Source: Thermoplasmata archaeon (lineage in GTDB: Archaea; Thermoplasmatota; Thermoplasmata; Thermoplasmatales; Thermoplasmataceae). From it: DNA of 54,023 bases. Within the stretch, counting starts at the first letter, position 1; each line of letters opens with the position of its first letter. Positions 1-54,023 of this stretch are shown here, one piece after another. The stretch spans positions 1 to 54,023 of the forward strand of contig JAJZLK010000049.1 of NCBI GenBank assembly GCA_021803655.1. Direction: 5' to 3'. The translations under genes were made by a program, and so were the position numbers. Under the pieces are notes generated by a model. It made no database searches and was not told the origin of the DNA. It saw only the letters and a program-made list of their open reading frames with translations.

Positions 1-105
1 GACGTCAGAGAGAGGAAGAGGAAGTACATCATCGCATACTGCCACCTCAGGAATGCAGTGAGGACATTCAAGAGAAGCAGGATTAAGAGTATTGAGCCTG
101 TTTAA
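1..105 (+). CDS. C-terminal fragment of a gene entering the window (WYL-domain-like tail)
   Basis: An open frame runs from the first base to a TAA at 103-105 and gives 34 residues. It contains AYCHLRNAVRTF followed by RSRIKSI, the pattern seen at the end of WYL ligand-sensing domains (aromatic-Cys, x-x-Arg, Arg-x-Phe, Arg-Ile). WYL proteins are usually regulators with an N-terminal winged helix, but that part lies outside the window. The fragment is short, so the family call is an inference. A weak CCAAG/CTTGG hairpin at 117-134 follows the stop. Confidence 0.5.
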   Translation, partial: DVRERKRKYIIAYCHLRNAVRTFKRSRIKSIEPV

Positions 106-637
106 TCACTCGGTATCCAAGAATCTCACCTTGGGGGGTTCTTTGGCATAAAGTGATCCCCTATTTATCTAAATTTGAAACTGTCCAGAACAATCAAATG
201 GTTCTTGGAAGCAGTAGCTAAGAACGGAGATTTTAGGATTATTACAATTCGAAAACTTGCATATAACCGGGTGGAAGTCGGGGTGGATGGGTAAGTGGTT
301 TTGAGATGCCAGTAACCTGGTTTGCCACTTCCACCGGGGTACTTGCGCCAAAGCACTGGATCGGGGAGAAGATCGGCGCTGTGAGGAGCGAACCTGACAG
401 CAGAGGAGAGAAAGAAAACTGATAGAATATCAGATGTAACGCTAGTCACTGAAGAGGGACCTTGTCCCATGGAAGAGAGCCTATATCGCCATACAGGAAG
501 ATTGATAATTTCCCATGTCGTATGTCACCATGTGCATATAAATTGACATTGGATCGCAGATTAATCGCAATATCTAATATCAAAATAACGACAATGTCAC
601 ACCGTGAAAGATATAAATACAGAATTGGCTTGTCGCC
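106..637. other. 532-bp intergenic region with inverted repeats, possible structured RNA
   Basis: I see no convincing coding frame here; the short frames present are uncharacteristic in composition and have no start signals. The middle is structured: GGTGGAAGT at 270-278 pairs perfectly with ACTTCCACC at 327-335, CCAG/CTGG at 309-312/317-320 can form a small hairpin inside it, and GCGCC at 345-349 can pair with GGCGC at 374-378. This could be a non-coding RNA of about 120 nt or chance; I could not match it to SRP RNA, RNase P RNA or 5S rRNA motifs. Confidence 0.35.
611..619 (+). promoter_or_regulatory. TATA box of the L7Ae-aIF5B operon
   Basis: ATATAAATA lies about 50 bp before the L7Ae ATG at 665, placing transcription start near 640. 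A purine-rich ribosome-binding site, GAGGGAG, follows at about 652-658, so this gene has a short leader rather than a leaderless start. Confidence 0.65.
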
Positions 638-664
638 TTGCCCACAAAAGTGAGGGAGATTCTA

Positions 665-1033
665 ATGGAAAAGAACAGTTATGTAAAATTTGAGACTCCT
701 GAGTCCTTAGAGAAAAGCGCGTTGGATCTTGTTGAAAATTCCTTCAGAAATGGTAAAATAAAGAAGGGAACTAATGAAGTGATCAAGTCAATTGAGCGTG
801 GAGAGAGCAAGCTCGTCCTGATCTCGGAAGATGTTACACCCCCTGAGGTGGTTTATTATCTGCCTACTCTCTGTGACGAAAGGAAGGTACCGTTTGTATT
901 CATAAAGAAGAAGACAGATCTTGGAAGCCGGGTAGGTATAAGTTCAGCCGCATCCATTTCTATAATCGACTATGGAAAGAGCCAGGAACTTTATACAAGA
1001 GTCCTTGAGGAACTTAACTCAGTTAAGAAGTGA
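665..1033 (+). CDS. rpl7ae: Ribosomal protein L7Ae (kink-turn binding)
   Basis: 122-residue L7Ae/eL8 homologue. In archaea this protein binds kink-turns in 23S rRNA and in box C/D and H/ACA guide RNAs and is also part of RNase P. The diagnostic block [17 protein letters not shown] and the following [10 protein letters not shown] and LCDE are present. An in-frame TTG at 638 exists upstream, but the ATG at 665 is preceded by GAGGGAG at good spacing and gives the normal N-terminus. It is the first gene of the conserved archaeal operon L7Ae-S28e-L24e-ndk-infB. Confidence 0.96.
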
Positions 1034-1038
1034 AAGAA

Positions 1039-1248
1039 ATGTCTGATGACGCCACCCCTGCAGAAGTCCTTGAGTTGATGGGAAGAACCGGCATGGCCGG
1101 TGAGGCCACTACAGTCAAGGTCAGAGTCCTGAGCGGCAGAGACCAGGGAAGAATAATTGCCAGAAACGTGATGGGACCCGTCAGGATCGGAGATATTGTC
1201 ATGCTCAGAGAGACTGCCAGAGAAGCGAGGAAGCTTTCAATAAGGTGA
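1039..1248 (+). CDS. rps28e: 30S ribosomal protein S28e
   Basis: 69-residue small-subunit protein near the mRNA exit. The signature [19 protein letters not shown], then [17 protein letters not shown] and ETAREARKL, is intact and of normal length. A GTG at 1030 overlapping the L7Ae stop is a possible alternative start, but the ATG at 1039 gives the usual N-terminus. It lies five bases after the L7Ae stop, so translation of the two is probably coupled. Confidence 0.95.
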
Positions 1249-1252
1249 AAAT

Positions 1253-1462
1253 ATGGCTGTAAGAAAGTGTCACTTCTGTGGAAAGGAAATAGAGCCCGGC
1301 AGTGGCTCTCTTTACATTAAGAAAGACGGGTCATTGATGAATCTTTGCAGCAGGAAATGCCGTGTCAATGCGCTGACGCTTCGAAGGGTCGCGAGAAAAG
1401 TGAGATGGACAAACGAATTCCATAACACGAAGAACCTGAAGAAAAAGGCGCAGAAGCATTAG
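1253..1462 (+). CDS. rpl24e: 50S ribosomal protein L24e
   Basis: 69-residue zinc-ribbon ribosomal protein. The four cysteines are seen as CHFC (residues 6 and 9) and CSRKC (32 and 36), followed by the basic KVRWTNEFH segment. Length and motif order are normal for archaeal L24e. Four bases separate it from S28e. Confidence 0.95.
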   Translation: MAVRKCHFCGKEIEPGSGSLYIKKDGSLMNLCSRKCRVNALTLRRVARKVRWTNEFHNTKNLKKKAQKH

Positions 1463-1477
1463 CCGGTTGTGAGATTG

Positions 1478-1921
1478 ATGGAACGAACGTTAGTACTAAT
1501 AAAGCCGGATGGCGTCCAGAGAAGATTGGTTGGAAACATAATTACGAGATTCGAGCAGAGGGGGCTCTTCATAAGGGCCATGAAATTCCTTAAGCTTGAT
1601 TTGAAGCAGGCTGAGCAGCACTACTCCGTGCACAAGGATAAACCATTTTTCAGGAGTCTTATCGAATATATCACATCCGGTCCGATTGTTGCAATGATTG
1701 TGGAGGGAAACAACTCAATATCAGTTGTCAGAGGGATGTGTGGCGCGACAGACGGCTCGAAGGCAGCCCCGGGAACAATAAGGGGAGACTTCTGCACCAG
1801 TATCCAGAACAACCTCATACATGCATCAGACTCTGAGGAATCATACCAGCACGAACACAAGATATATTTCAGTAACACTGAAATACTGGATTGGAGATAC
1901 ATAGACGAGGAACTGATTTGA
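1478..1921 (+). CDS. ndk: Nucleoside diphosphate kinase
   Basis: 147 residues. It transfers the gamma phosphate of ATP to NDPs through a phospho-histidine. The N-terminus MERTLVLIKPDGVQRRLVG and the active-site block NLIHASDS, containing the catalytic His, are intact, as is the nucleotide-binding RGDF. A GTG at 1469 would add three residues; the ATG at 1478 matches the family start. This is its usual archaeal position between L24e and aIF5B. Confidence 0.96.
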   Translation: MERTLVLIKPDGVQRRLVGNIITRFEQRGLFIRAMKFLKLDLKQAEQHYSVHKDKPFFRSLIEYITSGPIVAMIVEGNNSISVVRGMCGATDGSKAAPGTIRGDFCTSIQNNLIHASDSEESYQHEHKIYFSNTEILDWRYIDEELI

Positions 1922-1931
1922 GGGGATATGC

Positions 1932-3680
1932 ATGGAACACAAGAGGCTCAGACAGCCTATTGTCTGTGTGCTTGGGCACGTCGACCACGGAAAGACTACA
2001 CTTCTTGACCAGATAAGGGGAACGTTTGTAGCCAGGTCCGAGGCTGGAGGCATCACCCAGAAAATTGGTGCTACGGACATAGACGATCTTCACATTGAGA
2101 GGGTAGCGAAGGATCTTCTCAAGGGAAACAAGATAAAGATCCCGGGCCTTCTTTTTATAGACACCCCGGGGCATGTTGCATTTTCGAACATGCGAGCCAG
2201 AGGAGGGGCGCTTGCCGATATTGCAATTCTCGTTGTAGACATATCAGAAGGGCTTATGCCGCAGACTATTGAGTCAATTAACATCTTGAAAAAATTCAAA
2301 ACGCCTTTCGTGATTGTTGCTAACAAGATCGATCTTGTCGATCTCTACCAGGACACAAAGAGCAAATCGTTCCTTGAAACTATAAAGAAACAGAGGGACG
2401 AGTATGTCGAGAATCTGGATACGAAGCTCTATAACCTTGTCAGCGAACTTTATAGCAATGGCTTTTCCGCTGACCGATATGACAGGGTATCAGATTTCTC
2501 AAGGGTCATAGCCATCGTACCGGTTTCTGCAAAATCCGGACTTGGTGTTCCGGATCTGCTGATGGTTCTTTCCGGACTGGCCCAGAAATATCTCGAGAGC
2601 GACATTAAATTTGATGATAAGGATGGACGGGGAACAGTGATCGAGGTGAAGAAGGAAGCCTCACTCGGCACAACTCTTGATACTGTACTCTTTCAGGGGA
2701 GGATCAGGAAGGGAGACACTGTTGCAGTAAACACCGCCGAAGGTCCAAGAGCAACGAGGGTAAAGGCCATATTTATCAACTCAGGAAAGAGAACGGTGAA
2801 GCTGATTGAGAGACAGAACGTTTCTGCTGCTGCTGGAGTAAGAGTCCTCATTTCGGACAAGATGGACGTTATTCCCGGTACCCCGATGATCGTGGTGGAA
2901 GATGATCCGTCAGAGGCTTTTGAGACCATCCTGTCAGAGTCAACCCCTAACATACAACTGGATACTGCCGGCGTTACGGTAAAAGCCGATGCGCTTGGTT
3001 CCCTTGAAGCGATATGCTATGAACTGCAGCAGAAGTCTATCAAGATCAGGAGTGCGACCATAGGAGACATCTCGAGAAAGGATGTGGTCTCTGTTTCAAC
3101 TCTCAACGATCAGATGGACAGGATAATTGTCGGATTCAACGTTGGAATCTTCCCGGATGCAAAAGATACTCCGATGTACTCCGACATTGGGATTCTAAGC
3201 GACAACGTAATATATTCGCTTGTCCAGAATACCGAGAAATGGCTGTCGGATAGAAAGCGCGAAATGGAAGAAATGAGGAAAGCTTCCATGTCTGTGCCGT
3301 CCAGGCTCACAATTATGCCGGAATATATCTTCAGGACAACCAAGCCGGTTATTGTGGGCGTAACAATACACTCCGGACGGATAAAGGTTGGAGATAACCT
3401 CCTGAAACTGGACGGAAGATATGGCGGGACAGTGAAGAGTATCAGGGAGGGAGACATCAGCAAGAGGTTCAGCGATGCAGGATCAGAGGTGGCGATAGCA
3501 ATAGATGGCGTTACCCTTAACAGGCAGATATCAGCAGGAGAAACCCTCTACACAGACATCAACGAGGAAGTTGTGAGATCGCTTCGTGAACGGAATATGG
3601 ATTCCGAAACAATGGCCACCCTGGACGAGATAATATCAATCAAGCGGAAACAGAACATGTTCTGGGGTACCAAAGCCTGA
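1932..3680 (+). CDS. infB: Translation initiation factor aIF5B (IF-2 homologue)
   Basis: 582-residue translational GTPase for ribosomal subunit joining. G1 is GHVDHGKTT near residue 16, G3 is DTPGH, G4 is NKID, and the C-terminal domain ends in KRKQNMFWG, typical of archaeal aIF5B. There is no long N-terminal extension and no intein. The start ATG at 1932 follows GAGGGGA at 1920-1926, which also overlaps the ndk stop. It is the last gene of the operon; the next gene lies on the opposite strand five bases away. Confidence 0.96.
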   Translation: MEHKRLRQPIVCVLGHVDHGKTTLLDQIRGTFVARSEAGGITQKIGATDIDDLHIERVAKDLLKGNKIKIPGLLFIDTPGHVAFSNMRARGGALADIAILVVDISEGLMPQTIESINILKKFKTPFVIVANKIDLVDLYQDTKSKSFLETIKKQRDEYVENLDTKLYNLVSELYSNGFSADRYDRVSDFSRVIAIVPVSAKSGLGVPDLLMVLSGLAQKYLESDIKFDDKDGRGTVIEVKKEASLGTTLDTVLFQGRIRKGDTVAVNTAEGPRATRVKAIFINSGKRTVKLIERQNVSAAAGVRVLISDKMDVIPGTPMIVVEDDPSEAFETILSESTPNIQLDTAGVTVKADALGSLEAICYELQQKSIKIRSATIGDISRKDVVSVSTLNDQMDRIIVGFNVGIFPDAKDTPMYSDIGILSDNVIYSLVQNTEKWLSDRKREMEEMRKASMSVPSRLTIMPEYIFRTTKPVIVGVTIHSGRIKVGDNLLKLDGRYGGTVKSIREGDISKRFSDAGSEVAIAIDGVTLNRQISAGETLYTDINEEVVRSLRERNMDSETMATLDEIISIKRKQNMFWGTKA

Positions 3681-3684
3681 TTTC

Positions 3685-4671
3685 TCAAAGAAACAACAAG
3701 GACCCGGCAGCAACTGCGACAAGGGTCAGCACAGTATAGTGTTTCCTGGGTCCTGTAATTGAGATTATGAGAAGAATCACGGAGAGAATTATGAAAATGC
3801 AGATAGGCCATAGGTCCCCGGAGAGTTGTACAGGCGCAGCGATTATGGCTACGGCGACTGCAAGGGTCGACTTGAATACTGTACTGCCGATGACGATACC
3901 CGTAGCCAGTTCTTCTCTGCCCGTCCTGATAGAGAAATAGAGCAGATAAAGTTCAGGCAGGGAGCCGGCGCCCCCTGTGACAAGGATGCCGGAATAGAAT
4001 GAGCTTATTCTGAGGTATGACGCAACATAATCCGCCTCATATACCAGGTTTATTGCTGCGAAGGTGAGTGAGATCAGCGCAGACAGTGCGATCACTATAC
4101 TGAACCGTTCTCCATCCACGGAGGGTTTCTCAGTCTCCTCTCCGGAAGAGAGCAAGATGTAAACCAACATAACCCCTAGAAGAGCGATCGAAACTTCCCA
4201 GTTCATAACACCTATGGTAAAGTAGGCAATTAGAGTAATGGTTGCAAGTACGAGGATTATAATGGAATCAAGCTTGAAATCCTTTATCATGAACTTCCTT
4301 GCAGAAAGCGGAAAGAGGAGTAGAAACAGGAACAGCACAAGAATGTTGGATCCTATAATCGTACCAAAACTGAGCGAACTGTTTCCCTGAATAGCTGCGA
4401 CAGTGACCACTGCAAGCTCGTCAACCATTCCCACTATGGATAGAATAACCGTTCCGGTGAACCTTGTCCCGATCCTCAGTTTCCTTGCAAATGCCATTGT
4501 CTCATGGAAAATGCCTTCTCCTCCATTGCTCAGCCCGATGACAGACAGCACGATTCCGGGCAGAATAAGTATAGTAAAAATGGACTGAAAATAAAAGATG
4601 ATAAGAAGAAAAGATACAATGATAAGCTGAGTGAGATAAGCACGCCAGTCTGGCAATCTATCACTCAACAA
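3685..4671 (-). CDS. CaCA-family cation exchanger (Na+/Ca2+ exchanger type)
   Basis: About 328 residues with some ten hydrophobic segments. Two alpha-repeat-like blocks are visible: one with GMVDELAVV and TIIGSNI (about residues 80-110), the second with GGAGSLPELYLLYFSIRTG and IVIGSTVFKS (about 235-275). Acidic residue plus GS-x-x-N/K is the exchanger hallmark. It most likely exchanges Ca2+ or another cation against Na+ or H+. The first codon is a TTG inside the end of speH (11-bp overlap), so the two are probably co-transcribed; the exact start is uncertain. The ion is not predictable. Confidence 0.75.
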   Translation of the reverse strand: MLSDRLPDWRAYLTQLIIVSFLLIIFYFQSIFTILILPGIVLSVIGLSNGGEGIFHETMAFARKLRIGTRFTGTVILSIVGMVDELAVVTVAAIQGNSSLSFGTIIGSNILVLFLFLLLFPLSARKFMIKDFKLDSIIILVLATITLIAYFTIGVMNWEVSIALLGVMLVYILLSSGEETEKPSVDGERFSIVIALSALISLTFAAINLVYEADYVASYLRISSFYSGILVTGGAGSLPELYLLYFSIRTGREELATGIVIGSTVFKSTLAVAVAIIAAPVQLSGDLWPICIFIILSVILLIISITGPRKHYTVLTLVAVAAGSLLFL

Positions 4672-5059
4672 ATACGTGTTGCGGCTTGATGACCTTAACC
4701 TCTTCCTCCACCTGCTTTCCTCTCTTCAGTTTCTTATACTCGATTGAGGTCGGTTCAAGCATGCTCACTATGTAGTTGAACGCAGTATCAGCGTGCTGTG
4801 GTTCACCGCAAGTGTAAATGTCCAATGTAACAAGACCATGTTCCGGCCATGTGTGGAACGAAAGATGCGATTCTGCAAGAAGTATAACTCCGCTTACGCC
4901 TCTAGGCTGAAACTGGTAATAGTCTGAAGAAATCTTTGTCAGGTTCCCAACTCTGACTGCCTTCTCCATGACCTCATAAACTGTTGTCGATTCGGATATC
5001 AGACTTTCATCTACACCATAGAGATCTGCTATTATTTGAATCCCCACGGCCATCCTCAT
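4661..5059 (-). CDS. speH: S-adenosylmethionine decarboxylase proenzyme
   Basis: 132 residues. This pyruvoyl enzyme makes decarboxylated SAM, the aminopropyl donor for spermidine. The self-cleavage site is seen in AESHLSFHTWPE (Glu-Ser; the Ser becomes pyruvoyl), followed by the proton-donor region YTCG. GGAGG lies only three bases before the first ATG and nine before a second ATG two codons later, so either may be used. A TATA-like ATTTAAAT is found on this strand at 5111-5120. Confidence 0.92.
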   Translation of the reverse strand: MRMAVGIQIIADLYGVDESLISESTTVYEVMEKAVRVGNLTKISSDYYQFQPRGVSGVILLAESHLSFHTWPEHGLVTLDIYTCGEPQHADTAFNYIVSMLEPTSIEYKKLKRGKQVEEEVKVIKPQHVFVE

Positions 5060-5110
5060 CGTCCTCCATAGAAAACCCCCGGAACCATATTTTTCTTTAA
5101 TTAATATCTT

Positions 5111-5120
5111 GTATTTAAAT
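5111..5120 (-). promoter_or_regulatory. Probable TATA box of speH
   Basis: The minus strand reads ATTTAAATAC about 55 bp before the speH start. It lies in a 182-bp AT-rich spacer (5060-5241) between the regulator gene and speH in which I see no gene. Confidence 0.45.
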
Positions 5121-5241
5121 ATTTTATTAGACGGTGTTATATGTATATTATCTATGTATGCTTATACTTAAGGACTAGCCGATCTAAGTATATTCATCTT
5201 CTCATTTGTATACATATATTATTATAGAATACAATGATGAA

Positions 5242-6009
5242 TTATATATATTTGATAGAGAAGGTCACTTCAGGCATCTTTCCAGATATTTCCTCCAGGT
5301 TTGCAAGTTCAAACCTCATCCTTGCCTCGGAGACTAGCAATATTGAAGAAAGTCCTCTAGCAGCAGCTTCGAACGCTGCTGTAACAGCGGAGAACTCCAT
5401 ATCAAGTCGCCCTGCACCTCTAGCAATGATCATTCCTCCCTCCCCCACAGCTCCAACCAGGTCAGGCGACTCCTTCTCAAGAATGCGCTTGATCTCATCC
5501 AGATTCTTCACTTCATTAGCGTTACCGTGAATTGAGGGGATCACAATGATTTTCACTGACCCCAGTTTAAGATCAATCAATCCCTCAATATTGCTCACAC
5601 CGGTTATCTCCCCTTCTGATGCTTTGTTGACCGCTACCCCCTTACATCCTGTCACAGAAGTGGTGCCGGCATGAAGGTAACCTTTGCGCATCGTTAGGTA
5701 AACCACTTCACCCTCGCTGATGCTATTGTCAGCTACGGCTTCCCACGGCTCAGAGCCATATAGGTTCTTCATGTAAGCAGAAATACGCCTGCTGAGCCCA
5801 CCCAATCCCCGTGCCAGATAGTTGTATCCGGACTTTGTGATCCTGCTGCTTGCGTCTACATAACCATAGCCCCTGAGCTCTTTTATATGGTAAAATACAC
5901 CCTGTTTCGTCATTCCAAGTTTCTCAGAGATCTCGGAAGGTTTCTCGATGCCTTCATTTATCATTGCGAGAATGAGGAGCTGATTGACATTTATTGGATC
6001 TGAGGGCAT
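5242..6009 (-). CDS. Winged-helix transcriptional regulator with archaeal ligand-type C-terminal domain
   Basis: 255 residues. Residues about 8-70 form an HTH/winged helix (ILAMINEGIEKPSEISEKL, then KQGVFYHIKELRGYGYV). The remaining 180 residues form a mixed alpha/beta domain with glycine-rich stretches (VGAVGEGGMIIARGAG), resembling the archaeal regulators of COG1318. No ligand can be named. The ATG is preceded by GAGGT at good spacing. It lies between the STAND-like gene (154 bp upstream, same strand) and speH and could control either. Confidence 0.65.
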   Translation of the reverse strand: MPSDPINVNQLLILAMINEGIEKPSEISEKLGMTKQGVFYHIKELRGYGYVDASSRITKSGYNYLARGLGGLSRRISAYMKNLYGSEPWEAVADNSISEGEVVYLTMRKGYLHAGTTSVTGCKGVAVNKASEGEITGVSNIEGLIDLKLGSVKIIVIPSIHGNANEVKNLDEIKRILEKESPDLVGAVGEGGMIIARGAGRLDMEFSAVTAAFEAAARGLSSILLVSEARMRFELANLEEISGKMPEVTFSIKYI

Positions 6010-6163
6010 AATTATGACCTCATAAAAATATTGAAAATTCTATTTAAGGTTTTGTGATCTTTGTACCCGATGTGATATCCCATTAAGATTTCATATATAT
6101 ACCCTGGATAGGCCCGTGTTGAGTTGTGTTGTTGTGGTCATAGTAGGCCAGTTGCAGGCAAAT

Positions 6164-9100
6164 TCAAGAATTCATAAGTCTCATGTCCCTGAAGCAAGCC
6201 TCTCCAACGCCCACAACATTAACAAGATAGAGAATCAAATGGGAGCACCCGGGTGGCATAGCTCCAAGGAAGAATCTTGATTTATACTCAGTCTCATTCG
6301 TTGTACCGCTAACAAAGCCAACTTCACACTGGAAAGCATCCCTTCTTGGTGTCCATCCAGCATCGTCCACATATGCTACCCCAACGACTGCACCAAATCT
6401 ATCCGTCTTGGTCTCGGTAGAAATATTCACGGTACTTATCCTGGCGCTCAGTACATATTCCCGGCCAACTTTCAATTTCCCTTCATCGATGAGCTCATCC
6501 AGTTGTAGATATAGCCTCCCGAGGTTATCCGCTCTTCTTTCTACATAACGAATGCATTCGCCGCTGTTCATTTCATCTACGGAAAATATTCCACTGTCCA
6601 ACCCAAAATACCTCCAATGCGAAAGGCCAGAAATGAGATTTTCAGAACCTTGAGAAAGATAGATCAAGGGTTGCTGCAAATCTACCGCGTTCACCATTTC
6701 ATCTGCTGTTTCCGTGGTGAGATTGCACTTGGAATCTTTAAGAAAATCTTCCAGGAAAGACTTGCTGTGGAGACGCTGCATGGAGAATACTGACAGAATA
6801 TCATCAAGGAGCCCGGGCACACCTATGTTCCGAATGAAGTCACAAAAAACATTGAAAACAAGGTCCTTTCTTCTGCTGTCGCGGGAAAGGGTCTTCATCA
6901 AGAAGACACCTTCGGTCTTCGAATCGATATCCGAATTCAGGCACCATGTGATCTCATCACTAATGAAATTGTCATCAGTCACTGCGAAGGATATCTCCGC
7001 AAGCAGATATGCAGCCAGATGCTTTCTGTGGGAATTGTTTGATTTCAAATAACGATCTATAAAGTCAAGGACGATGGATTCCGAGCCAAATCTGGAATAC
7101 CTTTTGACAATTTCTATGACGCACGATATGCTCTGAAGTGTGGTGTCAAAGTCCTCAAACAATTCCATTATTGGGGTCAGGAGTCTGCCTACATCAGTTT
7201 CATCCTGAACTATCTTGTCCCAGATGCCCTCCGCGCATTCTGAATGGATAATGTTCAACCGATCGGTATCCTTCAGGTATCCTGAATTTCTTTCGCGAAG
7301 GCTATTGAGATCCTCCCCTGAAAGATCAACGCCGTATGTGGTCTTGTAACATCTCCTGAAAGCGCTATTATTTAGATTGGGGAAAAGGCACACCAGTTTC
7401 AGGAAATTCCTGTCGCTTTGTTCGAGCCTCAGATACTTCTTTCCCGTGATAAGTCGCAGGCTCTTGGAATCCGTGATAGCCTGTTCAAGATTAATCCTGC
7501 TGTCGAGAACAGGCACAAGGTAGTTACGAAAGAAGGAATCGTATGATATTGGCAATTTTAGCTCGTTCAAGATCTGTGGCTCAATTTCAGCCGCAACTCT
7601 CAGCTGGGAAGAATCCAGCTGAATGGACATATCCTTGAGATAGTGCTGGTAGATTGAAGAGAAAAACTCTCGATCCATATTTTCCGTGTCCATTGATATC
7701 TCCAGAAAGTGACTCCGCATAAATTCATAGAAAAATGGATTCATCCACATCAATTCACGCAAATTTTCACTGCTTGTTGTGATTATAATGATGTTGTCTT
7801 CCATGAGAACTTCCAGAAGACTCTTAAATTGGGAGATATGCGACAGAGAGAATCCGGTAGAAGCAAAGATGTCGTCAAGGACCACTACGTTACTCCGCAA
7901 TCCCGTAATCATATTGTAAGTTAGAGACACCTGGGAATTTTTGCAGATTGCCTTCGCTCTACCTGCTTTTACACACTTCAGTGCGATATACTCAGCAGCG
8001 CTCGTTTTTCCAGTACCACTTAGTCCAGTTATAACAACCCCATGCCCCGGCTGAATTTCCTCGGCAGCATTCATGACTTCCTTTGTTGGATAATATACCG
8101 TTTCTGCTTTTCTCAATTCTGCGGGTGTAAGTGAAGAGCAAGCTGAATTTCTTATAAGATTAATCTCGTTTCTAAGATCGGATATATCCAATTCTATGGA
8201 TTCAATTTCCATATCATGTCTTCTGACGATTGACTTCAAGTTTGAGATTTCAGGCTCTAAAGCATCCAGCACCCTGTTTACTTCATTCTCTATTCTCAGG
8301 CGAGTTTCCTCATCCAGTCTTTTAAACTGGCTCTCAACTTCACGCTTGAAGTCACCATTATCAGAGAAAACCTTCTCTATAAGCTTATACCCGGACATGG
8401 GAGCAAGCCTGTTTTGAATATCCAACCTGTATGAAACTAGCTTTCTCTTGATTTGAGGCATTTCGTTCCAAGTTAGCATGCTTCTCGTGAATGCGTCCGA
8501 GATCCCTTTATTCTTCCTGGTTTTGTTAAATGCCAAGGCGCCGCCGATTGCAATCAGTCCAATTATCCCAATGCTGAAGAAGCCTGCCATTGCTGGCGCG
8601 ATGACACCCGTCAGAGTGCCCTTCAAGGCATTTAGCAAATCTGTTCCCACAAGGATACTGGATGAAAGTTCTATTCCGAACACCCCAAGTATCAGATTCA
8701 TTTTCTCTTTCCTGGCCTTCAGTTCTGATTCAAGTTCTTGCAGCCTTATTCGAATTTCTGAAACAATCTGATCGTCCGCCGGATTAAGCCTGGCGTGGAG
8801 TTCCATAAGCTTTGAGTCATTCTTGATGAACTCGAATCCGAACATGATTATGGCTGGAATGAAAGTATCTCCGAAACCAGCTTCGTCTATGAGAGCCTTT
8901 ATGGTGCGATCGAGTTGCTTCTTCAACCTAGGACTTATAGAAAACGTTCTCATCAGATCAGAAAGTCCGTTTTCCGCTATTGCTCTGGCTTCCTCATAAT
9001 TCACATGATGATAGACTGTCAGAACATTTTCAGATTGGGATAGCTCCCTTACCTCGTTACATAACTCTTGCACTTCGATAGGAAGAGTGTCTATACCTTC

Positions 9101-9403
9101 CTTCCGGACCATAAAGTAGTCCTGGATGAACAAGATGCCCTTGTCACTGGACCTGAACTTCTCAAGATTGCCTCGAAGCCCCGCGGCGTCAAATTCACCA
9201 TCTTTTTCATAGGCAGCATCGCTCACAGCATAGCCTTGCGATTCCATGAGCTCTTTGTATGATGAAGCCAGTCTCGTCTTACCAGTGAATCTCGGACCTA
9301 TGACCAGAATTTTCCTGATATCAGAAGCAAGTGCCTTTCTTATTTGCCTTTCTGAAGTTTCAAACTCTGTCAGAAGTGCCGCTTCTCTCAGATCGGCCCC
9401 CAC
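6164..9403 (-). CDS. Large STAND-like protein: two P-loop NTPase modules, membrane segment, coiled coil, CBM-like tail
   Basis: 1079 residues. Module 1: Walker A GPRFTGKT at 36-43 and a Walker B-like ILFIQD ending at 95. A very hydrophobic glycine-rich stretch (about 236-292) can form one or two membrane helices. A charged helical or coiled-coil region covers about 350-420. Module 2: Walker A GLSGTGKT at 460-467, Walker B NVVVLDD ending at 511 and a sensor-like IIIITTSSEN at 538-546, resembling nSTAND3-type NTPases. A long helical region (about 560-930) follows, and the last 105 residues look like a jelly-roll carbohydrate-binding-type domain (GREYVLSARI, CFRDMRLM). STAND ATPases are signalling switches, often in defence or regulation; the sensing and effector roles here are inference. 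Start is GTG 9403 with a TATA box at 9427-9437, so probably leaderless. Confidence 0.7.
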   Translation of the reverse strand: MGADLREAALLTEFETSERQIRKALASDIRKILVIGPRFTGKTRLASSYKELMESQGYAVSDAAYEKDGEFDAAGLRGNLEKFRSSDKGILFIQDYFMVRKEGIDTLPIEVQELCNEVRELSQSENVLTVYHHVNYEEARAIAENGLSDLMRTFSISPRLKKQLDRTIKALIDEAGFGDTFIPAIIMFGFEFIKNDSKLMELHARLNPADDQIVSEIRIRLQELESELKARKEKMNLILGVFGIELSSSILVGTDLLNALKGTLTGVIAPAMAGFFSIGIIGLIAIGGALAFNKTRKNKGISDAFTRSMLTWNEMPQIKRKLVSYRLDIQNRLAPMSGYKLIEKVFSDNGDFKREVESQFKRLDEETRLRIENEVNRVLDALEPEISNLKSIVRRHDMEIESIELDISDLRNEINLIRNSACSSLTPAELRKAETVYYPTKEVMNAAEEIQPGHGVVITGLSGTGKTSAAEYIALKCVKAGRAKAICKNSQVSLTYNMITGLRSNVVVLDDIFASTGFSLSHISQFKSLLEVLMEDNIIIITTSSENLRELMWMNPFFYEFMRSHFLEISMDTENMDREFFSSIYQHYLKDMSIQLDSSQLRVAAEIEPQILNELKLPISYDSFFRNYLVPVLDSRINLEQAITDSKSLRLITGKKYLRLEQSDRNFLKLVCLFPNLNNSAFRRCYKTTYGVDLSGEDLNSLRERNSGYLKDTDRLNIIHSECAEGIWDKIVQDETDVGRLLTPIMELFEDFDTTLQSISCVIEIVKRYSRFGSESIVLDFIDRYLKSNNSHRKHLAAYLLAEISFAVTDDNFISDEITWCLNSDIDSKTEGVFLMKTLSRDSRRKDLVFNVFCDFIRNIGVPGLLDDILSVFSMQRLHSKSFLEDFLKDSKCNLTTETADEMVNAVDLQQPLIYLSQGSENLISGLSHWRYFGLDSGIFSVDEMNSGECIRYVERRADNLGRLYLQLDELIDEGKLKVGREYVLSARISTVNISTETKTDRFGAVVGVAYVDDAGWTPRRDAFQCEVGFVSGTTNETEYKSRFFLGAMPPGCSHLILYLVNVVGVGEACFRDMRLMNS

Positions 9404-9426
9404 TTAACCAAATTATGACACTACGA

Positions 9427-9437
9427 CTTAAATTTTC
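9427..9437 (-). promoter_or_regulatory. TATA box of the STAND-like gene
   Basis: The minus strand reads GAAAATTTAAG, centred 29 bp before the GTG at 9403. The spacing fits leaderless transcription; no Shine-Dalgarno sequence precedes the GTG. It gives the gene its own promoter although it follows thiD and the small ORF on the same strand. Confidence 0.5.
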
Positions 9438-9629
9438 TCATAGCAGCACTCTGAGGCATGAGTAAACGCCATCGTATTCCTGTGCCCCGATATCTTCCAT
9501 GATGCTGATGGAGGAGAGGTTGAACCTGGCGATCTCTTCTCTGATTCTATCCCTGTACAGATCAAGTTCTATAGTACCCAGAATTCCGATGAGATAGAGA
9601 TGCACCTGCAAAGTCTGAGTGCCGGGCAT
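9438..9629 (-). CDS. Small conserved-looking hypothetical protein, 63 residues
   Basis: Not recognised. The frame can start at GTG 9659, but the ATG at 9629 has GGGAG seven bases ahead and is preferred. The product has a beta-like hydrophobic start (LQVHLYLIGILGTIELDLY), then a charged helix (RDRIREEIARFN) and a second beta-rich half, like a small ferredoxin-fold domain. It follows thiD on the same strand (65 bp from the preferred start), so it may be the second gene of a thiD transcript. Confidence 0.5.
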   Translation of the reverse strand: MPGTQTLQVHLYLIGILGTIELDLYRDRIREEIARFNLSSISIMEDIGAQEYDGVYSCLRVLL

Positions 9630-9693
9630 ATGAAAACTCCCAAAGATGTATCTTTGCACGAAAGATGGAAATCATAACCTGATATCTGACCGC

Positions 9694-10497
9694 CTATTCG
9701 ATGCCAATCTCTCTCTTGTTTCTCCAGAAGTGGTTCAGAGAACCAAAGCCCTTACCCGAACTGAAAGAGTTCTTGATTGCCCCATCAAGGAAAGCTTTAG
9801 CTTCCCTAATTGAGATACCCATATCGAGGCCAAGGGCGAGGCATGATGTAATAGCCGCGGAGAGCGTATCGCCTGTTCCATGAGTGTTCTCCGTGTTGAT
9901 TCTCCTGCTTGAGAACGTAGAAATCTTACCGTCTCTGCATAGAATATCAATGCTGTTCTCTCCCTGAGAATGCCCCCCTTTAACGAGCACTGCGCATCCT
10001 ATGGTGTTGTGGAGTTTTTCCGCAACCCTGACTGCATCTTCCTGGTTGCTGATCTTTACCGATGAGAGAGTCTCTGCCTCCGGGATATTTGGAGTTATTA
10101 AGACAGCCCCGGGCAGCAGACTACTGATCATCTCATCGACCGCATCTTTCCTCAGGAGTCTTGACCCGCTCTTTGATATCATAACCGGATCGACCACGTA
10201 CGGCACTGAATACTCCCTGAATTTTCCGGAGACAACTTTTATGATATCAGCAGAATAAAGCATTCCGGTCTTGGCAGCATCAGTGCCGATATCCGAAAGA
10301 ACTGCGTCCATCTGCAATTCCACGAATGAAGGCGGCACTTCAAATATTCCCCTTACTTCCAGGCTGTTCTGTGCGGTCAGCGCAGTAATTATGCTGCTAC
10401 CTGACACTCCCATTGCCGTAAACGTCTTCAGGTCCGCCTGCAAACCGGCACCCCCGCCGGAATCAGACCCGGCAACAGTCATGGCTCTTCTGATCAT
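9694..10497 (-). CDS. thiD: Hydroxymethylpyrimidine/phosphomethylpyrimidine kinase
   Basis: 267 residues, ribokinase-fold kinase of thiamine synthesis (HMP to HMP-PP). Seen: AGSDSGGGAGLQADLKTF at the N-terminus, DPVMISKSG in the middle, and the anion-hole/catalytic block NTHGTGDTLSAAI. Length matches a stand-alone ThiD; the C-terminal ThiN domain found in many archaea is absent, so thiamine phosphate synthase must be encoded elsewhere if present. It is divergent from lipB, with 77 bp between them. Confidence 0.93.
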   Translation of the reverse strand: MIRRAMTVAGSDSGGGAGLQADLKTFTAMGVSGSSIITALTAQNSLEVRGIFEVPPSFVELQMDAVLSDIGTDAAKTGMLYSADIIKVVSGKFREYSVPYVVDPVMISKSGSRLLRKDAVDEMISSLLPGAVLITPNIPEAETLSSVKISNQEDAVRVAEKLHNTIGCAVLVKGGHSQGENSIDILCRDGKISTFSSRRINTENTHGTGDTLSAAITSCLALGLDMGISIREAKAFLDGAIKNSFSSGKGFGSLNHFWRNKREIGIE

Positions 10498-10574
10498 GAT
10501 CAGTTAATGCGTCAGTCAGATATTAGTTGCTGGCTGCATGACCAAACGAATTTTACCTTCCGTCTTATCCGGGA

Positions 10575-11249
10575 TTGTTGGTTGTACATATCCTCTTACA
10601 GAGAAACGCGGACTATGAACAGTGCCTCAATCTGCAGAGATTCCTTCAGAACCTGGTTAACAAGAATGGCGAAGACTCATTCATGCTGATGATAGATCAT
10701 CCTCCGGTATACACGGCAGGAAGACATTACAACGAATCCGACCTGGTGGATCGTTCGGTTCCTGTGCATCACATAGAGCGTGGTGGGTCATACACATATC
10801 ATGGGCCAGGACAGCTTGTTGTGTACTTCGTTGTGAGCCTGAAGCACCTAGGGGTTACGATGAGAGACTTTGTCAGTTCCGTGCAGCAGAATGAGGTGGA
10901 ACTTCTCAGTCATTATGGGATCGAATCTGAATCCAGGACAGGCAAGGATGCAGGAATATGGGTTAGCGGACGTAAAATAAGTTCCACCGGGTTCTCTGTC
11001 ATGGAATTTTCGACGATGCATGGAATCGCACTGAACGTAAATACCGATCTTTCCGGATTCTTCAAGATTAATCCATGCGGATTCCCCGGTGAACTGATGA
11101 CTTCCATGCGCCAGGAAACAGGAAAGGAGATCGACTATAATCAGGTGAGGAGAAAAGCTATGAGCCTGATGCTGAAGACCCTTGGTCCACAGCGGCTCAG
11201 AATTTTCTACAGTACAGATCGTTTCTGCACGGCGGCAGGCTATCAGTGA
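10575..11249 (+). CDS. lipB: Lipoyl(octanoyl) transferase LipB
   Basis: 224 residues. It moves octanoate from acyl carrier to the lipoyl domains of 2-oxoacid dehydrogenases or GcvH. The signature RGGSYTYHGPGQLVVY, the catalytic Lys in GRKISSTG and the catalytic Cys in INPCGFPGELMTS are intact. The start is most likely TTG 10575: an AATTTTAC box at 10548-10556 stands about 25 bp ahead, as for leaderless genes here, and no ATG is available nearby. The 3' end overlaps the aldehyde dehydrogenase gene tail-to-tail by seven bases. Confidence 0.88.
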   Translation: MLVVHILLQRNADYEQCLNLQRFLQNLVNKNGEDSFMLMIDHPPVYTAGRHYNESDLVDRSVPVHHIERGGSYTYHGPGQLVVYFVVSLKHLGVTMRDFVSSVQQNEVELLSHYGIESESRTGKDAGIWVSGRKISSTGFSVMEFSTMHGIALNVNTDLSGFFKINPCGFPGELMTSMRQETGKEIDYNQVRRKAMSLMLKTLGPQRLRIFYSTDRFCTAAGYQ

Positions 11250-12790
11250 GCAATCGTGATGGACTGCTCCCTGAGGAACTGCTGAAGATAGTAGAACGAT
11301 CCGGTTCCCTTGCCCGTGCTTCCGCTCATCTTCCAGCCGACGAAGGGCTGGGAGCCGACCATGGCACCGGTGGATCCGCCTCTTCTCCTGTTGGCATACA
11401 GTACCCCGACATCTGCGTGCGAGAAGTAATACTCGATCTCACCCTGATCCTCAGAGAATATCCCGCCTGTGAGACCGTATTCCAGCGTGTTAATTCGTGA
11501 TACAGCCTCTTCGAGCCTCGAAAACTTTGTGACCGCAAGCACAGGGAGGAAGTGCTCTTCCTGGATGACAAATGAATCCCACCTGACTCCGGAGATTATT
11601 GTAGGTTCAACGTAATATCCCGGTTTATCGGCAGTTTTTCCGCCTGTGATCACTGTACCTTCTGAAGGGAGCTTTTCTACCAGTTTCCTGTACTTTTCAA
11701 AGGCTTCAGCATTTATTATGGGGTTTAGGAAAGTCTCCTTCTTCCGGGGGTCTCCAGATACTATCGCGGAAGTATACCTGACAAGTTCCTTCTCAAACCG
11801 GTCATATATTCCGTCCTGGACCATGACAATGGAGCATGCACTGCACTTCTGGCCTGCATACCCGAAGGCGGCTCTTGCTACACCCTCGACTGCCTTCTGG
11901 AGATCGCTCTTCTCGGTAACAATGATCACGTCCTTTCCACCCATTTCCGTGACCACTACCTTTGGATACCGCTTCGTCGCGTTGTGGTAGATGTCCATTC
12001 CCACTTTTCTCGATCCGGTGAAAACAACACCTGCGATCCTGTCACTTTCATAGATCACCTTGCCGATGCGTGATCCCGATCCTGAAACAAAAGAGATAAC
12101 GTCCGGAGGGACACCATTGTCAAGTAGAAGCTTCACGTAAAGGTATGATGAGAGCGGGATATCACTCGAAGGTTTCAGCAGGACTGAATTACCGACTACG
12201 AGGGGGCCTGCGACCATTCCTACTGTTATTGAAAAGAAGTTGAACGGAGCAATTACCGCAAAGACCCCGTATGGCTTCATTATGCTCCGGCTTTCCTCAT
12301 TTTTGTAGGCCTTTCCGATAAACCGATCAAATCCACTGTTCTCTACAAGGTTCAGCGCGTAATACCTCAGGAAGTCTATGGCCTCATCAACGTCCCCCAT
12401 GGCTTCCATCCTGTTCTTTCCATGTTCGTAAGCAAGAAGCGCAGCAAACTGGAACTTCATGGCGCTCATTGCATCTGCGCACTTCAGGATGATTCTTGAT
12501 CTTTCAACGTATCCCCGGCCATACCAAGCCCTGTATCCGGAGGAGAGGAGATCAATGGCTCTTGAAATAGACTCTTCCGATGCCATCTGGAATGTGGCTA
12601 TCTTCTTTCCGTCTATGGGGGAGATATCGCTGATCTTCTCCTTCTCTATTATCTCCTTTCCCGCGATGTTAGGATATTCATGATCAAAAAACCCCTTCAC
12701 ATCTTCAAGTGCTTTTTCGTAAGTCTCATGAAATTTTGCCTCTTCCTTCCTTTCAGACATCCTGATAAAAGTATTCTCGTTCTCGAACAT
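11243..12790 (-). CDS. Delta-1-pyrroline-5-carboxylate dehydrogenase (aldehyde dehydrogenase family)
   Basis: 515 residues. It oxidises glutamate semialdehyde to glutamate in proline or arginine breakdown. ALDH hallmarks: PFNFF substrate-channel region, FTGSRKVG coenzyme loop, catalytic Glu in VTEMGGKD and catalytic Cys in GYAGQKCSACS. The C-terminal VGSQPFVGWKMSGSTGKG followed by YYLQQFLREQ is characteristic of the P5CDH branch rather than of generic aldehyde dehydrogenases. ATG 12790 is used here; a second ATG ten codons later is possible. No proline dehydrogenase is adjacent. A 13-bp palindrome lies just upstream. Confidence 0.87.
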   Translation of the reverse strand: MFENENTFIRMSERKEEAKFHETYEKALEDVKGFFDHEYPNIAGKEIIEKEKISDISPIDGKKIATFQMASEESISRAIDLLSSGYRAWYGRGYVERSRIILKCADAMSAMKFQFAALLAYEHGKNRMEAMGDVDEAIDFLRYYALNLVENSGFDRFIGKAYKNEESRSIMKPYGVFAVIAPFNFFSITVGMVAGPLVVGNSVLLKPSSDIPLSSYLYVKLLLDNGVPPDVISFVSGSGSRIGKVIYESDRIAGVVFTGSRKVGMDIYHNATKRYPKVVVTEMGGKDVIIVTEKSDLQKAVEGVARAAFGYAGQKCSACSIVMVQDGIYDRFEKELVRYTSAIVSGDPRKKETFLNPIINAEAFEKYRKLVEKLPSEGTVITGGKTADKPGYYVEPTIISGVRWDSFVIQEEHFLPVLAVTKFSRLEEAVSRINTLEYGLTGGIFSEDQGEIEYYFSHADVGVLYANRRRGGSTGAMVGSQPFVGWKMSGSTGKGTGSFYYLQQFLREQSITIAH

Positions 12791-12824
12791 CTGTTTGCAT
12801 ATGTGTTTAGACTATTTCAAACGT

Positions 12825-12837
12825 GCACCTTAGGTGC
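12825..12837. promoter_or_regulatory. 13-bp palindrome upstream of the P5C dehydrogenase, candidate operator
   Basis: GCACCT-T-AGGTGC, perfect six-base arms, ends 35 bp before the ATG at 12790. It abuts the A/T-rich stretch at 12811-12820 that would be the TATA region, i.e. a position suited to control of preinitiation complex binding. No second copy was noticed in the window. Confidence 0.4.
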
Positions 12838-12964
12838 TGGAAGCGTTCTTGTAAGGTCCGGTGACATTACTTCTTCTGCCCAAGCGAAAGACTAGACTTA
12901 CCTTCTTAACAGCCGCACGGATGCGTTAGGAAAATATCTCTTGAATATCTCAGTTCTATGGGAT

Positions 12965-14068
12965 TCAGCGTGTGCCCAGGAGGGATTTGTATATGGAAAT
13001 CAGTGAATCAGCATGTTCGTCTATCCCAAACGTATTTGCGGCAAAATCCCTTGCAGACTGGCTTCTCCTGGCGTAATTTTCCCGGTCCCTGTCCAGATCA
13101 TCAATCAGCTTAACTACCTCATCAATCCGTGAAAAATCAGCCTTGATGAGTCCTGAGTTACCGTTAGCGTAAGTATGAAGTGGAAAGTTTTCCACCACAA
13201 TTGATGGGGTCCCGCATGCCATGGCCTCCAGTACAGATATACCAAAAGTATCAGCCAAAGCGGGATAAATGAAGAATGATGCAACCTGCATGAGTTCTAT
13301 CTTCCTGGACTCTTTTACATAACCTTCCATCTGTACAATGTCTTGCAGGGAGTGCTGTTCTATGTAGTCAAGCATGTTTTCCTCTTCCGGCCCGGTTCCG
13401 CAGATAAGTATGCGGTATTTCCCGCCCCTCATTGCGGAGGCAAGTTCAAGTATACTGTAAACCCCTTTGTCCACCGTAAGCCTCCCGACGAAGAGAATCA
13501 TCTTCTGCTTTTCTGAACTTCCCGGAACGAACCTGTCGGTATCGACAAACAGAGGGACTTCCTTGGCCCCCATCATTCCGTGAGATTTTGCTACGTTTGC
13601 TGCGTGATTGCTCGGACAGAGAATCTCGTTGCACTGCGAATAGAGATACTTGCTGTATTTGAAGGAGAGATTGAAAAAGAATTTCTTGAATGGCATGCGC
13701 ACGGATTCCTCCATGCTTGAGAAGTCCGTATGGAATGATGCCACAATTGGAACGTTCAGCTTTCGTGAGGCAAGCAGGCCTACAGATCCCATGAAGAAAG
13801 GAGAATGGATGTGAATTATATCCGGCTTGAATTTCATGGCCCTCCTGAGAAGGCCCACAGGGATTGGATTGCGTGGGATACGGTACTGCCTGTAGAACGG
13901 GAACTGGAATCCACTGACCACATTCACGTCCTGATCTCCACTTCCGGTCAGGGTATAGACGCGAACGTCGTGTCCCTTACCGGACAGGGCGTGACGTATG
14001 TCCCTGAGGTAGTGAGAGACTCCATCCGGGGTCGGATAATAGGTCTCAGTGAAAAAAGCAATCCTCAA
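12965..14068 (-). CDS. Glycosyltransferase family 4
   Basis: 367 residues with two Rossmann-like halves. N-terminal: FFTETYYPTPDGVSHYL and HIHSPFFMG; C-terminal: LFVGRLTVDKGV and the EX7E-type donor motif in ADTFGISVLEAMACGTPS. This is a retaining GT-B enzyme transferring sugar from a nucleotide sugar, probably to lipid or glycan. The sequence resembles the group acting on 1,2-diacylglycerol or phosphatidylinositol, but the acceptor is not predictable. It follows DUF35-thiolase on the same strand after 41 bp. Confidence 0.85.
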   Translation of the reverse strand: MRIAFFTETYYPTPDGVSHYLRDIRHALSGKGHDVRVYTLTGSGDQDVNVVSGFQFPFYRQYRIPRNPIPVGLLRRAMKFKPDIIHIHSPFFMGSVGLLASRKLNVPIVASFHTDFSSMEESVRMPFKKFFFNLSFKYSKYLYSQCNEILCPSNHAANVAKSHGMMGAKEVPLFVDTDRFVPGSSEKQKMILFVGRLTVDKGVYSILELASAMRGGKYRILICGTGPEEENMLDYIEQHSLQDIVQMEGYVKESRKIELMQVASFFIYPALADTFGISVLEAMACGTPSIVVENFPLHTYANGNSGLIKADFSRIDEVVKLIDDLDRDRENYARRSQSARDFAANTFGIDEHADSLISIYKSLLGTR

Positions 14069-14109
14069 TGAATTATCGCCAATTAACTAAAGGGATGTGG
14101 GGGAAGAAT

Positions 14110-14640
14110 TTACTTCTTCCCATTCTTGGAGTTATCAACTGCCTTCAATGCCTCCTCAGACGGCACAAAATAGACATCCGTTGGAAGGAATCTCTGGTTT
14201 CTCCTGAATTTTGCCTTCACAGGCATTCCTATATAGATGTCCTCTGCGTCCGCGCCGATCAGTCTGGCCATGAAGAGGGAGTTGACGCCCTCAAACTCCA
14301 CCATGATCAGGTGGAACGGTGTCTCAGGCAGGAACTCCTCGCTTCCGAAGTAACACGTTGTGTAAGAGTGAACCTTTCCCTCGTTCGGAAGCTGGTGCCA
14401 TTCAGTCTCGGCCCCGCACATCATGCAGTGTCCCCTTGGAGTTCCGTAAACGTATCCGCACTTCTTGCATTTGCTTCCCATGATCTTCTTATGGCCAAGG
14501 GCAACGAAAAACTCTGAGTCCTGTGCATAGCTGTGTATGTAGTCTATTTCGTAGTGTGACTTCACTATCAGCGGGTCGAAGCCATAAACCTCTGTTCCGT
14601 TCTGTGTCTCTTCCATCTTTGCGTTTGGATTCAATGTCAT
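14110..14640 (-). CDS. DUF35 zinc-ribbon/OB-fold protein, thiolase partner
   Basis: 176 residues. A zinc ribbon, CKKC then CMMC (about residues 58-76), is followed by an OB-fold with HSYTTCYFG and an IGMPVKAKF end. DUF35 proteins bridge acyl-CoA enzymes; in archaea one connects acetoacetyl-CoA thiolase and HMG-CoA synthase, and in steroid-degrading bacteria one pairs with a thiolase-like retro-aldolase. Its ATG overlaps the thiolase stop (ATGA), so the two form a translationally coupled pair. HMG-CoA synthase is not in this neighbourhood. Confidence 0.87.
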   Translation of the reverse strand: MTLNPNAKMEETQNGTEVYGFDPLIVKSHYEIDYIHSYAQDSEFFVALGHKKIMGSKCKKCGYVYGTPRGHCMMCGAETEWHQLPNEGKVHSYTTCYFGSEEFLPETPFHLIMVEFEGVNSLFMARLIGADAEDIYIGMPVKAKFRRNQRFLPTDVYFVPSEEALKAVDNSKNGKK

Positions 14641-15899
14641 TTGACCGCCTCCATTATTGAGACCGTAACATACGTTCCCGTACCCGCATGGCTGTGAATG
14701 AGACCTCTCTTCGGGTTCGGCAACTGAAGTTTGTCGTTTCCAAAGTGTTTCTTAATTGTTCTCTGGAGTTGCCAGAAGGCAAAAACTCCCTGCATTATTC
14801 CGGTCGCACCCACAGGGTGCCCGCACGCCAGCAGTCCTCCAGATGGATTGACTGGAATCTTACCGTTCAGCGCAGGCTTTCCTTCGTCGATAAAGGAACC
14901 TCCCTCGCCATACTTGCACAGTCCAAGATCCTCATAGGTCTGGATCTCTGAAGAGGTGTAAGCGTCATGCAGTTCCACCAGATCGAGTTCGTTCAGTGGA
15001 TCGGTTATTCCTGCTGCCTCGTAAGCCTCCTTTGCCGCGGACCTGCCTGCCCTGAATGAGTGTATTCCAGGATATTCCAGTTTCTTGTAGTCGCTCTCTT
15101 TCTCGTTGGGAAGCAATGGAACTTTTCCGAATGGTCTGTCTGCAAGCCTCATGGTATCGGTGCCGGTTCCTATTCCCTTGATCAGGACCGGGTGATCGGT
15201 TATCTCAAAGGCTTTTTCCTCGCTGGCAAGTATCGCTACAGCAGCTCCATCCGACATGGCGCACACATCCAGTCTCGTCAGGGGATTCGCAACCATAGGT
15301 GAATTCCTGACATCGCTGACTGTAAGCTTCATCGGGCTCTGGGCGTAGGGGTTATGCAAAGCATTTCCATGGTTCTTTACAGAAACTTTGGCAAGCTGTT
15401 CCACAGTGGTTCCGAACTCATGCATGTGCCTTCTTGCCATCATCGCATAATATCCGGTGTAAAATCCTCCTACAGGGTAATCAAAGTTCGTATCGCTTGC
15501 GAGGGCGATAAACTCGTTCCCTTTCCATGTGTTCACATGAGACATGTTCTCGAATCCATACACAACACACGTATCCATTCTCCCGGATGCGATTTCCTCG
15601 TAACCTGTCTGGAAAGCAAGTCCTCCAGTGGCTCCTCCACCTTCAACTCTCTTGCTCGGTTTCGGCGTGAGTCCGAGATAGTCCTGAACCATGATGCCGG
15701 ACATCAACTGTCTCTGGAAATGATCAGCAAAGTACGATGCAACAGACCCGTCTATGTCGTTAAGGGTGAGGCCCGCATCGTTCAATGCGTAATCAAACGC
15801 CTTCTTTACTCGCATCCTGAAGTCCATCTTCGGAATGGCCTTGGCGAATTTTGTGACTCCGCCAGAAACCATGTATACGTTTCTTCCATTGTGTTTCAT
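14637..15899 (-). CDS. SCP2-type thiolase-like protein lacking the usual nucleophilic Cys
   Basis: 420 residues, thiolase superfamily. The C-terminal catalytic motifs VELHDAY (about residue 310) and GHPVGATG (about 362) are present. At the place of the nucleophile, where active thiolases read VEAACASGG, this protein reads VEGGGATGG, with Gly at 89. I checked this on the nucleotides (15646-15660 region). It is therefore either a non-classical enzyme, such as the retro-aldolases of the Ltp2 type that also pair with DUF35, or it uses another residue. A GGGAAGG site precedes ATG 15899, with an AT-rich TATA-like stretch near 15930. Confidence 0.82.
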   Translation of the reverse strand: MKHNGRNVYMVSGGVTKFAKAIPKMDFRMRVKKAFDYALNDAGLTLNDIDGSVASYFADHFQRQLMSGIMVQDYLGLTPKPSKRVEGGGATGGLAFQTGYEEIASGRMDTCVVYGFENMSHVNTWKGNEFIALASDTNFDYPVGGFYTGYYAMMARRHMHEFGTTVEQLAKVSVKNHGNALHNPYAQSPMKLTVSDVRNSPMVANPLTRLDVCAMSDGAAVAILASEEKAFEITDHPVLIKGIGTGTDTMRLADRPFGKVPLLPNEKESDYKKLEYPGIHSFRAGRSAAKEAYEAAGITDPLNELDLVELHDAYTSSEIQTYEDLGLCKYGEGGSFIDEGKPALNGKIPVNPSGGLLACGHPVGATGIMQGVFAFWQLQRTIKKHFGNDKLQLPNPKRGLIHSHAGTGTYVTVSIMEAVK

Positions 15900-16020
15900 A
15901 AAACCTTCCCATTATGAGGCTCACAAATAATAATTTTGGCTAACTGCGATATCACACAGCATCAGAAATTTGAAAATATATCTCACCCCTCACGTTGTCC
16001 CGATAGGGAAACGGTGAACC

Positions 16021-16039
16021 CCGCCATTAATTATGGCGG
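16021..16039. repeat. Hairpin CCGCCAT-N5-ATGGCGG in the thiolase/epimerase spacer
   Basis: Perfect seven-base arms with a five-base loop in the 280-bp spacer between the divergent genes. A second stem, TTCCA...TGGAA with an inner ACCC/GGGT (16107-16137), follows. With an A/T box at 15973-15981 they could belong to a small plus-strand RNA. Confidence 0.4.
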
Positions 16040-16167
16040 TTCTTATTATGTTCTCCGGTTTCATGGGATTTGAGTATTATCTGAATTTAACGGACTCAGG
16101 AGGTGATTCCAGACCCTCATCCCTTTGGGTTGTGGAAAACTGTTGCACCTACAACCTTGAACTGAAA

Positions 16168-16176
16168 TTTTAATAT
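16168..16176 (+). promoter_or_regulatory. TATA box of the NAD-binding epimerase gene
   Basis: TTTTAATAT centred 26 bp before ATG 16198, with no Shine-Dalgarno sequence, indicates a leaderless transcript. Confidence 0.55.
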
Positions 16177-16197
16177 CACTATGCCCCATTGTGGCTG

Positions 16198-17037
16198 ATG
16201 AAGCTCATAGTTTTTGGCGGATCAGGATACCTTGGGTCGAGAATCTGCAAGGGTCTCGGGGCGGAGCAGGTCTCGTACTACTCTAGGACCAGGAATAATG
16301 AACTGGACGCCGCCGGATATAAATGGATAGAAGGCAGCATCACTGAGAAGGAAAAGGTCATTGAATCGATAAAGGATTATGACACAATTGTTGACAGCGT
16401 CGGTATCTGGAATGAGACGGAACAGAAGCACTCTGACGTCAACATAACGGGGGTCAAGAATATAGTGGAGGGGATAAAGAAATACGATACTGATCAGAGG
16501 CTGATCTATGTGTCTCATATCAACATTGATTTTGCACCACAGGAACACTTCCGTACAAGGAGAATCACCGAGGGGAACGTTAACCTGATCAAGAACAGCA
16601 TGGTCATCCGCGCCTCAAACCTGTTTGGTGACGGAGCGAGGATATATCAGGATCTGGCCAGGATCGCAGGATCCGAACTGAAAGAACTGCCCGGATCCGG
16701 TAACCTTGCGCCCGTGCATGTTGATGACTTTGTCCAGGTAATGGCAAAGAGTCCACAGTTCAGGGGATCAATGAACGTATGCTCACGGGAAAACATAACA
16801 ATGGGAGAGGCAGCAAACCTCATACGAGAGAATTCCGGAAGAAAGCCTGCAGTCCTGGTCTCAAAGTCTGCAAAGTCAATCCGGAAATCAGCCGATAAAC
16901 TCAAGGAACTTAACCTGCTGGACTCTGACAGAATTGAAATGCTTATGCTTAACTACTACAGGGAGAACACATCCCTCTACCGTCATGTGCCGGAACCAAG
17001 AAACTTCAGGGAGACCCTGAAACAGGTGAAAATCTAG
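16198..17037 (+). CDS. NAD(P)-binding epimerase/dehydratase-like protein (atypical SDR, NDUFA9-like)
   Basis: 279 residues. An N-terminal Rossmann motif, FGGSGYLGSRI, follows the first beta strand; VRASNLFGDGAR and a PVHVDDF segment are typical of the atypical SDR group that includes complex I NDUFA9 and NmrA-like proteins. The YxxxK catalytic pair of classical SDRs is not evident, so it may bind a nucleotide without classical catalysis. A TTG at 16189 would add three residues; ATG 16198 fits the TATA box spacing. It ends four bases inside the convergent gene. Confidence 0.75.
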   Translation: MKLIVFGGSGYLGSRICKGLGAEQVSYYSRTRNNELDAAGYKWIEGSITEKEKVIESIKDYDTIVDSVGIWNETEQKHSDVNITGVKNIVEGIKKYDTDQRLIYVSHINIDFAPQEHFRTRRITEGNVNLIKNSMVIRASNLFGDGARIYQDLARIAGSELKELPGSGNLAPVHVDDFVQVMAKSPQFRGSMNVCSRENITMGEAANLIRENSGRKPAVLVSKSAKSIRKSADKLKELNLLDSDRIEMLMLNYYRENTSLYRHVPEPRNFRETLKQVKI

Positions 17038-17504
17038 AGAAGCACGTGCCCAATTGCTTCTCTATAAGTGTGGATGGATAGCTTTGTCATGTATTTGATG
17101 ACATAATCATTGATTTTTCCCTTGAATTCTGAGTCTCCTCTGGCGATGAGGAGGAAGGAAACCGCATTTCTCATGTGCGCAGAGGCAGTCAGGAGACTTG
17201 CAACCCTGATGTCTCCCTGTCCAAGTTTCTGTTTGACATCAAGCCACACGTTCTCAGCATGATTCAGCATTTTCCGATCCCTGTCAGGAAGCTGCTCATC
17301 CGGATCGAAAAGGTGGCCGTTTATTGCGTCAAGCATATCCAGGATCGCTCTCGTCTCTTGCAGACGGATCGCCGATGATATTGCTTTTCCAAGTTCCGCC
17401 TGAGCCATCTGTATTTCTGAAAGATAGAAAAAGAACGGGTGATCTGCCCTGATTAAGCTGTCTGTGAGTTCGCAGTATGATTGATCGTATCGCTCTTCGT
17501 CCAT
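17034..17504 (-). CDS. Hypothetical all-helical protein, 156 residues
   Basis: Not recognised. The product is predominantly helical, rich in Ala, Leu and charged residues, with no cysteine motif or signal peptide; a region like ETRAILDMLDAINGHL followed by LNHAENVWLDVKQKL suggests an antiparallel helical bundle. The gene is convergent with the epimerase gene (4-bp overlap) and lies 38 bp from the tRNA-Gln gene. Confidence 0.6.
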   Translation of the reverse strand: MDEERYDQSYCELTDSLIRADHPFFFYLSEIQMAQAELGKAISSAIRLQETRAILDMLDAINGHLFDPDEQLPDRDRKMLNHAENVWLDVKQKLGQGDIRVASLLTASAHMRNAVSFLLIARGDSEFKGKINDYVIKYMTKLSIHTYREAIGHVLL

Positions 17505-17542
17505 GATATCACTATCAATAGAGCACTAAAAACATTGGTGTA

Positions 17543-17615
17543 TAGCCCCGGGCAGATTCGAACTGCCGTCGACGGGTTCAGAGCCCGTTATGCTTGGCCA
17601 CTACACCACGGGGCT
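17543..17615 (-). tRNA. tRNA-Gln (anticodon CTG)
   Basis: 73 nt on the minus strand. The acceptor arms AGCCCCG/CGGGGCT pair fully with discriminator A; the anticodon stem ACGGG/CCCGT encloses loop CTCTGAA, giving anticodon CTG; the T-arm has GTTCGAATC. No CCA is encoded and no intron is present. Confidence 0.95.
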
Positions 17616-17624
17616 GCCTGCGAA

Positions 17625-17798
17625 TTACTCTTCTGCTGGAGCTTTTGCTTTCTTCTTGAACTCAGAATAGCTGCATTTTCCGCAGGTAAACCTGTTCTCG
17701 TGTTCCGCAAGAAATACGCCGGGACCGCACTTAGGGCAGAATCTTCTTGCCCTCTTGACCTTGTTGTTTTCCACTTCGTAAAGTTCTCTCTTCAGCAT
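17625..17798 (-). CDS. rps27ae: 30S ribosomal protein S27ae
   Basis: 57 residues. The zinc ribbon CPKC...CGKC is followed by the usual SEF-x-K end; N-terminus MLKRELYEV. Eukaryotic S27a is the ubiquitin-fused homologue; this is the stand-alone archaeal form. Its ATG overlaps the S24e stop (TGATG), so the two are coupled, and the stop lies ten bases from tRNA-Gln. Confidence 0.93.
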
Positions 17799-18103
17799 CA
17801 GTTAGCAACCTCTTCCTTCTGCTTGAGCCCGTTCCTGAGCAACTCGTAGTCCGGTTCGTAAAGCATTGCACTCTCCTTGTTGGTGTATATCTTTGAATAA
17901 CCCTTGGCCTCATGCTTTCCGGTCTCCTGGATTATCCTCTCAACGATTACGAGTTCCTTGTCCGCTTTCAGGTTCTTTGCGATCAATTCCCTGACATGCT
18001 CTCTTGTAGGAGTAGTTTCCGTGCCGTACGTGAGTGTAAATCTCACTTCCTTCCTGTGCAGGAGAGAATTCTCCCTTACCGAATCAAACTTTATTGCGCT
18101 CAT
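17798..18103 (-). CDS. rps24e: 30S ribosomal protein S24e
   Basis: 101 residues. The motifs [30 protein letters not shown] and [14 protein letters not shown] are those of archaeal S24e. Start and stop overlap the neighbours (dephospho-CoA kinase upstream, S27ae downstream), as in the conserved archaeal order rpoE-spt4-DUF359-S24e-S27ae. Confidence 0.95.
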
Positions 18104-18600
18104 TTGAACTTCATCCTTCTGACCATTCCATTGACGTACTCTTTTACCTCAGGGGTAACAGTTATACACGCCATCCCCACGTCTGGAATCCCATAGGCGA
18201 CCACAGTATTTTTGTCTGCATAATAAATTATTGGTATAACGGCGAGGTCTTCCTCCCCTTCAACCTCGATCCTGGTCGGGATAACTGATTCCATGCATCT
18301 CCTGATCGACATGAACAGATCGGAAGTCAGTGTGCCCGGAGGATTCTTCACTTTTATGGATCCTTCCACGGGAGAATACGATCTCTCCCCTCTCTTGGTC
18401 TTCAGGTCGACCACCTGAAGGAATGGGGTGATTCCCGAGTCCTTGATCGTTTCCGTGGTTACGTCCCCGACAGAAATTATCCGATTTGTCTTTGAATATG
18501 ACTTGATATCGTTAATGGAACATTGCGTATGACGGGCTGAAGCTATTTCGTTTCGAAGGTCGTCACCGATAAAGGCAGTCTTACCTGACCTTGATTGCAT
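18100..18600 (-). CDS. GTP-dependent dephospho-CoA kinase (DUF359)
   Basis: 166 residues. Archaeal last step of CoA synthesis, phosphorylating dephospho-CoA with GTP; the family was called DUF359 before its activity was shown. Seen: VGDVTTETI, VVDLKTKRG, NPPGTLTSDL and the acidic VEGEEDLAVIP followed by YGIP. It overlaps Spt4 by 20 bp and S24e by 4 bp, the usual operon position. Confidence 0.9.
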   Translation of the reverse strand: MQSRSGKTAFIGDDLRNEIASARHTQCSINDIKSYSKTNRIISVGDVTTETIKDSGITPFLQVVDLKTKRGERSYSPVEGSIKVKNPPGTLTSDLFMSIRRCMESVIPTRIEVEGEEDLAVIPIIYYADKNTVVAYGIPDVGMACITVTPEVKEYVNGMVRRMKFK

Positions 18601-18772
18601 AACGGCCCTTGGTGAGAAGTCCTGAGTTCTTGGCTATAATCGATTCCTCAGGTGACTCTACAAATATAAATCCGAACCATTCGGTGGTCGTCTTTTCTTC
18701 CGGGTGAATAGGGCAATTCTTGGCGTCCACCAGCAACCTGCATTTCTTGCATGCCCTGTATATCGTCTTCAT
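18581..18772 (-). CDS. spt4: Transcription elongation factor Spt4 (RpoE'')
   Basis: 63 residues. The zinc-binding partner of Spt5/NusG on archaeal RNA polymerase. Zinc ligands appear as C8, C11 (ACKKC), C20 and H23 (CPIH): the last ligand, normally Cys, is His, giving a CCCH site. EWFGFIFVESPEESIIAK is the typical Spt5-binding strand. ATG 18772 is chosen over GTG 18784, since the latter lies inside rpoE. Confidence 0.9.
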   Translation of the reverse strand: MKTIYRACKKCRLLVDAKNCPIHPEEKTTTEWFGFIFVESPEESIIAKNSGLLTKGRYAIKVR

Positions 18773-18776
18773 AAAT

Positions 18777-19358
18777 TCACGCACCAGCGACCTGTTTCTG
18801 CATTCTTATCCATTCAGGCTTCCCGAGACCCATCTGTTTCGTGTTAAGCCCAACCTTTGCATCCTCAAGTGTTGAAGATGGGAGGCTGAGAAGAACGATC
18901 TTTGCCCTGACCTTGTCTCCAAGTTTCAGGTCTCTCTTTGTGTCTTTTCCCACAAACCTCTGATTTGCAAGATCAATATCAATCCTGTCATCCATCATCT
19001 GGCTTATGTGCAGGAGACCTTCCATCGGACCGAACTTTACAAACGCTCCAAACTCCTTTACGGACACTACAATTCCGTCGACAATTTCCTGCATTTCAGG
19101 CAGGAATGCGAGTGATTCGTACTTCACCGTCTGGTAAACGCCCCCGTCTCCGTGGACTATTGAGCCGTCTCCCATCATCTTGATCTTTGTTACCGATACC
19201 ACGAAGCACTTCTTCGGATTGTACGGATTATCGCCGATATCCACCAGACGCCCTTCAAGGGATTCCTTGGTAACGTCCAGAACAGCCTTTGCAAAGTCTG
19301 CCCCAAGATTCGACGGCGGGACTCTTACTATGGTTTCACCTTCAATATTTATGTACAC
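18777..19358 (-). CDS. rpoE: DNA-directed RNA polymerase subunit RpoE (Rpb7 homologue)
   Basis: 193 residues. Forms the RNA polymerase stalk with RpoF. The N-terminal RNP-like domain has VRVPPSNLG and GDGGVYQTVKYESLAF; the C-terminal S1 RNA-binding domain has GIVVSVKEFGAFVKFGPMEG. The start is GTG 19358, preceded by GAGAGGT at suitable spacing. First gene of the minus-strand operon ending with S27ae. Confidence 0.95.
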   Translation of the reverse strand: MYINIEGETIVRVPPSNLGADFAKAVLDVTKESLEGRLVDIGDNPYNPKKCFVVSVTKIKMMGDGSIVHGDGGVYQTVKYESLAFLPEMQEIVDGIVVSVKEFGAFVKFGPMEGLLHISQMMDDRIDIDLANQRFVGKDTKRDLKLGDKVRAKIVLLSLPSSTLEDAKVGLNTKQMGLGKPEWIRMQKQVAGA

Positions 19359-19440
19359 AGATATAACCTCTCACGGAAAGGATCGCTAAGCAGGACACTG
19401 AATATCCGCATTAACTGGAAAATGCGATTACTTGCAACAT

Positions 19441-19449
19441 TATTAATAT
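19441..19449 (+). promoter_or_regulatory. TATA box of the acyl-CoA dehydrogenase gene
   Basis: TATTAATAT centred 25 bp before ATG 19470; leaderless. The spacing decides in favour of ATG 19470 over the ATG 48 bp further upstream, which would precede the TATA box. Confidence 0.6.
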
Positions 19450-19469
19450 TGCCCTCCAATAATCAGTTA

Positions 19470-20627
19470 ATGGTCGAACAGGCTAAAATCGACGAGGAAA
19501 ACCTTATCCGCGAATCGATAAGGAATTTCGTACAGAAGGAAGTTACTCCCATTGCGAAGAAGATAGACAGGGAGGACTATTTTCCTTTGGAAGTCTTCAG
19601 GAAAATGGGCAAGATGGGTTTCCTTGGCGTCACAGTACCTGAACAGTACGGAGGTACTGGACTGGGATACAGGGCGCAGGCAATCATCCAGGAGGAGATC
19701 GGGTATTCCTCTGCGTCTCTGGCCCTCTCTTACGGGGCGCATAGCAACCTCTGCCTCGACAGTGTATACCGTAATGGATCGGAGGAGATCAGGGAAAAAT
19801 ACGTGCCTAAGTTGTGCAGCGGAGAATGGATCGGATCACTTTGTCTAACAGAGCCAGAGTCCGGATCGGACGCACTTGCCATGAAAACAAGGGCAGTGAA
19901 GGGAGAGGGAGGCTGGTCCATAACCGGGAGCAAGACGCTGATAACTAACGCACCCTATGCAGACCTGCTTCTCGTCTATGCAAGAACCGGGGAAACACTC
20001 TCTGCCTTCGTTGCCCTCGCCTCTGACAAGGGGCTTTCCCGCGGAAAGAAATTTGAAAAGATGGGGATGAGGGGTTCTCCTACAGGAGAACTGTTCTTTG
20101 ATTCCATGTTCATCCCGGATAACCGCATGCTTGGATCTGAAGGCAGCGGCAAGGACATAATAATGAGCGGATTGAACCTTGAGAGGGTGATCCTGTCCTT
20201 CATCTTCCTGGGTCTTTCGAGACGGGGAATAGAACAGTCAATTCAGTACGCATCGCAGAGGAAACAGGGCGGTAAACCCATAGGAGAAATGGAGCTTATC
20301 CAGGAAAAGCTGGCGTATATGTACGCTAGGTACGAGTCGAGCAAGATGCTGTGCCACAGCGCCCTTGAAAAAGTCGAAAAGGATCATATGGACGTACTGA
20401 ACGCTGCTTCATGCATTCTTTACACTGCAGAGGCTGCTGAGTTCATAGCAAGGGAGACAATCCAGATATGGGGAGGAATGGGGTACGTATCAGATTCGGA
20501 AGTTGAGAGACTGCTGCGTGACGCGATCCTAGGGCAGATAGGAGCAGGCACAACCGAGATCAGGAAGAAACTTGTAGGTCATGAACTGATAAAGCAATAC
20601 AGGAAAAGTGGAAGGCTACCTGAGTAA
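19470..20627 (+). CDS. Acyl-CoA dehydrogenase (isovaleryl-CoA dehydrogenase-like)
   Basis: 385 residues, FAD flavoprotein oxidising short or branched acyl-CoA. Motifs: VPEQYGGTGLGY, LTEPESGSDA (FAD and substrate binding) and the C-terminal LGQIGAGTTEIRK. The Glu of the YEGT-type motif is replaced by Gly-Ala, as in isovaleryl-CoA dehydrogenase, whose base lies in the LDLER helix; the corresponding GLNLERVIL is present here. The stop is directly followed by the ATG of NMD3. Substrate branch (leucine catabolism) is inference. Confidence 0.88.
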   Translation: MVEQAKIDEENLIRESIRNFVQKEVTPIAKKIDREDYFPLEVFRKMGKMGFLGVTVPEQYGGTGLGYRAQAIIQEEIGYSSASLALSYGAHSNLCLDSVYRNGSEEIREKYVPKLCSGEWIGSLCLTEPESGSDALAMKTRAVKGEGGWSITGSKTLITNAPYADLLLVYARTGETLSAFVALASDKGLSRGKKFEKMGMRGSPTGELFFDSMFIPDNRMLGSEGSGKDIIMSGLNLERVILSFIFLGLSRRGIEQSIQYASQRKQGGKPIGEMELIQEKLAYMYARYESSKMLCHSALEKVEKDHMDVLNAASCILYTAEAAEFIARETIQIWGGMGYVSDSEVERLLRDAILGQIGAGTTEIRKKLVGHELIKQYRKSGRLPE

Positions 20628-21632
20628 ATGATCGATTGCATAATCTGTGGAAAGAACCCTCCGTTCGCGGACGGAATTTGTAGGAACTGCCTGGCAGAAA
20701 GAACGAAGGCATCCATAAGCGGTACTGTAAGGATCGAAATCTGCCCGAAATGCGCCTCGGTGAAGACCAGGGGAAAATGGCATCCAAGCGGCTATGACTT
20801 CAGCAAGGACACGGAGATAAGGAGCCTTGTGACGGTTGACGGCAAGGCCAAGGCATTCCTGAGAAGCCTTGATATGGATATCAGCAGGAATGATGGTACA
20901 GGGACTGCGAAAATTGATCTGGTGCTCAATGGAGAAACGATAAAGGAGGAGACACCCACCTTCCTTTATACTGTGAAGAAGAACAGCTGCGAAACGTGCA
21001 ACCGCCTCACAGGATCCTATTACGAGGCCGTGATTCAGATAAGATCCATTACAAGAAGAAATAGTGAGGTTCTGGCGGAAGCGACAAAAACCTGCATGGG
21101 ACAGTTTGACCATAGCTCCGGAAAGCCGACCTCCTTCATCTCAAAGGTTGAGAGCCGGAAGGAAGGATATGACATCTATCTTGGAAGCAATAAGGACGGT
21201 CAGAAACTGTCAAGACTCATGAAGTCCGTTTATCCATGTTCTATCACTGAATCAAAGACCCTCAGTGGCCGTGGTGACGGAGAAGATCTCTACCGGCACA
21301 CATACCTGATCAGGATAATTGATCTGGAGAGAGGTTCCACGATCCGGAAGGGAGATGACCTGTTTGTGGTGAAGAGGATCACCGGAGATGTCATTTCTGT
21401 AAGGAGGCCAAAGTCCGACAGGATCGTGGAGATTCCCGTGAATGATTTCCTTCAGAATTATGAGATTGCGTCTGCCACACCGAACAGGAAGAGGTACCAG
21501 ATCGTGTCGCGGATGAACGGCGAGACCCAGTTGATGAGTCTGGATGACTTCAGCACCATAACCATCAGTGAAGACATAGAAGGAGAGTCTGTGGACATTG
21601 TTGTTGCTGACGGGAATTACGTCCCTGTGTAG
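20628..21632 (+). CDS. NMD3 family ribosome-biogenesis protein
   Basis: 334 residues. Eukaryotic NMD3 is the 60S export adaptor; the archaeal homologue binds the large subunit. Four CxxC pairs are seen: CIIC, CRNC, CPKC and CETC in the first 140 residues, then the conserved central block with VKRITGDVISV and an OB-like end. It begins immediately after the acyl-CoA dehydrogenase stop and ends 16 bases inside the convergent phosphatase gene. Confidence 0.87.
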   Translation: MIDCIICGKNPPFADGICRNCLAERTKASISGTVRIEICPKCASVKTRGKWHPSGYDFSKDTEIRSLVTVDGKAKAFLRSLDMDISRNDGTGTAKIDLVLNGETIKEETPTFLYTVKKNSCETCNRLTGSYYEAVIQIRSITRRNSEVLAEATKTCMGQFDHSSGKPTSFISKVESRKEGYDIYLGSNKDGQKLSRLMKSVYPCSITESKTLSGRGDGEDLYRHTYLIRIIDLERGSTIRKGDDLFVVKRITGDVISVRRPKSDRIVEIPVNDFLQNYEIASATPNRKRYQIVSRMNGETQLMSLDDFSTITISEDIEGESVDIVVADGNYVPV

Positions 21633-22222
21633 TCCAGCAAACTGAAGGAAAACTCTCCATCGTTCGCCGTGACCTTTGCTATCCCGCAGTTTGGGATTAT
21701 TCCTGTCTTCCAGTCGTTACTTATCCTTGAAGCTATTACAAGTATAACACCCCCATGCGTTACAACCGCAGCATTCCCCTCAACTTCCATGAAAATTTCG
21801 TTGAAGCATTTCCAGCACCTTTCAACGTAACTGTTCCAGTTCTCCACCTGTGGAAAATTGTTTGGTCCCAGAACCCCGTTGGAGAGCCTGACTTCAGGGT
21901 ATTTCTCCAGGATCTCGGAATTCGTTCTTCCGACGAATGGACCGGAGGCTGGTCCCAGATCTCTTTCCCTCAGGCCTTCTCTGGTGTATATCTCCTTTGT
22001 CCCGATCCTTCTAGAAATGATATCGGCAGTTTCCATTGCCCGTTGAATATCGCTGCTGTAGATCGCGTTGATATCTGCATCCGCAAGAAACTTGGCTGCA
22101 CGGGAAGCCTGCATCTTTCCGTTCTCGTTTAGTCCAGGACCGTGAAACCCCTGCCATTTTCCCTCAAGGTTCCAGTCAGTCTGGCCATGTCTTACTATGT
22201 AGACTGATTTTTCATTTCCCAT
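21617..22222 (-). CDS. Histidine phosphatase family protein (phosphoglycerate mutase-like)
   Basis: 201 residues. The catalytic IVRHGQTDWN with the phospho-acceptor His is at residues 9-18; the acid/base region is GLRERDLG and the second His is in VVTHGGV. Such proteins dephosphorylate sugar phosphates, cobalamin precursors or act as phosphoglycerate mutase; the substrate cannot be told from sequence. Confidence 0.87.
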   Translation of the reverse strand: MGNEKSVYIVRHGQTDWNLEGKWQGFHGPGLNENGKMQASRAAKFLADADINAIYSSDIQRAMETADIISRRIGTKEIYTREGLRERDLGPASGPFVGRTNSEILEKYPEVRLSNGVLGPNNFPQVENWNSYVERCWKCFNEIFMEVEGNAAVVTHGGVILVIASRISNDWKTGIIPNCGIAKVTANDGEFSFSLLDYTGT

Positions 22223-22267
22223 CTGTTCTCCAACTCCGGCCCATCTTCCAGTAATAGCGATGAGAAT

Positions 22268-22275
22268 TTTATAAT
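22268..22275 (+). promoter_or_regulatory. TATA box of the arginine deiminase gene
   Basis: TTTATAAT centred 22-23 bp before ATG 22294; leaderless start. Confidence 0.5.
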
Positions 22276-22293
22276 TACCAGCGATAAGGGCAG

Positions 22294-23544
22294 ATGAGAA
22301 TCCGCGCCGAATGGAACCAGTTACGGTTCGTGATCATGCACAGGCCGGGAGTTGAGATAGAGTACGCAATGCTGGCTCCAAAGCCTTTTCTGTTTGAGAG
22401 ATCCTTCAGGACGTCCAGAGCCGTTGAAGAGCACACGGGTCTGGAAAGAACGCTCCTCGATAACGGAGTCAAGGTCTCCATACTCAAGGACGAAATTGTC
22501 CGCAGGGCAAAGGACTCTTCTGAGTTCCGCAGGGGCCTCGAGGAGAGAGTGGAGCAGAATGCGATGTTCTATGGAGAGATCGCTCACACGGAACTTGCAA
22601 GAAAGGATTTCCTCAGGAACATTCACGGGCTTGATGCCGAGAACCTCTTTCATTTTCTTACGCTTGAGCCGTCGGTGGACCTGAAAAAAACAGAGAGCCT
22701 GCAGTATCCAACTATATATTCCAATATCCCTCTTGCCAACCTCTACTTCATGAGGGATCAGCAGATCGTGTCCTCCGATGGCGTTGTCATTGGACGCATG
22801 AGATCGCTCCAGAGGAGAAAGGAGACTGAAATAACTGATTTCTTCTTTTCACAGGTTTTCGGGGACGGTGCAGTGAAGAGGGTTTCAGAAGGATTCCTGG
22901 AAGGAGGAGACTACATGCCTGCGGGAGACTTCGCCATGTTCGGGATCGGGTCAAGAACAGACCTTGCAGGAGTCATGAGCGCACTCAACACCGGGAATGT
23001 GATGTTCGACGAATATTGTATCGTTGAGAATCCCGTTTATGAATTCATGGAAGGTACCGCGAGAGATCCAATGATCAACATGCACCTTGATACCTATTTT
23101 AACCTCGCAGGAGAAGGGCTTGCAGTCGGCTCAGTATCTCTCTTAAGCAGAGCGAAGGCGACAATATATGCGAGAAACGGAAGTTCAGTGGAGAAGGTAT
23201 CGGAAACCACCTTCCTCGATTACCTGAAAACCAAGGGATTCAACATCATTGACCTTTCGATAAAGGAACAGCTCAGCTATTCTTCAAATTTCCTCACGAT
23301 CTCTGACAGGAAGATTGTGGCAGTCAACAGTTCTGAAGTACTGAAGAGACTTGTGTCGTCGGGAGTGTTTTCGGACGGCGTGCTGAATGCTATGAAGAGC
23401 GACAGTACAGGCGAGAAGAACGCGTTCCCCAATGGTAAGAGGGCAAGGGATTACGGACTGGACGTCATTGAAGTCGATCTCTCTGAACTTACGGGAGGAT
23501 ACGGCGGTGCCCACTGCATGACTGCAGCGGTGAAGAGGGGATGA
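22294..23544 (+). CDS. arcA: Arginine deiminase
   Basis: 416 residues, guanidino-group modifying fold. Converts arginine to citrulline and ammonia. Substrate and catalytic blocks PLANLYFMRDQQ, FLEGGDYM, MHLDTYFN and the terminal GGAHCMTAA with the nucleophilic Cys are all present, and length is normal. Neither ornithine carbamoyltransferase nor carbamate kinase is adjacent, so the gene may serve acid resistance by ammonia release or feed a pathway encoded elsewhere. Confidence 0.9.
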   Translation: MRIRAEWNQLRFVIMHRPGVEIEYAMLAPKPFLFERSFRTSRAVEEHTGLERTLLDNGVKVSILKDEIVRRAKDSSEFRRGLEERVEQNAMFYGEIAHTELARKDFLRNIHGLDAENLFHFLTLEPSVDLKKTESLQYPTIYSNIPLANLYFMRDQQIVSSDGVVIGRMRSLQRRKETEITDFFFSQVFGDGAVKRVSEGFLEGGDYMPAGDFAMFGIGSRTDLAGVMSALNTGNVMFDEYCIVENPVYEFMEGTARDPMINMHLDTYFNLAGEGLAVGSVSLLSRAKATIYARNGSSVEKVSETTFLDYLKTKGFNIIDLSIKEQLSYSSNFLTISDRKIVAVNSSEVLKRLVSSGVFSDGVLNAMKSDSTGEKNAFPNGKRARDYGLDVIEVDLSELTGGYGGAHCMTAAVKRG

Positions 23545-23635
23545 GACAACTGCTCACAATTTGTACCGGCTTCTGCAAAAGATTTAATTTAGGCTGCCAA
23601 TTACGGCGTACTCGATATGCACTATGAGGGATTGA

Positions 23636-24274
23636 ATGGCTGGTGAAAGGGGTCAGAAGAAGGTAAAGGATAAGTGGAGAGAGAAGACGTGGTTCACGAT
23701 CGTATCTCCGTCATACATGGGGGGGAAGGAGATCGGGTTGAGCCCAGGGGGAACCCCTGAAGGCATGATTGGTAGGAAGATTGAGATTCCAGTTTCAGAT
23801 TTAACCGGAAATTTCAAGAAGGCAGGAGTAAAGGCTGTTTTCCTGGTAACCGACTGTCAGGGAACAAAATGCAACACTGAGTTTGTCGGGCATTACGTTG
23901 GCGACGACTATGTCAGGAGAATGGTAAGGAGACGGAAAGAAAGGATGGATGTAGTGTCCACTTCCGTTACTGCAGATGGATACGGCGTAACAGTCAAGGC
24001 TGTGATCGTTACTGACACTAAGCTTACAAGTGCCAAGAAGGCTTCAATAAGGAAGAATTCCGACGAAGCCATCAAGGAGAAAGTCGCATCGGTGTCGATT
24101 GGTGAATTCGCCTCATACTTCATGGGCGACGATGCACAGACCCTTCTTTCTGATGTCAACAAGAATATCTACCCTCTCAAGAAGATTGAGATAAGGAAAT
24201 CTGAGGTTCTTGGCAAGACGGAATCATCCCATCCGGGCCAGGAACACGTGCCGGCTCTTGAGCCTGCCCAGTAA
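23636..24274 (+). CDS. rps3ae: 30S ribosomal protein S3ae
   Basis: 212 residues. VKDKWREKTWFTIVSP at the N-terminus, IGRKIEIPVSDLTGNFKK, RRKERMDVV and a variable charged C-terminus are characteristic. The ATG follows GAGGGATTGA. It is followed eight bases later by tRNA-Met. Confidence 0.95.
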   Translation: MAGERGQKKVKDKWREKTWFTIVSPSYMGGKEIGLSPGGTPEGMIGRKIEIPVSDLTGNFKKAGVKAVFLVTDCQGTKCNTEFVGHYVGDDYVRRMVRRRKERMDVVSTSVTADGYGVTVKAVIVTDTKLTSAKKASIRKNSDEAIKEKVASVSIGEFASYFMGDDAQTLLSDVNKNIYPLKKIEIRKSEVLGKTESSHPGQEHVPALEPAQ

Positions 24275-24282
24275 GCCTCAAT

Positions 24283-24372
24283 GCCGGGGTGGCTCAGTTG
24301 GTAGAGCGTCGGACTCATAAGGAAGAATCCTGAGCAATCCGAAGGCCTCGGGTTCGATCCCCGATCCCGGCA
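24283..24372 (+). tRNA. tRNA-Met (CAT, elongator) with 17-nt intron
   Basis: 90-nt gene. The acceptor arm GCCGGGG/TCCCGGC has one G-T pair, followed by discriminator A. The anticodon stem TCGGA/TCCGA and loop CTCATAA require removal of 17 nt located after the base 3' of the anticodon (about 24320-24336; the cut may shift by one). The anticodon CAT is at 24316-24318. Canonical position 37/38 for archaeal introns spliced by the bulge-helix-bulge endonuclease. G1-C72 and sequence favour elongator Met over initiator; an Ile2 identity is less likely. Confidence 0.92.
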
Positions 24373-24573
24373 TCCCAATCCTGATCAAGTGCCGTGGAGA
24401 TTCTTGAAGAGAACGAACAGCATGGACAGGCAGAGGCTGAGACCTGAAAGATTAATGCTTTTAAAGTGAGTCGGAATTGTACGGGTTATAACTCATTCCG
24501 GTCAATCGCGGATCACACCTCCAAGATGAGGATGGTACTTGGTTGCCACTCAACATCGCATCTTTGACAAAGA

Positions 24574-24586
24574 AAATATATAAAAA
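24574..24586 (+). promoter_or_regulatory. Strong A/T box on the plus strand facing the 3' end of the NYN gene
   Basis: AAATATATAAAAA is a good TATA-box match in the spacer behind tRNA-Met. A start about 25 bp downstream would lie inside the 3' end of the minus-strand NYN gene and give an antisense RNA. No plus-strand gene follows, so it may equally be a T-rich terminator of the NYN gene read on the other strand. Confidence 0.3.
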
Positions 24587-24588
24587 CG

Positions 24589-25104
24589 CTAACTTGTGTG
24601 ATAGCTCCCAGAATAGCCCGGGAGAAATTTTGCAGTTAAAGCATTAGTACCATCACATGTTCGCGCAAGAGCTCCGCTTTTGTCTTTACTGGCAGTCCAG
24701 AGATATACTCTTGTTCCCTGTTCCTGGACATATTCCACTGCTGGAACGAAATCCGAATCCCCTGATACAAGTATGATGTTTTGTACATTGGTTTTGGCGA
24801 GCGTAATCATGTCTACGGCCAGTTGGATATCCACTTGTTTCTGCACAAAGTGAAATCCTTGCTTTTGTTTCTCGCCACGTCTTACTTTGAAGTTATTGAG
24901 CTTCTCAAGACTGTTTAACAAAGCCTCATTTGACTTGAACTCACAATCATAGACGTAGGTTCTAAACAAAGAGGAGGTGTGCGTTTTGCATAACGATTCA
25001 CAGAAGGACTTGTAATCCAGTTTGAAACCCTTTTCTAGTTCTTCTAAAACTTCTTTCTTCAGATAATAGTTATCAATTAGAACTGCTGCTCTTTCCTCGC
25101 TCAT
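24589..25104 (-). CDS. NYN-domain (PIN-like, LabA/DUF88 type) protein
   Basis: 171 residues. An acidic nuclease-like fold: AVLIDNYYL with Asp near residue 11, KQVDIQLAVDMI with two Asp in the centre, and VSGDSDFVPAV, the DUF88/LabA signature. Family members are thought to be metal-dependent RNases acting on RNA processing. It stands alone in an A/T-rich block between tRNA-Met and the sulfur operon. The minus-strand TATATTTC at 25133-25140 and an AGAGC-GGT-GCTCT palindrome at 25152-25164 precede the ATG. Confidence 0.82.
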   Translation of the reverse strand: MSEERAAVLIDNYYLKKEVLEELEKGFKLDYKSFCESLCKTHTSSLFRTYVYDCEFKSNEALLNSLEKLNNFKVRRGEKQKQGFHFVQKQVDIQLAVDMITLAKTNVQNIILVSGDSDFVPAVEYVQEQGTRVYLWTASKDKSGALARTCDGTNALTAKFLPGYSGSYHTS

Positions 25105-25717
25105 CTGTACAACCTGCGCTACGCATTTGCCTGAAATATATAATATTATTCAGAGCGGTGCTCTACTTCTAATCTTTCACAGGTCAGTTCAAGCCAATCA
25201 TGTCAAGAGTTTCAGTCATCTGGACGTTCTTCTCCGGCTTAGCCATGCTTTTGTTGAATGATACTGGCGGTGGCAATTGTCTATCTTATTCGCCTTAACC
25301 TGTGTACCTTGTACTCTTCCTACCTTACTTATAGCCCTAGGGAAATTGACATCTATGTACACGCTGCAAGGATTACGTCCAGAATTTTTCCTGCAATTCC
25401 ACTCAAAAGAGCACAGGTTCCACAGAAATATAATCTTACTATACATTGAGAGATTGGAAGGTTTCAATTAGGAGTAATTTCCAGAAACCAAGCTGGGCAG
25501 AGAATATACTCACAAGTAGTATACTTACAAGTATACAACTTCAGAATCGTGAAAATGAACTCGGAGGTCTTGAAATGATATTCACCCGTGCCATTGACAT
25601 AAATTGGAGACCTGTACTCTGATGATGCCAATCCGGGAGATGGTTAAGCCAGGATGTGTTAATTATTCCTACACGAATGTAGGACCTACTCGTGACTGGA
25701 TCGGGAATCATTTCCCG
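25105..25717. other. 613-bp region without a supported gene; several palindromes
   Basis: Short frames on both strands (for example around 25216-25467) lack start signals and known motifs. On the minus strand near 25200-25240 two frames each end in plausible protein-like tails, which could be remains of a decayed gene. The right half holds three inverted repeats: the tandem at 25505-25536, an imperfect hairpin at 25672-25694 (CACGA, GTAGG-A-CCTAC, TCGTG) and CGGGAA-tcat-TTCCCG at 25702-25717, which abuts the stop of the regulator gene and may be its terminator. Confidence 0.4.
25505..25536. repeat. Tandem 15-bp near-repeat containing palindrome GTATACTT-AC-AAGTATAC
   Basis: Two adjacent copies, TATACTCACAAGTAG and TATACTTACAAGTAT, differ at two positions. 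The second lies within a perfect 18-bp interrupted palindrome (25519-25536) with eight-base arms. Such tandem plus palindrome structures are typical of protein-binding sites, but no gene start lies close by, so the role is unknown. Confidence 0.5.
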
Positions 25718-26119
25718 CTACTTCCTGAACCACGACAGATTCTTGAGAAGAGCGTTCTTTTTCTCAATGTATCTCTCTTCTGAAAGTGCTCCTGTGGCAA
25801 GGTCACGATCTAGGATCTTCATGTTATCTTCCATGACTTCCCTCCCTCTTGTCACATGGTCAGCCATTAGCTCCAGAACAGAAGCGTAAAAGAGATCACC
25901 AAGTCTGGATAACTTGAATTCAACTTTTGGTCTCCGATCGCCGGTAATCCAGCACTTCTCAACAATCCCGAATTTCATGAAATCCTTCATGTGCTTATCG
26001 ACTGCCTGTCTTGTCATTCCAAGGGATACAGCCATTTCCTCAGGAGTTGCTGAATTCCTAAGGTAGTCAATGAGTTTGAGTTTAGCAGGCGACGTAAGGA
26101 TGTGTACCGCCTCATACAT
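25718..26119 (-). CDS. ArsR-like winged-helix regulator with SHOCT-like C-terminus
   Basis: 133 residues. Residues about 1-75 form an ArsR-type winged helix (LTSPAKLKLIDYLR, then MTRQAVDKHMKDFMKFGIV as recognition helix). The last 30 residues, LDRDLATGALSEERYIEKK, resemble the SHOCT oligomerisation motif. No cysteine pair for metal sensing is visible. A CATGAAC-N6-GTTCATG palindrome lies 25 bp upstream over the probable promoter, suggesting autoregulation; the same site occurs at 31356-31375. It is divergent from the aprBA-sat operon. Confidence 0.8.
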   Translation of the reverse strand: MYEAVHILTSPAKLKLIDYLRNSATPEEMAVSLGMTRQAVDKHMKDFMKFGIVEKCWITGDRRPKVEFKLSRLGDLFYASVLELMADHVTRGREVMEDNMKILDRDLATGALSEERYIEKKNALLKNLSWFRK

Positions 26120-26143
26120 GTGTTCAGCAGATAGTTGAAGATG

Positions 26144-26165
26144 ACATGAACTTTATTGTTCATGT
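26144..26165. promoter_or_regulatory. Palindromic operator A, between the ArsR-like gene and aprB
   Basis: ACATGAAC-TTTATT-GTTCATGT, perfect eight-base arms. It begins 25 bp before the regulator ATG, covering the A/T-rich minus-strand ACAATAAAG that would serve as its TATA box. The core differs from operator B at 31356-31375 by one loop base. The rest of the 290-bp spacer up to aprB holds only a TATA-like TTAAATAT at 26305-26312, which would leave a leader of about 70 nt before aprB. Confidence 0.75.
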
Positions 26166-26409
26166 TATCTGTAATCCTTACAAGCGGATCCCTAAGATCG
26201 TCGGATCAGATGGGAACCAAAAGTATCACTGTTACCATATTGCTGTTTGTCTCTGCAGTTTTCCCATATTGAGCCGGTTTTGCCGAATAGATAAGGCTCT
26301 CTGGTTAAATATCTGCCGCGGATTGACTGTTTGGGGCTCTGCGTGCACTGAGGCACTTTACCATTTGTCCCCTTCTCTGCATGTACTGTCCCTCCAAGTT
26401 GTGAGATGA

Positions 26410-26877
26410 ATGCCGACCTATGTGATAGCATCAAAGTGTAAAAATAATGGAAAATGCGTGGAAATCTGCCCAAGCGATATAATGCATACAGACCCTGCAA
26501 TTGACATGGCCTGGAACGTGGAGCCGGACATGTGCTGGGAATGCCTTTCCTGTGTAAAGGCCTGCCCGGAAAATGCCATCGAAGTGAGGCCTTATGCAGA
26601 TATTTCTCCCCTGAGGTCCGAGATTGCAGTCTCCAGGAATGAGGGGAAGAATGTCATAAAATGGAAGATCACTTACAGGGATTCAAGGGTCAAGGAATTC
26701 GAGTTTCCCATCAGGACAACAGGGTGGGATACCATTCTTCCCCCGAGTTCTTCCCAGTTGAAGGCGGGGAATCTTGACGACCAGGCACTCTACAGAGAAG
26801 AGCCAAAGACCGCAGGCAGTAGTGGAGCATCAGGAAAAGGCGGCATTCAGAGGAACAACAAGGGGAGTGGTAAGTAA
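26410..26877 (+). CDS. aprB: Adenylylsulfate reductase subunit beta (ferredoxin-like)
   Basis: 155 residues. The iron-sulfur subunit of APS reductase, passing electrons to or from the FAD of AprA. The second cluster motif is complete (CWECLSCVKACP), then IRTTGWDT near the end of the conserved part. The first motif reads C10-x2-N13-x2-C16-x3-C20-P: the second cysteine of the usual CxxCxxCxxxCP is Asn, confirmed in the nucleotides. The gene overlaps aprA by one base (TAATGG). The tail beyond residue 125 is low-complexity and shorter than in bacterial AprB. Confidence 0.88.
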   Translation: MPTYVIASKCKNNGKCVEICPSDIMHTDPAIDMAWNVEPDMCWECLSCVKACPENAIEVRPYADISPLRSEIAVSRNEGKNVIKWKITYRDSRVKEFEFPIRTTGWDTILPPSSSQLKAGNLDDQALYREEPKTAGSSGASGKGGIQRNNKGSGK

Positions 26878-28712
26878 TGGAGACGAAGACTTTTGACTCT
26901 GACATCCTGATCATCGGCGGAGGCATGGCTGGATGCGGAGCCGCGTACGAAGCCCGCGCATGGGGAAAAGACCTGAACATAATGATAGTTGAAAAAGCCA
27001 ACATTGAAAGAAGCGGGGCTGTTGCTATGGGTCTCTCCGCCATCAACACCTACATCGGGACAAGGTGGGGAGAAAACACACCGGAAGACTTCCTAAATTA
27101 CGTAAGGGGCGACCTTATGGGCATCATAAGGGAAGACTTGGTCTACGATGTCGCCAGGCATGTCGACTCCTCCGTGGAACTCTTCGAAGAGTGGGGGCTC
27201 CCCATAATGAAGTCGGAGAACGGCAGGTATCTCAGGGAGGGAAGATGGCAGATACTCATCCATGGCGAGAGCTACAAACCCATAGTCGCCGAAGCTGCCA
27301 GGAAATCCGCCTCGCAAATAATAAACCGGGTGATGATAACACACCTGCTCACGGACGCGAAGGACAGCAACCGGATTGCCGGAGCGGTTGGTTTCGATGT
27401 TCGTGACGGGTCTTTCTGCATTTTCAGGAGCAAGGCAGTCGTCCTGGCTTCAGGAGGTGCAACCCACATATTCCGGCCAAGGTCTGTTGGCGAGGGATGG
27501 GGAAGAACGTGGTATTCCCCCTGGAGCACCGGATCAGCATACGCCCTGCCAATACAGGTTGGCGCGAAGATGGTACAGATGGAGATCAGGCTGGTCCCGA
27601 CCAGGTTCAAGGATGGATACGGTCCAGTCGGATCATGGTTCCTTTACCTGAAGTCGACGGCAACAAACGCAAACAACGAAAGATACGAGGACAACCGGGA
27701 CAAGCTCAGGGCAGAGTACGGCTCCTACGCAGATTCAAAGCCACTTCCCACGTGCCTCAGGAATCACCTCATGATGGAGGAGATCAGGGATGGCCGTGGC
27801 CCAATACTGATGCACACCGAGAAGGTTCTGGACACTCGCGAGAAAGAGGAGGCTGGATGGGAGGACTTCCTTGACATGACGGTGAGCCAGGCAATGGTAT
27901 GGTCCTCGCAGAATGTTGATCCGAAGGAGAGGTGGTCTGAACTTGTTCCAACCGAGCCGTACATAATGGGTTCCCATGCGGTCAATGCCGGAACATGGGT
28001 AAGCGGGCCATCTGATATATCGCCTCCTGAGTACAACTGGGGATACAACAGGATGACTACCGTATCCGGGCTGTTTGCGGCAGGAGATGCGGCTGGAGGT
28101 GCTGCCCACAAATTCTCATCCGGGTCCTTTGCTGAGGGGAGGATAGCGGGAAAGAGTGCTGTCAGGTTCCTGCGCGACAGCGGAAATTATACTCCGGAGA
28201 TCAACCAGGAAACCGTTGAAGGGTACAGGACGGATATCTTCCAGCCTCTTGACAACTATGAGATCGGAAGGAAGTTCATCTCGAAAGGGACGGTCTCCCC
28301 GTACTATCTCTATCCAAGCCAGGGCCTGAAACGTCTTGAGAAGATCATGGATGAATATGCGGGCGGAGTTACCACATTCTATACCACGAATTCAGTGAGC
28401 CTGATCCGTGGTACGGAACTTCTCACAATGCTGAAGGAGGATCTTCCCCTTCTCGGTGCAGAGGATCTGCACCAGCTCCAGAGGGCATGGGAACTTGTGC
28501 ACCGCGTCTGGACCGCGGAAGCTGTCATGAGACACACACTGTTCCGGGAGGAGACCAGGTGGCCGGGATATTACTACAGGACTGATTTCCCTAAGATAGA
28601 CGACACAAACTGGAAGGTTTTCGTTGTATCCAGGTTCAATCCTTCGGATAGCAGGTGGAGTTTCGACAAGGTCCCTCTGAAGGGCCTGGCGATCGGTAAA
28701 GGAGAGAAGTAA
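26877..28712 (+). CDS. aprA: Adenylylsulfate reductase subunit alpha (FAD)
   Basis: 611 residues, fumarate-reductase-type flavoprotein interconverting APS with sulfite and AMP. FAD binding GGGMAGCGAAYEA is at about residues 14-26; ERSGAVAMGLSAINTY, QMEIRLVPTRFKDGYGPVG and GSHAVNAGTWVSGP match the AprA active-site blocks, with AAGDAAGGAAHKFSSGS closing the FAD site. Together with Sat it can oxidise sulfite with ATP gain or reduce sulfate. No QmoABC, HdrAACB or DsrAB gene is in the window. Confidence 0.93.
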   Translation: METKTFDSDILIIGGGMAGCGAAYEARAWGKDLNIMIVEKANIERSGAVAMGLSAINTYIGTRWGENTPEDFLNYVRGDLMGIIREDLVYDVARHVDSSVELFEEWGLPIMKSENGRYLREGRWQILIHGESYKPIVAEAARKSASQIINRVMITHLLTDAKDSNRIAGAVGFDVRDGSFCIFRSKAVVLASGGATHIFRPRSVGEGWGRTWYSPWSTGSAYALPIQVGAKMVQMEIRLVPTRFKDGYGPVGSWFLYLKSTATNANNERYEDNRDKLRAEYGSYADSKPLPTCLRNHLMMEEIRDGRGPILMHTEKVLDTREKEEAGWEDFLDMTVSQAMVWSSQNVDPKERWSELVPTEPYIMGSHAVNAGTWVSGPSDISPPEYNWGYNRMTTVSGLFAAGDAAGGAAHKFSSGSFAEGRIAGKSAVRFLRDSGNYTPEINQETVEGYRTDIFQPLDNYEIGRKFISKGTVSPYYLYPSQGLKRLEKIMDEYAGGVTTFYTTNSVSLIRGTELLTMLKEDLPLLGAEDLHQLQRAWELVHRVWTAEAVMRHTLFREETRWPGYYYRTDFPKIDDTNWKVFVVSRFNPSDSRWSFDKVPLKGLAIGKGEK

Positions 28713-28734
28713 CTGCAAGGAAGGGGATTGGATC

Positions 28735-30006
28735 ATGAAATTGACAGGACACGGTGGAAAGGAGGTTGTGGAGAGGATTCTTCCGGGAGGGATGGCTGGC
28801 AGCATTATTTCTGACATGCCAGAGCTGGAAGTTGACACGCAGACCGCACATGAATGTATAGACATCGGTTATGGATTCCTGTCTCCGCTTGACGGGTTCA
28901 TGGGGAGTGAAGAAGTCGATTCTGTCTGCGAAGAGATGTCCCTGCCTGATGGGACCCTATGGAGCATACCCATAACGCTGGAGGCGAACGATGACACCAT
29001 CCGGAAGAAAGGCTTCAGGGAAGGGGATGAGATACTTCTCACCTATCATAGGAAACCACTGGCAATCATGAAAACCGGGGAAGTGTTCCAGCTTGATGCG
29101 GACAGGGTTGCCGGCAAGATATACGGCACCTCCGATCCAAAGCATCCTGGCGTCAGGAGAACTGTCTCCAGGAAAGGAAAATCTATTTCGGGAAAAGTAA
29201 TCCTTGTGGGCGAACCCGAATTCCAGCCACCATTTGACAGATTCTGGCTCACACCCAGAAACCACTTTTCCCTTTACAGGGACAAAGGATGGGAACATGT
29301 AGTGGCGCACCAGACACGCAACGTACCGCACACCGCACATGAGTGGCCCATGAAATACTGCTGGTTTGCTGCCAATGAGGATCTTTCCGTTGAGGTCCCA
29401 CATACTGGCGTCCTTGTAAATGCAGTTATCGGTGAAAAGAGGAACGGAGATTACATTGATGAGGCAATAATCCTCGGACAGGCTGAACTTGCAAATGCCG
29501 GCTATTTCAGGAAGGACACTTTTGCAGTTTCCTTCACGCTCTGGGACATGCGGTATGCAGGTCCACGGGAGGCGGTGCATCATGCCATAATGAGGACAAA
29601 TCTTGGATGCACACATCACATGTTCGGCCGGGATCATGCAGGGGTCGGGGATTTCTATAAGCCGTACGATGCCCACAGCCTCCTGAAACAGGTCAGGGAA
29701 CAACTGAATATAAAACCGGTTTTCATGATGGAGAACTGGTTCTGCCCGATATGCAGTGAGGTGACCAGTTCAGGCCTGTGTGATCATGCTGCCACGGCAC
29801 AGAATTTCAGCGGAACCCTGCTTCGGAGCATGCTCATAGACGGAGTTCAGCCGACGAGGCAGGTGATGCGACCCGAGGTTTTCCAGACGGTACAGGCAGC
29901 CAGCGACACCTACGGTTTCGGCTCTCCATTCGTCACTGACAGTTATCTCCAGAACCGGGGAAACGTCTTCAAGCTCGCAGACCCGAGAAAGGAGGTGAGT
30001 CCATGA
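28735..30006 (+). CDS. sat: Sulfate adenylyltransferase (ATP sulfurylase, dissimilatory type)
   Basis: 423 residues. Interconverts sulfate plus ATP with APS plus pyrophosphate. Active-site motifs: AHQTRNVPHTAHE (QxRN-x-x-H) and the phosphate-loop GRDHAGVGDFY. The late cysteines CPIC and CDH resemble the zinc site of Archaeoglobus-type Sat. No APS kinase domain. GGAAGG precedes ATG 28735, 22 bp after aprA, so this is one operon with aprBA. Confidence 0.94.
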   Translation: MKLTGHGGKEVVERILPGGMAGSIISDMPELEVDTQTAHECIDIGYGFLSPLDGFMGSEEVDSVCEEMSLPDGTLWSIPITLEANDDTIRKKGFREGDEILLTYHRKPLAIMKTGEVFQLDADRVAGKIYGTSDPKHPGVRRTVSRKGKSISGKVILVGEPEFQPPFDRFWLTPRNHFSLYRDKGWEHVVAHQTRNVPHTAHEWPMKYCWFAANEDLSVEVPHTGVLVNAVIGEKRNGDYIDEAIILGQAELANAGYFRKDTFAVSFTLWDMRYAGPREAVHHAIMRTNLGCTHHMFGRDHAGVGDFYKPYDAHSLLKQVREQLNIKPVFMMENWFCPICSEVTSSGLCDHAATAQNFSGTLLRSMLIDGVQPTRQVMRPEVFQTVQAASDTYGFGSPFVTDSYLQNRGNVFKLADPRKEVSP

Positions 30007-30320
30007 ATGGACAGATAATGATCAACATATGGATCAACGAGGAGAGGTTCGAAAAGATGAGGGAGGCTGGCCTCTCCGGAATGGCGCAGGACATGCTGGC
30101 AGGAATGAAGGTGACACGTGTGAAGGTCAGCGAAAAACAGAAAGACATACTGCTTTCTGAGTTTCCCATGGCAAAGTTCGACTCGTCCACCACCGGAACT
30201 ATTGAACTGCTACCCAGGAAGGTGAAGGATGAGATTTTCAACCTCTGCCTTGAAAAGAAATCAACTGGCGAAGATGTCATTGAAGCTTTCATCCTTCGAG
30301 TCAGGAACGGGAGAACGTAG
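30003..30320 (+). CDS. Small protein of the sulfur operon (DUF6955-like), 105 residues
   Basis: Its ATG overlaps the sat stop (ATGA), so it is translationally coupled to Sat. The sequence is soluble and without cysteines: an NIWINEERFEKMREAG start, a central VKVSEKQKDILL and TIELLPRKVKDEIFNLC. From memory this resembles the DUF6955 family, which tends to occur beside dissimilatory sulfur genes; I could not verify that here. Role unknown, perhaps a partner of Sat or AprBA. Confidence 0.7.
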   Translation: MNGQIMINIWINEERFEKMREAGLSGMAQDMLAGMKVTRVKVSEKQKDILLSEFPMAKFDSSTTGTIELLPRKVKDEIFNLCLEKKSTGEDVIEAFILRVRNGRT

Positions 30321-30456
30321 ACGGGAGAACTGGTTATCATGCACGAGGAACTGGTGAATGGCGCACCCGGGAAAAGACTGACAGGAACACCCGGTGCGCA
30401 CGCAGTGTTCCCGGAAACCGCATCTGGCGGAGTCGTGGAAGGCAGATGAACGTGTT

Positions 30457-31245
30457 ATGTTTTTCATCCTGTTTTTCCTGCTTCTCCTGATCTCGGGAAT
30501 CACGATTGGCATTGTGAGTGGTGTCATGGGAGTCGGTGGCGGGGTACTGTACATCCCGTTGCTTGAATTCGCTTTTGACATACCAATTGACAGGGTTGTG
30601 GGAACGAGCATAGTAGTTGTGTTTGTGACATCCCTGTCAGGTGCATATTTCCATTCAGCAGCCGGTCACATACACTGGGAGACCTCAAAGATATTCGCTC
30701 TCTGGGGAGGTCTCGGCGCAGTTCTTGGATCCCTGGTATTCATAGAAATCAGGGGCCTGACAGTAATTCTCGAGGCACTGATGACAGTGATTTTTCTCCA
30801 GGCCGCACGCATACTGGCCAGACAGGGTATCGGAGATATCACTGGAAAACCGCCTGCCTGCCCCGCATCTTTTTCCCGAAGGAAGAAGATGGCTGTCGGA
30901 TTTGTGGTCGGGATTCTCGCAGGCATAACGGGAGTGGGCGGAGGATTCCTTCTTCTCCCTATTTTCATCTGCCTTCTTGGCCTTCCCGGATATGTGGCAG
31001 TAGGTTCCTCCCTTGTGTCGGTGGTAATAATTTCCGGTGTGAGCTCTGCTTTCAAGATCGCCGGCAACGGGGTCGATTACGTTGCAGTAATTGCCCTGTC
31101 CGTGGGAAGCTTTGCGGGTACAGGATTCGGAACGAGGTATGCGAAGAGATTCCCGGACGGGTGGCTCAAGATATCATTCTCCGTGCTGCTTGTCTTCGTT
31201 GCAATTGGATTCGTCTACGAGATACTGCAAACGATCCACTTCTGA
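30457..31245 (+). CDS. TauE/SafE (TSUP) family anion transporter
   Basis: 262 residues with about eight membrane segments. The two family repeats are visible as SGVMGVGGGVLYIPLL near the N-terminus and AGITGVGGGFLLLPIF in the second half. TSUP proteins export sulfite, sulfoacetate or related anions. ATG 30457 begins the first membrane helix. Its place behind aprBA-sat suggests sulfite or sulfate movement, but direction and substrate are inference. Confidence 0.87.
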   Translation: MFFILFFLLLLISGITIGIVSGVMGVGGGVLYIPLLEFAFDIPIDRVVGTSIVVVFVTSLSGAYFHSAAGHIHWETSKIFALWGGLGAVLGSLVFIEIRGLTVILEALMTVIFLQAARILARQGIGDITGKPPACPASFSRRKKMAVGFVVGILAGITGVGGGFLLLPIFICLLGLPGYVAVGSSLVSVVIISGVSSAFKIAGNGVDYVAVIALSVGSFAGTGFGTRYAKRFPDGWLKISFSVLLVFVAIGFVYEILQTIHF

Positions 31246-31355
31246 CATGAATCAGTGGAACTCGCGTTCAGCAGGACACTTCAATCGACTCCATTAGATC
31301 CCCTCCTTAACAATCACAGTAGTTTTCAAACTCAGACAGAGTTGCAAATCTCTAT

Positions 31356-31375
31356 CATGAACTTTAATGTTCATG
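31356..31375. promoter_or_regulatory. Palindromic operator B, upstream of the SHOCT/bactofilin gene
   Basis: CATGAAC-TTTAAT-GTTCATG. It matches operator A (26144-26165) in 21 of 22 bases when the trailing TT is counted. It lies about 105 bp before ATG 31481 and 65 bp before the A/T-rich TATA region at about 31438-31450, a position suited to an activator or a repressor acting through a longer complex. A second inverted repeat, TGAAAT-N5-ATTTCA, follows at 31379-31395. Confidence 0.72.
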
Positions 31376-31480
31376 TTGTGAAATACGAGATTTCAGTGTG
31401 GAAAAATTTTTCTTGCATCAATTAAATAATTGGTTCAAAATAAATTTAAGTACCGGTCATGGATTGAGCCTGGATACAAA

Positions 31481-32356
31481 ATGGACAAAGAATACCTTGA
31501 CAAGCTGAAGGAGAGACTTGACAAAGGAGAGATCAGCCAGGAAACATATGACGAGATATCGGGGAGATGGAGCAGAGACGGAAAGAAGGGTGAACAGCAG
31601 GGGAGTGAAAACGGTGACCGTAATGGCACTGGCAGAGTGGTATCAGTTGCCGGTTCCGGACATTTTTCAGACGTTGATGCTTCTGAACTGAGGATATCTG
31701 GTTCTGGGCACATTTCCGGTTCCGTACACGTGGATAAAATGAGCATTTCTGGGAGCGGCCACGTCGAAGGGACAATAGAAGTGGGGGAGATAATGGAGGT
31801 ATCCGGATCACTCCATGCAAACAACGCCGTCAAGGCCGCGTCTGTCAGTTCTTCTGGAAGTTTCCGGTGCCTGAAAATCAACGCAGAAGAGATCGAATCG
31901 TCAGGATCAGTCAGAGTGCAGGAGGAGATGAAGGCTGGCAGGATAAAGACCTCCGGAAGCTGTCGTGCAGAGAAGATAGAGTGTGATGAACTGAGAAGTT
32001 CAGGCAGCATAAGAGCGCCGTCCATAAGTGCGAAGCTGGCGTCTATAGAGGGACTTATCGTGGCCGGGAAAGTGACTGCAGATGATTTTCGGCTTTACAT
32101 TCGCAGATCTGATAGCGTGATTGAACAGCTTGAAGCGAATACCGTGTTAATAGAGTCTGCAAGACGGAAATTCCGTTCAGGAAGTGCCAGCATAAGGGAG
32201 ATCAAATGCGGTACCGCAAAGATAGAGGCATGCACAGTCGAGAGGATAACGGGAACAGAAGTCGAAATTGGAGACTATTGCAAGGTTGGTTATGTAGAGG
32301 CAAAGATAATCCGGGTATCTGACAGAGCCGATGTCAGGGAAAGGAAGGTGCTTTGA
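31481..32356 (+). CDS. SHOCT-like N-terminus plus bactofilin-like beta-solenoid protein
   Basis: 291 residues. Residues 1-30 (LKERLDKGEISQETYDEI) resemble a SHOCT domain, followed by a charged linker. About residue 55 onward consists of short repeats of the form SGSGH/SGSV alternating with V/I-rich strands (AGSGHFSDVDASELRISGSG, then SGSGHVEGTIEV), as in bactofilins and related right-handed beta-helix polymer-forming proteins. No signal peptide or membrane segment. Start ATG 31481; an in-frame upstream extension lacks signals. Tightly followed by an MFS gene. Probably a cytosolic scaffold; role inferred only. Confidence 0.75.
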   Translation: MDKEYLDKLKERLDKGEISQETYDEISGRWSRDGKKGEQQGSENGDRNGTGRVVSVAGSGHFSDVDASELRISGSGHISGSVHVDKMSISGSGHVEGTIEVGEIMEVSGSLHANNAVKAASVSSSGSFRCLKINAEEIESSGSVRVQEEMKAGRIKTSGSCRAEKIECDELRSSGSIRAPSISAKLASIEGLIVAGKVTADDFRLYIRRSDSVIEQLEANTVLIESARRKFRSGSASIREIKCGTAKIEACTVERITGTEVEIGDYCKVGYVEAKIIRVSDRADVRERKVL

Positions 32357-32358
32357 AA

Positions 32359-33594
32359 ATGGCAGGGGAGTCCCCTTCCAGCGAAAGCGAATTCGTGTCC
32401 CCGGATGCAGCGAATGGAAGCGTAAATCCAGTATTCTACAGGTTCATGTTTTCAAGAGCGATCGGTTCAGTCTGCTTTTCTCTTTTCCTCTTATTCTTCG
32501 CCTGGAAAATGATTGTTGTTTACAAATCTGTATTTCTGGTCGGCATGATGCCGACAATCTATCTCGGGGTAGACATATTGTTATCGGTTCCACTCGGACA
32601 TCTTGTGGACCGGGTCAGCAATTCTCTCCTGAACCTGGTCGCCTCATTGTTCATGCTCGCAGGCTTCCTCATCTTCCTTCTCGGGTTTTCGTTCTATCTC
32701 GTGTATGCAGTCACCATTCTCGTATCGATCAGTGTGACGATGAAGGGCGGAAGCCTCATGGGACTGATGAAGCGGCTTGTGTCGCCGGATGGTATCAACA
32801 GGGCCACATCCCATGTTTCTGCGTCCCTGAGCCTTTCCCAGCTGATCGGCGTTGCTGCCGGAGGATTCTCCCTCGTCTTTCTCGGAGAATATACGCCTTA
32901 CGTGCTCATTGCAGGATCAATTGCATCCATAGCACTTTCCATACCCATAAAGAACGAACCGGGAAGGAACGCTGTGGGAGAGAAGGGAACCTCCGGGGAG
33001 TACAGGGAGGTATTGGCTTTCATGAAGAGGATCTGGACAGTCCTGGTATTTGCCCTGGTCATTAACGGTTTCTTCATCTCTCTTGATGTCTACGCATCAG
33101 GCCTGTTCAATATCTACCTCAAATCGAACCCGATCTCTTACACGTTGTTTGTCGCCTCATTGCCTGCGGGCATGCTGATAGGATCAATGCTTTCCAGCAG
33201 AATCTACCCGTTTCTGAACAATGCCAGGGTAACTGCCTCACTGCTGTTTCTCCTCGCCCCATTAGTTATTGTGCTTGGACTGAGTCAGTATGCAGCGGCC
33301 GACGTGATCGCAGCAGGTTTCATGGGATTCATCCTGCCGCTCATAAATGTCCCCATTAATGCTAGACTCACGAAAGTCATCCCCAGGGAGTGGTTCGGCA
33401 GGTCAATGGCAATGATGAGAATATTCACCGGGGGTTCAACACCGGTAATGGCAGTCTTCTTCTCATTTCTCTCTATATTCTTTACAGTGCCGGAAATCCT
33501 GCTGTATGTCGGGATTCTCATGTTCCCATTCTCACTGTTCGGGTTGAAGGTGGTCAGGACACTCTACAGTGTCAGCGTGACAGGCGGGAGTTGA
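32359..33594 (+). CDS. MFS transporter paired with the bactofilin-like protein
   Basis: 411 residues with about 12 membrane helices. The MFS loop between helices 2 and 3 is recognisable as LGHLVDRVSN. Overall it resembles drug or metabolite efflux MFS proteins; no substrate motif is visible. ATG 32359 follows GGAAGGTG and begins two bases after the stop of the upstream gene, so the two are an operon, downstream of operator B. Confidence 0.8.
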   Translation: MAGESPSSESEFVSPDAANGSVNPVFYRFMFSRAIGSVCFSLFLLFFAWKMIVVYKSVFLVGMMPTIYLGVDILLSVPLGHLVDRVSNSLLNLVASLFMLAGFLIFLLGFSFYLVYAVTILVSISVTMKGGSLMGLMKRLVSPDGINRATSHVSASLSLSQLIGVAAGGFSLVFLGEYTPYVLIAGSIASIALSIPIKNEPGRNAVGEKGTSGEYREVLAFMKRIWTVLVFALVINGFFISLDVYASGLFNIYLKSNPISYTLFVASLPAGMLIGSMLSSRIYPFLNNARVTASLLFLLAPLVIVLGLSQYAAADVIAAGFMGFILPLINVPINARLTKVIPREWFGRSMAMMRIFTGGSTPVMAVFFSFLSIFFTVPEILLYVGILMFPFSLFGLKVVRTLYSVSVTGGS

Positions 33595-33684
33595 GGATGG
33601 ATTCAGGAAGCGCATCTCCCACCACTGAATGAATCTGCGATCCCGGAAGCGTCCCCTGCCTTCTGGGAGATAACATTGATAATC

Positions 33685-33692
33685 CTTATTAA
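33685..33692 (+). promoter_or_regulatory. TATA box of the secreted protein gene
   Basis: CTTATTAA centred 26 bp before ATG 33715; indicates a leaderless start and decides against the in-frame upstream codon at 33676. Confidence 0.5.
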
Positions 33693-33714
33693 CCGTCCAG
33701 AACATTTAATCAGC

Positions 33715-35112
33715 ATGGACTTGAAGAAAAAGATCCTAACCTTGGTCATTGTGGCGCTGGTCAGTCTTTCTTTTGTACCGATCCTGGCCGGAAGCCCGAC
33801 GTCGGGCAAATTGCTCGAGGAGAAGACCAGCAACGCTCCTGCTACTTCGACTGCAGGAACGTTTGCGTATGAATCGTACTTTGAGAGTGGGGGCACTTAC
33901 TCCAACTACGGTTGGAGCCTTTCCGGCAACGGACAGCCTCCTACGATTACAAACAGCGTTAACTACAGTGGCGAACCGTCACTGAAGGTCTCGGGAGGAG
34001 AAACGCTCTCCACTTATTCTGGAATCGTCCCGGGGAACCAGTTCATATCGTTCCAGGCCGCCGTGGACGCGTCATCAGGAATGGCTGTCTTTTCCATAGT
34101 CAATTCAAATGGAAAACAGGTCGCTGGTGTCGGAATCTCAGGCAACCAGATATATGCAGGAGGTAGTTCGCTTTCCAGCATTGGAACTGCACCATCCAAC
34201 ACCGTTTATCCAGCCGGATGGACATATATAAGCGGGAACATACAGAATACCAGCACGCAGAAGAGCTTCTCATGGACCATGCAACTGTTTGTGGACCAGA
34301 CTGATGTGGTCTTTGCAAACGTATCTGTTCCCGGAGCATACCAGTACGCAGGACTCCAGATCGGTTCTAACAGTGGAAAGGTCTATTTCACTGACATTGT
34401 CCTGAGTACCTACGAGATACCGATCTATTCGCCCGGCTACAACCCAATGGAGGGATACGGCCAGGGATCAGGGCTCATAGTCTCTCTCCTTCATCCGTTC
34501 ACAATACTGCATGCAAGCATGATCCTGAACAGCTGGAATGTCCCCGAATCAGGGATACTCAGCTTCCAGATCAATGCCATGAACTACTATGGAACAACAA
34601 CCTCCACGTGCGTTGGCTTCTTCCAGCTGGGAGTTGACATAAATCCCAACGGCATGATCTCTCCGTGGTACGTACCGGGAAAGAACTGTTTCGCACACTA
34701 TTTCCTCAATTCGAGCAACCCGTCCACGCAGGCAGGATTCAAGTCTCCTCCCGGATCTATGCTGAGCCTTAGCATCGTGGATCAGCCTGCTAACGACACG
34801 ATTTTCTTCCAGATAATTGACCACAGCGTTACGCAGAACTCCGGAGACAGGTACTGGAATGCAACGATTCCCTACAGCGGAACAGAATTCTACGGGACAT
34901 ATACACAACTGGAGTTCCAGCCTTCATCGTCCTATCCCATACAGAACTACTTTTTCAGCGGTTCCCTGTATAACATGGGCTATGGAAACAGTTTCTCCAG
35001 CCTCGCCCCGCTCAATGCGAGCTACATGCTTCCCTTTACCCTGAACGCTCCCACGACCTGGAGCTTCACCTACTACAATAACGCAGCATCAGGGTACAAC
35101 CAGATTGGATGA
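33715..35112 (+). CDS. Secreted or surface protein with jelly-roll-like domain, 465 residues
   Basis: A signal peptide (KKK followed by LTLVIVALVSLSFVPIL, cleavage near AGS) begins the protein. The mature part is rich in Ser, Thr, Asn, Gly and Tyr with many N-x-S/T sites, typical of Thermoplasmata exoproteins. A region with FESGGTYSNYGWSLSGNGQ and later VYFTDIVLSTYEIP is like a carbohydrate-binding jelly-roll. No C-terminal membrane anchor and no protease motif. Specific function not recognised. Confidence 0.7.
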   Translation: MDLKKKILTLVIVALVSLSFVPILAGSPTSGKLLEEKTSNAPATSTAGTFAYESYFESGGTYSNYGWSLSGNGQPPTITNSVNYSGEPSLKVSGGETLSTYSGIVPGNQFISFQAAVDASSGMAVFSIVNSNGKQVAGVGISGNQIYAGGSSLSSIGTAPSNTVYPAGWTYISGNIQNTSTQKSFSWTMQLFVDQTDVVFANVSVPGAYQYAGLQIGSNSGKVYFTDIVLSTYEIPIYSPGYNPMEGYGQGSGLIVSLLHPFTILHASMILNSWNVPESGILSFQINAMNYYGTTTSTCVGFFQLGVDINPNGMISPWYVPGKNCFAHYFLNSSNPSTQAGFKSPPGSMLSLSIVDQPANDTIFFQIIDHSVTQNSGDRYWNATIPYSGTEFYGTYTQLEFQPSSSYPIQNYFFSGSLYNMGYGNSFSSLAPLNASYMLPFTLNAPTTWSFTYYNNAASGYNQIG

Positions 35113-35168
35113 TCTTCACAGGATCATCCATTTCTTCTTTTTTGATTCTCAAACAATCCTGTTAATGG

Positions 35169-35176
35169 TTATATAC
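35169..35176 (+). promoter_or_regulatory. TATA box of the Lhr gene
   Basis: TTATATAC lies about 34 bp before ATG 35207, supporting that start over an in-frame extension back to 35105 that would overlap the preceding gene. Confidence 0.45.
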
Positions 35177-35206
35177 GGACTATGGCTATGTGCCGGACTA
35201 CGCAAA

Positions 35207-38200
35207 ATGGAAAACGAGGATTTGGAACAGTTCAGACTTGAAGATCATCTTCCCTTTCTCGATCCGGTTATAGTGAAGTGGTTCAACCAGAACTACACGG
35301 AGATAACCGATCCGCAGAAGCGGGCTATTCCCCTTATCCATGCCCGTAAGAATGTTCTTGTATCCAGCCCCACCGGTACTGGAAAGACCCTCACAGGTTT
35401 CCTGTCGGTGATAAATGAACTCATAATCCTAGCCAGGAACGGCCAGCTTGAGGACAAAATCTACTGCGTCTATGTGAGTCCGCTCAAGGCTCTTGCCAAC
35501 GACATAGACAGGAACCTGAAGAAGCCTCTTGACGGCATTTATGAAATTCTCGTCCGGGAGGGAGAATCGCTGAAGAAGATCACCGTAGGAGTCAGGTCCG
35601 GGGACACGCCGCAGAACGAGAGACAGAAGATGCTCCGGAAACCTCCAAACATCCTCATAACAACTCCTGAGTCCCTGTCCCTGGCACTTTCCGCCCCAAA
35701 ATTCAGGGAGAAATTCACTACCGCCAGGTGGGTGATCCTTGACGAGATTCATGAAATATCGTCAACAAAACGCGGATCTCTTCTTTCGGTTAACCTTGAA
35801 CGGCTGCAGACGCTATGCGGCGGACTTATCAGGATCGGCCTCTCAGCAACACAGGCTCCCCTGGACGTCATAGCAAGCTATCTCTGCGGCTACGAGAACG
35901 GAAAACCCAGGCCGTATGAGATAGTGGACGTTGACACCAAGAAATTCCTGGACCTGAGGACCGTAACACCGGTAAGCAACCTTACCCAGTATAGTTCCGA
36001 GGTCGCCAACAACATGATGTACGATGTCCTCGCAAAGTACATAGAGGAACACCAGACAACCCTGGTCTTCACCAACACGCGGAGTTCCACGGAGCATGTT
36101 GCCATAAGGCTCAAGGCCCGTGGCGTGGAGAGCATCGAGGCGCACCATTCCTCCCTCGGGAAGGAAACCAGGCATGAGGTCGAGAGAAAACTCAAGGCCG
36201 GCGAACTGAGATGTGTGATCACCTCCACCTCCCTTGAACTGGGAATAGACATCGGGTACATCGATCTGGTGGTGCAGATCGGCAGCCCGAAGTCAGTTTC
36301 CAAAGGATTGCAGAGGATAGGACGATCCGGTCACGGGATACATGACCTCTCAATGGGAAGGTTCCTTGTTTTCGATCTTGATGATCTCATGGAATGTGCG
36401 GTACTCACCAGGGCGGCTTATGACCGGAACATTGACCGGGTAAAGGTGCCGATGAATCCCCTGGATGTTCTTTCACAAGTACTTGTAGGAATGTCGCTGG
36501 AGAAAGCGTGGGACGTTGAGGAGGCATATGACGTCCTGAAATCATCCTATACCTTCCACGAACTTCCCAGGGAGGATTTTGTTTCCACCATCGAGTATCT
36601 TGCCGGGGACATGGAGGCAGGAGGAATCTATCCGAAGATATGGTATGACAAGGCTGAACAGCGTTTCGGGAAGAAGAAGAGCACCAGGATGATCTATTTC
36701 ATGAATATAGGGACAATTCCTGACGAGTCCGACTTCCAGGTGGTTAATGAGAGGGGGAAACACCTTGGCCAGCTCAGCGAGAAATTTGCGGAGAGACTGA
36801 AATCAGGAGACGTCTTTGTCCTCGGGGCTAAGACCTACCTCTACCTGAGATCGTCCCGGAACAGGATTCTCGTAAAGGATGCCGTCGGGCTGCGTCCCAC
36901 AGTCCCTTCATGGAGCGGCGAAATGCTTCCGAGAAGCTATGATCTGGGGGTGCTGATTGGCATGTTCAGGAGTGAACTTTCCCGGAGGGTCACGGCCGGA
37001 AGCAACCCGAGACAGTGGCTCATGGATGAGTACATGCTGGACGCTTCCGGTGCGGAGAGCCTCATTTCATACGTGAAGAACCAGGCAATCTTCAACATTC
37101 CCACGGAATCGCATCTTTACGTGGAAGGGTACAGAGATGAGGCAAAGAACTACAACATCATTTTTCACGTTCCCCTTGGCCGGAGGGTAAACGACGCACT
37201 TTCCAGAGCATATGCCCAGGCCATCTCAAACCAGTATAACCAGAACCTCCGGATTACCGTTACAGACGACGGGTTCATGCTCACTTCACCGGTAAAGATC
37301 TCAATCCGGGAATCAATCGGACTGATTACACCGGAAAACTTCGAGGAAACTGTCAGGAGGTCCATCTGGAACACGGAGGTATTCAAGCAGAGATTCCGGC
37401 ATTGCGCTGCGAGGGCACTCATGGTTCTGAGGAGATACAAAGGCTATGACATTTCCGTTGCAAGGCAGCAGCTCAGGAGCGACAAGGTCCTCAAGTATCT
37501 CGATACCGTGAGAAACTTCCCCGTTCTGAAGGAGACGTTCAGGGAGATAATGGAGGAGATGATGGATGTCCCGGCAGCCCTCAGGTATGTGGGGGAAGTG
37601 ATAACCGCAGGGGACATGACTGTCAGGGAGTATTCCACCGATCCAAGCCCGTTCTCTCACGGAATCATACTTGCAGGAGTTTCTGACATCGTCCTCATGG
37701 AAGACCGTGCCAAGCTATTCAGGCAGCTCCAGAGTAAGATTCTGGAAAAGGTGTATGGAAGCGAGACCTTCAGGTTCCTCATCAGCGATCCAAAGACCGT
37801 TGAACTTCACTTTGCCGCAAAGGTCCCCAGGATCAGGGACAAAGAGAGTTACGTGGACTTCCTGAAGCACTTCCTCTACGTAGACCCTTTCAAGAGCAAG
37901 TTCAATTCACCGTTCCCTTACGCGGATGTTCCTGTGGCGGACATCACACAGGACCTCATAGATCGGGACGAACTGGTCTCGGTATTTGTCAGGGGAACCC
38001 AGTGGACCCACATTTCCATGTATGATCTGTGCAGAACTCTGTTCTCATCCGGAAAGGATCCCCTTGACTCGGATATTCCGATCATGGAACATTGCACCGG
38101 GAAGACGTTCAACGAGATCAGGAATGATTCAGGCCTAGAGGAAAATGACGTGAGGAACAGCCTCATACGGCTTGAATCCGCATACCTCATCAGGAAGAAG

Positions 38201-40297
38201 ATGCGATCCGGCATCTCCACCTATGTCAGGAATGAGATAGAGGAGAAGCCAGTCAAGGATGCGGAAAAAGAGGCTATTCTCAAGATACTTGGATCCTTCG
38301 GGCCGCTGACGGTCGATGAGATACTCATAAAGGCACCGATCAGCCAGGATGTCATTGTGTCTGTGCTTGATGGAGAGTCTGCGAAGGGATCCGTAATTCA
38401 CGATTTCATCACGCCAGTATATTCCAAGCAGTATATGCTCAAAGAGGATCTGGACGCTCTGCTCACCAGTTCTGAAAGAGACATACTTGTGGAGAGAAAC
38501 ATGTCCATGACTTCCACGGTTTCCACTGTGGATGAATATTTTGACAGGTTCGGGTTCGCATTTGATCCATGGAGCCTTATTTCCAGGGGAGTCCATGCAA
38601 GTGAGAGCATCCTGCAGGAAATGGCCGATTCCGGAAAGATATACAGGTGCAGGGCCATCAGGAGAAAGGACAGCTTTGTTTCCGGATGGCTCCTTGAGGC
38701 GCTGTATTCAATCAGGCATGAGGAACTTACCCGCGAGGGGCAGCAGGTTCTTGATGCGATCATTTCCGGGTTCGGGACGGAATCGGAGATATGCACAAAG
38801 ACTGGTCTTGAGCATAGAATCGTCAGGCAGATACTTTCCCTGCTGGAATATCATCTCCTTGCAAAGAGGGTTGAGAACCGGTACATCCCATTCCTCAGCG
38901 GTCCTCCGAAGGTGCCCGCGGATGATGCTGTTCGCATGCTGTTCGAGAAGTTCGGACCGGCGACCAGGAGGGAGATTTCCAGCTACTTCTGGATTGACCT
39001 GAAGACTGTGCCCGGAGACATAAAGAACCTGTATCACAGGGGAGAGGTATATTACGGCTCAACACCGGCAACGGGCAGAAAAGACCCGGTAATTCTTTCG
39101 CTGTCGGATCCCGTTGGCATCTACCTTGAACACAATTATTCGAGAATATCCTCCGTGAATGGAGTCCTGATTTCTGAGGGAAAAGAGTTGGCAGACTTCT
39201 CCATGAACGTCAGGAGCAACGTATGCTGGATTGATGACGTGGAGGGGAAGCTTCCGGACCCGGGAATCCTCGAGGCGGCAATGAAGTTCATGGCGGATTC
39301 CGGATACGTCCGGGCCTCGGTCGCAAACTTTGCGGCACAGTCCGCAACGAAGGAAATATCGGTGGGAAGCATCAGGACACTCCCGGTGACTGAGGATGAA
39401 CTGTTTGAGAGATCCATTGCGCACTATCTTGCTCCCCGCAGCATCCATAACCACCAGCCCTTCGTGCTGATCAAGAATTTCAGGCTTGGTTTCCGGACGG
39501 AATCTGAATTCTCCCGCACAGGACTAAGTGAACGGAGTCTGGACACTTACCTGAGATCAAGGCTGATCTTCAACTTCTCCGGCCCGTTTGCAAACGTTTC
39601 CATCGGATCCCTGGACACAATATCGCTGTTCAGGGATGTGCGTGAAAAGGAAATATCCGAGATCGAGAAATCGATCCTGAGGTTCATCGAGGAGAGCGGT
39701 TACGTCTCTGAACAGGAGATTAGGAGCTCCGTCCGGGGATCCGGCATTGGGCTGAGAGGATACCTGAAGGACATATTCGGGATGGGGCTCATCGCCAGGG
39801 ATCATTCGAGGAAATACACATACGTTCCACCAGGCAACGGCAGGATGGAGTCTCTCACCACACTGATTAAGTTCATGGCTGACACGTTCGGGTTCTGCGA
39901 TAAAGAGAGAATAAAGGGAGCCTTCCCGGAAGTACCTGAAGACTACATTTCGGACGCAATCAATGCCTTGGTTTCCCGCGGTGATGTGGAGGAGACAATG
40001 TCACCATTGGCAAGATCAATTGTCTACCTCTCCCCGGTGAAGCCGAAGAAGGCATCGGGAAGTTCCATAATATTCCCCAGGGAGAGCATCATGCTTTATC
40101 ACAGGGAATACCTGAAACAGAAGTTTGGCAGTTCAAACGTTTTCCTCCTTGTGAATGACGGAAAAGTCGTCTGTGCCTTCAAGGCAAGGAAGAAGGGGCA
40201 CGCCCTTAACGTCACCTGGATTAACGGAGATCGCTCAAACAGGGATGTCATTCGCAGGGGGCTAAACACCATGGGTTATGCCGTGGCCTTCTCCTGA
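35207..40297 (+). CDS. Lhr-family superfamily 2 helicase with very long C-terminal extension
   Basis: 1696 residues. Helicase motifs: Walker A SPTGTGKT at 54-61, SPLKALAND, TTPESLSLAL, DEIH box in VILDEIHEI, LSATQAP, TSTSLELGIDIG and QRIGRSGHG. The Lhr-Core type winged helix and beta-barrel follow to about 850. Most archaeal Lhr proteins end there; here about 800 more residues continue, with several winged-helix-like segments (for example FGTESEICTKTGLEHRIVR and FGPATRREISSYFWID), the layout of bacterial long Lhr (Lhr-Core plus Lhr-CTD). The role is DNA repair, 3'-5' translocation and annealing; specific activity of the extension is inferred. Confidence 0.9.
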   Translation: MENEDLEQFRLEDHLPFLDPVIVKWFNQNYTEITDPQKRAIPLIHARKNVLVSSPTGTGKTLTGFLSVINELIILARNGQLEDKIYCVYVSPLKALANDIDRNLKKPLDGIYEILVREGESLKKITVGVRSGDTPQNERQKMLRKPPNILITTPESLSLALSAPKFREKFTTARWVILDEIHEISSTKRGSLLSVNLERLQTLCGGLIRIGLSATQAPLDVIASYLCGYENGKPRPYEIVDVDTKKFLDLRTVTPVSNLTQYSSEVANNMMYDVLAKYIEEHQTTLVFTNTRSSTEHVAIRLKARGVESIEAHHSSLGKETRHEVERKLKAGELRCVITSTSLELGIDIGYIDLVVQIGSPKSVSKGLQRIGRSGHGIHDLSMGRFLVFDLDDLMECAVLTRAAYDRNIDRVKVPMNPLDVLSQVLVGMSLEKAWDVEEAYDVLKSSYTFHELPREDFVSTIEYLAGDMEAGGIYPKIWYDKAEQRFGKKKSTRMIYFMNIGTIPDESDFQVVNERGKHLGQLSEKFAERLKSGDVFVLGAKTYLYLRSSRNRILVKDAVGLRPTVPSWSGEMLPRSYDLGVLIGMFRSELSRRVTAGSNPRQWLMDEYMLDASGAESLISYVKNQAIFNIPTESHLYVEGYRDEAKNYNIIFHVPLGRRVNDALSRAYAQAISNQYNQNLRITVTDDGFMLTSPVKISIRESIGLITPENFEETVRRSIWNTEVFKQRFRHCAARALMVLRRYKGYDISVARQQLRSDKVLKYLDTVRNFPVLKETFREIMEEMMDVPAALRYVGEVITAGDMTVREYSTDPSPFSHGIILAGVSDIVLMEDRAKLFRQLQSKILEKVYGSETFRFLISDPKTVELHFAAKVPRIRDKESYVDFLKHFLYVDPFKSKFNSPFPYADVPVADITQDLIDRDELVSVFVRGTQWTHISMYDLCRTLFSSGKDPLDSDIPIMEHCTGKTFNEIRNDSGLEENDVRNSLIRLESAYLIRKKMRSGISTYVRNEIEEKPVKDAEKEAILKILGSFGPLTVDEILIKAPISQDVIVSVLDGESAKGSVIHDFITPVYSKQYMLKEDLDALLTSSERDILVERNMSMTSTVSTVDEYFDRFGFAFDPWSLISRGVHASESILQEMADSGKIYRCRAIRRKDSFVSGWLLEALYSIRHEELTREGQQVLDAIISGFGTESEICTKTGLEHRIVRQILSLLEYHLLAKRVENRYIPFLSGPPKVPADDAVRMLFEKFGPATRREISSYFWIDLKTVPGDIKNLYHRGEVYYGSTPATGRKDPVILSLSDPVGIYLEHNYSRISSVNGVLISEGKELADFSMNVRSNVCWIDDVEGKLPDPGILEAAMKFMADSGYVRASVANFAAQSATKEISVGSIRTLPVTEDELFERSIAHYLAPRSIHNHQPFVLIKNFRLGFRTESEFSRTGLSERSLDTYLRSRLIFNFSGPFANVSIGSLDTISLFRDVREKEISEIEKSILRFIEESGYVSEQEIRSSVRGSGIGLRGYLKDIFGMGLIARDHSRKYTYVPPGNGRMESLTTLIKFMADTFGFCDKERIKGAFPEVPEDYISDAINALVSRGDVEETMSPLARSIVYLSPVKPKKASGSSIIFPRESIMLYHREYLKQKFGSSNVFLLVNDGKVVCAFKARKKGHALNVTWINGDRSNRDVIRRGLNTMGYAVAFS

Positions 40298-40398
40298 TTC
40301 TCCTCCTGACGGGATGCAGGATGATTCGACTCGTTCCGGAACAGGCATTCAAGGCGTATACGGGACCGGAGCAATGAGCGAAAACACAAACCCCGATA

Positions 40399-40407
40399 TT
40401 TATAAAT
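40399..40407 (+). promoter_or_regulatory. TATA box of the FKBP-TrmJ unit
   Basis: TTTATAAAT about 53 bp before ATG 40456; transcription would start near 40430, and a GGTGG Shine-Dalgarno site lies seven bases before the ATG. Confidence 0.55.
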
Positions 40408-40455
40408 AGACTCATTTACTCTCCGCATGCCCCAATATATACCGGTGGAAATCAC

Positions 40456-41205
40456 ATGAACAACGGAGATTTCATAAAGATTGATTACGAGATGATGGTA
40501 GGAGACGACAAGAAAATTGTCTCCACGAATAACAGGAAGCTTGCTGAGGATAATGGAATCTATGACGAGCACCTCAAGTACGGAGAATTTGTAGCGATCG
40601 TTGGATCTGACTCTTTCTTCAAGGCAATAAACGAGTCATTCCTTCAGGCCGAGACCGGAAAGGAATATGTCGTTGAGGTCAAGCCCGAAGACGGGTTTGG
40701 AGTAAGGGAACCCAGGAACCTGAAGGTCCACACCATAAGGGAGTTCCAGAGACAGAATATCGATCCCGAGGTTGGACAGGAGATCATGATCAAGGAGAGG
40801 AGAGGGAGAATAGTATCCGTCACGCCGGGAAGAGTAATGGTCGATTATAACCACAGGTATGCGGGAAAGACTGTCTATTACAAGTACAAACTGCTTGACG
40901 TGGTTTCCGATAATCTGGATAAGGTCAAGGCAATTGTATCCATGAACTATCATGCAGACGTTTCCAAGTTCTCTTTTGAGATGAAGGATGATGTGCTCAC
41001 CATGCAGGTTCCAGATGACTCAAAGTTTGATCCTGCGTGGTTTGAGGCGAAATTCACCATTGTGAACGAAGTCAGAAAATACATTCCTGGTGTTTCGATT
41101 GTTTTCCAGGAGACCTATGCCAAACAGGAGAAACCGGCAGAAGAAAAGCCAGACGAAACCTCCGGGAAGACGGAGGATACTCCAGCAGAGAAGACTGAAT
41201 CCTGA
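40456..41205 (+). CDS. FKBP-type peptidyl-prolyl isomerase, long archaeal form
   Basis: 249 residues. SlyD-like FKBP: DFIKIDYEMMV strand, then AETGKEYVVEVKPEDGFG, with an inserted chaperone flap (VHTIREFQ to GRVMVDYNHRYAG) before the last FKBP strands. An extra alpha/beta C-terminal domain of about 70 residues and an acidic Glu/Pro/Lys-rich tail follow, as in the long archaeal FKBPs. Acts in the cytosol as folding chaperone. The stop overlaps the TrmJ start (TGATG). Confidence 0.9.
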   Translation: MNNGDFIKIDYEMMVGDDKKIVSTNNRKLAEDNGIYDEHLKYGEFVAIVGSDSFFKAINESFLQAETGKEYVVEVKPEDGFGVREPRNLKVHTIREFQRQNIDPEVGQEIMIKERRGRIVSVTPGRVMVDYNHRYAGKTVYYKYKLLDVVSDNLDKVKAIVSMNYHADVSKFSFEMKDDVLTMQVPDDSKFDPAWFEAKFTIVNEVRKYIPGVSIVFQETYAKQEKPAEEKPDETSGKTEDTPAEKTES

Positions 41206-41957
41206 TGGACTGGCCCCAGGCTAAGAAAATACTGTCTGAAAGATATCACGTGGCACTTGTTGAGCCACGATATCAGGGAAATATAGGCGCGGTTGCTAGG
41301 GCCATGAACAACAACGGCTTTGACAGGCTGGTTTTTGTCAATGGCCCACCATTACTGGACGAGGCTTTCCAGAGAGCGGTCAATTCCGAGCACATACTGA
41401 GCAATGCAAAACTTCTTTCATCGTTCAGGGAACTTCGCGATTCCTATGGCACTGTAGTCGGGACATCAAGCGTGGACTCCCTTTCCTCAAGGAAATTCCT
41501 GAGGAGACCCATGGACCCGGACGAATTCTGGGACAGGATGTCCTGGAGGTCAGAACAGGTTGTGATAGTGTTCGGTCGTGAAGGCGACGGGCTGTACAAC
41601 TCAGAACTTGAGATGTGCGATTACTTCATTCACATCCCCGCAAACCCGGACTACCCGGTCTTCAACCTGTCCCACGCCGTGTCCATATTTCTGCACCGGG
41701 GATTCCTGAAGTTTTATGACATGCCGGAAGACCAGTCTGAGAAGATCAGCGACCAGAACCTGTCAAGGCTTGTTGAAGGATTCTCCAGGATCATGAATGA
41801 CATCAATTATCCGGAATACAAGAGAAGGAACACCGACGTGATGATAAGGAGGATGCTGGCAAGGGCTTCCCTCACACAGACAGAATTCTTCAAGATGATG
41901 GGCATACTCAGGCATACGGCCGAGAGACTGGAAGAAAAGGACAGGAAAGGTTTATAG
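41205..41957 (+). CDS. trmJ: tRNA 2'-O-methyltransferase TrmJ (SPOUT)
   Basis: 250 residues. SPOUT trefoil-knot methyltransferase that methylates ribose 32 of tRNA. Motif 1 VEPRYQGNIGAVARAMNN; motif 2 VFGREGDGLYNSEL; motif 3 IPANPDYPVFNLSHAVSIF. The C-terminal helical part may help dimerise and bind tRNA. Translationally coupled to the FKBP gene. Confidence 0.9.
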   Translation: MDWPQAKKILSERYHVALVEPRYQGNIGAVARAMNNNGFDRLVFVNGPPLLDEAFQRAVNSEHILSNAKLLSSFRELRDSYGTVVGTSSVDSLSSRKFLRRPMDPDEFWDRMSWRSEQVVIVFGREGDGLYNSELEMCDYFIHIPANPDYPVFNLSHAVSIFLHRGFLKFYDMPEDQSEKISDQNLSRLVEGFSRIMNDINYPEYKRRNTDVMIRRMLARASLTQTEFFKMMGILRHTAERLEEKDRKGL

Positions 41958-42033
41958 TCCGTATAATATTGAGGCGCATCGGAAGGATTTGTGATCGGGT
42001 ATCGATCGTGCGCCTTCTGGAAGGTTGTCCATT

Positions 42034-42402
42034 ATGTCATTGAGTACGGAGAGAAAGACCAGCGATCCCCTTAAGGAGATCATAAACGGCCTCAACACTG
42101 CGTCGAGAGAGAGTGGAGGCAAATTGTGGAGAGATATAGCGGAGAGACTGGCTGGAGGAAGAAGGAGATATTCCTCGGTGGATCTCGGCAAGATCGAAAG
42201 ACTCTGTTCCGATGGTGATCACGTTGTGGTCGCCGGGACAGTACTCGGAGGCGGAAATCTCGGGAAGAAGGTAACGGTTACTGCCCTGAGAGTTTCCAAG
42301 CTTGCGGAAGAAAAGATTAAACTGAGCGGGTCCAGCGTTAAGACACTGCTGGAGGCCGCAAATGAGAACCCGAAGGGAACCGGAATAAGGGTGATCCGAT
42401 GA
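42034..42402 (+). CDS. rpl18e: 50S ribosomal protein L18e
   Basis: 122 residues. LWRDIAERLAGGRR, VVVAGTVLGGGNLGKKVTVTAL and a NPKGTGIRVIR end are typical. ATG 42034 gives the normal start; TTG 42025 in frame is less likely. First gene of the conserved unit L18e-L13-S9-RpoN. Confidence 0.94.
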   Translation: MSLSTERKTSDPLKEIINGLNTASRESGGKLWRDIAERLAGGRRRYSSVDLGKIERLCSDGDHVVVAGTVLGGGNLGKKVTVTALRVSKLAEEKIKLSGSSVKTLLEAANENPKGTGIRVIR

Positions 42403-42827
42403 GTACCCCTATTTACATAGACGGGACCAAATCCATATATGGGAAGATTTCAGCGTATGTTGCCAAGAAGCTCCTTGAAGGTGAGGAGATAGTCATAGTG
42501 AACGCCAATGAAGTCATAGTCACCGGCGGACGCGAATTTGTTCTTGGAAAGTTCAGGGAGAGAAGGGACATAGGGAGCGTCAGAAAAGGTCCTTACTACC
42601 CGAGAACATCAGACCAGATACTGAGGAGAAGCATTGCAGCCATGCTCCCAAGGAAGAGTTCAAGCGGAAAGGAGGCACTGAGCAAGTGCACAGTTTATGC
42701 TGGCGTCCCCAGGGACCTGAAGAATGCAGAGTTCCAGAAAGTCGAGAAGGCAGTATCTGACAAGGTAAACGGGTTTGTGACACTGGCTGAAGTGAGCAGA
42801 CATCTTGGTGCGAAGGTGAGGAATTGA
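42399..42827 (+). CDS. rpl13: 50S ribosomal protein L13
   Basis: 142 residues. YIDGTKSIYGKISAYVAKKL, VNANEVIVTGG, GPYYPRTSDQILRRSIAAML and VYAGVP are the archaeal L13 signature. It overlaps L18e by four bases (ATGA) and S9 by four. Confidence 0.95.
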   Translation: MSTPIYIDGTKSIYGKISAYVAKKLLEGEEIVIVNANEVIVTGGREFVLGKFRERRDIGSVRKGPYYPRTSDQILRRSIAAMLPRKSSSGKEALSKCTVYAGVPRDLKNAEFQKVEKAVSDKVNGFVTLAEVSRHLGAKVRN

Positions 42828-43225
42828 AAGGACCGATTTTAACATCCGGAAAGAGGAAAACTGCAGTCGCTAAGGCTGCAACCAGGAAGGGTAAAGGTAT
42901 CATAACAATCAACGGGCTGCCTGTTGAATTCTATCCAGTCGATCTGCTCAAGGAGAAAATACTTGAGCCCATCAGGCTGATAGGGGACAAGGCTTCCCAT
43001 GTGAATATTGACGTTGTCGTGCACGGAGGAGGACCGACGGGACAGGCAGATGCCTCCAGGACTGCCATTGCCAAAGGTATCGTCAGTTACTTTAAGGACG
43101 ATGCAATCTCAGAGTCATTCAAGCAGTACGACAGGACTCTTCTTGTGAACGACATTAGAAGGAAGTTGCCGAAGAAACCATACGGTTCCGGTGCAAGAGC
43201 AAAGAGGCAGAAGTCGTACAGGTGA
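42824..43225 (+). CDS. rps9: 30S ribosomal protein S9
   Basis: 133 residues. SGKRKTAVAKA, GGGPTGQADASRTAIAKGI and the basic C-terminal PYGSGARAKRQKSYR, which reaches the P-site, are intact. Starts at TTG 42824 overlapping the L13 stop, so translation is coupled. Confidence 0.95.
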   Translation: MKGPILTSGKRKTAVAKAATRKGKGIITINGLPVEFYPVDLLKEKILEPIRLIGDKASHVNIDVVVHGGGPTGQADASRTAIAKGIVSYFKDDAISESFKQYDRTLLVNDIRRKLPKKPYGSGARAKRQKSYR

Positions 43226-43229
43226 TCAA

Positions 43230-43448
43230 ATGATAATTCCGGTAAGATGTTTCAGCTGTGGGAAAGTAGTGGCCTCCGATTACAGAAAATTTGTCGCAAA
43301 GATCAGTGAAATCAAGGATTCCGGAAAGAAGGTCGATGCGACAGTGATCAGCAAGACCCTTGACGATCTGGGAGTCGAAAGGTACTGCTGCCGCAGGATG
43401 ATTCTATCTCACACGGAACTTATCGATGAGGTCCTGCCTTTTTCGTGA
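43230..43448 (+). CDS. rpoN: DNA-directed RNA polymerase subunit RpoN (Rpb10 homologue)
   Basis: 72 residues. The zinc-binding N-terminus MIIPVRCFSCGKV and the atypical adjacent pair YCCRRM are diagnostic of Rpb10. A short in-frame extension from 43191 lies inside S9 and is rejected. In other archaea rpoK, eno and S2 usually follow; here tRNA-Pro follows at once and then non-conserved genes. Confidence 0.95.
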   Translation: MIIPVRCFSCGKVVASDYRKFVAKISEIKDSGKKVDATVISKTLDDLGVERYCCRRMILSHTELIDEVLPFS

Positions 43449-43449
43449 A

Positions 43450-43522
43450 GGGACCGTGGGGTAGTTTGGTATCCTACCAGCTTGGGGTGTTGGTAACTTG
43501 AGTTCAAATCTCAACGGTCCCA
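43450..43522 (+). tRNA. tRNA-Pro (anticodon GGG)
   Basis: 73 nt. The acceptor arms GGGACCG/CGGTCCC pair fully with discriminator A. Anticodon stem CCAGC/GTTGG encloses TTGGGGT, giving GGG. T-arm GTTCAAATC. No intron, no encoded CCA. It starts two bases after the rpoN stop, so it is probably co-transcribed and processed. Confidence 0.95.
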
Positions 43523-43613
43523 TGACCTATACGTGTAGATATAAAAGACCGAAAACCGTACCGCTATTTTATATTCATCTTCAACAATTTTAATTCGCCA
43601 TTAAACATATTGC

Positions 43614-43778
43614 ATGAAGAAGAACTTCCCAGCAACCTTTGGTTTATTTCTCAATCCCTTGTCATTCCTGATTTTCTGCCTAAAATCCCTCGGTCCTCTT
43701 TCCGATGTTCATTTATCCATTACCCTTTATCTTAATGTCATTTGGCTTTTGTCGCGGATTAGTCTCTTCTTCATTTGA
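43614..43778 (+). CDS. Possible small hydrophobic protein, 54 residues
   Basis: ATG 43614 to TGA 43778 encodes a basic start (MKKN) and two hydrophobic stretches (ATFGLFLNPLSFLIFCL and LSITLYLNVIWLLS). An AATTTTAATT box at 43586-43595 stands 23 bp ahead, as for leaderless genes here. Against it: T-rich intergenic DNA readily encodes Phe/Leu-rich frames by chance, and no family is recognised. Confidence 0.22.
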   Translation: MKKNFPATFGLFLNPLSFLIFCLKSLGPLSDVHLSITLYLNVIWLLSRISLFFI

Positions 43779-43803
43779 GTTCTATATATCAATAAAAATT
43801 AGT

Positions 43804-43821
43804 CTATCGCTTTATCGATAG
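43804..43821 (-). terminator. Hairpin terminator candidate for the giant surface-protein gene
   Basis: CTATCG-N6-CGATAG, perfect six-base arms, about 100 bp beyond the stop of the minus-strand surface gene. Read on that strand, the hairpin is followed by ACTAATTTTTATTG, a T-rich run of the kind where archaeal polymerase terminates. Confidence 0.4.
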
Positions 43822-43871
43822 TACTCTCGAAATATGTGTAATTCCTAGAGCTAGTACCAGGATCGTAAGAA

Positions 43872-43918
43872 AAATTTGGAAATCATTTGAGGATTTCCAA
43901 TTGTGTGTCTTCCAAGCT
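43872..43918 (-). pseudogene. Remnant: last 13 codons of an MFS gene, duplicate of the tcu-cluster MFS tail
   Basis: This 47-bp segment matches 49522-49568 at 43 of 47 positions. On the minus strand it reads in frame VSLEDTQLEILK-stop, against SLEDIQLEILK-stop at the end of the intact MFS gene at 49533, and the similarity continues a few bases past both stop codons. It begins exactly where the giant surface-protein gene ends. Most of the differences are silent, so the piece was once coding. It is a scar of gene replacement or of deletion between two MFS copies. Confidence 0.8.
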
Positions 43919-46900
43919 CACTTCCTGCCGCGTATTCTCAGCACATATACTGCAGCACCGGCTGCAGCTACAACCACTACGACCACGGCAATGATTCCGG
44001 CATCAGTAAGCGAAAGGCCGCCGGTGTTACTATTGCTACTGAATTTGACCTGCACACTCGCACCAGAACCGTTAACGGTGACATTGCCAGTTCCGTTTGT
44101 AAGAGTGTATCCGGATACACTGTTCACGGAGTAGGAATAACTACCGTTTGGCAGGGATATGGAAATCACGTCAGAAGTAGAGTTAGTTGTCTTTCCGGAA
44201 TAGTTGGTTCCATCAATCTCCACGTACCATGTTATGCCGGATGAAAGACCGGTTTCCCTCACGTTCACCGTATACGTGACCAGGGTGAAGTTCGCCTGCA
44301 CCTGTTCTGCTGAACCGGATAGTCTGAAACTTCCTGACGATCCAGAATATGATGAGTTACTGCTCTGTGCTGTAAATGTGTAAAGAGTGTTATTTTCTGC
44401 CAAGAACGTAACGGATGACCCGGATGTGCTGAAGACTTCGCCGTTGCTCAGCTTGAGGGTCCAGGTGGTTCCAGTAGGAAGCCCTTTCTCAATCACTGTG
44501 ACATTGTAGTATGTCTGAGGTGAAATCACCGTCACGACGTCACCTGCCATGTCTACCGCATATATCTTCTGGTTCATGGGGTCAAAGAACATTGAGACCA
44601 CACCGGACGAGTTCAGTCCGCGGAAACTGCTGATCACCTGGTTGGTTTCCGGATTGACAACGGTGAAGTTTGACGATGCCGTTGGTTTAAACGATGAGAC
44701 TGAACTGAAGTACATGTACCCGTTCAGTGGGTCATAATATCCTGCTGTAACATTGTTCCCGGAATATGTGTTTCCGCCTGCACTTCCGTTCAGGTCAATG
44801 GTTCCGGTGAAGGTGTCATTGACTTCATTGAACACCATCACATAACCCAGTCCTGATCCTGAGACGTAGAGTGTGCCAGGCTTTCCTGCTATGACCTGGA
44901 TTGCATTAAACCCGGCAGGCAGGGCATATTGGCTCACCGATCCTGTGCTTGTGTTGTACACAGACAGGTTATCCGAGGATGAGTTGAGGTAGAACAGATT
45001 TCCGCCGAATGGTAGCATTACCATCCTGCTCAGGCCACTGCTGCTGGCAATCTGGTGCACTGAAACGGCGCTGGAAACAGCGTTGACGGCAAACAGTGTA
45101 CCTGTTGAGTTTGTCACATAGACCATATTCCCGGAGCCTGTTATGACACTGTTCAGATTTCCATGCAGATGCACCACGCTGTCAATGGTAAGATTGGACG
45201 GATATAGTGAAACCAGATTGTCATATGCAGCATCAATCACATAGAACATCGAATTGAAGGGGTCGTAGTACGCAGTCACGGGAACCATATAGCTCCCATT
45301 CTGGTATTGGAGATGCAGGTTCGAGTTGACACTCCCGTTCGTTGTAAAGTACTGGTTCAGCAATGGTGGCAAATTATGCTGGAAAACAGGCATCAGCATT
45401 ATTCCCAGGGTTGGATCATAGGCACTGTAGGATGATTCCGATCCTTTTAAGAACGGGATGTACGAGTTCCCGAAATAATCCGTTCCGTTGTACATGTCTA
45501 TTGTCTGGCTCACCGCACCGTATGTCTGGTTCCGGGGAGACTGGAACAGCACACTAACAGTAGAATTGGCCAGACCAACAGTGACCGGGAGGCTTGCCGG
45601 ATATGCTCCATATGATCCAGATCCGGAGATATATGCATTGTACATTCCTGGTGATACTGCAAAGCCAATGGAACCTGTGATCGAGGAATTTGTCATTGAT
45701 CCCAAGGTAACAGACCAGCTCTTTCCGGTAGGCAATCCGGTCTCGTTGAAGTTAACATGATAGTGTGAATAGAACAGCAGGTTCTGTGCTGATCCGTTGA
45801 CGACAAAATAGCCATGGATCGGTTGTACCCCGCTGTAGCTGGATGTGATGTTAAAGGCGTATGTTCCGTCTGGAAGCGGAAGAAAGACGTTCTTGCCAGC
45901 TGTCTGCGTAGAATTATAGACCTGTGCAAGTGTACTGTCGGACGATGGCTGTACCTGGAGATTCCATGTGCTCCCCTTTGGAACCATATTTCCCACTTCA
46001 ATGGTTACATTATAGGTCTGTGCGGGAGAAATTTCCTCAAGGTACCCGTTGATGTGGTCTGTTGCAAGGAGCATCTGGGCACCTGGTATATAAGCCATAT
46101 ATCCTCCCCCTGACAGTGACGCAGAATTGATGGACCCGACGGTCTTGTTGATCATGGGGTTGAAGATTGTAACATTGTCAGATCCAGACTGCGTGATATA
46201 TATCAGGCCGTTTGACGGATTGATGGATATGCTCTGCTGTGGGCTTCCAAGAGGTATCGGGTTATAGGGGGTGGAACCCCCCGAAATGTAGTTTATTTTT
46301 GACTCGTTTATCACAAACATGCTGCTGTTATTCCCGTTTGCAATGTAGATTGAGTTTGTGTACTGGTCATATACTACCTGTGACGGGTAGGATGCGGTGA
46401 CGAAGTATGGGACGGTCACGTTGTAGCTGCTAGCGTTGATTATGTTTATATTCGAGTCAAGTTGTGCAACGTAGACCTGGTTTGTCACGTTGCTGTATGT
46501 CAAAGCTTCAGGATTCGAGCCCACGCCAATTGTTTTCACCTGCGTCAAATTGCTGAGGTCGATCACCCCGACTGAATTGATGGCTGACATGGCGACAAAC
46601 AGAGTGTTATTCTGGCTGTCATAGGCGAGACCATCAGGAAAGGAGGTCCCGGTTAAGCTCACGGTTGCCTTGACGGTGTCAGTGCTGGGATTTATCAGAG
46701 CCACCCTGTAAGACCCCGCTGTTGCAAACACTGTATTGTTGGCATAAAGGACGGAATGAACATAGCTAGGCATCGATATGGTCGTAACCAGCGTTCCATT
46801 CAGGGAATATGCATAGACTAAACTACTTCCAGTGGCGACATATACATATCCATTCACAGGGTCATACGCAAGATCTGGATGCGATCCAGACGGGACAGAC

Positions 46901-47970
46901 ATGAATGGTGCAGCATATCCGGAGGCGCTGTTGTAATTCAGGGTTGAATCAGGCATGGCGACGTTGTTTACAGAGATCATCTGCTGCAGCACAGGATCAT
47001 AGACCATGGCGGCAGGCCTGCCCTGGGTACCGATTGTCGCAGGCAGTGTCTGTAGTATGGATTCCGTGGCCGGATTAAGGACGGAAATATTCCCGGACTT
47101 TGAATTGGCGATGTAAACGTAACCGTTGGCCGGATCATATGCTACCCCCTCCGGCTCACTCCCTGGAACCACGTTCTTCAGAAGCGTGTTGTTCACGGTG
47201 TTGATTATGGAAACATTGTACTCCTGAGGGTATCCGGATATTAATGCATTGAAATCCTGATCTGTAACGTAGAGCATCTTGTTGACCGGATCGAAGGCAA
47301 GCCCGTACGGCTGCTGTCCCACTAAGATTCTTGCTACTGGTGTCCCGGACTGTGAAAGTGCCCAGACTACGTTGTCATGGTGATCTGCAACGTAAATATA
47401 CCCGTTGTACGGATCAAATGCCACTCCATAAGGGGTCCCAGACGGCATTGGTATGGTGCTTACACTATTGTTTGTCACATTTACGACCCAGATAACACCC
47501 GATCCAGAGTACAGAGCAGAAACGTACAGGGTCTCGCTCAGGGGGTCATACGCACCGAATTGCGGATTGCCGGCAAGGCTTACCGTTGCAATGACGGTGT
47601 TGGTTACTGAACTTATCACACTCATGTTTCCAGAATTATAATTTTCCACATACAGGTCATGATTGTAAGGCACGTACGTTATCCCCATCGGTTGTGAGCC
47701 GACGCTTATGTTCGCGACCGAAACGCCTGAGAAGGCGTTTATTACTGTGACATTGTTGCTGTAACTGTTGGTAACGTAAAGTTCCTGATTGTAAGGATCA
47801 TATGTTCCGCCGTGGGAGTTGTTTCCATCCGGGTACTGACCGATTGGACCGTTCTGTTGCACGGCAGCAATGTTCGAGCCGGGAGCGGTGGCCGTTGAAT
47901 GACCGGTTCCGTTCAGGACAACAAGAAATCCAGAAAAGACCAGAGCCATAACAAGTAGCAAAGCCTTCAT
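43918..47970 (-). CDS. Giant surface protein: YVTN-type beta-propeller repeats, C-terminal membrane anchor
   Basis: 1350 residues. Signal peptide KALLLVMALVFSGFLVVLNG at the N-terminus. Then about a dozen propeller-blade repeats of the YVTN/NHL kind (for example GITYVPYNHDLYVENYNSGN and GVAYDPANGYVYIANSKSGN), interrupted near residue 690 by domains with ETGLPTGKSWSVTLG, followed by more blades and by two further GLPTGTTW/GLSSGITW domains (PEGA-like), and a final helix AGIIAVVVVVVAAAGAAVYVL with RIRGRK as stop-transfer. Outside-facing adhesion or S-layer-associated protein. Start ATG 47970 lies 27 bp after the TATA box, which rules out the TTG at 47994. Confidence 0.88.
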   Translation of the reverse strand: MKALLLVMALVFSGFLVVLNGTGHSTATAPGSNIAAVQQNGPIGQYPDGNNSHGGTYDPYNQELYVTNSYSNNVTVINAFSGVSVANISVGSQPMGITYVPYNHDLYVENYNSGNMSVISSVTNTVIATVSLAGNPQFGAYDPLSETLYVSALYSGSGVIWVVNVTNNSVSTIPMPSGTPYGVAFDPYNGYIYVADHHDNVVWALSQSGTPVARILVGQQPYGLAFDPVNKMLYVTDQDFNALISGYPQEYNVSIINTVNNTLLKNVVPGSEPEGVAYDPANGYVYIANSKSGNISVLNPATESILQTLPATIGTQGRPAAMVYDPVLQQMISVNNVAMPDSTLNYNSASGYAAPFMSVPSGSHPDLAYDPVNGYVYVATGSSLVYAYSLNGTLVTTISMPSYVHSVLYANNTVFATAGSYRVALINPSTDTVKATVSLTGTSFPDGLAYDSQNNTLFVAMSAINSVGVIDLSNLTQVKTIGVGSNPEALTYSNVTNQVYVAQLDSNINIINASSYNVTVPYFVTASYPSQVVYDQYTNSIYIANGNNSSMFVINESKINYISGGSTPYNPIPLGSPQQSISINPSNGLIYITQSGSDNVTIFNPMINKTVGSINSASLSGGGYMAYIPGAQMLLATDHINGYLEEISPAQTYNVTIEVGNMVPKGSTWNLQVQPSSDSTLAQVYNSTQTAGKNVFLPLPDGTYAFNITSSYSGVQPIHGYFVVNGSAQNLLFYSHYHVNFNETGLPTGKSWSVTLGSMTNSSITGSIGFAVSPGMYNAYISGSGSYGAYPASLPVTVGLANSTVSVLFQSPRNQTYGAVSQTIDMYNGTDYFGNSYIPFLKGSESSYSAYDPTLGIMLMPVFQHNLPPLLNQYFTTNGSVNSNLHLQYQNGSYMVPVTAYYDPFNSMFYVIDAAYDNLVSLYPSNLTIDSVVHLHGNLNSVITGSGNMVYVTNSTGTLFAVNAVSSAVSVHQIASSSGLSRMVMLPFGGNLFYLNSSSDNLSVYNTSTGSVSQYALPAGFNAIQVIAGKPGTLYVSGSGLGYVMVFNEVNDTFTGTIDLNGSAGGNTYSGNNVTAGYYDPLNGYMYFSSVSSFKPTASSNFTVVNPETNQVISSFRGLNSSGVVSMFFDPMNQKIYAVDMAGDVVTVISPQTYYNVTVIEKGLPTGTTWTLKLSNGEVFSTSGSSVTFLAENNTLYTFTAQSSNSSYSGSSGSFRLSGSAEQVQANFTLVTYTVNVRETGLSSGITWYVEIDGTNYSGKTTNSTSDVISISLPNGSYSYSVNSVSGYTLTNGTGNVTVNGSGASVQVKFSSNSNTGGLSLTDAGIIAVVVVVVAAAGAAVYVLRIRGRK

Positions 47971-47992
47971 TTTCGCATTTATAGGGAACACC

Positions 47993-48000
47993 AATTTATA
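47993..48000 (-). promoter_or_regulatory. TATA box of the giant surface-protein gene
   Basis: The minus strand reads TATAAATT centred 27 bp before ATG 47970; leaderless transcript. Confidence 0.6.
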
Positions 48001-48162
48001 TCGTCAATCATTTAATAATACTTTTCCTCATCCGAATTTGAAATCAGAATCCGATTGGCGTTCCCTATCTCCAGTGATCAGGCCGTCCTTTATCACTTCT
48101 GAGATTCTTGAATATAAGGAGATAGTTAAATCAGCTCATCAAAGTTAATATGTAGTCATTAT

Positions 48163-49068
48163 TTGCTAATACCATTGAGATGCCCTGTCTGTCTTTCGGT
48201 GCCCAGCCATTCCACTTTTCGTGAAGTGAGCGACCATTTCATTGAGAGAGCGTCGGATAGCGATTCAGATCATATTATGTGGCTCAACCGGAACATTTCA
48301 AGCAGTAAGATAGACTCTGGAGAACTTTCAAGGCGATTAAAAGAATTTATTCAGGTCGAAGATGGAATGATTTCAAGCTGGGTGAGACGTATTTTCATAA
48401 ACACATTCTTTCTTGAACCACCCCACCCGTACATTTCCCTTCAACAGGATCCTCCCGGCTGGCTACTGGCCGGTTATGCAGCAGAACATTATCACTTTCT
48501 CAGACAGTGGGTAAGATCCTGTGCCAGTATCATATCAAACACGGATAACGTGGAAGCTCAAGAATACGAAATTGAAAACATTTCTACCGAATATAGCGGT
48601 CATAACGGCGTCCCTTCACATCTGGAACTTCTCCTTAGAATGGGAGAGTCTTATGGTGTGAAAAGATCTGATATTGTAAAAAGCAAGCCTTTGAAGGAAA
48701 CATCTGAAGCAATCTCGAAATGGGACACAATATGCAGGGAACTCCCGTTTAATTTTGCCATGGCGTCGATGCATTCCCTGGAACTGATTGCCACCAGAGG
48801 ACTCGAGAAATATGGTGCGAGATATCCATATTTTAACCCTAAGATTCTAGAAAACGGTTCTGTTACTAAAGAAGCTAGAGAATTCCTGAAGGCGGGCTAT
48901 ATGGCGGACGCCTCACATTCATCAGTTGCTCTTTCAATTGTGGACAAGTACACAGAAAAGGAGGATTATGAAGACCTTAAGGCGGTGGTTCTGGTTTCAA
49001 TAAATGCTTTTTACCAGTATCTTGGAGCAAGGATTAGAAGGGGGAAGATGCTTGAAACGAAACTATAG
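48163..49068 (+). CDS. Iron-containing redox enzyme family protein (PqqC/TENA/heme-oxygenase-like fold)
   Basis: 301 residues, all helical. His/Glu-rich helices WLLAGYAAEHYHFLRQWV, HLELLLRMGESYGV and GYMADASHSSVALSIVDKYT supply plausible metal ligands of the heme-oxygenase-like diiron group. An N-terminal CPVC suggests half of a zinc knuckle. The frame opens at TTG 48163 with no Shine-Dalgarno sequence; the true start is uncertain. Overlaps the following zinc-finger gene by 17 bases, so the two act together. Oxidase or oxygenase function is inference. Confidence 0.7.
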   Translation: MLIPLRCPVCLSVPSHSTFREVSDHFIERASDSDSDHIMWLNRNISSSKIDSGELSRRLKEFIQVEDGMISSWVRRIFINTFFLEPPHPYISLQQDPPGWLLAGYAAEHYHFLRQWVRSCASIISNTDNVEAQEYEIENISTEYSGHNGVPSHLELLLRMGESYGVKRSDIVKSKPLKETSEAISKWDTICRELPFNFAMASMHSLELIATRGLEKYGARYPYFNPKILENGSVTKEAREFLKAGYMADASHSSVALSIVDKYTEKEDYEDLKAVVLVSINAFYQYLGARIRRGKMLETKL

Positions 49069-49357
49069 TGGGTGTGCTCTTTGTGATGCAACATGGGGTG
49101 ACTATTGGAGGGAAGTGGAGGGAGAGAACATGTTTTTCTGCTGTAATGTCTGCGCAGATGCCTTTGAGAATATGGTTCTGAAATTGAAGGAAGTCACCCG
49201 CTGGCCTGCTGTGGGATCAGTTGAAATTTCCGGGAATTATAGCAAGGGCCGAACGTGTAATGCTTCTTCCCCTGACGGCGACAACGTGAAGTACTTTTTC
49301 AGGCACGAGAACGGGGACATTACCGAGTTCAAGTTACTGTCAACCACCCACGACTGA
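49052..49357 (+). CDS. Small Cys-rich zinc protein, TA0938-like
   Basis: 101 residues from TTG 49052, chosen because GAAGGGGGA precedes it and an upstream ATG at 49004 lies deep inside the previous gene. CALC and CCNVC near the start form a treble-clef or TRASH-like zinc site; the rest is a small beta domain. It resembles the Thermoplasma acidophilum zinc-binding protein TA0938 (structure known, function unknown). It overlaps and probably partners the PqqC/TENA-like enzyme. Confidence 0.68.
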   Translation: MKRNYSGCALCDATWGDYWREVEGENMFFCCNVCADAFENMVLKLKEVTRWPAVGSVEISGNYSKGRTCNASSPDGDNVKYFFRHENGDITEFKLLSTTHD

Positions 49358-49532
49358 AGCGTCGGCTTTCCCAGTTCATGGTGATTATCTTATTACAACC
49401 AAATAGCAAACCAGGTTTCAAATAAGCCCGGGAAATGCAGGAGCCAGTGGGTTTTTCGGCGGGTTCGAAGCAGCATATCCTGCTTATTTAAGAAAAAAAA
49501 GATGTTTCAATTAAAAATAAGAAATTTGGAAA

Positions 49533-50912
49533 TCACTTGAGGATTTCCAACTGTATGTCTTCCAGGCTCTTCCGGTCTATCTTCTTCCTGTACAGGCCGA
49601 TAAACGCGACGAATGTTCCTAACAGACCTATTACACCGTAGACGGAAAACAGGAGCACCACATTCTTGTTGGCGAACAAGAGTGGAGTCAGAAGAAGTCC
49701 GATAACGCTGGCTATTCTGTCTCCTGTCATGACCACACCGCTTGAGAAGCCCCTGAACTCAGTCGGGAACAGTTCTGACCCGGCATTTCTCATGACCGGA
49801 ACAGCGATGAAGGCGAAGAACGAGAGGCCCATGAACACTCCGAACAGTGCCAGAGGGTTATGATATACCAGCAGGACTGTAAAGGAGAATATGGCTTCCA
49901 TTCCCCCTCCGATAACCACCCATCTTAACCTTCCCACGGTCTCGATCGTCCTTGCGATCAGAATCGTCGCAACAACCTGCACACCGAGGAAAGAGGCACT
50001 GTAGAGAAGGGAACCGGACTTTGAAACCCCAAGGGACGAAAGTATGGTGGGGTTCAGTGTAGAAAGAGCTCCAGGAATGAGGTTGAAGCAGAGGACTGCG
50101 ACAAAAACAGGGAGGATCATCATGAAATACTTCATGTAGTGTTTCCTGATGTTAGCCTTCTGGTCAGCGAATACAGACTTTCTTGAAGCCTCCAGATCTG
50201 AAGAACTGAACGATACCCCGCTTGCTCTTTTTATGCTGAGAGCCGCAGCATCATACTTGCCCTTCCCTATTGCCCATCTGGGAGATTCCGGAAGAGACGT
50301 TCTCAGGAGCATACCGATTATTGCCGGAACTGCAACTGAGCCAAGCATAATCCTCCATTCATCCGGCGAAGGACCTATCGTGACGAAGAGCAGATACCCG
50401 AACAGATATGCGGATACGCCACCAAGAGTGAACCCGACCCACAGGTATGAGATTCCCCTTCCCCTGTACTTTGAAGGCATGAATTCGGATACAATCGTCA
50501 TTGCCGCAGGATAGTCAGCACCGGTGACGAATCCTATGAGAAACCTCAGGATGTTGAGTTCAAGAGGAGTCTGGGCAAAAGCCGACAGTATGCTGAACAG
50601 TGCTGTGAAGGCAAGGGTCATGATGAACGTAATACACCTTCCTACCAGGTCAACAATTGATCCCATTGTGAAGACACCAAGTACTGCACCGATGAAGAGA
50701 AGAGATGCAGTGAACGCGAAGTTGCTCGTGTTCCCCAGCAGATTTGGTATTATACTAAAAGTGCTTGCCCCGAACGCCTGAATAACATATAAATCTGTAA
50801 AAGCACCCAGTGCGGCTATAACTGCTAATTTCTTGTGGAAACTGGTATACTTTGCGCTATTCAAAGCGGTGATCGGTGCAAAACCTATATCACCTGATGA
50901 CGATTCTGTCAT
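49533..50912 (-). CDS. MFS transporter of the tricarballylate-like cluster
   Basis: 459 residues, 12 helices, sugar-porter/aromatic-acid type MFS. Signatures: GSIVDLVGRC in the first loop, FMPSKYRGRGISY, LPESPRWAIGKGKYD before the central loop, and ELFPTEFRGFSSG in the second half. By position next to LysR, TcuB and TcuA it probably imports citrate-like tricarboxylates, as TcuC does in Salmonella. Last residues SLEDIQLEILK recur in the scar at 43872-43918. TATA box on the minus strand at 50938-50947, leaderless. Confidence 0.83.
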   Translation of the reverse strand: MTESSSGDIGFAPITALNSAKYTSFHKKLAVIAALGAFTDLYVIQAFGASTFSIIPNLLGNTSNFAFTASLLFIGAVLGVFTMGSIVDLVGRCITFIMTLAFTALFSILSAFAQTPLELNILRFLIGFVTGADYPAAMTIVSEFMPSKYRGRGISYLWVGFTLGGVSAYLFGYLLFVTIGPSPDEWRIMLGSVAVPAIIGMLLRTSLPESPRWAIGKGKYDAAALSIKRASGVSFSSSDLEASRKSVFADQKANIRKHYMKYFMMILPVFVAVLCFNLIPGALSTLNPTILSSLGVSKSGSLLYSASFLGVQVVATILIARTIETVGRLRWVVIGGGMEAIFSFTVLLVYHNPLALFGVFMGLSFFAFIAVPVMRNAGSELFPTEFRGFSSGVVMTGDRIASVIGLLLTPLLFANKNVVLLFSVYGVIGLLGTFVAFIGLYRKKIDRKSLEDIQLEILK

Positions 50913-51239
50913 GTTATTAAGTGCATAAATTCTGTGCTATATAAATATTTGTTTGCGAATATTGGTGTACTTATATTTATTATATTAATAGATTCTTTGT
51001 CGCGATCATCCTCAATGATCCATCATGCAACAGGATGGAGAACCCAGAGACGCCGGGCTATCCAGAAGGTAGTTACCGGGATTCACACATCGGAAACGTC
51101 CAGCATAATCTCCTGGCCTCAATCGCCGGTATAGGCCACGGATCATTGTTCTTCGTTACACTGTATTGAGAAACGTGAATCCCGTTAATCAATGTCCCGC
51201 GCTGGTTCCCTGCCTGACGGAATAATGTTCTCGCAATGT
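50913..51239. other. 327-bp spacer with inverted repeats, no supported gene
   Basis: Between the MFS and LysR genes, both on the minus strand. It carries the MFS promoter (minus-strand TATTTATATA, 50938-50947), a perfect inverted pair CGGGATTCAC at 51077-51086 with GTGAATCCCG at 51175-51184, and AATGATCC/GGATCATT near 51014 and 51140. No reading frame is convincing. It could be the remains of a mobile element or a regulatory leader. Confidence 0.4.
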
Positions 51240-52178
51240 TCAGGCCACAGAAGTTTCCGGAAGGCTGTGCCTCCTGAAGTAATCCGCAGCGAATTGCGCA
51301 AAATCCACAACGTCCCTGTCATCTCTATTTGTGTAAGAGACGTACACTTTTCTCTTTGAATGCGGGCTGTTGATGTTCAGCACCTTGACAAGATTCATGC
51401 TTGTGGCAACGGTTGTCTGCATCCTTGAAACAATGCTGATACCCATGTTCTTGTGCACGGCCATTATCACTGAGGAGGCATTGTCCATGACGCCCTTCAC
51501 CTTGAGGTCATTATCGCTCAGCCCGGCATTGTACAGCATATCCATGACTGCACGCTGAACACCGCTGCTCTTTCTTCTTGCTATGTAGTCATACTGAACT
51601 ATCTGTTCCGGTTTAACGCTTTGAAACTCCGCCAGCGGGTGATCCCATGGCACGATCAGCACAAGCTCATCTTCGCCCAGCGCCTTGACCTCGAAGACGT
51701 TCCGATCGTACATCCCTTCGCTGATCCATCCTATGAATATGAGATCAACAATTCCAACTTTGAGGTTTTCAAGGGACTTCAGCGTCTCATTTATGTCTAT
51801 GTTGAAGTCAATGTCAGGATGTGCCATCCTGTACTCCGTTATTATCCCGGGGAACATTGAGAGGAACGTTGATTCCCCGGCAGATATCCTTATCTTCCTG
51901 ATATTGTCCTGCCCACCCAGAAAGTTTTCTATTTCCCTGAGGTGTTCAAAAAGTTTCTTTACGCTCCCGTAGAGAAATTCCCCCTTTGGAGTCAATTCGA
52001 CTGACCACCCGTTTCTGTAAAACAGTTTCTGTTTGTACCGAGTTTCAAGATTCCTGATCCTGATGCTTACCGATGACTGGGAGATACCAAGTGTTATTGC
52101 ACCCTTGCTGAACGAGAGCGCCGATGCCACAGCATAAAAAGTTTCAAGTTCTTTCAGGTCTGGAAATTTGGACACCAT
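51240..52178 (-). CDS. LysR-family transcriptional regulator
   Basis: 312 residues. N-terminal winged helix (LETFYAVASALSFSKGAITL, then GISQSSVSIRIRNLE) and a two-lobed substrate-binding domain. Probably the TcuR-like activator of the adjacent tcu-type genes with the tricarboxylate as inducer; this is inferred from position. A minus-strand ATTTAAAT at 52197-52204 lies 23 bp before ATG 52178, so leaderless. Confidence 0.87.
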   Translation of the reverse strand: MVSKFPDLKELETFYAVASALSFSKGAITLGISQSSVSIRIRNLETRYKQKLFYRNGWSVELTPKGEFLYGSVKKLFEHLREIENFLGGQDNIRKIRISAGESTFLSMFPGIITEYRMAHPDIDFNIDINETLKSLENLKVGIVDLIFIGWISEGMYDRNVFEVKALGEDELVLIVPWDHPLAEFQSVKPEQIVQYDYIARRKSSGVQRAVMDMLYNAGLSDNDLKVKGVMDNASSVIMAVHKNMGISIVSRMQTTVATSMNLVKVLNINSPHSKRKVYVSYTNRDDRDVVDFAQFAADYFRRHSLPETSVA

Positions 52179-52263
52179 TTAATACAGCAGTAGCAGATTT
52201 AAATCAGTATTATAGTTTTTCCCACAACAGTGGAACCGGGTGAAAGCAGGATATCGAATGATA

Positions 52264-53403
52264 TCAACTGCTTTCGGCTCCGGGTGCCGGCATTTTCACC
52301 CCGATTCCTCCTGCTTCGAGATTGTTCTTCAGAAGCGAAAGATACCTGAAGATTATGTGGTTCATTTTCCCGAATGGTACCATGGCAAACAGCGTACCTA
52401 CCAGGGAAAGGTGAATGACCAGTATCAGTCCCATAAACGAAGTCGCCCTGATGGCCAGTGTTGCCAGCCCGGTTATGGATATTAGTACCAGCAGGTATAT
52501 GACGAGATAGTCTGCCTTGAGCATCCTGTTGTCAGCCTTCTGCTTGTCGGATATGCGTTTCATGTAAAGGAACCCGGATCCTCCGATGATCATCAGTGCA
52601 CCACCAAGCACACCGAAAAATACAGGTCCGGAGATATATGAGTAAGGAGGGTTTACCCCTATGAACCGCTGGAGATACGCCGCTATCATAGTTGCGATAA
52701 ACGCGGAGATGAACCCGAAGAACATGGCACCATGGAAGAACATCCTGGTCCTTGTACCCGTCTCCCTGGGGTAGTCGCATCCCAGTTCGCCGGCCTTGAA
52801 CCACTTGTGCGAGAAGACCTCGTACATTGAGATCACATTGGCCCGGATGTTGAAGAGATGCCGTTTCCTGCCTCCGATGCTCTTCCAGTAACTGAGTCCC
52901 TGTATGATCCACATTCCAAGGATGTAGAATCCAAGCGCAAGGCCGGCGTCATCCATTATGTTGTACGGGATCACGTCGTAGAAGGTTGAATGATACGAGA
53001 AGAGGCTGAGGTAGCCGTTAGTGGAAATCGCAATGGCTCCCAGGACCATGAGAGATGCAAGGAAGACTATTGCCCCTGAGAGATAGCTTCTGTTCATTAT
53101 CCCGCTGGCAGCCTTTGGCCACGTATTTTCGGAGTGAATCTGGTACCTTATGGTGCTATTGAGTTTCGGTATGTTCAGCCCGAACTCATGGGGTTCGCTG
53201 TAAGGACATGCATAGAAGCAGTCCCTGCAGTCATGGCACAGGTATGAGAAGAACTTGATGTCCCCTGCATCGAAGAAGTTCCTGCGTTCCATTGCATCCC
53301 AGACGGGACAGAACCCCTCGCAGTGCCTGCATGCGTTGCATATCCTGTACTGGCGTTCCGATTCTTCTATATTCCTGATGAATGATGTCACTGCCTCAGA
53401 CAC
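52264..53403 (-). CDS. tcuB: TcuB-like iron-sulfur membrane oxidoreductase
   Basis: 379 residues. Two ferredoxin-type cluster motifs near the N-terminus, CNACRHCEGFCP and CHDCRDCFYACP, then about six membrane helices. This is the layout of CitB/TcuB, which takes electrons from TcuA-bound FADH2 to the quinone pool. Overlaps the tcuA end by eight bases, so the two are co-translated. Confidence 0.88.
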   Translation of the reverse strand: MSEAVTSFIRNIEESERQYRICNACRHCEGFCPVWDAMERRNFFDAGDIKFFSYLCHDCRDCFYACPYSEPHEFGLNIPKLNSTIRYQIHSENTWPKAASGIMNRSYLSGAIVFLASLMVLGAIAISTNGYLSLFSYHSTFYDVIPYNIMDDAGLALGFYILGMWIIQGLSYWKSIGGRKRHLFNIRANVISMYEVFSHKWFKAGELGCDYPRETGTRTRMFFHGAMFFGFISAFIATMIAAYLQRFIGVNPPYSYISGPVFFGVLGGALMIIGGSGFLYMKRISDKQKADNRMLKADYLVIYLLVLISITGLATLAIRATSFMGLILVIHLSLVGTLFAMVPFGKMNHIIFRYLSLLKNNLEAGGIGVKMPAPGAESS

Positions 53404-54023
53404 TTTCCATTGCCTCCTTTCCTGCAGTTATTCCTGTTACAGTGCCTATTACAAGACCCGTTCCGCCCACGTATCCCCTGCCGTACACGTTGCCGGATGT
53501 CAATTCACCGGCTGCGAAAACGTTCTCCAGCACACCGCCATTCTTCTTGAGAACCTGCGATTTGTTGTTGATCTTCACGCTGAGAAAAGTGAAGGTTATT
53601 CCCGGAATGAGGGGCCATGCGTAATATGGGGGGCGATCGATCTTCCTGCTCCAGTTCGACTTCTTTGGATCGAGTCCAACTGTACTGCACGAATCAAGTT
53701 TCGAAAGATCGTACTTTGCATTTTCCGGAACGTGCTGGTTGAACTCCTTCACTGTCCTGACCAGAGCCGATGGCGATAACCCCAGCGTGACCGCAAGGTC
53801 TTCAAGCGTGTTCGCAGAGTACGGCTTATACATCGGCATAAGGGTTTCACCCAGCATCTTGCTGTCAATGATCACGTACGCCACCTGGTTGGGCTGTTCC
53901 CTTACCATGTGCCCCCAGAGGACGTACCTCTTTGTCCAGAGATCCTCCCCTTCATCGTAGAACCTCTCGCACTTGTTGTTGACCACTATCCCAAGGGGGA
54001 TAAGGTCAATTCTTGTAACGAAG
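53396..54023 (-). CDS. tcuA: TcuA-like FAD-dependent tricarballylate dehydrogenase, C-terminal part
   Basis: 208 residues up to the window edge, where the frame stays open, so the gene continues beyond 54023. Blocks RIDLIPLGIVVNNKCERFYD, LWTKRYVLWG and the closing FAD block FAAGELTSGNVYGRGY followed by GGTGLVIGTVTGITAGKEA match fumarate-reductase-like TcuA. The enzyme oxidises tricarballylate to cis-aconitate in Salmonella. An internal GTG at 53986 is not the start. Confidence 0.86.
   Translation of the reverse strand, partial: FVTRIDLIPLGIVVNNKCERFYDEGEDLWTKRYVLWGHMVREQPNQVAYVIIDSKMLGETLMPMYKPYSANTLEDLAVTLGLSPSALVRTVKEFNQHVPENAKYDLSKLDSCSTVGLDPKKSNWSRKIDRPPYYAWPLIPGITFTFLSVKINNKSQVLKKNGGVLENVFAAGELTSGNVYGRGYVGGTGLVIGTVTGITAGKEAMESV

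Follow-up and report, generated by a model that had tools for sequence, protein, structure and literature searches.

Our analysis indicates that the window (the whole analysed stretch of 54,023 nucleotides) quite probably holds a conserved, autoregulated divergon of Thermoplasmata, formed by a small regulator and a bactofilin-like scaffold, and that this divergon is split here by an inserted sulfur cassette. The earlier note had claimed that a palindromic operator links the regulator to a SHOCT/bactofilin-MFS operon across the sulfur genes. The shared operator does tie the regulator to this operon, but the spanning of the sulfur genes appears to be derived: in relatives the two genes lie close together in divergent orientation and share a single operator region. 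A predicted regulon of two targets, the regulator gene and the scaffold operon, is supported, since a copy of the operator is kept at the usual distance from each gene and since in G016, a genome of a separate lineage, an unrelated gene has come between the pair and is likewise flanked by an operator on either side.

The two copies of the operator, CATGAAC-N6-GTTCATG, are both exact and lie where they had been noticed, at 26145..26164 (CATGAACTTTATTGTTCATG; 29 nt to the regulator start, counted from the start codon to AAC) and at 31356..31375 (CATGAACTTTAATGTTCATG; GTT lies 109 nt ahead of the scaffold start). With the flank included they form a direct repeat of 22 nt (26145-26166 and 31356-31377), for which the claimed identity of 21/22 was reproduced. 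When up to two mismatches are allowed, the window contains 3 matches compared to 0.28 expected from dinucleotide shuffling; the third, looser one (TGAAC-N6-GTTCA) is found at 31987-32002, within the bactofilin gene. The search of the genome and of relatives that the earlier note had suggested returned exactly 2 exact sites and none with one mismatch across the genome as a whole (1.65 Mb; completeness 91%; a draft in 80 contigs and the one assembly of the species in the data used), and no exact site in the 116 other genomes of the order. These counts rule out that the motif is a generic repeat with many unrelated copies and agree with the small regulon that had been proposed. Sites with two mismatches occur 7 times elsewhere in the genome, against 4 for the reversed control. 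A degenerate second palindrome, GAAATACGAGATTTC, can be read from the sequence at 31380..31394, about two helical turns off operator copy 2, and the comparison of intergenic regions revealed that several relatives have an intact second site at this spacing. Terminator and sigma-70 promoter signals in 26000-31600 showed no excess over shuffles, sigma-70 patterns being ill-suited to archaea.

The usual state in Thermoplasmata is that the regulator and scaffold genes lie next to each other in divergent orientation, with about 120-180 bp between them. This arrangement was observed at 34 of the 37 GTDB loci and likewise throughout the carriers in the order; the records of carriers include acidophiles, DHVE2/Aciduliprofundum and haloalkaliphiles. 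Sites related to the operator adjoin the same genes in the relatives rather than being missing there: AAC-N6-GTT is present in all divergent intergenic regions examined (39/39; 1.6 expected from shuffling) and TnAAC-N6-GTTnA in 33/39 (0.18 expected from shuffling), and many genomes have a second site after the first. The spacing between operator and genes is preserved as well, the 29 and 109 nt of the window comparing with 26-29 nt on the regulator side and, in the same family, 107-108 nt on the scaffold side of the relatives. Judged by its sequence, the pair has the layout of a divergon, namely divergent genes with a shared symmetric site. The form TTCAAC-N6-GTTGAA occurs as one copy per genome, at the regulator/scaffold pair, in G006, G021 and G016; G007 has three extra sites, two of which lie within a repeated element that is present twice, and other such sites are also found in G048, G074 and G013. 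In G020 the genes lie apart and the scaffold retains tandem operators, and the search close to the regulator yielded no operator in G063, where the pair is convergent, or at two further loci of the same class. The AAC-N6-GTT upstream of SHOCT-less scaffolds was rejected as an instance of the operator; it is really part of another palindrome, ACTCACAA-N-TTGTGAGT, which accompanies a different regulator.

The regulator (133 aa, 25718..26119, minus strand) is a winged-helix protein with weak matches of the ArsR, Crp and HVO_A0261 types, and orthologues were detected in 35 of the 117 genomes of the order (E<=1e-3). The wHTH occupies residues ~1-71, with the recognition region TRQAVDKH at 36-43. 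The structure prediction proposed in the earlier note was run (AlphaFold, mean pLDDT 93.3) and, with helices 72-109 and 114-127, the tail was modelled as a helical hairpin. This SHOCT-like hairpin corresponds to residues ~98-127 (25739..25828, minus strand); Pfam run on the window regulator alone left it undetected, while 12/26 orthologues have a Pfam SHOCT match (E<=0.1) and profile comparison points to the same module, which bears out the proposed SHOCT-like C-terminus. With 14.5 bits against 22, the window protein stays below the HTH_5 cut-off used for the ArsR/SmtB family; it has a single cysteine and lacks a CxC-type metal site. Weak PadR matches were obtained in 5/26 regulators (best E 0.0013), the window protein not being among them.

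The scaffold (291 aa, 31481..32356, plus strand) has Pfam matches to the N-terminal SHOCT (PF09851, E 2e-5, 24.6 bits against a cut-off of 27) and the bactofilin domain (PF04519, E 1.5e-5, 25.6 bits against 27.9) that had been read from the sequence, both slightly below the cut-offs, and an MFS transporter gene (32359..33594, plus strand; Pfam MFS_1, E 1.7e-15) follows directly 3'. The best SHOCT E-values among regulators and scaffolds are about 2e-5 to 3e-5, and we use the label SHOCT-like because the PF09851 matches stay under the curated cut-off. Among 26 scaffold homologues, 22 have a bactofilin Pfam match (best E 7.9e-12) and 19 a SHOCT match (E<=0.1), and their Pfam matches include none of the HAAS-type models (DUF1700, DUF1048, DUF1129). 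The AlphaFold model (mean pLDDT 91.4) consists of helices 3-14 and 20-32, within the SHOCT-like hairpin (residues 3-32; 31487..31576, plus strand), and a beta-solenoid with strands from residue 53 to 290. A fold search with the scaffold returned no PDB hit at E<=0.001. The scaffold promoter has a TATA-like stretch (31421..31452, plus strand) in a conserved alignment block, with ATTAAATA at 31421-31428 and TTTAAGTA at 31445-31452; these positions were assigned by simple scoring of the aligned promoters.

The arrangement is best read as an autoregulated one-component switch, which would respond to envelope stress or serve efflux. A dimer of the regulator would read the palindromic operator, and at the regulator's own gene this site appears to lie over the core promoter, from which self-repression is expected. 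On the side of the scaffold and exporter the site would lie ~40-75 bp upstream of the TATA-like box, with a spacing nearly fixed within each lineage, and such placement would fit switching of the scaffold promoter from upstream more than mere blocking. The scaffold and exporter may act at the membrane against stress or a toxic compound, and the likely input module is the regulator's SHOCT-like tail. This identifies a regulator, a candidate operator and a main target conserved in many Thermoplasmata, suggests how these archaea may control envelope scaffold and efflux, and places SHOCT and the archaeal bactofilin-like proteins, two modules about which little is understood, in a regulatory setting. 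The operator is specific, there is essentially one target operon and the pair is naturally separated in places, which makes the proposal quickly testable.

The inserted stretch (26165..31355, plus strand) is missing between the two genes in relatives. It holds, all on the plus strand, aprB (26410..26877) and aprA (26877..28712), both above the NCBIfam cut-offs, sat for ATP sulfurylase (28735..30006; Pfam ATP-sulfurylase), a DUF6955 gene that accompanies apr-sat in the same order in three other genomes (30003..30320; Pfam) and a TauE/SafE-type exporter (30457..31245; Pfam TauE). As aprA is patchy, occurring in 11 of the order's 117 genomes and in neither of the two congeners, aprBA-sat-DUF6955-TauE looks like a patchily distributed cassette inserted into the regulator/scaffold pair; by this comparison it is probably a passenger rather than a shown target, and its genes are most likely bystanders of the regulon. 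One could argue that the regulator captured the cassette and that apr-sat is under the control of operator copy 1 (or 2) as well, for copy 1 lies ~245 bp upstream of aprB and both sites bracket the cassette. However, each site keeps the spacing typical of its own gene, regulator or scaffold, and neither lies at an apr promoter, and among relatives aprA and the regulator occur together in the window genome only, apart from weak partial matches, which makes such a sulfur regulon unlikely.

The 22-bp direct repeat bracketing the insert could also be a mere target-site duplication or element end without regulatory role. Conservation of the element in relatives that lack the insert rules out a pure mobile-element end, and with the symmetry of the palindrome and the spacing kept on both sides the whole reading is extremely improbable; the second operator copy may still have originated by duplication during the insertion. 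It is hardly more credible that an assembler joined the cassette into this place of a draft genome of 80 contigs, the one assembly used for the species: a short-repeat artefact alone would not yield two copies at the correct spacing, the genes on either flank are complete, and G016 shows that such splits occur. Binding of the operator by the regulator is predicted here, and another DNA-binding protein might read it, the neighbouring regulator being present for another reason; this is decidedly improbable when the site is in 39/39 divergent regulator/scaffold regions and scaffolds with a different regulator have a different palindrome.

A further proposal would extend the autoregulated switch and not replace it. 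Matching hairpins in HHalign (regulator tail against scaffold N-terminus 96%, P 3.7e-9; controls <1%) and in the AlphaFold models confirmed that both proteins carry the SHOCT-like module, which makes the direct contact imagined in the earlier note plausible. It is possible, but tentative, that the hairpins bind each other and that the state or amount of scaffold sets how much regulator is available to bind DNA, an idea for which the HAAS-PadR dyad is a precedent (PMC11237479). SHOCT-less scaffolds are paired with a SHOCT-less regulator in 12/12 cases, but we downgraded this joint absence as strong proof of contact because a single change on the tree suffices. Additionally, SHOCT is found with many unrelated domains, and the SHOCT domain in the one published test that the search found did not self-associate (PMC3581485). 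We regard as similarly speculative that the scaffold, associated with the membrane, captures its own regulator by way of the matching SHOCT-like hairpins, so that the physical state of the envelope scaffold would set transcription of scaffold and exporter without a kinase or small-molecule ligand.

No description of the regulator/scaffold pair was found in the literature searched. ArsR/MarR-type autoregulators of efflux genes have a wHTH, a symmetric operator on their own promoter and a divergent exporter target. The pair resembles them in the fold, in the symmetric site over its own promoter and in the divergent target with exporter genes, and differs by the SHOCT-like C-terminal hairpin, by scores below the family cut-offs and by the absence of a CxC-type metal site in the window protein. 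The HAAS-PadR dyad, proposed as an alternative to two-component signalling, consists of a small wHTH regulator and, encoded nearby, a protein that bears a short helical module and frequently beta-helix (Toastrack) domains (PMC11237479). Here too a stand-alone wHTH regulator stands beside a helical-module protein, but a HAAS domain and a clear match to the PadR family are both lacking, the SHOCT-like module is on both partners, and the system is archaeal with an operator identified from sequence. Proteins with SHOCT-like and Toastrack parts, such as CAB15517.1 of B. subtilis, are cytoplasmic, with a proposed complex assembly under the membrane and a link to Lia envelope stress (PMC11237479). 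The common features are a SHOCT-like hairpin at the N-terminus and a beta-helical domain after it, whereas the solenoid here matches bactofilin (DUF4097/DUF2807 are weak, in 2/26), and neither PspC nor LiaI was found among the scaffold's neighbours. From bactofilins (PF04519), with which it has the beta-solenoid and the Pfam match of most homologues in common, the scaffold as known here from sequence and model differs by a longer solenoid, the N-terminal SHOCT-like hairpin and a window member below the cut-off.

In relatives the scaffold is often followed on its 3' side by exporter genes (MFS or ABC-2), some genomes being without them. A strictly conserved bactofilin-MFS operon was rejected, as the gene in this position may be an ABC-2 exporter, an MFS gene or an unrelated gene. 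G090, a congener, has a related MFS gene in convergent orientation.

The palindrome CATGAAC-N6-GTTCATG, which the earlier note had placed over the promoter of the SHOCT-tailed winged-helix regulator (25718-26119, minus strand) and upstream of the SHOCT/bactofilin-like scaffold gene (31481-32356), is indeed present in exact form at 26145-26164 and 31356-31375, and we reproduced the match of 21 of 22 bases between the two copies with the flank included. The whole genome holds these two exact copies and none with one mismatch, and no exact copy was found in the 116 other genomes searched in the order; therefore, the two copies are a specific pair of sites and a generic repeat is excluded. Matches with two mismatches occur seven times elsewhere in the genome, compared to four for a reversed control pattern. 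A degenerate palindrome lies at 31380-31394, where several relatives carry a second site. The only other TGAAC-N6-GTTCA of the genome lies within the scaffold coding sequence (31987-32002), possibly by chance. We also observed a 19-nt inverted repeat (95% complementary) between the interior of aprA (28624-28642) and the last 19 bases ahead of the scaffold start codon (31461-31479); antisense pairing or chance are both possible.

We searched 117 genomes of the order for orthologues of the 133-aa regulator and the scaffold gene; relatives with both genes nearly always have them as divergent neighbours, mostly with 118-151 bp between the start codons. A divergent scaffold gene is present at 34 of the 37 regulator loci in GTDB genomes, all of which are labelled Thermoplasmata, Thermoplasmatota, DHVE2/Aciduliprofundum or unspecified archaeon/Euryarchaeota; among them, the haloalkaliphile and sediment records have gaps of 146-178 bp. 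Among 390 genomes sampled more widely from the phylum, strong matches are confined to the class. The window also has a large gene for an Lhr-type helicase (35105-40297) not far from the scaffold gene; in seven Thermoplasmata loci of haloalkaliphile or sediment records (L119-L121, L125, L126, L128 and L130), such a gene is the convergent neighbour of the scaffold gene.

Related sites stand beside the same genes in relatives: AAC-N6-GTT occurs in every one of the 39 distinct intergenic regions between the divergent genes (1.6 expected from dinucleotide shuffles) and TnAAC-N6-GTTnA in 33 of them (0.18 expected). The place of this operator is nearly fixed. In the window's family it lies 26-29 nt from the start of the regulator gene and 106-108 nt from that of the scaffold gene (one exception, at 101 nt, has an uncertain start codon); in the Aciduliprofundum/DHVE2 family these distances are 26-33 and 79-80 nt. 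A second site follows in several relatives, about 20 bp beyond the first or, in a few, 14 bp. The spacings in the window, 29 nt on the regulator side and 109 nt on the scaffold side, resemble those of relatives on either side. TTCAAC-N6-GTTGAA occurs once per genome, at the regulator/scaffold pair, in the genomes G006, G021 and G016. At six further loci of the same class, where the regulator vicinity alone was checked, the site was present in four and not found in two. Genome G007 has two copies of a 3-kb segment, apparently identical across the listed frames, that includes a recombinase-like gene; each copy, at 161216 (L158) and 178737 (L164), carries TTCAACTTCAAAGTTGAA, an operator-like site.

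The regulon with a shared operator proposed in the earlier note is well supported by comparison; that it spans the sulfur genes is an accident of this lineage. The cassette aprBA-sat-DUF6955-TauE (26410-31245) lies inside the pair in the window genome only; aprA was found in 11 of 117 genomes and is absent from both congeners, and the order aprB-aprA-sat-DUF6955 is repeated at other genomic places in three genomes. The cassette is best seen as transferred and inserted in the divergent intergenic region, with one operator left per gene. The CATGAAC form is common to both window copies and, within the order, unique to this genome; the second copy may stem from duplication of the target, or from a larger duplication that later decayed. 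The aprBA-sat-DUF6955 part (26410-30320) is patchy across the order, and aprA has in-frame stops in two genomes (G115 and G002).

The pair has been separated elsewhere as well. In G016 (locus L084, 8258-11844) it is split by a gene for a 653-aa NosD/beta-helix and fibronectin-III surface protein, and an operator is found on both sides; the scaffold of this genome clusters closely with an Aciduliprofundum one, so scaffold and operator may have been imported together. In G020 regulator and scaffold gene stand on separate contigs, the scaffold with two tandem sites, and the operator was not found at the regulator. Nor was it found in G063, where the two genes converge. These separations point to the scaffold promoter as the place of the essential site, and to autoregulation as a common but dispensable feature.

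Judging by position, the core promoter of the regulator gene should lie under the adjacent operator, which would lead to autorepression. The distance from the operator end to the likely TATA box on the scaffold side is about 39, 50-51 or 72 bp in three lineages and nearly constant inside each, in keeping with a protein that acts from an upstream position; the boxes were called by a simple score, and the window's family has an alternative at about 48 bp.

The high-confidence model of the regulator (mean pLDDT 93.3) shows a winged HTH, a long helix and, at the C-terminus, a helical hairpin; the PDB matches of the regulator are winged-HTH proteins of ArsR/MarR/HxlR type. In the scaffold model (mean pLDDT 91.4), a disordered linker joins a helical hairpin to a long beta-solenoid, and a bactofilin match was obtained for 22 of 26 scaffold homologues. 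Profile comparison aligns the two hairpins as a single SHOCT-like module (HHalign probability 96%, P 3.7e-9; control segments below 1%). Contact between regulator and scaffold is conceivable because they have this module in common, and the closest published concept is the HAAS-PadR dyad (PMC11237479). However, a SHOCT domain tested for self-association gave a negative result (PMC3581485), and the presence of SHOCT in both partners or in neither amounts to a single change on the tree; both points count against contact. No paper linking SHOCT with bactofilin or describing the regulator/scaffold pair was found in searches of an open-access library.

A second version of the scaffold, of about 215 aa and without SHOCT, is present in 12 genomes (L066-L068, L171-L181, L183), where it is divergent from an unrelated 82-aa winged-HTH protein; most of the gaps between them hold a different palindrome, ACTCACAA-N-TTGTGAGT or one similar to it. 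This is a variant form of the same module. Exporter genes of MFS or ABC-2 type lie downstream of the scaffold in many genomes. An MFS gene also follows the SHOCT-less scaffold in 9 of the 12, which supports a functional link between scaffold and exporter.
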